IMG/VR virus record: IMGVR_UViG_3300042731_005485
Coordinates: 1-31,298 of that record
Reading direction: 5' to 3' (one strand)
Length of the DNA: 31,298 nt
From: a virus
The notes under the pieces were generated by a model. The model was not told where the DNA came from and made no database searches. It saw only the letters and a program-made list of their open reading frames with translations. The translations under genes were made by a program, and so were the position numbers. This document shows, piece after piece, positions 1 through 31,298 of the stretch (position 1 is the first letter of the stretch; every line of letters begins with the position of its first letter).

Positions 1-2449
1 TAATAGTAGATGTTAGTTTATCGATAACATTTACATTTTGTGGGATTAAATCTCCACTGATATTATATTTCTTAGTATCAATATCAGGAAGACCGTCCAT
101 ATTAACAGCACCATGCTGAGAATATACCTCCTCTTCCTTCTCAACTATGTCTACTGGTTCTGCTTCAATATCAATGTCTGTCTGTGCATTGCTTTCCACA
201 AGCCGCTTTATTGCAGGCATGATATCTTCTTTTGCAAATATCTCTGCCTTATTATCGGCTTCTCCAAGCAACTCCTGATCTACCAGATAGAAATCCGGCT
301 CAGTATCTATCACTCTACCAGTCACAGGATGTTCTGGTAAGTCCATGTCAGGATAACAGGCATTGAGATCCAGATTGACATTGGCTAGTTCTATCGCTAA
401 GCTAGGAAAGGTAGATGCTAGCGGTCCCCTTAGCCACTTAAGAGCTATCTCTTTTATTCTCCTTTTGAGATCTGCAGTTATTATATCTGTGTCATCTTCG
501 TCAAGAACTGCACCACCCCAATAGAGCGACATCTCTGCTAGTGACTTAAGTCCATACACCTCTTCATCGTCTGCATAGGCAAAAGCAACCGGATTCCCAT
601 CTACAAACTGTTGGTATTCATTGAGCGGCTTCTCTGCAGTAGTAGCCACTAGTTCCTGAGCACATTCCCATAGCGTAGTCATCCCTTTGAAATAGGCTTG
701 ATTTCTTGTCATGGAAATTCTAAGCTCTATTTTGGGAGGGCCAACAACACTTTGACTATAATCTGGTGCACCAACAGTGGCGAGAGCAAGATCGTCCTGT
801 GTAGTATTGGTATTCAAATACAATACGTCAGTAGGCTTACCGCCACTTAGTTTATTAAAGACACCCTGGATAAATGCTCTGATAACCTTCTCTTCTTTAT
901 CAGTAGGAGTTTCATCCTCTTGAAAAACACTAGGATTAAACTCTGAAAACGTTACACGTGCTAAGCTTGCAGCCGGCTTGGTCGGGATAGTCTCTATGTC
1001 TATGTGTTCTGGTACCACCTTAAAGCCATACTCACCGGTTGGGAAGTGTGAGGCTTTAGCTAGAGGAGTCTTGATCTCCATCCACGCATTATGTGCTAGG
1101 GTTCTGTAGTCTATGACGTTCTGTTCGAACATCTCTATTTGCTTCTGAAACTTCTCAAGGATAAGCTTTCCAGCTTTAGTAACATGAAATGTTACGGTTA
1201 GTTCTCTGTCCGTTGGACCAAGATATTGATGCGTTGGCAGCTGGTGGCTAAGGAGAGGAAGCGATGCGATCCTGTGTGCAAACTGTACGCTTACGTGAAT
1301 TGGTAAAAAGTTGGCATCTGAGTGGAAGTTGTGCAGCTTGCTGTATATCTGATAGTTCTCATCCTCAAGTTTCCATGTTTTGTCTATCGTTCTCCTAGCA
1401 GGGCTTCCCCACTCTTTCCATGACATACTGAAGTATTTATCAGGTGCAATACTGGGGCCATACTCATCTGGACCATCTAGATTATTTTGCTCTGCTCCAT
1501 GAATAAATTCAAACCATGGCCACGACTGTGCGGGATTCGTTACATACTCCTGTAAATAGTCATACATTCTCTTTTGTTTGTCTGGATCTGGTTCAGCGCG
1601 TATAGCATCTAGATGCTCTTTGAATCTATCACGTTGCTGATAGCTATAAAGATCACCATCGATAAATGGACCCATAACGTCGTTGTATACTTTCTCGAGA
1701 TCTGTTCCATATGCCTCTGGACCAAATGCAATGGGTTGCATTTTTTCATCTAGATCAAAGAACTTGCGATATTGCAATGTTTTTGTGTATGGCTTATAGT
1801 TGAACCACAAGAACTGAAGTACTGCCTGGAATGTAGTGGGAAGATTAGGCACACTCTGCACTGTAATGGACTGCAGGGTTAGCATCATTGCATCTTTCTC
1901 ATTATTGGGCATTAGGACCTTACGTAAAAACTCATTATGTGTCCAGCAGAATGGGGTCTTACGGAGCATATAGAGCAAAGGTACCAGTTCATCATTTACC
2001 GCAGCTCTTGACGTAAATACCAATGGAAAGGTAACCTGTACAAACCCGTGGCCACTACGTACTTTCTGAGTTGATCCGGCACGCAAGACACCAATTGAGA
2101 CGTTTTTGAGTTGATGCTGGATGTTGATTTGTTCAGGAGGTATTTGGAAAACCAAATGGTTAAGCTGCAGACGACTTGGTGGGTTATCTGCGAGCGCCTG
2201 CCTAATAAGATCTTTCAGATCTGCATCTGTGAGTTCTTTCTCTTTTAGTATTTCTGGACCCTTAGCTGGTTCTGGATCCTTCGGTTTCTTTTTCGTAACA
2301 GGTACTTCCTTTTGTTTTTCTACATAGGTATCTCCTTGAAGCTTCTTAATATCTCTTTCAAATTCAGCTTCTTTCTCAGCAAACTTGGCCGGATCATCAG
2401 TTATTTCTGTAGTCCCACCACTTATATTTTTATAGGATTTGGTTGGCAT
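1..2449 (-). CDS. Large tail/baseplate protein, N-terminal 816 residues (partial)
   Basis: The frame starts at 2449 (TAATG overlap with the previous stop) and stays open to the window edge, with at least 816 residues. The first 90 residues are charged and lysine-rich (KKPKDPEPAKGPEILKEKEL). Two similar regions follow: about 98-220 (NHLVFQIPPEQINIQHQL, HGFVQVTFPLVFTS, PLLYMLRKTPF, then LQSITVQSVPNLPTTFQAVL) and about 385-505 (VSVQFAHRIASLPLLSHQLP, REL TVTFHVTK, VVPEHIDIETIPTKPAAS). These look like beta-rich tube or baseplate domains. Located after the giant tail proteins, it is probably a baseplate or tail-tip component. The rest of the protein, including its end, is outside the window. Confidence 0.6.
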   Translation of the reverse strand, partial: MPTKSYKNISGGTTEITDDPAKFAEKEAEFERDIKKLQGDTYVEKQKEVPVTKKKPKDPEPAKGPEILKEKELTDADLKDLIRQALADNPPSRLQLNHLVFQIPPEQINIQHQLKNVSIGVLRAGSTQKVRSGHGFVQVTFPLVFTSRAAVNDELVPLLYMLRKTPFCWTHNEFLRKVLMPNNEKDAMMLTLQSITVQSVPNLPTTFQAVLQFLWFNYKPYTKTLQYRKFFDLDEKMQPIAFGPEAYGTDLEKVYNDVMGPFIDGDLYSYQQRDRFKEHLDAIRAEPDPDKQKRMYDYLQEYVTNPAQSWPWFEFIHGAEQNNLDGPDEYGPSIAPDKYFSMSWKEWGSPARRTIDKTWKLEDENYQIYSKLHNFHSDANFLPIHVSVQFAHRIASLPLLSHQLPTHQYLGPTDRELTVTFHVTKAGKLILEKFQKQIEMFEQNVIDYRTLAHNAWMEIKTPLAKASHFPTGEYGFKVVPEHIDIETIPTKPAASLARVTFSEFNPSVFQEDETPTDKEEKVIRAFIQGVFNKLSGGKPTDVLYLNTNTTQDDLALATVGAPDYSQSVVGPPKIELRISMTRNQAYFKGMTTLWECAQELVATTAEKPLNEYQQFVDGNPVAFAYADDEEVYGLKSLAEMSLYWGGAVLDEDDTDIITADLKRRIKEIALKWLRGPLASTFPSLAIELANVNLDLNACYPDMDLPEHPVTGRVIDTEPDFYLVDQELLGEADNKAEIFAKEDIMPAIKRLVESNAQTDIDIEAEPVDIVEKEEEVYSQHGAVNMDGLPDIDTKKYNISGDLIPQNVNVIDKLTSTI

Positions 2450-5400
2450 TATTGATACCTCGAAGCATTGTAGAAGCTACCGCTTGGTCGTAGTGTATTT
2501 AACATCCTGTTATCCTGCATCTCGCGCTCTACCTCGTGGCGAGTGATGCGCCTACGTGAGTCATGAATATTTACATTTACATGTCCGTCACCGGTTATCC
2601 GGCTTAATTGGCGAGCAAGAGCACTGTGGTTGATCTCTTTTGAGAGATTAAGATTAACTTTATATCCTGGTTTCGATCCAGGATTATACCACTGACCCTT
2701 CTCCATTCTTGGCATAGGTAGTCTTTGAGGACTTGGTGCAGGACCACCAGCTACCTGGCCGCCTTCTACTGCTTCTGGTGTTAGATCTTTCGGGCTACCA
2801 GCCATTACCAGTCCAGCAAGCGCACCGGCACCAGCAAGTAGCATCATGGATCTTTTATTAGCACGCATGAAGCCACCAAGCTTTTCAAATGTTCTTACGG
2901 CCTGGCCTGCAAGTCCCTTGGATCCCTTGACACCAGCGTGAGTAGCGGCTATAGTGTCGCCTGATGCTAGCTGCATAAAGGTTTTGGCCCTAGCCATACC
3001 ACGACCTGCGAACTGTGCCTCGAGCTCTATCCTTCTTTCTGCACCCATATTCTTCCATGTGGATGTTAGACGCTCGAGAATGTCATCAAAGTAAGCTTCC
3101 TCGCCTGGCTTTAGATTAAGGATATCTCTTGTCTTCTCTTGTAATACTTTGTGGCGCCCTGATTGAAATGCCTGTGCTAATTCTTCTGCTTGACCTGCAA
3201 CGATACTCATATCGTGACGAGCTTTTAGAGTTGTCTTCTCCTCCATAATTTCAGCCCAGAAGAATGCGTCAAACTTCTCTGCCGTACTCAGACCAGCCTC
3301 TTCTGCAGCCGCTGCCATGGGCCATGCTAGGCGACTTGTGAATATACCAACTTCTGATTTAGACGCTGCGTCCCTAGCAGCTCTTTCCTTCAAAAATTGA
3401 GTGTTCCATCTATCCTGGAACCACGCCTTTACGGTTCCCCTACCACCAGCCTTGATATCTCTACCAAGTACCTGCTCTCTGATATACGTATGTTTCTGTA
3501 TCTGTCGTGTGATTTCTCCGGATTCTAGGGCCTTGGTCGCTTGATCTAATGCCTCTCTACTAGTAAACATATCAACAGGCATGGGGTCAAGGTCAAGGTC
3601 GGCCATAAATGGCTTAAGAAGACTTTCACTTAGATATAGAAAGTTCCTTTCTGCTTCCCATCCAAGCTCAGCAGCAGGTCTAGCAGGTCCAAGATAGAAA
3701 AGGTTGGTGGACAAAGGTCCACGAGCAGGATGCTTGATAGCCTTAACTGGTAGCCTACCCTGGTAAAAGAGGCGCCTTTGTTCTTTGGCCATTGATTGAT
3801 CTATCATTCCGGAACGCAGATTTTGTGCGACCCAGTCCTCAAATGTTCGCCTCGAGATAGCACCGAATGGAGCTTTCTCCCCATGGGCTATCATTACATC
3901 GTCTGCAATTTCTCTACCGATAGCAAATGTAAGCGATCCCTCTACACGGCCGCCCATCTTATCTCTATATCTGGTTGCCATGGTAGCTAGATTGTTGTAA
4001 TACTCCTCTAGCGGACCTGCGGCAGCCAGCTCTGCTGGCAGTACACCCATTGCGCCAATGTCTGCTTGTGCTTTTATAAGGACATCTCTTAATGATTCAT
4101 CCAGACTTTTCATTATTTCTCTACCCTCTGCGGTAGTGAAATAACCCGTATAGCCAGTACCCATGTGGGGGATTGATATTTGAGAAACTTCCTTACCAGC
4201 TATCTTGTATGTCTGAGGTAGTTGTATGATACCACCTTCCTCGGCTATAAACTGCGCTCGAGCACCAGCGTCTGCGAGCAAGGCCTCTACTCCGCCTGGC
4301 CTACGCGCTATGTCTGCGAGAGGAACACCTCTACCTTCGCCTCTAGTAGCTGCTACGGCTTGCTCTAAAAGTCCCTGAAGAGGTATATCCCTTTCTACAC
4401 GCTTGGCCATGTCTGTTGCAATATCGTCCCAGCCGAACATTTTAAAGACCCTAAAGGCATCATCGGTAAATGTACCGGGCTTACCAATACCGAGCATCTC
4501 CAGTGCTGGACCTGGACGCAACTGTTCTTCTCTAACAGCTAGGGCGTATGGAGAAAACTCTCTGAACCAGCTTATACCACGCTTTCTGGCCTCTCTAATA
4601 AGCATTCTCCTGCGTCCCATTAGGTCTTCTGTATCGAAGTATCCCTCAGGAAGAGCACCAATTGTTGCTAGCCACTTTTCTTCTATCATTTGATTGAAAC
4701 GGCCAACATTCTTCCCTGTACCCTTCCACTTCTCCCATGGCATCCAGCCCTTTCCTTCTACAACAAGACCCTGAGCACCACCGTACATCTGAGATGCCCT
4801 TCTTTCTGCTCTCTTTAGTTGTATTGCAGCGGCTGGATCACGGATATCCATCTTCTCTACATCTATGCCTTGTGCTTTTAGTAGCTCTAGCGCTTTGGCT
4901 CTGACACCAAGTCGCCTTACAGCATCAGGATCAGCATATTCGAGAGAGTGCTTTATACCACCTACAGAAAATACCTTTTGTGGGTCATAGTAGCCGCCAA
5001 GAGTAATTTCAGTTGTGTTACCTACGGTTGTTATATCTCTGATCATTGTATGCATACCGTAAGTCTTAGCGAATCTAGGACCGCTCATTGTGGACCCAAG
5101 GAATTCTCCCTCAGTTACTGTACGAAGGAGATTCATCTCTCGTCTTTGAGCTTTGCCAAGTCCAGAATAGGTGGCCATAGCCTCTTCTAGAGTATGTCCT
5201 CCGTCCAGCATACTCCGTGTGATATCATTATCATATAGAAGCTGTTGTATCTTCTCTATTTTCTTTGATGCTGCAAGAGTTGGGTCTATACGAATGGGCC
5301 TTACGACTCCAGTACGCATACGAGTCCTCATGCCCTCGCCCATCATGATTACATCTTGTCGTGGTGTGATGGCTGTCATGCCTAGCTGTCGACCTGCCAT

Positions 5401-6615
5401 CTCTACAGAAGCTGGTGCCACTTGGAATAATTTAGCTGGAGCAGCACCACCACCTGCGACACCAGGCTTGGTGAGTGCCTGCGTCCAGTGCTGTGGTGTA
5501 GCTCCACCATGCGGTAGAGCTGCGGCGCCGGCCTCTGTCCATACCATACCTTTGGAAAGAGCATCTGGCGTCAGACCAGCAGCCCTACCCATACCAGCAA
5601 GTCTTTCTAATGCAAGTTCTCGTTGGGCTGCAGTAGCTCCGGCACGTGGCACATACATTTGTCGTGCATATACCTGTCCTGCACCTCTTCCCGGGAGCAC
5701 ACCACGCTCATCACCTGTATAGATAAGTTGTTTTCTTATCTCTCTTTGCAGGGCGGTTATATCTTTCTTTGAGATAGCACCCTGTTTTTCAACGACAAGC
5801 TGACGTAGTCTCTGTAGTGAATACTCAGCAACATCAGCCTCTCTTGCTACACCCGTACTTAGGAACTCAGGAACATCAGCTAGCACACGACGCGCATAAT
5901 AGCGAGTACCAAATTGAGTAGCTATTGCACCCTCTGCGCTTGGAAGTGGAATTGTCATACTAACAGGACCACCAGCTCTATGTAGCGTTACAACCATTTC
6001 GCTGAGAGTCCTATCGCCAGCCTTCCTCATTTGGAAGGTGGGGATCGTATCCATCATGTCTCGTGTAACTGCCGATAGATCATCCAGATGCATACGTAAG
6101 TTTGCACGCTGAGTACTAGACAGTCCCAGATCATTTCTAGCAAGAGCTTCCGAGATAGCGCGAACGTTTGTTGTGGCCCTTGCCCTTTCTGTGGTGAGCG
6201 GGATATTTCTTCCTAGACCTACTGGGGCACCTATCGAGCTAGGATCAATTCCTCTAAATTCTCTTATAGATTGTCTTAGGATAGGTTTTAAAGCAGGAAA
6301 CTCTTCTGTTATATCTACTGCTCCCTGTAGTGTCGTAATGGCGCCCAGTGGAGTGCTAACTCCTACCCTACGTCTGAAAGACTTTAGGATTGGATCGTAC
6401 AGTGCGGGATCTATTTCACCAAGATTCGGTTGCCATGTAGCCATATTGGCATACCAGTCTGCGGTTCGCCCACCTACCACCTTATTAATAGGATCTTGTG
6501 CAGACTGGAAAGCGGAGCCAAGCGCACCTCTCCTGTTCCAAGCAAAAACACCAACTGGTGCACTTGCTAACAGAAAAGGAAGTATCGATCTATTGCCTTC
6601 AAATTCTTCTGGCAT
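2449..6615 (-). CDS. Giant tail protein in tape-measure position, 2 (1388 aa)
   Basis: Starts by TAATG overlap with the previous gene. It has an N-terminal hydrophobic stretch (SILPFLLASAPVGVFAWNRR), many glycine/alanine-rich segments, a helical region with RAERRASQMYGGAQGL, and near residue 1252-1272 a membrane-like segment (SMMLLAGAGALAGLVMAGSP) followed by a proline/glycine-rich linker. The end contains SRITGDGHVNVNIHDSRRRI, related to the ending of the preceding giant protein. The pair of giants may together replace a single long tape measure, or one may be ejected with DNA. No catalytic motif is seen. Function is by position. Confidence 0.55.
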   Translation of the reverse strand: MPEEFEGNRSILPFLLASAPVGVFAWNRRGALGSAFQSAQDPINKVVGGRTADWYANMATWQPNLGEIDPALYDPILKSFRRRVGVSTPLGAITTLQGAVDITEEFPALKPILRQSIREFRGIDPSSIGAPVGLGRNIPLTTERARATTNVRAISEALARNDLGLSSTQRANLRMHLDDLSAVTRDMMDTIPTFQMRKAGDRTLSEMVVTLHRAGGPVSMTIPLPSAEGAIATQFGTRYYARRVLADVPEFLSTGVAREADVAEYSLQRLRQLVVEKQGAISKKDITALQREIRKQLIYTGDERGVLPGRGAGQVYARQMYVPRAGATAAQRELALERLAGMGRAAGLTPDALSKGMVWTEAGAAALPHGGATPQHWTQALTKPGVAGGGAAPAKLFQVAPASVEMAGRQLGMTAITPRQDVIMMGEGMRTRMRTGVVRPIRIDPTLAASKKIEKIQQLLYDNDITRSMLDGGHTLEEAMATYSGLGKAQRREMNLLRTVTEGEFLGSTMSGPRFAKTYGMHTMIRDITTVGNTTEITLGGYYDPQKVFSVGGIKHSLEYADPDAVRRLGVRAKALELLKAQGIDVEKMDIRDPAAAIQLKRAERRASQMYGGAQGLVVEGKGWMPWEKWKGTGKNVGRFNQMIEEKWLATIGALPEGYFDTEDLMGRRRMLIREARKRGISWFREFSPYALAVREEQLRPGPALEMLGIGKPGTFTDDAFRVFKMFGWDDIATDMAKRVERDIPLQGLLEQAVAATRGEGRGVPLADIARRPGGVEALLADAGARAQFIAEEGGIIQLPQTYKIAGKEVSQISIPHMGTGYTGYFTTAEGREIMKSLDESLRDVLIKAQADIGAMGVLPAELAAAGPLEEYYNNLATMATRYRDKMGGRVEGSLTFAIGREIADDVMIAHGEKAPFGAISRRTFEDWVAQNLRSGMIDQSMAKEQRRLFYQGRLPVKAIKHPARGPLSTNLFYLGPARPAAELGWEAERNFLYLSESLLKPFMADLDLDPMPVDMFTSREALDQATKALESGEITRQIQKHTYIREQVLGRDIKAGGRGTVKAWFQDRWNTQFLKERAARDAASKSEVGIFTSRLAWPMAAAAEEAGLSTAEKFDAFFWAEIMEEKTTLKARHDMSIVAGQAEELAQAFQSGRHKVLQEKTRDILNLKPGEEAYFDDILERLTSTWKNMGAERRIELEAQFAGRGMARAKTFMQLASGDTIAATHAGVKGSKGLAGQAVRTFEKLGGFMRANKRSMMLLAGAGALAGLVMAGSPKDLTPEAVEGGQVAGGPAPSPQRLPMPRMEKGQWYNPGSKPGYKVNLNLSKEINHSALARQLSRITGDGHVNVNIHDSRRRITRHEVEREMQDNRMLNTLRPSGSFYNASRYQ

Positions 6616-9600
6616 TACTTAAATCTCGCTTGCCTAATGGCTGCTTGAAATCTATCTCGTTGGTTATCATTAACAGTCAAATCTACTCTACCACCGTTAA
6701 GCGTGGGAATAATCGAGAGACTATCGGGACCATATGTGTTCAATAGTTCTCTTATCCTTGCTTGTACGTTCTCTGGGGTTTCCACCTCATTAATATCTAA
6801 TTGGTCTGTTACTTCATCAAGGTATGGTTTTCTTGTCATGGCATAAAGCCTGTCTTCCCACAAATCGAAGTCGTGAAAATCATAGCCTTCTTGCCTGACA
6901 AACTTCATTTTCACATCTTCCATATCGACTCTAGGATCCCATCCTATCCAGCTCTCGTCTGGAAGCTTGTGCGATTGGAAGTATTCTGTGATTTCCTTTT
7001 GCCTATACCAATCGGCATATTTATGTGGTCTAGCATGCCCCTTTCTAACCGCTTCTGAGAACTCAGCACCTAGCTCCTCTGAAAAGGGCTGTCCTTGACG
7101 GAATCTATCTTCCTTAATATAGCGAAGTACCTTATCTGCCTCTTCGGCATCTTTCTCGTAGTCAAATCCTTTCTTACTGACACGCTTTACATCTTTCTCT
7201 GCTTGCTGTAGATAGGCGGCTCTATAGACTTCTCTAAGTTCTTCGGGAACTAACTCGAGAATACGTTCTTGTTTCTCTGGATCTGTTTCTTCTCTGAAAG
7301 CCTTCCAGTAATCACGCTCTCTCTTCGGCATTGCCCTAAGAACATATAGAGGATTACCATATGGGTTCATGCCCACCATAGTTTCCTTGGCCTTCTCTCT
7401 ATACCTTTGAGCTGACTCTGTATCTTCAGCTTCTATGGCAGCCTTCTCTAATCTCAGATTCTTGATGTATTCTAATTTGTCAAAATAGGCCTCTATATCG
7501 CGCTGTCGTCGTATATGTGGTGGTACCCCCTCATAGCCCATGATGTTAGCAAATCGCCAGATACCGGGCCTAATAAAGTTATCGTAGACCCTATTCCAAA
7601 AGGACATGTCAGTTCCATAGATCTGTGACTGCTCATAGTCTTCGAGAGCCGTGCGCCTATGGACGAATTTACCCATAGGAGCGATCGGTGGAAACATGAC
7701 TTGCTCTACTGGGGTCTCGAATCTTGATACTACATCCCAGTAATCAGCCATCGTGCGACCAATGATACCAGCGTTGGCTTCTTCTAGTTCCTGTTCTGTC
7801 ATGTATTCTGCGAACTGCTTTCTAGTTTTTATTGCACGAACTTGTTTGCGAAGCTGTTTTACTTGACCCTGTTCCTCTTGTGACAGAGAACCGGCCTTAG
7901 CAAGCGCAGACATCCTTTTATTATATGCTTTATATTCTTGTGAGTACGGTGCTACGTCAGCAAGAATCTTAAACCTATAGAACTCTGGATAATCTTCTGG
8001 ATCGAGTCCTTCTAGTTCAGGATGCAGTGCTTCATACCCTGGACCAGGTAGTCTCATTTCACCGCGTGGAACTTTACCGTATGGATCACCTGTTTGGAAA
8101 TTAATGAAGTATTGCTCACCAGGTAACCATTCTGGCATTTTGTTACGAATTGGGCTATAATACTGGCCCCTATCTCTGCGTGGATTAAGACGACGATATG
8201 CCTCAGTTACACCAAATGGATCACCAAGAGACGCATCCCAGTAGGCACGCTTTACACTTGCTATCCTATCAGCGCTTTCTAGTTCAGGACGCACATCATA
8301 CTCGGTTGTCTCGCCGGCAGCAGAGCGTGCGATCAGTCTACCAATCCAACCTACGATACCGATAGCATCAGAGTAATAATCTAAGGTGTCTTTACCTAGT
8401 TGTTCATAAGAATATGGATCTCTAGGTTGATACGGGGCTTCACCACCTAAGCCTGGGTGAGGAGCTAATTTCGGACGTGGTTCCCATGGCACAGGCTCTT
8501 GACCAGACCGCCACTCTTCAGTGTGCATGTAGCGTACTGGTTTAAAGATCCTTCCTATAGTTGCTTTATAGATAGGATCCAGTACGCCTATACCTAGATC
8601 GCTTGGTCCAGTTACAGGATATGGCCTATCTTCATAATGTAGCTTTTCAAAATAGTAAGGATCAATTATATCCTGTAGAAGAGGTGTTTTCTTTACTGCC
8701 TTGAATAGCCAGCTTTCCTCTCCAGAAAACAGAGCCTCATCCATATATCTGGTTTGAGCTCTTACTGTCCAGTGTGGGGCATAGTATGCCGGCTTCTTAC
8801 CAGCGAATGGTGTACGGCCGAATATCCACCATCTACTGGACATAACTGGTACATCTTTGCGGCCAGAATATACCTCTTCCAGTTCTTCTGGTGTCTCGAG
8901 ACCACCAAGTAATCTTGCTACCGCACCCGGCACCATCGGTAGGGCTAGTGCTGCACCTATCGCAAGACCAATCCTACCGAAGCGGCCAGTTCTACTATAG
9001 GCACCCTTGAATATCTTACCAAAAATGCCACCCATTCTCATAGGGGCTCTAGCTGCTTCGAGAACTCGTGTTGGTTCGCCAGTGACAGACCCGATAGCAC
9101 GATGCATGTAGCCAGCAAATGCACCAGTAAGACCACCAGCCATTGGTAAAGCCAGCACGCTTAATGGTGAAGTTGACCCTGGAGCAATGTCCTCTTGCCA
9201 TCTGGCTATTGGGCCAAATACCCTACCAAGAGTATGGGCCCTGGCCTTCATTAGACCGGTATATGTTCTTGCGAACATACCAGGCATGCCGCCTTCGGCA
9301 ACGGTGCCCTTGCCATACCTAGCCATCAATTGATCTATAGTATGATAGGCAAATGGAATACCTATCAAGGCCATTAATGCACCTGGCCTAAAGAACCTTT
9401 GACCTACCTTTGAAATCATAGGTCCTTCATGCATTATTTCTGGAAGTAGCCACCGTCCGAACATACGGGCGGTACCACCTTCGTATACACCACCTAAACC
9501 AAAACGACCTCTAAATCTAGCTTTATCCCATGCCCTATGTCCGACATGCATTACCTTTTCGAACATAGTTGAAGGTGCAGCAGGATCACCACTAAACAAC

Positions 9601-10472
9601 TCTACCATACTCAAGAACGGATCGTCCATCAACGTAAAGAAACGCTGTGTCCATGTTCTTGTAGTGGCCTGGAGATAGCGCCAGCCAGCCTGCCTTCGTG
9701 TATGGCCTCCTCCTATCATAAACGAGGAAACCATTTCGACTGATTTTGGATCTAAGCCCTTTCTAGCAGATGGTAGTACACGCCTGCCACCAGTAACAAG
9801 CTTTTCATAGGCAGGAGCAACCTTCCCCATATGCCAGAATTGTGGGTCGGCAGCACCCCTAGGCACATAGCGACGCATCATAAGATGCGCATGCTTCATA
9901 ATCCTACGTCTTGGTGCCCCACTTGTGGCCTCTAACCAGAGACTACCACCTTCTACGGTAAGACCACCAAGCATTTGGCGCTTAGTAAAGTGTTCTCCGG
10001 TGAGAGAAGATATATACTCTCTCATCGCAAGGGCTTCATCTGGAGTAAACCTATATGTAATACCCTTGCGTGTACCTAAGGCCGTTAGGTGTTCGTAGAC
10101 CCCAAATGTACGTAGGATTTGACTAGGAGAAACCTCCTCCGCCATTTTAGCAAAGTTACTTGCTAAGTCTACCCAACGCCATTTTGGGATATTTCCTGGC
10201 CACTCACCTAAGCCAAACTTCCTAGCGTAAATCAGAGAACTCTTTAAACCCGTAGTAGTTGCCTCTCGAATACCCCAGCCGAGCATTCGTGGATCTTGAA
10301 AGAATGTCTCGACAAATGCTCGTGGCATAGGTCTATGTGCACCGTACCATACACCCCCTGCTGCTAAAGCAGATAAGGCGAGGGCACCAACGCCTCGTGC
10401 GGAAGACGTATCGGCCTCTCGCCTATAATTAAAGGGGGTATTGACTGGTTGGTTAGACTCTAAAGCGGGCAT
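6615..10472 (-). CDS. Giant tail protein in tape-measure position, 1 (1285 aa)
   Basis: It comes directly after the chaperones, coupled by TAATG, so it is a candidate tape-measure or tail-lumen protein. Hydrophobic segments are near 27-44 (ALALSALAAGGVWYGAH), 360-380, 435-455 and 495-515. The rest is rich in Arg, Tyr, Trp and Pro, less like the long coiled coils of classical tape measures. A glutamate/lysine-rich helical part runs about 960-1150 (LEYIKNLRLEKAAIEAED, ETDPEKQERILELVPEELRE). The end TLNGGRVDLTVNDNQRDRFQ resembles the end of the next protein. No enzymatic motif is evident. Length-determination and ejection roles are inferred from position. Confidence 0.55.
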   Translation of the reverse strand: MPALESNQPVNTPFNYRREADTSSARGVGALALSALAAGGVWYGAHRPMPRAFVETFFQDPRMLGWGIREATTTGLKSSLIYARKFGLGEWPGNIPKWRWVDLASNFAKMAEEVSPSQILRTFGVYEHLTALGTRKGITYRFTPDEALAMREYISSLTGEHFTKRQMLGGLTVEGGSLWLEATSGAPRRRIMKHAHLMMRRYVPRGAADPQFWHMGKVAPAYEKLVTGGRRVLPSARKGLDPKSVEMVSSFMIGGGHTRRQAGWRYLQATTRTWTQRFFTLMDDPFLSMVELFSGDPAAPSTMFEKVMHVGHRAWDKARFRGRFGLGGVYEGGTARMFGRWLLPEIMHEGPMISKVGQRFFRPGALMALIGIPFAYHTIDQLMARYGKGTVAEGGMPGMFARTYTGLMKARAHTLGRVFGPIARWQEDIAPGSTSPLSVLALPMAGGLTGAFAGYMHRAIGSVTGEPTRVLEAARAPMRMGGIFGKIFKGAYSRTGRFGRIGLAIGAALALPMVPGAVARLLGGLETPEELEEVYSGRKDVPVMSSRWWIFGRTPFAGKKPAYYAPHWTVRAQTRYMDEALFSGEESWLFKAVKKTPLLQDIIDPYYFEKLHYEDRPYPVTGPSDLGIGVLDPIYKATIGRIFKPVRYMHTEEWRSGQEPVPWEPRPKLAPHPGLGGEAPYQPRDPYSYEQLGKDTLDYYSDAIGIVGWIGRLIARSAAGETTEYDVRPELESADRIASVKRAYWDASLGDPFGVTEAYRRLNPRRDRGQYYSPIRNKMPEWLPGEQYFINFQTGDPYGKVPRGEMRLPGPGYEALHPELEGLDPEDYPEFYRFKILADVAPYSQEYKAYNKRMSALAKAGSLSQEEQGQVKQLRKQVRAIKTRKQFAEYMTEQELEEANAGIIGRTMADYWDVVSRFETPVEQVMFPPIAPMGKFVHRRTALEDYEQSQIYGTDMSFWNRVYDNFIRPGIWRFANIMGYEGVPPHIRRQRDIEAYFDKLEYIKNLRLEKAAIEAEDTESAQRYREKAKETMVGMNPYGNPLYVLRAMPKRERDYWKAFREETDPEKQERILELVPEELREVYRAAYLQQAEKDVKRVSKKGFDYEKDAEEADKVLRYIKEDRFRQGQPFSEELGAEFSEAVRKGHARPHKYADWYRQKEITEYFQSHKLPDESWIGWDPRVDMEDVKMKFVRQEGYDFHDFDLWEDRLYAMTRKPYLDEVTDQLDINEVETPENVQARIRELLNTYGPDSLSIIPTLNGGRVDLTVNDNQRDRFQAAIRQARFK

Positions 10473-11074
10473 TAAGAAGCTCTCCGTCTATCCAGATTCC
10501 AATCTCCTTCAGGAGGCTTGGTATCCAGCTCTCGTAACCTCTGGTTCTCGGCATCAAAGTCAATGTTATGAAAATATGGTATCTTGGGCTTCTCTTCTTC
10601 TTGGATCTTTAGCTCGTCGCCAGTTAAGGATTCTACTATCGCTAAGATCTCTAAGAAGCTTTCTACAGGTAAGCTTCTAAGCTTCTCTAGGGTATAAGAA
10701 GGGAAAACCGCAATCACCTTCATAAAGAGCTGTTTGATCAGGTCATTTTGCAAGTCGTCTCTTGCTGCATGTAGACGTTGGAGGAGCTCCTGTGGGTTTC
10801 TTACTGTTGAAAAAAAGAGGATTAACTGGGCTACAGTTGTTACTATCCCGGCCTGCCAGTTATCATAATCTTCTTCAGGTAAAGGGTGATCTACAACGCA
10901 ATCTCTGAAGATTTCGTCTTCTAGGTCCGCCTTGGCTCTGGGGGCACTTTTAAATAGCCCCTCATACAATGCTGCCTCATCATAACCAAGGGGTCTCCAT
11001 ATAAACGCGCCCCATTCAAATCTGGTTACGTATAAGATGCCATGTTCTTTGTAGGCAGCAATGACATTTTTCAT
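10472..11074 (-). CDS. Tail assembly chaperone-like protein 2 (200 aa)
   Basis: The N-terminal 60 residues repeat the preceding protein's motif: ILYVTRFEWGAFIWRPLGYD, EAALYEGLFK, and DCVVDHPLP after a charged helix. The middle (AGIVTTVAQLILFFSTVRNP, DLIKQLFMKVIAVFPSY) is hydrophobic and helical, and the C-terminus is charged (EEEKPKIPYFHN). It starts 9 bases after the previous stop, and its own stop overlaps the next start as TAATG. Together the two look like a duplicated chaperone pair acting on the large tail proteins downstream. Confidence 0.6.
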   Translation of the reverse strand: MKNVIAAYKEHGILYVTRFEWGAFIWRPLGYDEAALYEGLFKSAPRAKADLEDEIFRDCVVDHPLPEEDYDNWQAGIVTTVAQLILFFSTVRNPQELLQRLHAARDDLQNDLIKQLFMKVIAVFPSYTLEKLRSLPVESFLEILAIVESLTGDELKIQEEEKPKIPYFHNIDFDAENQRLRELDTKPPEGDWNLDRRRAS

Positions 11075-11083
11075 CGTGGCCTC

Positions 11084-11551
11084 TTACAGTTTGCGTACTA
11101 GCATCACCGCTTGGTCGGGTTCTAGGAAGTTAGAGCCCTCCATGATGACAGCATGCAAAGTAGGAACGGTACCAGCTTTGCCAGCTGTAAGGTGCTCAGG
11201 ACCGATCTGTGGATACAAAACACAGCGCTGCACAACCATTTCTTGGTAGTGCGAGTCGTCCTTAGCTTGCTGGATGATATTCTTGTATTCTAGGCGTGTA
11301 ATGGGACGCCATACGAAGTTTTCCTCCAGGTCAAAGCTAATCAGGTAGACCTCACCGAATTGCTCTTTCCACATCGCAATCTGCTCATCAGAAGGACCCT
11401 GCTTTCTGGTCTCCCAATGTTCCATAATCGGATCAACAGGTTTCTTACCCTTTCCTTCTTCTGGTGCCTCTTCTGACTCTTCGCCAGGACCCAAATCGGG
11501 TGTAGTGTGTTCTTCTTCGAGGATATTGTCCTCTTCACGTTTACGTTCCAT
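11084..11551 (-). CDS. Tail assembly chaperone-like protein 1 (155 aa)
   Basis: The gene comes right before the giant tail proteins, where tail assembly chaperones lie. The first 45 residues are very acidic and disordered (EEDNILEEEHTTPDLGPGEE). Then EVYLISFDLEENFVWRPITR, EYKNIIQQAKDD, and VVQRCVLYPQIGPEHL form the chaperone-like domain with its typical FVWRPI/T-R-x-EY motif, followed by TVPTLHAVIMEGSNFLEPDQ. Such proteins bind the tape-measure protein before tube polymerisation. No slippery heptamer was seen, so unlike lambda G/GT the two chaperones seem to be separate genes. An AAAGGAG site precedes the ATG. Confidence 0.62.
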   Translation of the reverse strand: MERKREEDNILEEEHTTPDLGPGEESEEAPEEGKGKKPVDPIMEHWETRKQGPSDEQIAMWKEQFGEVYLISFDLEENFVWRPITRLEYKNIIQQAKDDSHYQEMVVQRCVLYPQIGPEHLTAGKAGTVPTLHAVIMEGSNFLEPDQAVMLVRKL

Positions 11552-11563
11552 CTTTACTCCTTT

Positions 11564-11812
11564 CTATATGAGCTCTTCTAAAAGCTCTGATGGTAAGTGC
11601 TTTCTATCTACTCCATATCTTAAGCACCTTTCGCAGAAGACATGAACTGACTCTTCACTTTCGATGAAAGCTCTCCTTTTGTTTGGCATAATTGATTCGT
11701 CACAGATATCACAGATGGGATAACCGTCTGCTAATAATAGCTCAAGCTCTTCCTCGCACCGCGAGAAGTCTTCGCAGATAGGTCACTCAGGGAGAAAGGG
11801 AAAATCGTCCAT
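11564..11812 (-). CDS. Small CxxC zinc-ribbon-like protein with in-frame TGA
   Basis: ATG at 11812 overlaps the preceding stop as TAATG, and the frame runs to a TAG at 11564-11566, giving 82 codons if one TGA at codon 10 (11783-11785) is read through. With the TGA shown as X the start reads MDDFPFLPEXPICEDF. Then C19, C34-x2-C37 (PICDIC) and C60-x2-C63 (FCERC) make a four-cysteine zinc-ribbon-like layout, and X-P-I-C would be a further CxxC/UxxC pair. The following gene has its own AAAGGAG site right after the TAG, so the frame fills the gap exactly. No good alternative start lies after the TGA. Options are recoding (selenocysteine, or readthrough), a recent mutation, or a sequence error of a TGC/TGT codon. 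Confidence 0.5.
11749..11768 (-). other. Hairpin directly after the in-frame TGA
   Basis: Beginning 15 bases past the TGA, CTTCTCGC pairs with GCGAG-G-AAG (8 pairs, one bulged G), with a three-base loop GGT at 23-25 bases past the TGA. Bacterial SECIS elements have a G-bearing apical loop at about this distance from UGA, and the loop G pair fits. The canonical bulged U on the 5' arm is not present, so similarity is partial. Confidence 0.4.
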
Positions 11813-12489
11813 TAGGTTACTTTCTGTGCAATGAATTCGTATACTTCCTGAACGGGCATGCCTGAAATTTGTATTTCTTGACCTTCACTTATAAAGTGTA
11901 CTTTTCTTAGTACCTTAGTCGGTACGTCATCAAAGTGAGTATCAGATGCATATTTGATTTTAATCTCTGTTTCGCCTAATATATCTGGTCGGTAGAGGCC
12001 TCCTGCATCTATCTCTTTCTGTTGCCGTTTTCTATTATCCTCTCTAATATGACGAATAATAGTTTCTTGACTATTTGGTACACCGTCATATGTTTGCTGT
12101 TTGAGTCTTGCTTCTTCTTCTCTCCGTGTCGCTTCGGTTTCTATCTGATCTAAAAAGCGTGGGTTTCTTGCGTTTTTGATCAGTAATCGTAAATACCCTT
12201 GATGGATGAAGTTGATAAATAACCTTCCATGTACAATGACTACACCATCGGCTACTGTATCAAAATACATTGAGTGGTATCCATAGATTGGCTTTTTTGC
12301 TTGTGAGAGAGAGAACTGGACAGCAGTGGCATCATCTATAAGTGTTTTGTCACCAAAGTATAATACTATCTGAGCTCCCGATATAGCGTCATAGCGATAA
12401 ATTCTTCTGCCATAAAGCTCTCGAGCAAAAGCTTCATTACTAAAGGTTGGTTCGTATGATAGACTGCCTTCTTCTCTTGTGACTGCCAT
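11812..12489 (-). CDS. Tail tube-fold protein, copy 3 (225 aa)
   Basis: A more diverged tube-fold relative. The opening YRYDAISGAQIVLYFGDKTL, VQFSLSQAKKPIYGYHSMYF and VVIVHGRLFINFIHQGYLRL follow the same strand order (SG-x-x-I, KPIY, R/G then hydrophobic strand), and after a highly charged helical insertion (about 110-165) the C-terminal part repeats EGQEIQISGMPVQEVYEFIA like EGQTMSVDDL of copy 2. The start is adjacent to the previous stop (TAGATG) with GGAGGAAAAG upstream. It may link tube to baseplate. The stop overlaps the following ATG as TAATG. Confidence 0.55.
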   Translation of the reverse strand: MAVTREEGSLSYEPTFSNEAFARELYGRRIYRYDAISGAQIVLYFGDKTLIDDATAVQFSLSQAKKPIYGYHSMYFDTVADGVVIVHGRLFINFIHQGYLRLLIKNARNPRFLDQIETEATRREEEARLKQQTYDGVPNSQETIIRHIREDNRKRQQKEIDAGGLYRPDILGETEIKIKYASDTHFDDVPTKVLRKVHFISEGQEIQISGMPVQEVYEFIAQKVT

Positions 12490-13260
12490 CTACTTTTCCT
12501 CCGGGTCTGGCCCTTCTTGTGCTGCCAGAAGACGTCTTACCCTTACGTCTTGGACCATTTTCTCAAAGTCTAATTCTCCTTGGGTAATATCTTCCCAAGT
12601 AACTGGCCCATCACCTCTCATATCATACATGGGTTCTATATGCCTTGCTACAAACTGACATACATTCTCAGTAATGAGGTCATCAACGCTCATTGTTTGA
12701 CCTTCATTGACTAGCTCAACACCATAGAGAACTAATCTCGATATAGCTCCATATTCATTGACAAGGCTGATTGTTATATCGAATGGAGGTATTTGATCTA
12801 CCATTACGGCAGACCATACGCCATAGTTGTCTCTGTCTGCTGAATCCGTCTGATACATTGGAACCAACATCTCACTTAGTATCTCCTTATTGAAGACAGT
12901 GAATATAAGACTCCCACCAATTGTACGTGGGCCTCTGGTATATCCCTTTGGAGATGTACGTCCAAGTGTACGTACAGGAAACTTCTCTCTATGAGTGGAA
13001 AACGTGATTGTTTGAACATCGCCTAATATCTTAGTTCTACTTTTATTTTCTTCTTCTGCATTCGAGTCATAGAAATGCACTATGGCCCGGATATCACAGC
13101 CAGAGTATGAGGTATACTGAACTACCTCTTCTGCTGCTACTGATACTTTATCGGGATCAGCTGGAGGAACTTGGTAGTTATCCTTAAGCCACTGCTCCTG
13201 TTCAGCAACTTTTTCAGCTATTTGCCTTTTACCATGTTCGTATACATTTTCGGATGGCAT
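12490..13260 (-). CDS. Tail tube-fold protein, copy 2 (256 aa)
   Basis: Clearly related to copy 1: TSYSGCDIRAIVHFYDS, ILGDVQTITFSTHREKFPVR, RGPRTIGGSLIFTVFNKE, MVDQIPPFDITISLVNEYGA and LYGVELVNEGQTMSVDDLIT align one to one with that gene. It has an additional charged N-terminus (about 1-45, EKVAEQEQWLKDNYQVPP), an insertion in the first loop and an acidic C-terminal tail. The AGAGGT site is about 8 bases before the ATG. It may form a second tube layer, a tube initiator at the baseplate, or a head-side tube cap, as T4 gp48/gp54 are tube-like accessory proteins; this is inference. Confidence 0.65.
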   Translation of the reverse strand: MPSENVYEHGKRQIAEKVAEQEQWLKDNYQVPPADPDKVSVAAEEVVQYTSYSGCDIRAIVHFYDSNAEEENKSRTKILGDVQTITFSTHREKFPVRTLGRTSPKGYTRGPRTIGGSLIFTVFNKEILSEMLVPMYQTDSADRDNYGVWSAVMVDQIPPFDITISLVNEYGAISRLVLYGVELVNEGQTMSVDDLITENVCQFVARHIEPMYDMRGDGPVTWEDITQGELDFEKMVQDVRVRRLLAAQEGPDPEEK

Positions 13261-13291
13261 AGGAATATACCTCTAGGAAGGCGCAAATAGA

Positions 13292-13321
13292 AAGGGGCAG
13301 AGGCAGGAGCCCCTGCCCCTT
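13292..13321 (-). terminator. Rho-independent terminator after tube copy 1
   Basis: A 9-base-pair stem (AAGGGGCAG paired with CTGCCCCTT), loop of 12, followed on the minus strand by TCTATTT. It lies about 30 bases past the stop of the 215-residue tube gene and would limit or attenuate transcription into the following genes. Confidence 0.7.
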
Positions 13322-13351
13322 GTTATAGGCGGGTTACTTGATAGGTTCTCT

Positions 13352-13999
13352 TTACGTTTGATCAGTCAGCATATTGCCAGCTGGACGCCATGGAATGACT
13401 GCCCGGGCAACATAGGTCATGTTCTGTTCGGTCACGATATCGTCAATCGATACACCAGAACCCTCGTTGAGGATCTCTACTCCGAGGATTCTCATGACTG
13501 CTAGCTGACCATACTCGTTCGCGGCCGTCAGAGTAACATCGAAGGGCGGAATCTGGTCGACATACATGGCCTGACGAGGCTCGTGTTGATCACTCAACCT
13601 TGAACTCTCAGCCTGCAATCCTGTTGGTGTATTAGGATTAGACAGGTCTTCCACATTCAATGACTGATATGTAGAAGTTGAGAAGAAAGCTAGGTCTCTG
13701 TTGATCCGAGGCTCATCTTTGTCAGCCAAGTACTTCCGAGATTCTGTACCCATTGTCTCTAACAGTGCAGCACGGTCGAATACGATGAAGATCAGAGAAC
13801 CGGCGATACCACGTTTGCCTCTATTAAAGGCACGTGGATCCGGGGAACCCATCGTATATATAGGAGCCTTCTCACGGGTAATCATATAGGAAATAGCCTG
13901 AAGCTCACCTATGATCTTCTCACCGAAAACGGCCCTAATATCGACTCCACTGAATGAGTGGTAAGTTCCGGACGTTTGGCTTATGGTACGTTCTGCCAT
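13352..13999 (-). CDS. Tail tube protein, copy 1 (215 aa)
   Basis: The gene follows the sheath, where the tube gene lies in contractile phages. The tube-like pattern is GTYHSFSGVDIRAVFGEKII, GELQAISYMITREKAPIYTM, then FNRGKRGIAGSLIFIVFDRA and, after a variable loop (about 95-140), YVDQIPPFDVTLTAANEYGQ, MRILGVEILNEGSGVSIDDI. The SG-x-DI start, ITREKAPIY, arginine/glycine-rich GSLIF strand and DQIPPFD strand are shared with the next gene. The tube is a stack of hexameric beta-barrel rings inside the sheath. Because it is directly after the sheath, has the strongest ribosome site (AAGGAGGAG) and is followed by a terminator, this copy is the best candidate for the main tube. Confidence 0.7.
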   Translation of the reverse strand: MAERTISQTSGTYHSFSGVDIRAVFGEKIIGELQAISYMITREKAPIYTMGSPDPRAFNRGKRGIAGSLIFIVFDRAALLETMGTESRKYLADKDEPRINRDLAFFSTSTYQSLNVEDLSNPNTPTGLQAESSRLSDQHEPRQAMYVDQIPPFDVTLTAANEYGQLAVMRILGVEILNEGSGVSIDDIVTEQNMTYVARAVIPWRPAGNMLTDQT

Positions 14000-14013
14000 T
14001 TATCGGCTCCTCC

Positions 14014-16233
14014 TTAGATTGCACTCAGGCTTACAGTGATGAAGATCTGTCTCAATTCGAAAGCTGGAACCAAGAGCAGATCAAGGTTTGCCTTTCCTTG
14101 TACCCGTTCTACAGCAGAAGCTGAGATACTGGCTTCAGCCCGCTGGAGGAAACCTTCTTTAATCAGGTCTGTGAGTACGCGGTCTGTAGTAGTTTGCATA
14201 GCATTCAACTGCGGAGTTGTGATTCCTTCACCCAGGAATGGATTAAGAACGTCACGCAACCTGTCAATCGTTTCTGCCACGATCCTGACTGTAGTCAGTC
14301 TTGTGTAGTCAGATGTTGAGGTAGCAGCAGTTGGAGCGTCAACCACTATTGTACCACGCTCACGCGGTGTGAAGACAACATAGTGTACACCTACCAGATC
14401 GTTCATTCTGCTCTTGCTCAGACGGAACGCAGAAGCAATTCCCGGGATCACCTTGTTTGTAGGTGCGGAATGTGCAGCTAGCTGCGCCACGAAGCCCGCA
14501 TATGTAGGCGCGCCTGTAGCAATGTAGCCGAAGCCTGTGGCATCGACAGGAGTGAACAGAATTGGCCATGCCATAACAACTGAGATATACCGACCGATGT
14601 CGACATTCGGGCTCAGTGGGGTTCCATCAGCAACTTCGTCTGATGTAGCATTAAAGCCAGGGCCTCTCTGAGTAGTTGTTGTAGCGCTGATGTACCAGTA
14701 AGTACATATAACAGTTTCGGTACCAACTAAGGTATCTTCGAAGATGATCTCATCGAGACCACCTGTACCTGTACCATGACTAATGGTGAACTTTCGTTCT
14801 TCTGCATCATCAATTGTGCAGTAGACTGAGCCGGCCAGGACATATTCGTCACCAGTACCATGACCCATATCAAAAGTAGTACCACCACTAGATACATCGA
14901 TAGTATCACTGGTTTCCTCAGTGTAGGTATTTACTGTCATCAGCATACCGGCCATCCACCTGTTTCCTGCAAGGCCTGTACCGTTAGCTGTAACGGCATC
15001 GTTGGCATCATAGGTAGGTAATGTACCAGCCCAATTAGCGAGATCCTTCAGAGCAGTACTCCGGAAAGGACGCACACCGATTGTACCAATGCAGTTGTTG
15101 TCATTCTTGGAAAGGTTGTAGCAGAAATTTGCGAGTTGCCACGCAAAGTTTGCTTCATTATATTCGTAGGTTTCACCTGCACCTACGTCATACTTGTACT
15201 TCTCGTGATACCATTCAAACATGGTCTCACCGCTCTCTTCCCACGTACGGTAGTAGAGCAAGCCGTCAGTTGTCAGGTAGTTGTAGCTGATATCGACTGT
15301 ATCTGTGGCAGTCAGAGCTGACGCAAATTCAATCTGATCAACATCACCTGAACCTGCCCCTGCATTGAACCAGAAGTCCGTACCCAGTTCCCATCGGACA
15401 GGGCTTCCGCCTCCGAGGGAATCATAGAGTACATACAGGGAATTTGGGTTAACTCTTGAGTTCTCGAGATCTATTGTGGTCTCGCCACCAGTAGCAACAG
15501 TTTGAGTATCTGAATAGTCGACTGCAATACTGGAGTCGTCAGCTATATTCGCAGTGTCCATGTAGACGTCCATTGGAACCATGAAATCAAGCTGAGAAGC
15601 TTCTAAGCTAGCATAAGCTATATGAAGAGCTTCAAACAACTCCATGGCTGTTGCATTAACACCATCGGAACCAGCTACAAAGCGAGTTCCTGTTATGGTA
15701 ACTGAGCTCATTAAGATCGGCACGCTTTCTGTACCAATGTCTGTACCAACTGATTCAGCAGTACCACTGGTAAAAACATAACCTAGATCTGTTTGGATCT
15801 CGTCTTTTATCATCTCGTACAGGACTGTGTCATCCTCGTCCGTCACAACGAGACGTTCCTCAGAGTGATCCCAGAAGATATACAGGTCTGTTCCGGCTGA
15901 AGCATCTTTGTCGAACGTTTCGATAGTAATACCGGCAGAACCGGCATCGTCACCGACATGCAGCAGTTTGGCTGATTTGGCCGCAATACGCATAAGAACA
16001 ACGTTTTGAGCTCCGCCAAAACGTACCTCATACATGCCGCGGATCAGCGTTCCACTTGCGCCAAATGTATTGGCTGCGTCAGCAGGTCGAGTGACAGGAT
16101 AGATCACGTCCGCGGTGCCTTCTGCGGCGGTGCCAAGTACTGCGACTACAGGATCGGTACTAGCTTCAACAATTTGAAGATTCCCGTCTGTCAGTTCAGT
16201 GTAAGTACCCGGAAGATTCGGAAAATCTGCCAT
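14014..16233 (-). CDS. Contractile tail sheath protein, enlarged
   Basis: At 739 residues it is longer than most sheath proteins. Residues about 1-90 match the sheath N-terminal domain (PGTYTELTDGNLQIVEAST, VVAVLGTAAEGTADVIYPVT, FGGAQNVVLMRIAAKSA) and residues about 590-739 match the C-terminal domain (SRMNDLVGVHYVVFTPRERG, VRIVAETIDRLRDVLNPFLG, TTTDRVLTDLIKEGFLQ). The middle carries two beta-module insertions at about 240-322 and 438-518, which account for much of the extra length. The sheath polymerises round the tube and contracts to drive it through the cell envelope. Its presence defines the phage as a contractile-tail type. It has an AAGGGAGAT site and is followed by the tube genes. Confidence 0.85.
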   Translation of the reverse strand: MADFPNLPGTYTELTDGNLQIVEASTDPVVAVLGTAAEGTADVIYPVTRPADAANTFGASGTLIRGMYEVRFGGAQNVVLMRIAAKSAKLLHVGDDAGSAGITIETFDKDASAGTDLYIFWDHSEERLVVTDEDDTVLYEMIKDEIQTDLGYVFTSGTAESVGTDIGTESVPILMSSVTITGTRFVAGSDGVNATAMELFEALHIAYASLEASQLDFMVPMDVYMDTANIADDSSIAVDYSDTQTVATGGETTIDLENSRVNPNSLYVLYDSLGGGSPVRWELGTDFWFNAGAGSGDVDQIEFASALTATDTVDISYNYLTTDGLLYYRTWEESGETMFEWYHEKYKYDVGAGETYEYNEANFAWQLANFCYNLSKNDNNCIGTIGVRPFRSTALKDLANWAGTLPTYDANDAVTANGTGLAGNRWMAGMLMTVNTYTEETSDTIDVSSGGTTFDMGHGTGDEYVLAGSVYCTIDDAEERKFTISHGTGTGGLDEIIFEDTLVGTETVICTYWYISATTTTQRGPGFNATSDEVADGTPLSPNVDIGRYISVVMAWPILFTPVDATGFGYIATGAPTYAGFVAQLAAHSAPTNKVIPGIASAFRLSKSRMNDLVGVHYVVFTPRERGTIVVDAPTAATSTSDYTRLTTVRIVAETIDRLRDVLNPFLGEGITTPQLNAMQTTTDRVLTDLIKEGFLQRAEASISASAVERVQGKANLDLLLVPAFELRQIFITVSLSAI
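14680..14922 (-). other. Sheath beta-module insertion 2 (coding)
   Basis: Encodes sheath residues about 438-518 (DVSSGGTTFDMGHGTGDEYV, RKFTISHGTGTGGLDEIIFE, ETVICTYWYIS). It shares the opening, turn and closing-strand order of insertion 1 but is diverged, so it is probably an old duplication or separate acquisition. Confidence 0.5.
15268..15516 (-). other. Sheath beta-module insertion 1 (coding)
   Basis: Encodes sheath residues about 240-322: TTIDLENSRVNPNSLYVLYD, then WELGTDFWFNAG, and DTVDISYNYLT. The strand/GTDF-turn/closing-strand pattern matches the separate 112-residue protein at 18578-18916 and insertion 2. Confidence 0.55.
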
Positions 16234-16272
16234 TTAGATTATCTCCCTTTGCCTGCTAAGTTTCTGAGATGT

Positions 16273-16965
16273 CTAGTCTCCGGTATAGTCTGACAGTTCG
16301 GCATCTTGATCCGTCGTTACTATAGCGTTGACTATGATTTCTTCAAGGACCTTTTCTCGTAACTGAATGATTCGTTCAGTACGCACGAAATACGTTAGGG
16401 GCCTTCCAACCAGTCTTTTGTCTAGTATCTTAAAGTCTTCGTCCCTACCATTGAAATAGAGTTGATTGACTCCTCTAGACCTGAAAAACCACATGTTGTA
16501 ATGCATGAAGTCTTCGAACCAGAGAGCTATTTTATTTGCTTCCTTGTTTGTCTGACTCCATACGCAAAACTCAACAATGTTGTCACGCATCCATCCAAGT
16601 TCCCAAATTTGGTATCCTGGAAGAATGGGATCTTCGTAAACCTCTCTTACGTTTGGTTTAAGCTCTCGAGGTTGACCTCTAGGAGCTGTTCTGCTCATCA
16701 CGCCAGGCCCTCTGTCTCTTAGCCTAACAGTGATTGTTTCTCTCTCGTAGTTTTCTGGAGGATACTCTTCGGTGTAAATGAGCAGCCTGTCTCTAGCCTT
16801 GCCTTCAGCAAGCTGGTATACCTCGAGCGCCTCACCTACGAGATTGTAGAACCCGTCAATGTCAACTGCAGGGCTTGGACTTCTGAGCCTATTGGATGGT
16901 TTCCTTAGCTCATCAGCAAGCTGAACCTTGATGCGTGCGAGTTCTTCTTTAACTAAAGTTGACAT
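16273..16965 (-). CDS. Probable tail terminator/neck protein (230 aa)
   Basis: It lies between the adaptor and the tail sheath, where tail terminator or tail-completion genes are usual. Residues about 45-110 contain strand-like segments and a proline-rich stretch; the middle (WELGWMRDNIVEFCVWSQTN, NKIALWFEDFMHY) and the C-terminal half (YFVRTERIIQLREKVLEEII) are typical of the alpha-beta fold of tail terminators, which cap tube and sheath. The N-terminus is helical and basic. No single diagnostic motif is present, so the identity is by position and general pattern. An AAAGGG site precedes the ATG. Confidence 0.55.
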   Translation of the reverse strand: MSTLVKEELARIKVQLADELRKPSNRLRSPSPAVDIDGFYNLVGEALEVYQLAEGKARDRLLIYTEEYPPENYERETITVRLRDRGPGVMSRTAPRGQPRELKPNVREVYEDPILPGYQIWELGWMRDNIVEFCVWSQTNKEANKIALWFEDFMHYNMWFFRSRGVNQLYFNGRDEDFKILDKRLVGRPLTYFVRTERIIQLREKVLEEIIVNAIVTTDQDAELSDYTGD

Positions 16966-16976
16966 GCTCTACCCTT

Positions 16977-18359
16977 TTAGTCCCAACTTCTGCTAGTACG
17001 ATAAACGATCTGTCGGTTCTTTTCGTAGTAGAGTCGTGGGTCCCTGAGAGCCTTCACCCCACGTCGACCAATCACTTTTTGCACTACGGTGTTAGCAGCT
17101 GGTGCAGCATTTGGTCGCTGAGTCCAGCCTCTTCCGACTTGTGGTCTGTCAGGGTCGTAAAGGCCTTTGATAGTAACAACTGGTCGGACACCTGTACCGC
17201 CAGTTTGGAGTACTTCCTCCCATTTTTCGATGCAATCCTTGAATTTATCGTAGAGTGCTTCTTTCTCTCTAGGAGAGACTCCTGAGTAGCTAACTTCCAT
17301 GTCAGCCAATCTTTTACTCTTGCCTTGACTGTCAAGCTGATTGGCGAAGACTAGATCGTATGCTACTTTGCAGATGACCCATCGCTTTTTCGCTAATGCG
17401 ACCAAGGCAGCGTTTCCTACTGTACTAGGTACTAGCAGATCTGCCTCAATAGAATATTCATAGATAAGCATGGCAATTGCTATATCTGTAACATTCTCAG
17501 CATATGGGCCAAGGAGTACCTTAACCTGTGCTACAGTAGCGTAAGCAGGATTAATTTCTGTAGCAAAGGTTAGTACATACTCTTGTAGGACAGATTCATC
17601 AGTGGCAGTGATATCCTTTAATGAAACTATCACTACAGAGTTTTGCTCAAAGTTGGCATCGGGAGTAAGTACCAGCGTGTCACCGTTAACAGTACCAACA
17701 TGACTAAAGTCATAATCGGGAGTTACAATTGAGTCATCCCCATTGATTGGTCCTACGGTGATATTTGACTGATACGTACTAATGTCTTTATTGAGCGTTA
17801 TCGTAATAGCTCCAGGTACAGGACCGGAAGCTAGATCGATCGGCACCTGCGCAGAATACTGCGCAGGGTATGTTGACACAACCGACAAGCTTTCCAGTGC
17901 GTCTGGATAGTCTGTCAGTGGTGGTGCAATTTGTGGGTCCGAAACTTCATCCGGAACCTCATCTACGATTCCAGTTTGGAACGACCAACCGTAGATTATA
18001 TCGATTGACTCGGAGCCGTCCGAGTTCTCTATCCCGTCGTCTAGGATAACATCGTAATCAGCTTGCTCTAGGAGTGGTAGTGACGGCGTAAACACTGCCG
18101 TCTGGTCACCGTTGGTATAGGTAACAGTACCCTCTACCACTTCATTGGAGGAAACTGTTTCGTTGTTTAGGGTTTTATAGGCTCTTAGAGCCACCACCAT
18201 TGTGAAGGTGCTAGTATTGATCGGTTGATTGAAATCACACTCAATGGTGACTCCTTGAGCAATACCTGTAGAACCGTCATCGGGTCTCACGTCCACTATA
18301 GCGAAAGGTACAGTCGTAGTGGTCGTGGTAGTTGTTGTGCTAGTGGTGGTCGAGCTCAT
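16977..18359 (-). CDS. Neck/head-tail adaptor with N-terminal Ig-like domains (460 aa)
   Basis: The protein starts with MSSTTTSTTT and a longer threonine run (to about 16). Then come two Ig-like (Big_5-type) domains: about 17-130 (VRPDDGSTGIAQGVTIECDF) and about 157-270 (STYPAQYSAQVPIDLASGPV, TITLNKDIST). The C-terminal part, about 270-460, is helical and looks like a head-tail connector/adaptor (TVAQVKVLLGPYAENVTDIA, ALAKKRWVICKVAYDLVFA), ending in a basic tail. The order threonine linker, Ig, Ig, adaptor is unusual: Ig domains are frequent on virion surfaces and could bind cell envelopes. It has a GAGGA site 7 bases before the ATG and lies directly before neck and sheath genes. Confidence 0.65.
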   Translation of the reverse strand: MSSTTTSTTTTTTTTTVPFAIVDVRPDDGSTGIAQGVTIECDFNQPINTSTFTMVVALRAYKTLNNETVSSNEVVEGTVTYTNGDQTAVFTPSLPLLEQADYDVILDDGIENSDGSESIDIIYGWSFQTGIVDEVPDEVSDPQIAPPLTDYPDALESLSVVSTYPAQYSAQVPIDLASGPVPGAITITLNKDISTYQSNITVGPINGDDSIVTPDYDFSHVGTVNGDTLVLTPDANFEQNSVVIVSLKDITATDESVLQEYVLTFATEINPAYATVAQVKVLLGPYAENVTDIAIAMLIYEYSIEADLLVPSTVGNAALVALAKKRWVICKVAYDLVFANQLDSQGKSKRLADMEVSYSGVSPREKEALYDKFKDCIEKWEEVLQTGGTGVRPVVTIKGLYDPDRPQVGRGWTQRPNAAPAANTVVQKVIGRRGVKALRDPRLYYEKNRQIVYRTSRSWD

Positions 18360-18373
18360 CCCGAATCCTCAGA

Positions 18374-18565
18374 CTACGGAGTTGTAGTCGTTGTGGTTGT
18401 TGAAGTAGTTAGGTAAACTGCATCCCAACTTTCAAACAGCACCTGATTGCCTACCCTGGCATAGATGCCAGAAGTTGTCAGTCTGACCTCCCCATCTTTC
18501 ATGTCGGAGACATCGGCAGGTGTGGTGCCGTCCAACTTAACCTGTCTTGGTCTCAGTCTAGGCAT
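18374..18565 (-). CDS. Small protein with threonine-rich C-terminus (63 aa)
   Basis: A short beta-like protein with GEVRLTTSGIYARVGNQVLF at about 26-45, reminiscent of small fibre or neck modules that bear GEVRL and IYARVG strands, followed by the tail TTSTTTTTTTP. It has an AAGGAG site 8 bases before its ATG and is separated by 14 bases from the next gene, whose N-terminus is again a threonine run. No function is recognised. Confidence 0.5.
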   Translation of the reverse strand: MPRLRPRQVKLDGTTPADVSDMKDGEVRLTTSGIYARVGNQVLFESWDAVYLTTSTTTTTTTP

Positions 18566-18577
18566 TAGCGTGTCTCC

Positions 18578-18916
18578 TTAATCATACATAATACGTGGGG
18601 TGCCAAATTGGTCTGCAACCTGGCGAGGTGTGTCTGCATAACCATCACTCTGCGTAGGCGCGGCGGCCGCTGCAGGATAGTATTTGACAACCATGTGCTC
18701 TCCAGATTCGGGCGCTGGTGTAGCTTCTTCGCCGGTAAGGGTAAAAACCCTTCCAACAACAGTGAAGTCTGTACCTGGTGTAAGGCGTAGGCCATTTATC
18801 CACACTTCTAATGTACCAGATACAAAGCTTTCAGCTACAGTAAAAGCGACCGTACTACCATCAAGGCTGCTAGACATGTCTACAGACTTGGGTAGAACTG
18901 TTCTGTTTAGTGCCAT
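18578..18916 (-). CDS. Small beta-sandwich virion protein (112 aa)
   Basis: Central residues about 20-80 (TLEVWINGLRLTPGTDFTVV, VFTLTGEEATP, ESGEHMVVKYYP) match a beta-structured module common in phage structural proteins: a surface strand ending in NG-x-R/L, a GTDFTV turn, and a closing strand after P-x-SG. The same kind of module appears twice inside the tail sheath downstream. The C-terminus is alanine-rich, then ends DTPRQVADQFGTPRIMYD. Possibly a head-tail or decoration protein. A GAGGG site precedes the ATG. Confidence 0.6.
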   Translation of the reverse strand: MALNRTVLPKSVDMSSSLDGSTVAFTVAESFVSGTLEVWINGLRLTPGTDFTVVGRVFTLTGEEATPAPESGEHMVVKYYPAAAAAPTQSDGYADTPRQVADQFGTPRIMYD

Positions 18917-18935
18917 TTATGTTAACCCTCGCTGG

Positions 18936-19433
18936 TTACGCTAGCTGTATTTCAATCTGCTCTTCGTCTGACTCGGTCACAGCTGTAGCGCCTCCAACCT
19001 TATTCAGCTTCTGCTCGAGGGCTGTAAGAACTGTTGTGCGGGCTTTACCTTCCTTTTCGAGCTCAATAGCTCTACTCAGGAATTCGGCATCGAAGGTACC
19101 AGCGCGTAATTGATCTCTTACTCCGCGAACACCTTGGTCTAGTAAGTCTTCTGCACTAACCTTCTGAGCCTCGACCCTACTGTCCTCTTGACCCTTCTTG
19201 CCCTTTTCCTTAGGTTCGACTTTAGGCTCGGCTTTAGCATTAGGATCCTTGACCTTCATAATGTTGCCATGTTGTAGGCCAGCATTCAGGATCTGTAGGC
19301 TATACTTGCTAAGCTTTGTCTCATCGACTTCCACAGGACCAGGTTTCTGGAAGGTCAGATGCACTATTAGCTTCCTGCTCACAGGATCGACCAGTGACCA
19401 AAAAGCAGCTCTTGGTGTCAGTTTGATGAACAT
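18936..19433 (-). CDS. Hypothetical protein (165 aa)
   Basis: Unrecognised. The N-terminal 55 residues look beta-rich (FIKLTPRAAFWSLVDPVSRK, LIVHLTFQKPG) and may form a small barrel. A lysine/glutamate-rich linker runs from about 60 to 90 (PKVEPKEKGKKGQEDSR), and the second half is helical (SAEDLLDQGVRGVRDQLRAG, AIELEKEGKARTTVLTALEQ). The end is acidic. It has a strong AAGGAG site and follows the S21 gene by 12 bases. A two-domain layout with a linker fits a head-completion or small structural protein, but no family is seen. Confidence 0.55.
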   Translation of the reverse strand: MFIKLTPRAAFWSLVDPVSRKLIVHLTFQKPGPVEVDETKLSKYSLQILNAGLQHGNIMKVKDPNAKAEPKVEPKEKGKKGQEDSRVEAQKVSAEDLLDQGVRGVRDQLRAGTFDAEFLSRAIELEKEGKARTTVLTALEQKLNKVGGATAVTESDEEQIEIQLA

Positions 19434-19445
19434 GATGCTCCTTTC

Positions 19446-19721
19446 TTACCATCTTCGAGCTTTGAGACGTTTTCGGAGCTTCTCTTGAAGCTCTTCTTCT
19501 CTCTCTAGCTCTCTGCGACGAATCGCTTGCCGTTTCTTGTTGTGCCTTTTTTGAGATGGTTTCATAAAGGCACGGCGTTCAAGCACATGCTTGATTGTTC
19601 CTTCTTTCTCCACAAGCTTTCTGAACTTCTTAACCGCGGCTTCGAAGGATTTGAATTCTCCAACATTCACACTAAGAGGTTTGAACTTTTCCAGGTAGCC
19701 GTTATCCAAATCCAAAGACAT
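19446..19721 (-). CDS. rpsU: Bacterial ribosomal protein bS21 homologue
   Basis: Residues about 21-70 match the small-subunit protein S21: SFEAAVKKFRKLVEKEGTIK, then ERRAFMKPSQKRHNKK and AIRRR, in the same order as in bacterial S21 (the F-x-x-A-x-x-x-F basic helix, EK-x-G, RR-x-F/Y-x-KP and a basic tail). At 91 residues it is longer than the roughly 70-residue bacterial form because of an N-terminal extension of about 20 residues and a longer charged C-terminal helix. S21 binds near the 16S 3' end and affects initiation and Shine-Dalgarno recognition. Phage copies of S21 are known. Here it lies between capsid and tail genes with a GAGGTG site, so it is likely made late, at high dose. Confidence 0.85.
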   Translation of the reverse strand: MSLDLDNGYLEKFKPLSVNVGEFKSFEAAVKKFRKLVEKEGTIKHVLERRAFMKPSQKRHNKKRQAIRRRELEREEELQEKLRKRLKARRW

Positions 19722-19735
19722 TAAACACCTCGATT

Positions 19736-19987
19736 CTATGCTGATGTAGTCGTAGTAGTCGTGGTTGATGTTGTAGTCGTGGTTGATGTTGTAGTCGCGT
19801 TAAAGATAGCTTGTGCCTCAGGGAGCATTACCGTGATCATATGGCGTTTAGACCAATCATCACTTGGTGTAGCTCCTAGAGCCTCTAAGCGAGCCATAAA
19901 CCGCGCTTTACTCCAGTCAGTCTCACCAGTGAGACCGTCCATCGCTGAAAGCTGGTCGTGGAGATACTTCTTACTTCTATCTGCCAT
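19736..19987 (-). CDS. Small protein with poly-threonine C-terminal tail (83 aa)
   Basis: Residues 1-63 form a charged, helical, tryptophan-containing domain. DWSKARFMARLEALGATPS at about 24-42 and DWSKRHMITVMLPEAQ at about 44-59 repeat the DWSK opening, suggesting two short similar helices. The last 20 residues are nearly all threonine with serines at intervals, made of a TTTSTT hexamer coded by an 18-base DNA repeat. It has a GGGAGAT site before the ATG. The neighbours are structural genes. The tail could be a flexible or glycosylated linker; no function is recognised. Confidence 0.55.
   Translation of the reverse strand: MADRSKKYLHDQLSAMDGLTGETDWSKARFMARLEALGATPSDDWSKRHMITVMLPEAQAIFNATTTSTTTTTSTTTTTTTSA
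19755..19797 (+). repeat. 18-bp tandem direct repeat, 2.4 copies
   Basis: The unit gtagtcgtggttgatgtt occurs at 19755-19772 and 19773-19790, followed by a 7-base partial copy. It encodes the TTTSTT units of the overlying minus-strand gene. It is an in-frame coding repeat, not a CRISPR array. Confidence 0.85.
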
Positions 19988-20003
19988 GTCACGATCTCCC
20001 GAT

Positions 20004-20351
20004 TTATAGGCCAGCTGCTGCTGGGCCTAGTGTTAAAAGGGCCTTAACAAAAGCGGCTATGACGTCGATACCTATTACTGGAGCGAGAACACCTCCGAGT
20101 AAGGCCGCACCAATACATCCTACAAGGATATACTTATGCAGCGTCTTGAACTTCTTATCGTGGCAAGCTTTACAGGCTTCGCAGTCTTCAGCGTGCTCTT
20201 TCCAATCTTCTTTGCGAGAGTCATTAATCTCATCTATAGATGTCCTGACTCCATCGATGCATCCAGCTAGCTTATCGAACTTCGAGTCCAAGTATTTCTG
20301 GTGCTCGCCCACAAACGTCTCGAATGTATCCTTACTCAATGGCTCTGCCAT
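20004..20351 (-). CDS. Small coiled-coil protein with C-terminal membrane segments (115 aa)
   Basis: The first 70 residues are charged and helical (FVGEHQKYLDSKFDKLAGCI) and carry a cysteine cluster, CEACKACHD at about 57-65. From about residue 74 to the end the protein is hydrophobic (YILVGCIGAALLGGVLAPVI, then a second segment VIAAFVKALLTLGPAAAGL), giving one or two membrane helices. This layout resembles XhlA-type holin accessory proteins or other small phage membrane proteins, but a capsid-flanking location is not typical for lysis genes. The ribosome site is weak. Function is unknown. Confidence 0.55.
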   Translation of the reverse strand: MAEPLSKDTFETFVGEHQKYLDSKFDKLAGCIDGVRTSIDEINDSRKEDWKEHAEDCEACKACHDKKFKTLHKYILVGCIGAALLGGVLAPVIGIDVIAAFVKALLTLGPAAAGL

Positions 20352-20371
20352 TTTGATCTACCCGTTAGATA

Positions 20372-20399
20372 CAACCCTGGCCTAGAGCGGCCAGGGTTG
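20372..20399 (-). terminator. Strong hairpin after the capsid gene
   Basis: An 11-base-pair perfect stem (CAACCCTGGCC with GGCCAGGGTTG) with a 6-base loop lies 22 bases past the capsid stop. It is not followed by a clear U-tract on the minus strand, so it may act as a partial terminator or an mRNA stabiliser of the capsid transcript rather than a full stop. Confidence 0.6.
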
Positions 20400-20420
20400 C
20401 TCTATACTAGGAAGTCAGCT

Positions 20421-21626
20421 TTAGCTGATCGGAGTAGTCGGGTCGATTTCGCCTACACTACCACTGATGTCAATAGTAGTTGAGGCGGGCAGTACCACGT
20501 GGTTCGGACGTACGTAGACGTTCTTAAGGGTACCGATTGCCTGGCCTTCGTTCAGGATCGCTACGGCATACCTTTCCCGAATCTTGATCTTGCGGATGTC
20601 GCGTGCAGGATCATCAAACTCTTCTGTCATGGGCTCTTCGTCCACGATCAGGGCACCGAGGTTGGCGCTATCGAAGATCATGATGTCCGTAAGCTTTGTG
20701 ACCGGGTTGTAAGGCACAAAGGGGCTCACGATAATCCGGAAGGGGATTGGGAAGTAGGATGGCAGCACAGGAGCAGAATTGATATTCTGGCTATATGCGG
20801 TCAGCGGATCTGAGTCTGGATCGATGTTCTGACCCGGGCTGTATCCGAGACCACCCTGAGCTGAGTTATCCCATGGTGCGCGACCGGCTGGATTTCCCTT
20901 CCACGAAGCGAAGAAGGTTCCACCACCGGCAGCAAGAGCGAAAGCACGCAGGATGGGATCCTTAACCCACATGATCCATGTTAATGGATGCATTAAGAGG
21001 GTGTCAGGCATCCAGCCTTGTGCAATAATCTGTCCGAACGCGTCGAAAATGTCGTCCATAACAACGGAACCGTTGGCAGAGCCGTCGAGTCCGCGGCCAT
21101 GGGTCACGCCGAACAGCGAGTTGGCGGGGGTCACATTATCAAAGCAAACTACACCCATTGAATTGATGTAGTTGAAGATCTTTTGCTCTTTGTGACGAGC
21201 AAGAGCGCGACCTGCAGCACGTAAGTGCATGCCGATGACGTCGTACTGTGAGTACTTGATCATCTCGTCAGTAACCTTCACGGCCACACCGGACTTTCCG
21301 ATGGTCGCCGTAACGGTTGCTCCACCCATTTGGAGCTGACGCTCTGGATATTCCTGACCTTCAGCGATATCCGCGGCAACGAGGGCACCGACAGCCGGGA
21401 ACGTAATCGTCTGACCGGCATGATACTCAATCCTTTGCAGGAGAGAAGTACCCACTAACAGAGGTTCGGCAGCCTCTTTGACTATATTGGATACCACCTT
21501 GGGGAGGAACATAGCGGCGTTGGGAACACTGATGGCGTCTTTCATTTCCACCCTTTGGTCGCCCTCAACCGGCATACCATTGTTCCGCCAGACGAATTCG
21601 TAGGTGGTTAGATCGTTGAATTCCAT
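20421..21626 (-). CDS. Major capsid protein, HK97 fold
   Basis: At 401 residues it has the usual length. The N-terminal segment leads to SVPNAAMFLPKVVSNIVKEA and LLQRIEYHAGQTITFPA, then GQEYPERQLQMGGATVTATI and KVTDEMIKYSQYDVIGMHLR, typical of the HK97-type N-arm, E-loop and spine helix. The central region has MPDTLLMHPLTWIMWVKDP, a common P-domain segment, and the C-terminal part has the usual RERYAVAILNEGQAIGTLKN. It assembles the icosahedral shell on the scaffold and is probably cleaved or matured by the upstream protease. A strong GAGGAGG site lies 9 bases before the ATG, and a hairpin follows the stop, consistent with very high expression. Confidence 0.88.
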   Translation of the reverse strand: MEFNDLTTYEFVWRNNGMPVEGDQRVEMKDAISVPNAAMFLPKVVSNIVKEAAEPLLVGTSLLQRIEYHAGQTITFPAVGALVAADIAEGQEYPERQLQMGGATVTATIGKSGVAVKVTDEMIKYSQYDVIGMHLRAAGRALARHKEQKIFNYINSMGVVCFDNVTPANSLFGVTHGRGLDGSANGSVVMDDIFDAFGQIIAQGWMPDTLLMHPLTWIMWVKDPILRAFALAAGGGTFFASWKGNPAGRAPWDNSAQGGLGYSPGQNIDPDSDPLTAYSQNINSAPVLPSYFPIPFRIIVSPFVPYNPVTKLTDIMIFDSANLGALIVDEEPMTEEFDDPARDIRKIKIRERYAVAILNEGQAIGTLKNVYVRPNHVVLPASTTIDISGSVGEIDPTTPIS

Positions 21627-21649
21627 TTTAAAGGGATCCTCCTCAGTCC

Positions 21650-22675
21650 TTATCGGTTGATCAGGTTGATACGAACGACGCCCTTGGCAGCTGTTCCACC
21701 AGCATAGCTGATGTTATCCGGCAAACCATCGTTTGCTGAACCAGGCATCTGATCCAGTTCGCCCAGTCCTTCATAGGCTGTGCGCACGCGATCCAGGTAA
21801 TCCTTTGGATAACCTGTGTCAATTGCCCAAACCTGGCCAATGATATCATTGAAGCCTTCTGTTCCAGCCCATTCGACCATGTCGGAGCTAGCGTCAAAGG
21901 TCAAGAAATCTCCAGGCAGTAAGGCAAGACCGGAGTCGTAAACACATGAGAGCTGTGGGAACTTGATTAAGCTCTTGTCGTCGATTCGTGGCAGCTCGAT
22001 GTAGTAGTCACAAAGGACTGCAACTTGGTGCTGCCTGTTATAGTTGTGATGTGTATAATCCGCAGGATTAAATCCATCACCACCAGCCCAACGGAAGTAA
22101 TTGTAAGGTGCTATTCCGATGGGGTCACTGATAAAAACGACCTGTGTGAGGTCGCCGTCAGCGTCGTCTTCATCTGCTGTTACCATGTCAATAACACGTT
22201 TTGTCACGGCACCTGTAAAAACTGCAGTGAAGAAGTTCTCCACAACGTAGTCCCCAGACTCAACATCGTTTCCGGTGTGTGTCTGTACTGGAACACCACT
22301 CGCTACTGGGTCCACGTCGGTGGAGTCGTAAACTCCAGCACCGGCAGTCATACCAGTAAGAGCATCAACAGCAGCGCGAGCAGCTGTCCTATTTGCTCCC
22401 TGGAGTCCACCATTGCCATCCCAGGCGGTCTTGTAAGCAGCGGCTTGCAGTGCTAGGCCAGCAGGGACCACATTGCCATCACTGTCGAGGGCAACTACCT
22501 TACCAGCTGAGACTACGTAGTAGTCTTCTGAGTACTTGTCGAAGCGGACAAGCTTCAGGTAATCAGCTGGGTGGAGTTCTTCCGCGGGACGAATACCTTC
22601 GGAAATCTCGATATTAGGAGTCAGGTTGCCCACGTGATCCCACGTTTTGTGGTTAGCGGCATAAGGTTGGTACAT
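21650..22675 (-). CDS. Probable head decoration protein (341 aa)
   Basis: The gene lies between the protease-scaffold and capsid genes, where a decoration protein gene is often found (gpD in lambda). The protein is beta-rich and contains VVSAGKVVALDSDGNVVPAG at about residue 53, a pattern seen in phage decoration and capsid beta-barrel domains, and a similar turn near LLPGDFLTFDASSDMVEWAG, followed by IIGQVWAIDTGYP. There are Asp-rich and Thr/Ala-rich stretches, one cysteine and no membrane segment. The start overlaps the previous stop (TAATG) with a GAGGAGGAT site upstream. It could instead be a minor capsid or vertex protein; the decoration role is inferred from position and these motifs. 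Confidence 0.6.
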   Translation of the reverse strand: MYQPYAANHKTWDHVGNLTPNIEISEGIRPAEELHPADYLKLVRFDKYSEDYYVVSAGKVVALDSDGNVVPAGLALQAAAYKTAWDGNGGLQGANRTAARAAVDALTGMTAGAGVYDSTDVDPVASGVPVQTHTGNDVESGDYVVENFFTAVFTGAVTKRVIDMVTADEDDADGDLTQVVFISDPIGIAPYNYFRWAGGDGFNPADYTHHNYNRQHQVAVLCDYYIELPRIDDKSLIKFPQLSCVYDSGLALLPGDFLTFDASSDMVEWAGTEGFNDIIGQVWAIDTGYPKDYLDRVRTAYEGLGELDQMPGSANDGLPDNISYAGGTAAKGVVRINLINR

Positions 22676-25401
22676 TACTTGTTATCCTCCTCGTGATTGT
22701 CTTCGAACTCGAGGTGTTCGCCGAATTTATCTTTCATGGCCTTGAGCCATTCACGGGCCACCTTCGGGCCGGAGCGCTTATGCAACTTGTTGAAGGTTGC
22801 CATTATGCTTTCCTTGGAAGGTAATTGCCCCTGAGATTTGGCGTCCCCGCCGTCCGTTTGAACGGTTGGATCTTTTACAGTCCCTTCGGGTTCACTTGCC
22901 ATACCGTCGTTAAGTCTTTCCGCTGCCTTGTCAACGTCGAAGGCATCTTCCAGCTTACTAACGGAATCTCTCATCTCAGCGAGGCTATGAGTAGTAAACT
23001 CATCCCGAGCAGCGTCCACATCCTCAATGGATTCGCCACTTAGGATGCGTAGCTCAATAGCACGGTCGGCGAGACGATTACTCAACTCAGTTGTAAGTTG
23101 AATGTTTTCTTCGCTGAGGATGCGGTAATCATCCTCAAGCACCACTAGTTGATCCTTCTGGACTTCAAGCTTTGCGTCTTTGGCTTCTGCGTCAGCAGTA
23201 ACCTCTGTGCAAGCTGGGCATCCTTCTACAATAGTAACCTCACCATCCTTAACTGTCACAGTGAAGGTGCCTTCATCGAAACAGTCTTTGAACAGGAGAT
23301 TCAGTTCTTGTAGTTCAAGGTCCTTCCCACCCTTACAGGCAGGCAGGCTACTCCAGTGTTTGCAAACACAAGCCTTGATTCCACCAGGATTTGGAGCATG
23401 CCTTGCGTATGACAACGCAGAGATTGCACGCTTCTTTGTGTTGACCGGGTAGCTGCCCTTGGGGGCTCCACCCGCAGGACCACAGAAAGGACCTGTCTTG
23501 TATTTTCCTACGTTTGACCCGCCGGGCTTGTCTTGGGGACGCTTCTTGGCGGCATCTTCATCATCTAACAGGTCTTCAGTGTCGTCTGTTGCCTCAAGCA
23601 ACTCATCGTCATCGGGAAGCAATTCAGCATGCAGGTCAATCAGGTCATTGATTCTTTCCATCGGAAACGCAAACTCTTGGCTGTCTTCCGTGGTGTCATC
23701 TTCTTGACCATCCTTGCATTCGTCCTTGTCTTTCCCATCCTCTTCGGAGCACTTCATAGACTTCTTTCTCCGATCGAGGACTTCGACGATGGCATCTTTT
23801 ATCCCAGGACTGTCATATCCTTCCAGCACGGTTAGAGCAGCATCGATGTGCTCACAGTCATGCATTGGAAAGGACTTAGTCGTGGGATGTGCGAAGTCGG
23901 AAGCCTTAAGCAGGTTAAGAGTTTCCTCGTTGAGGTGGTTATCCTCAGAGAGGTGCTCTTTAACCTTCTCATATGACTTCTCGGGATCGAGGATGTCTTT
24001 GAGGTCGAGCAGTTCTTGATCAGCGTCTTGGGTGTCCTCGTCGCTATCTCCATCCTGCCCATCAGCATCCTGAGTTTCATCGTCGTCTTGGTCGGCGTCT
24101 TTAGTATCGCCCTCCGGGTCGTCGGCATCTTGCACGTCACCCTCATCACTATCGTCGCTGTCAGCGCCTTTAGTGTCGTCATCAGCATCGGCGTCCTTGG
24201 TGTCGCCTTCGCTATCGACAGGTTCGGTGGGCTCTGCATCAGCAGCTTGTGCGTCAGCTTCAGCGTCGGCCTTGACCTGTAGTTCAACTTCATTGTCTTC
24301 CAATTCGACTTCGATCTCAGTAGCCTTGTCCCTCAGCTTCTGGCTCAATTCGACTTTAGCATCGAAATACTCTGCTTCTTCTTTATCGCAGCAGTTTATG
24401 CTCAGAAGTGAGTGAGCCAGTTTCAGAGTCTCCTCGTCTTTTACCAGCTCTTCAGGCAGGTCCTTGGAGGTATCTTCGAGTACAGTCATAATGAGATCCA
24501 GAACTTCTTGCTCTCTGGTTTTTTCACTCATCGAATCTATAACCTCCTCTAGGGGTCCTTCAGCATCTTTGAGACTGATTTCTGCCTCACTTGCCATGTC
24601 CAAAATACACGCAGGACCTTTACAAAAAAGTCTTACGTCTACATTGCGAGGCTCGAAGTCAGAATCAGTCGCCATATGGAGAGGTGTTCCTTCCAGTATC
24701 TCGACGTTTTTAGCCTCCCTGTCGGCAGGCTTGTTGACATATGAAACCTCACTGTAGAGATGTTTGCCGGGAATCAGGACACACTCTTGGTCTTCATAGG
24801 TATTCCCGGGTTCATGTTCACACCACCCATCTGCGACCCAGTTTTGCATGCAGACACCACAGTAAGCAGCATCTGAGCTGTGTGCAGTTGACACCGTTAG
24901 ATAACGGTTGTCTAGGACCTTCTGGATAGCATCGGGATCGGTTATCTCAGCTAACAGCTCAATATAACCAAGACCCTGATAGTCTTCCCTGTCCTGCCAG
25001 TTCTTTAGAAAGTACTGAACAGACTTCTGAAGGTCTTTGTCTTTCATTCCACCTACGTGGAGTTTTTGCATCCACAGATCGTTTTGTGGGTACAGATGAG
25101 TTAGGTCCACGTAACGTGCGCTCTGTACACGTCCGATAGGATCTTTGAAGTCGTCGTGGTGTGTAAGCACAGGCTTTTTATATGGAAGCACAAAAGTAGA
25201 TGCACCATCGCGCATCCGCTCCGGCAGATAAAAGCCCTTATTGCCAGTTCTCAACCCAGCGTGTGTAGCAGCTATCTTTACGAGTAACGAAGCGTTAGAC
25301 GTACTAATAGCGTCTGAGTCTTTGAACCGGTCAAGGTGTTTTGTAGCCACGACAGCTCCCCTAACGGTATCCGTGAAGAGAGCATAGCGGTCCTTGCTCA
25401 T
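22675..25401 (-). CDS. Prohead maturation protease with fused scaffold regions
   Basis: The 908-residue protein sits between portal and capsid genes, where the protease and scaffold lie. Residues about 1-235 look like a herpesvirus-assemblin-type prohead protease: KPVLTHHDD (candidate catalytic His81 or His82), DPIGRVQSA, then YLTVSTAHSSD with candidate nucleophile Ser171. A metal-like cluster follows (C181, C184, C194, H196, C207) and then YSEVSYVNKPADREA, which is common in large-phage proteases. An Asp-rich repeat region spans about 378-462. Two related modules at about 509-545 (KSFPMHDCEHIDAAL) and 648-683 (KGSYPVNTKKRAISALSYAR) resemble a small phage module often classed as a DUF. A coiled coil lies at about 740-835 and a basic/acidic end at 867-908, as in scaffolds. 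Such proteases normally cleave scaffold and capsid during maturation. Confidence 0.75.
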   Translation of the reverse strand: MSKDRYALFTDTVRGAVVATKHLDRFKDSDAISTSNASLLVKIAATHAGLRTGNKGFYLPERMRDGASTFVLPYKKPVLTHHDDFKDPIGRVQSARYVDLTHLYPQNDLWMQKLHVGGMKDKDLQKSVQYFLKNWQDREDYQGLGYIELLAEITDPDAIQKVLDNRYLTVSTAHSSDAAYCGVCMQNWVADGWCEHEPGNTYEDQECVLIPGKHLYSEVSYVNKPADREAKNVEILEGTPLHMATDSDFEPRNVDVRLFCKGPACILDMASEAEISLKDAEGPLEEVIDSMSEKTREQEVLDLIMTVLEDTSKDLPEELVKDEETLKLAHSLLSINCCDKEEAEYFDAKVELSQKLRDKATEIEVELEDNEVELQVKADAEADAQAADAEPTEPVDSEGDTKDADADDDTKGADSDDSDEGDVQDADDPEGDTKDADQDDDETQDADGQDGDSDEDTQDADQELLDLKDILDPEKSYEKVKEHLSEDNHLNEETLNLLKASDFAHPTTKSFPMHDCEHIDAALTVLEGYDSPGIKDAIVEVLDRRKKSMKCSEEDGKDKDECKDGQEDDTTEDSQEFAFPMERINDLIDLHAELLPDDDELLEATDDTEDLLDDEDAAKKRPQDKPGGSNVGKYKTGPFCGPAGGAPKGSYPVNTKKRAISALSYARHAPNPGGIKACVCKHWSSLPACKGGKDLELQELNLLFKDCFDEGTFTVTVKDGEVTIVEGCPACTEVTADAEAKDAKLEVQKDQLVVLEDDYRILSEENIQLTTELSNRLADRAIELRILSGESIEDVDAARDEFTTHSLAEMRDSVSKLEDAFDVDKAAERLNDGMASEPEGTVKDPTVQTDGGDAKSQGQLPSKESIMATFNKLHKRSGPKVAREWLKAMKDKFGEHLEFEDNHEEDNK
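24016..24270 (-). repeat. Acidic Asp/Ala repeat region in the protease-scaffold protein
   Basis: Residues about 378-462 are built from imperfect repeats of the type DTKDADxDDD, with DAD/ADA units separated by Gly, Thr or Gln. The region has almost no hydrophobic residues, so it is probably a disordered acidic linker between protease and scaffold parts. Confidence 0.7.
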
Positions 25402-25408
25402 CGAGATG

Positions 25409-25413
25409 TCCTC
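25409..25413 (-). promoter_or_regulatory. Ribosome binding site fixing the start at 25401
   Basis: GAGGA lies 7 bases before the ATG at 25401 (MSKDRYALFT). The in-frame ATG at 25488 would add 29 residues, overlap the portal gene and lacks an equal site, so 25401 is preferred. Confidence 0.65.
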
Positions 25414-25426
25414 GCAATTGTTAATA

Positions 25427-25449
25427 GTCACTTGTATAGTAAAGGTGAC
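25427..25449 (-). promoter_or_regulatory. Imperfect inverted repeat before the protease gene
   Basis: The 79-base gap between portal stop and protease start contains GTCAC...GTGAC arms extended by TT/AA around an 8-base loop TACTATAC. It could be a small mRNA hairpin or a binding site. I see no convincing -35/-10 pair beside it, and no U-tract follows. Confidence 0.22.
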
Positions 25450-25480
25450 AAACGAAATAATGTTACGTGATTGCGTTTTT

Positions 25481-28060
25481 TCATACAACCACTGTCATTG
25501 GCGGCGGATCAGTGGCGTGCATTTTACATAGTTCTTGTGCCAAGCCATTGATCTCCTTCGCAGATAACTTAGGGTATTTCTTACGTAAATCCTTCTTTGC
25601 AGCATCCAAACACTTAGAATTCATCTTTTTCCCAGCACTTGCATCTTTTTTAGTGCCTGGTTCTAACGCTGCACGACAAATCCTGATCGCACTTGTTTTA
25701 ATGCGTTCACTAGACCACGTAGGATGACGCTTTCTAAGGTCTGGCTTAACAGACATAACACAGCGCTCCTCTTTAGCTGTGAGATCTTCCTCTTCACCAT
25801 CCATAAAGTCCAACATTTGTTTTTGTGTTGGCTCTGGATAGAGTGATAGTTTACACCCACAGTTGTCATGCCATGGTGGTAGATCTGATGCAGTGAGATG
25901 TTCTAAGTTAAAACGCTTACCGTGGAACTCGTCGCAGGTAACACATTCCACGTCTTCCTCTTCCGGACTACGGAAAGTGTATGCGTAGTCGTAGCCCATT
26001 AACAGATAGCCAATAGCTTGACCATACACTCGTGCTTGACGCTTAACAGTTCTGTCAAGGAAGTCAGCTCTGAACGCAAAGCTGTCAAGAGCTGAGCGGA
26101 TATACGTCTTGTCACGTCCTTCGAGTGCAAGGGTTTCTATTGTGTCAAGTACTCTGTCAGTGAGCCAGCTAATCCTGCGGGAAGCATATTCCTGTAGTTC
26201 CTTAATGCGTACTCGAGCAATGGGGTGAGTGGCATGCCTACTGGCTTCCACATCACGCAGGCCGCGATAAAAGTAACCCCTGGTATGCTCGAGATACTTT
26301 TGGGTGATGATCTCATCAACAAAACGGCCCATAGTTTTGCGCCAGCCGTGGTCATGTAGATCAATCGTGTCCAAAAGGTCACGGAAAAGTAACAGGAACA
26401 CAGCATCTTTGAATGCATCAAAGAGCTTCATGAATTTACTTGGGGATTCACTGGACTTTCTTTTAGTCGGTCCAGGATTGGTGCCATGTTGGTTGGTAGG
26501 TTGAGTTTTGTTGCCAGCAGACTTACCTCCTCGTGATTTACCCTTCGAAGGAGCTTTAGTCTTTTCTGCAACCTTCTTACTTCCAGCAACTGCGGGACTG
26601 CTAGGCGAACTCGGGTTAGTCTTGGTCTTCATAGCTGCCTTTGAAGCAGCAGTATAAGGCTCATCAATAGCCTGGATGATTAGACGCGGTTTCTCAATTC
26701 TTTCCCAATACATTTCCGCTTCTTCATCCGCTTCAATAGGCTCCTCTCCAACCTCCTTTCTCGCTTTAGTTAAGCCAATGACATGACCCTGATAGAGATT
26801 CACAGCATTAGCATCCCGCTTAATCTTGGCTTCAAGATCTATCTCATTGAACTGGAGATGAACTGAGTTATCATCGTCCAGTACATCAACATTGAAGGTA
26901 CTCTCTAAGAGTAGTTCTCCTATAACAAAGAAATCGACGAAGAGTTCCATTACTTGCTGGAAGTCTTTTACACAGTCGATTAGGGCCTGAGAGAGAGCAT
27001 CGGCCGTATTCCTATTGGCGGATGAGCCCTCGCCATAATCAATGGCACTCATTGAAAGTCCGGCCCAAACACGCTTCTTGAAGTGCTCTAGGAATGGATC
27101 TGCCCTAAGGGCTTTGCCCTGTGCACCTAGAGCTTTGATCTCATGACGTTCAGGTGTAACGATACTACCTTCAGCAGGCATATCTTCTACCTGAGCACGG
27201 ATAAGATCAACCTCAGTGGCACCGTCTTCGTACACTCTAGCTGGTGCGTTTTCTGTACCTACTATATAATGGTAAAGTGGGAATAGGTGTTGGTAGACAA
27301 GAAGCTCGACGTCTTCTTCCATTCTACGTAGAACACGGACGTCGTCTAGAACGGGAACAGAGTCAGGTGTGCCAACAGCAAAGCCACCTTTGCGATCATG
27401 GTAGATGTGGATAACATCGGCCGGATCCCATTCTGGCCACTTGCCGGTCTTAGGAGACACCAGCGGTCTGAGTATCTTCTGTTGGTATTTGATTACGTGA
27501 CCTTGCATGTCACGCTTGAAGTACATAGTCTCCGGTGGTACTCGAAAATATCCAGCCACGGGTTGTAAGGTTTTTCCTGGTATTTTTCTTACAGCTCCAC
27601 CGGAGGCCTTTTTGTCACGAACCTTTATAATAAAGGCATTAGAGAACTTGATCAGGTCAGAAGAGATTTCCCTAAGTAGTAACTTAAAGGGGAAATTGGT
27701 TGCTCGCTCTATTTGAGCAATACGCCTCTTTATGTACCTGATTGTATTCTTATTTTTTCCTACCCATCGATAGCCTTCTTTCATCAGAAGCCCAGTCTTC
27801 TTTTTGAAAGCTCTGGCGAGATAGGAATCGGTATCAGCAGCCCTGCTGATCTCGGCTAGGTCATATTCGCCTGGTTGGAATGCGTCACGGCTCCAATAGT
27901 TCCTGTATCCAAGTACTGGACTTTTAACGTTAGGTGGAACTTTCTTGACACGAACCATTCTGCTCACATCCCGTGTAGCCGGGAAGCGCATTGGATTGCC
28001 ATATGCATCATATATAATGATAGGGCTAGGTACTCTTACTGGGAGATTTGTTTTATCCAT
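25481..28060 (-). CDS. Portal protein fused to Mu gpF-like minor head domain
   Basis: The 859-residue protein combines two head functions. Residues about 40-465 resemble phage portal proteins, which form the dodecameric DNA entry ring (YWSRDAFQPGEYDLAEISRA, the VPPETMYFKRD and WDPADVIHIYHDRKGG strands, ALSQALIDCVKDFQQVMEL helix). A lysine/serine/proline/glycine linker spans about 470-545. Residues about 546-745 resemble the Mu gpF/SPP1 gp7 head morphogenesis family, ending in its typical cysteine/histidine motif: C706-x2-C709, HGKRF, then LPPWHDNCGC. A tail at 767-847 carries two 50-residue-period repeats. The start has a GAGGAAGGT site 7 bases upstream. The stop is TGA. Portal and F-like genes are usually separate neighbours, so a fusion is unusual but fits their partnership. 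Confidence 0.85.
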   Translation of the reverse strand: MDKTNLPVRVPSPIIIYDAYGNPMRFPATRDVSRMVRVKKVPPNVKSPVLGYRNYWSRDAFQPGEYDLAEISRAADTDSYLARAFKKKTGLLMKEGYRWVGKNKNTIRYIKRRIAQIERATNFPFKLLLREISSDLIKFSNAFIIKVRDKKASGGAVRKIPGKTLQPVAGYFRVPPETMYFKRDMQGHVIKYQQKILRPLVSPKTGKWPEWDPADVIHIYHDRKGGFAVGTPDSVPVLDDVRVLRRMEEDVELLVYQHLFPLYHYIVGTENAPARVYEDGATEVDLIRAQVEDMPAEGSIVTPERHEIKALGAQGKALRADPFLEHFKKRVWAGLSMSAIDYGEGSSANRNTADALSQALIDCVKDFQQVMELFVDFFVIGELLLESTFNVDVLDDDNSVHLQFNEIDLEAKIKRDANAVNLYQGHVIGLTKARKEVGEEPIEADEEAEMYWERIEKPRLIIQAIDEPYTAASKAAMKTKTNPSSPSSPAVAGSKKVAEKTKAPSKGKSRGGKSAGNKTQPTNQHGTNPGPTKRKSSESPSKFMKLFDAFKDAVFLLLFRDLLDTIDLHDHGWRKTMGRFVDEIITQKYLEHTRGYFYRGLRDVEASRHATHPIARVRIKELQEYASRRISWLTDRVLDTIETLALEGRDKTYIRSALDSFAFRADFLDRTVKRQARVYGQAIGYLLMGYDYAYTFRSPEEEDVECVTCDEFHGKRFNLEHLTASDLPPWHDNCGCKLSLYPEPTQKQMLDFMDGEEEDLTAKEERCVMSVKPDLRKRHPTWSSERIKTSAIRICRAALEPGTKKDASAGKKMNSKCLDAAKKDLRKKYPKLSAKEINGLAQELCKMHATDPPPMTVVV
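25520..25612 (-). repeat. Portal C-terminal repeat, copy 2
   Basis: Encodes residues 817-847, from C817 to just after C845, with LRKKYP and LSAKEI in register with LRKRHP and WSSERI of copy 1. The two copies are clearly related at protein level but diverged in DNA. Confidence 0.6.
25670..25762 (-). repeat. Portal C-terminal repeat, copy 1
   Basis: Encodes residues 767-797, from C767 to just after C795: a cysteine, LRKRHP, a serine, then an isoleucine-rich helix ending in a second cysteine. Copy 2 follows at a 50-residue period with identical 28-residue spacing between its cysteines. Confidence 0.6.
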
Positions 28061-29703
28061 TCTTCTACCTTCCTCAAGTCTGCCTCATCAGTTCGGTTTA
28101 GACAGTTTGGAATAGAAATGGTAACGCCTGTACCTGCTTGTGCTGCAGCAGTTGCACTTTCTGGTAATGTAATCGCAGCGATCTGGGTATCGCCAGTACC
28201 AGGTGGTAAGATGGTTACATCGCCATCATCACCTACAATAATAGCGGCACCAGATTCAGGTGCGTAGTAATTCTGTAAGAAGTTAATCATATCAGGCTCT
28301 GTAAGATCTCTATCGGAACCACAGTCAAAGCCATCTTCTGCCATTTTGATTAATGCTTTAACAAAACCAATTAAACGTGCAAGGCGCGAAATTGTCATCG
28401 TAAGTGATACGGCATTCGTGAAGCCGGATCCACTACCAAACAAGAAAGCTCTTAGGTCGTCTTGTATTGACTGTAGCCAACTGTTCATGCGATCACGACC
28501 AGCTATAAGATAGCTACCTACTTGACCTAATCCGCTTTCAAGGGTATTAGCTGCATCGAGCAGCCAGTCTGCTGTGGTAGCTCTAGAGCGTTCTCTTGCT
28601 TCTCTTTCCTTAATATAGGCTTCTCTCTCTTGTCTTGCTATTTCTTCAGGTGATCCGGGTTCTCCTCCTGTCTCAGCGGCGATTGTTTCTGCGTCTTCAA
28701 CTGTGATAGGAGTAGTTCTGCCTACTGGTCCTTCACCTGTTTGTTCGCCGTATTTGTATTTCTCGAGATCATCTCTTGCTGATGTAGTCTGGTAGTACTC
28801 TTTGCTTTGATCCCAAGACGTAGCTTTGAGAGCAGTAAAACTAAGCTGATTGTTAATTGCAGCATTAATGCTTACAGTAGCATCATCAAACCTGCCACCT
28901 ATCTCGCCCTGGAGCTCTCTTTCTTCAAGTGTCTTTTGTTCTGCTTGTCTTTCGTCGAGCCATTTAGAATCTTGCTCAAACTGTGGTATCTTTGACATCT
29001 GAAAGAGTAAGCTCGAGATGATACAATCGATTGGAGCCATGATCATATCTATATATTGCTGTATTACACTTTCGAGGCCGGAGAGAAATGGCCCCATCAT
29101 CATGCCTATAAGACTCCATAAAGCACCATTGATATCTATTGAAAATGATTCTAGCAATGACTTCCATAACCATAATAGCATAGATAAGATAGCTACTAGA
29201 TCTGGTATACACTGAAAAGAGAAGAAATCCATTAGATCGCATATGTCAGAGTAAAAATCATCGCTGTTTAGGAGCTCCCAGATGTTTTTAAGCGTATTAA
29301 ATCGATCTAAAAGGTCATTTTCAAAGTCATCCAGGAGGTCTTCCAGAGGTGCTAAAAGATCAACATCTAGTGTACGATCTAAACACGGGATACATTCATC
29401 TATTATAGATTGCTTGCCATCACCGTCGCTTTTGCTTTTCTTTCTTGATAGTGCAGATGATATTTCTTTATCTACGGAAGAGGTTTCGCTACTAGCAAGC
29501 GCTTCACCTTCTGCAGTGTAGCTACTTAGAGCATCTCGCTGAGATTCAGCGGTAGTCTTAGCAACTACAAGAGACCGTGTGAGCATAGCAAGAGCTATTG
29601 TTTCCTTGGGATTGGAATCAGCTAGCATCTTACGCTCGAAACAGCCTGCAGCCTGAGCGGCTTGACCTCTTAGGGTCTGTTCGTAGATGGTATCTCTAGC
29701 CAT
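28036..29703 (-). CDS. Large hypothetical protein between terminase and portal (555 aa)
   Basis: Unrecognised. The visible layout is an N-terminal helical, serine/lysine-rich region (1-95), a CIPCLDR cysteine pair near residue 106, then a strikingly hydrophobic stretch at about 160-235 with several membrane-like helices (IPDLVAILSMLLWLWKSLL, GALWSLIGMMMGPFLSGL, DMIMAPIDCIISSLLFQM), a charged middle (about 240-380) and a second amphipathic helix region near 420-450. The C-terminus has a small hydrophilic beta-like part and overlaps the portal start by 25 bases. Length and position suggest a virion protein, possibly an internal head or ejection protein that contacts membranes, but that is inference. 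Coupled to the upstream gene by TAATG. Confidence 0.6.
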   Translation of the reverse strand: MARDTIYEQTLRGQAAQAAGCFERKMLADSNPKETIALAMLTRSLVVAKTTAESQRDALSSYTAEGEALASSETSSVDKEISSALSRKKSKSDGDGKQSIIDECIPCLDRTLDVDLLAPLEDLLDDFENDLLDRFNTLKNIWELLNSDDFYSDICDLMDFFSFQCIPDLVAILSMLLWLWKSLLESFSIDINGALWSLIGMMMGPFLSGLESVIQQYIDMIMAPIDCIISSLLFQMSKIPQFEQDSKWLDERQAEQKTLEERELQGEIGGRFDDATVSINAAINNQLSFTALKATSWDQSKEYYQTTSARDDLEKYKYGEQTGEGPVGRTTPITVEDAETIAAETGGEPGSPEEIARQEREAYIKEREARERSRATTADWLLDAANTLESGLGQVGSYLIAGRDRMNSWLQSIQDDLRAFLFGSGSGFTNAVSLTMTISRLARLIGFVKALIKMAEDGFDCGSDRDLTEPDMINFLQNYYAPESGAAIIVGDDGDVTILPPGTGDTQIAAITLPESATAAAQAGTGVTISIPNCLNRTDEADLRKVEEWIKQISQ

Positions 29704-30038
29704 TATAGAACCTTAAATGGTTTAAGAACTATACTAGCACTGATGCGTGCGGGTAGTCCAGTTTGTGGATCAGTTCCTATCTTAGCAACGGTAAGCGCTT
29801 GATTGACCGCCGACCTCTGTAAAGGCGGCGGTGTAATTTGTGGGCTACTATATAAGCCAGCACCTATATAGTTATGAGTGTGCAGATCAACTATCCCCAT
29901 AGCAGTAGCACAGTCTTCAATGCCCCTAAAGTCCGCAGCTATGTGCGGAAACAGGAGATCATAAAGCTTCTTCACATTTTGTTGTATAAATGTGTTTGTA
30001 CTGAAGCCTTTAATTTTATCAAGAAACTCTAAGGGCAT
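29703..30038 (-). CDS. Hypothetical small virion-type protein (111 aa)
   Basis: Not recognised. It starts MPLEFLDKIKGFSTNTFIQQ and begins 20 bases inside the preceding gene, with a very strong GGAGG site 8-10 bases before the ATG, which supports it as a real gene. The N-terminal 40 residues look helical (FIQQNVKKLYDLLFPHIAADF). The second half contains PQITPPPLQRSAVNQALTVA and a beta-like tail. No membrane segment or metal site is seen. The stop overlaps the start of the 555-residue protein as TAATG, so the two are likely coupled. Function unknown; context is the head module. Confidence 0.58.
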   Translation of the reverse strand: MPLEFLDKIKGFSTNTFIQQNVKKLYDLLFPHIAADFRGIEDCATAMGIVDLHTHNYIGAGLYSSPQITPPPLQRSAVNQALTVAKIGTDPQTGLPARISASIVLKPFKVL

Positions 30039-30444
30039 CTAGTTGACCTCCTTCCGCAACTAGCTCTCTTGAGAGCTCAGCTTCAAGCTCGAGGATCTTT
30101 CTGTAGTCATCATAGGAGATGTCGTCTTTCTGTCCTTCGAATAATGCTTCAATAGCAGCGGCGCAATCGTACTCTGTGGTTGGATCTACACGATAAACGA
30201 GCGTTTTACACCTTTTCTGGATTTCATCAAGTAGCTTGTTGACCTCATCAATAAAGTTGTCATATTGCTCAATAAGCTCTTGGGTTCTTTCAGATGGTGT
30301 TTTAGCTTCTTTATTAACTACATCGTCTGGGATGAGCATACTGAGCTTAGTAACCTGGCGCTGGACATCGATATCCACCTTACGCTCAAGCGTTTCTCTA
30401 TCTTTCTTAGATAACTTGTCAGTAGACTCTGGTTTGTCTGCCAT
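30019..30444 (-). CDS. Hypothetical coiled-coil protein (141 aa)
   Basis: Unrecognised. The protein is highly charged and largely helical: residues about 50-80 (ELIEQYDNFIDEVNKLLDEI) and 110-135 (YRKILELEAELSRELVAE) have heptad-like spacing of hydrophobic residues, so it is likely a coiled-coil oligomer. There are two cysteines in the middle. The start codon overlaps the previous stop (TAATG). The stop is TGA followed directly by TAA, a double stop, and is one of only two TGA terminators in the window. The following gene starts 20 bases inside this one. Location among head genes suggests a structural or assembly role, without direct evidence. Confidence 0.55.
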   Translation of the reverse strand: MADKPESTDKLSKKDRETLERKVDIDVQRQVTKLSMLIPDDVVNKEAKTPSERTQELIEQYDNFIDEVNKLLDEIQKRCKTLVYRVDPTTEYDCAAAIEALFEGQKDDISYDDYRKILELEAELSRELVAEGGQLDALRVS

Positions 30445-30854
30445 TAGGTAGCCTTCCTGGTTCCGTGTACGGAGATCCTCATCTTGTCAAATATAGCAGG
30501 TGGAGTCCCTTGAGGGATGATTATCTCAATCCATACAGGGTAGTAAGCTGTAGTGATGATGTCAGCATGAGTGACAACATTTCCATTAGGAAGCACATCA
30601 AACTCAGTCTCGAGTGGCTCAGAGTCCTGAGCTATCATTTTTGCTGTCCAAGAAGATGGAATGTTGATAAACTTCAATGTAATGTCTTCCATGTCTGCGT
30701 CCGTCTCATCGTTACGTACGAAGATTTTCTTAGTGATTCTAGAGTCTTGTCGACGCAGGCTACTAGCGGTAAGAGCTAGCGGACGTAACATTGTGCCCAT
30801 GCTAAGTTCAGCATAATCGTCTACCAGGTTGTCGTACTCATAAAGTTTAAGCAT
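30444..30854 (-). CDS. Small putative virion protein (136 aa)
   Basis: I do not recognise a named family. The protein starts MLKLYEYDNLVDDYAEL and is mostly predicted beta: alternating hydrophobic stretches (ITKKIFVRND, DITLKFINIP, PVWIEIIIPQ, KMRISVHG) suggest a compact beta-sandwich, as in small head or neck accessory proteins. It has no signal peptide, membrane segment or cysteine. It starts one base after the terminase stop with a GAGGAA site, and its TAA overlaps the next ATG as TAATG, so it is co-transcribed and probably translationally coupled. Position between terminase and portal suggests a virion or packaging accessory role, which is inference only. Confidence 0.6.
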   Translation of the reverse strand: MLKLYEYDNLVDDYAELSMGTMLRPLALTASSLRRQDSRITKKIFVRNDETDADMEDITLKFINIPSSWTAKMIAQDSEPLETEFDVLPNGNVVTHADIITTAYYPVWIEIIIPQGTPPAIFDKMRISVHGTRKAT

Positions 30855-30855
30855 T

Positions 30856-31298
30856 TTAGAACTTTCCTCGTTTCGGTCTAAGGCGCTTGGAATATGTCTT
30901 ACCTCGTGGCTTGCTTGGTGGAGGGCCATCTCTCATGAAACCCGGCCAAGCCCACAGGTTTCTATTATCCTTTACTTTGCCAACTACTCGTCTAGAGCTA
31001 GTAACCCCAACAGTTGTTACCATCTCAGACCTGTCTTCTGGCATGAGCTTATTTTTTGGATGATTCTCCTTCTGTTCATGCGGGTTGACTACAACAAGCT
31101 CACCTGGTAATGGTCTTTCTTTCTTAGGCCCCCTAAGATTGCTAGCAAAGGCAATCTTGGTAATGAACTCTGCTTTTACCAGACTAGAAAACTCAAGATG
31201 GAAGCCCAAGAACGCTAGCATCATTGCATCTAGTCTATGATCACCAATTCTGTCTTCACGAGGACCGAATACTGGTTTACCAGTGGGAGTTCTCCTCT
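30856..31298 (-). CDS. Terminase large subunit, C-terminal part (partial)
   Basis: This frame is open to the window edge, so only the last 146 or so residues are visible. Terminases package DNA into the procapsid: an N-terminal ATPase drives translocation and a C-terminal RNase H-like nuclease cuts the concatemer. What is seen here is a GDHRLDAMMLAFLGFHLEFS segment, which matches the conserved D-H-x-x-D-A acidic motif at the end of the nuclease domain, followed by a basic, glycine/proline-rich tail ending in KRLRPKRGKF. Position as the first gene of a head operon fits. The internal methionines at 31224 and 31221 fall inside the motif and are not starts. The ATPase half lies outside the window, so the call rests on the motif and gene order. 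Confidence 0.72.
   Translation of the reverse strand, partial: RRTPTGKPVFGPREDRIGDHRLDAMMLAFLGFHLEFSSLVKAEFITKIAFASNLRGPKKERPLPGELVVVNPHEQKENHPKNKLMPEDRSEMVTTVGVTSSRRVVGKVKDNRNLWAWPGFMRDGPPPSKPRGKTYSKRLRPKRGKF
30864..30869 (-). promoter_or_regulatory. Ribosome binding site fixing the start at 30854
   Basis: GAGGAA lies 9 bases before the ATG at 30854, which itself begins one base after the terminase stop codon. It supports 30854 as the start rather than the further upstream in-frame ATG at 30929, which lies inside the terminase gene. Confidence 0.6.

Follow-up and report, generated by a model that had tools for sequence, protein, structure and literature searches.

A divergent, N-terminally extended bS21 homolog among the virion genes of a contractile-tailed phage known from metagenomes

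The window, by which we mean the whole stretch of DNA analyzed (an IMG/VR virus record of 31,298 bases, itself a fragment), carries one copy of a gene for ribosomal protein bS21, at positions 19446 to 19721. Judged from its profile scores, conservation, and neighbors, the gene is a real, conserved, and divergent phage bS21 homolog situated in the late structural operon, and its product probably joins the platform of the 30S subunit late in infection. The gene represents a divergent and extended lineage of bS21 that is fixed in the late structural operon of a phage known only from metagenomes. Close relatives that are without the gene at the same junction, and have ribosome sites of the same strength, offer a natural comparison.

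The bS21 gene and its neighbors

An earlier note on this DNA had assigned these coordinates to bS21 and called for a profile search. The coordinates are exact, and the 91-amino-acid (aa) protein scores above the curated cut-offs of both PF01165 (46.6 bits against 27; E value of 2.7e-12) and TIGR00030 (39.2 bits against 28.95). The PF01165 match covers residues 17 to 70 of the protein and positions 1 to 54 of the 55 in the model; thus, the similarity reported by the note for residues 21 to 70 stands, with the core beginning at residue 17. A second Pfam match, to MAJIN (20.9 bits, below the cut-off of 27), was dismissed as composition noise. In the alignment, the bS21 hallmark residues F33, K39, G41, R49, K54, and S56 are invariant in the phage set, and F/Y52 and P55 are nearly so.

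The solved structures matched by the protein are all bS21 chains. An AlphaFold2 model (mean pLDDT of 77) contains helices at residues 26 to 40, 42 to 50, and 55 to 90 and leaves residues 1 to 6 unordered. With this predicted fold, Foldseek returned chain U of a 30S structure first and then mitochondrial-ribosome chains, all of them weak matches (E value of at least 0.26), and bS21 chains ranked best in a structure comparison in which Z was also weak (3.8 at most). From its chain name, we take chain U to be bS21; the tool does not state it.

All large genes of the window lie on the minus strand, a detail that the earlier note omitted for bS21. The features under discussion are as follows:

12490-13260 and 13352-13999, minus strand: two adjacent paralogous genes behind the sheath gene (phrog_9206)
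14014-16233, minus strand: tail sheath (phrog_16991, 9.5e-71)
16977-18359, minus strand: neck-region candidate, 460 aa, containing a bacterial Ig-like domain (PF13205, 63.2 bits)
18936-19433, minus strand: 165-aa protein, downstream flank of the segment; its relatives lie directly 3' of the capsid gene where the segment is absent
19446-19721, minus strand: phage bS21 (N-terminal extension, residues 1-16; core, 17-70; C-terminal part of the long helix, 71-91)
19722-19735, minus strand: gap upstream of bS21 containing its ribosome site, GAGGTG (pairing with the 16S tail, -7.2 kcal/mol), which is kept in the clade
19736-19987, minus strand: 83-aa protein containing a "DWSK" segment and ending in a Thr/Ser-repeat tail, segment member adjoining bS21
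20004-20351, minus strand: 115-aa protein whose C-terminal half is hydrophobic and membrane-like (stretch read by eye), segment member
20421-21626, minus strand: major capsid protein (MCP), upstream flank of the segment (PF25209, 70.8 bits; phrog_3922, 1e-23)
25481-28060, minus strand: portal (phrog_9232)

The position between capsid and neck genes described in the earlier note is borne out by the capsid gene on one side and the neck-region candidate on the other, all on the same strand. The bS21 gene starts 14 nucleotides (nt) past the gene for the 83-aa protein and ends 12 nt before the gene for the 165-aa protein. The capsid gene is three genes away and the portal and sheath genes are six each, which falls within the 10 genes from a capsid, portal, protease, neck, or sheath gene expected of late-expressed phage bS21 in the sense of Chen et al. 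(2022). From the capsid gene to position 18300, the coding strand has no promoter-like or terminator-like site, and an internal promoter or terminator around bS21 was rejected on that ground. Together with the tight, co-directional gaps, this gene arrangement makes it likely that bS21 is cotranscribed with the virion genes.

The sheath gene indicates a contractile-tailed (myovirus-type) phage. PHROGs labels phrog_9206 as a major head protein; from this family and from their position behind the sheath gene, the two paralogs are probably two tail-tube-like proteins. Runs of Thr/Ser codons stand at the end or start of three neighboring genes of the structural region (19736-19987, 18374-18565, and 16977-18359; for example, TTTSTTTTTSTTTTTTTSA). 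Runs of the same kind occur in two proteins of an unrelated phage (L014), and they are expanded in records L010, L011, and L018.

The N-terminal extension, selection, and distribution

The distinctive part of the phage protein is a conserved N-terminal extension. The earlier note had remarked on an extension beyond the bacterial core, and it is real: about 14 residues, the first core Phe being residue 26, versus residue 12 in E. coli. The five nearest sequences all begin with the same six residues, M-S-L-D-L-D. The ATG start codon and a GAGGTG-type ribosome site upstream of it are both kept in relatives, ruling out a wrong start codon, and this conservation, together with a low pooled pN/pS (0.16 for residues 2 to 16, compared with 0.195 in the core and 0.27 in the C-terminal tail), indicates that the extension belongs to the protein and is constrained. 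The gene as a whole, extension included, is under purifying selection, with dN/dS values of 0.18, 0.09, and 0.06 against L003, L004, and L005, respectively (dS is near saturation for L005). Among close relatives, pS is lower in the core (0.40) than at the two ends (0.75 to 0.78), although the numbers are small; codon constraint or recombination is perhaps responsible.

The C-terminal helix, which the earlier note had also counted as additional to the bacterial core, is not a novelty. Past the KP motif, the phage protein continues for 36 residues and the 71-aa bS21 of E. coli for about 30, a slight excess of about 6 residues. Arg, Lys, and Glu are abundant in this part of the protein.

In a tree of 65 columns, a long branch (support of 99/99) splits phage bS21 from 16 bacterial bS21 sequences; the tree is short, its taxa were sampled by pattern searches, and the branching order within its phage part is not settled. 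The earlier note had considered a tree that would group the protein with unrelated basic phage proteins. The present tree speaks against such a grouping less directly than the profile scores do, and it points to no particular source or host. The phage core scores 46.6 bits, whereas the main bS21 genes in 23 bacterial genomes score 64 to 82, and this low score and the long branch suggest that the function of the phage protein may have drifted. The nearest bacterial matches are mostly from Bdellovibrionota, in a scan whose short peptide patterns (such as FE[AT]A[VL]KKF) favor sequences of the Bdellovibrionota type. The tree contains no specific bacterial sister, and we claim no host from bS21 ancestry. 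A search for the capsid genes of the window phage in 291 Bdellovibrionota and 296 Nitrospirota genomes found none, a result that says little for a lytic phage.

The neighbor comparison suggested in the earlier note shows a conserved slot: bS21 is present there in 7 of the 7 related records that cover it (L015, L003, L004, L005, L009, L010, and L011). L015 shows no difference from the window along its own length, and the other six have 58 to 88% identity in bS21 and 82 to 96% in the capsid protein. No bS21 was found where capsid identity is at most 66%; all these records are fragments, and the gene could be present in other parts of the genomes. The junction is spanned by 13 of these more distant records (L022 to L027, L030 to L032, L034, and L036 to L038, with L026 and L027 near copies), and there a relative of the 165-aa protein gene or the Ig-like gene comes after the capsid gene, at a distance of approximately 40 to 170 nt. 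The filled slot in 7 relatives and the direct passage from capsid to neck region in 13 others define, by gene order, a clade-specific segment of three genes (bS21 and the membrane-like and Thr/Ser-repeat genes preceding it) that either entered this clade or disappeared from the others. The 115-aa product had no Pfam match above the cut-off, and Pfam and PHROG searches with the 83-aa product were without a match. In L011, the DWSK/Thr-repeat gene beside bS21 is present as a tandem duplicate (5279-5938 and 5964-6671).

Related bS21 genes also occur in L013 (1186-1404) and L014 (1314-1520), which are different phages without the other genes of the window. Their proteins have 66% and 58% identity, respectively, to that of the window over the matched stretch, and both genes lie just upstream of large terminase and portal genes. 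A K-x-K-P-(L/I)-x-V motif before the core is common to these two proteins and the clade of the window. A search of 50,697 phage records for cultured relatives gave no match to this bS21, and capsid kin among cultured phages are distant (31 to 37% identity, in Bacillus, Moorella, and Acinetobacter phages).

Shine-Dalgarno sites and the role of phage bS21

We propose that this lytic phage would make its own bS21 from the late structural operon and that the protein would occupy the place of bS21 on the 30S platform, next to the 16S rRNA 3' end, replacing or topping up the loosely held host bS21 during virion-protein synthesis. Initiation would thereby be kept going and may be tuned through the phage-specific N-terminal extension.

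The earlier note had argued from the late location to altered 30S subunits that perhaps favor the strong Shine-Dalgarno (SD) messages of the phage. Late coexpression is likely by position, but the comparison with relatives lends no support to a preference for strong SDs. Under one SD rule applied to both groups, 70% of open reading frames (ORFs) in bS21 phages and 66% in relatives without bS21 in the region reach an SD strength of at least -6 kcal/mol, compared with approximately 10% and 9%, respectively, at random sites. SD strength is thus no different with or without bS21 in the region, indicating that strong SDs do not depend on the gene. The SD of the MCP gene is among the strongest (-12.1), and that of bS21 itself is moderate (-7.2). 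The comparison argues against phage bS21 existing to favor strong-SD messages, and it opens the published idea of late ribosome modification to testing.

The same result leaves no message selection visible in the sequences, which suits a plain top-up in which phage bS21 replenishes a loosely bound, limiting ribosomal protein and makes no choice between phage and host messages. bS21 is also reported to be one of the few exchangeable ribosomal proteins (PMC6375957). We nevertheless regard a plain top-up as rather unlikely: the conserved extension, with M1 to D6 invariant in the nearest relatives and a pN/pS of 0.16, suggests more than a host copy, as does the strong divergence from the sampled bacterial bS21.

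Action away from the ribosome, as a small basic nucleic-acid binder that serves head assembly or is packaged in the virion, is improbable. It would fit the location between capsid and neck-region genes, the Arg-, Lys-, and Glu-rich C-terminal part, and the suggestion by Chen et al. that phage bS21 may be packaged (PMC9723584), but the protein keeps the bS21 hallmark residues, related phages build heads without bS21 in the slot, and the related genes in L013 and L014, phages of another type, lie beside terminase without the segment.

At the position equivalent to Tyr54 of F. johnsoniae bS21, the alignment has Arg68 in the window, Arg in its clade, His in L013, Tyr in L014, and Lys in the Bdellovibrionota and Nitrospirota bS21 examined; the aromatic residue of the Bacteroidetes-type masking of the anti-SD is thus replaced by Arg in the window. 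In F. johnsoniae, bS21 controls access to the anti-SD, which Tyr54 masks (McNutt et al. 2023, PMC9976891), and the Y54A change raises translation of strong-SD messages. That a Bacteroidota-like host masks its anti-SD and Arg68 unmasks it, switching ribosomes to SD messages, would accord with that mutant, with the residues at this site in the phages, and with the strong SDs of the window genes, but it is very improbable, as there is no sign of a Bacteroidota host, the bacterial Lys makes Arg ordinary outside Bacteroidota, and relatives without bS21 in the region use SDs equally.

A bolder form of the proposed 30S binding, to which we give little credence, would make the membrane-like protein, the DWSK/Thr-repeat protein, and the extended bS21 one unit in which the extension gives the late 30S subunit a new choice of start sites. 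If the extension does change start-site choice, the result would be a virus-made specialized ribosome; the testable part is the conserved extension with the two accompanying genes.

Comparison with known phage bS21 proteins

Late expression of phage bS21 and its swap into 30S subunits are not new ideas. Chen et al. (2022) described bS21 genes in structural regions of Bacteroidetes lake phages, where they are transcribed along with core structural genes; they proposed preferential translation at the late stage and replacement of bS21 in 30S subunits, and they counted structural genes near bS21 in 388 of 900 published phages (PMC9723584). The pelagiphage HTVC008M protein is incorporated into 70S ribosomes of E. 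coli (Mizuno et al. 2019, PMC6375957). In this one tested case, GFP output in an E. coli system was only approximately 5% of the control when the ribosomes carried the viral bS21.

Like the window, the freshwater Bacteroidetes bS21 phages (clades a to e; PMC9723584) have bS21 near capsid, portal, and other structural genes, and phage bS21 forms a branch of its own in the tree. In those clades, however, bS21 is on the opposite strand, beside a conserved neighbor gene, and has an aromatic residue at the Tyr54 site, whereas the gene of the window is co-directional, encodes an N-terminal extension and Arg at that site, and has two small companion genes. HTVC008M resembles the window phage in being a myovirus with a bS21 homolog (AGE60443; PMC6375957), but its protein has 67 aa and its gene neighbors a cobalt-chelatase subunit, a heat-shock protein, and replication genes rather than capsid genes; chelatase, heat-shock, and replication genes lie near bS21 in the pelagiphages. 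The RpsU gene of Microcystis phage Mel-JY01 (PP395634) is co-directional, as in the window, and lies between prohead protease and capsid genes, but on the protease side of the capsid gene, and its 75-aa product is too divergent to be detected with the window protein. Pseudomonas phage PA5oct, a jumbo phage, also encodes a bS21 (QCG76137), of 68 aa, but it adjoins ClpX and heat-shock genes outside the structural module. Among these cultured phages, with Mel-JY01 bS21 among head genes and those of PA5oct and the pelagiphages elsewhere, placement in the structural module is recurrent but not universal.
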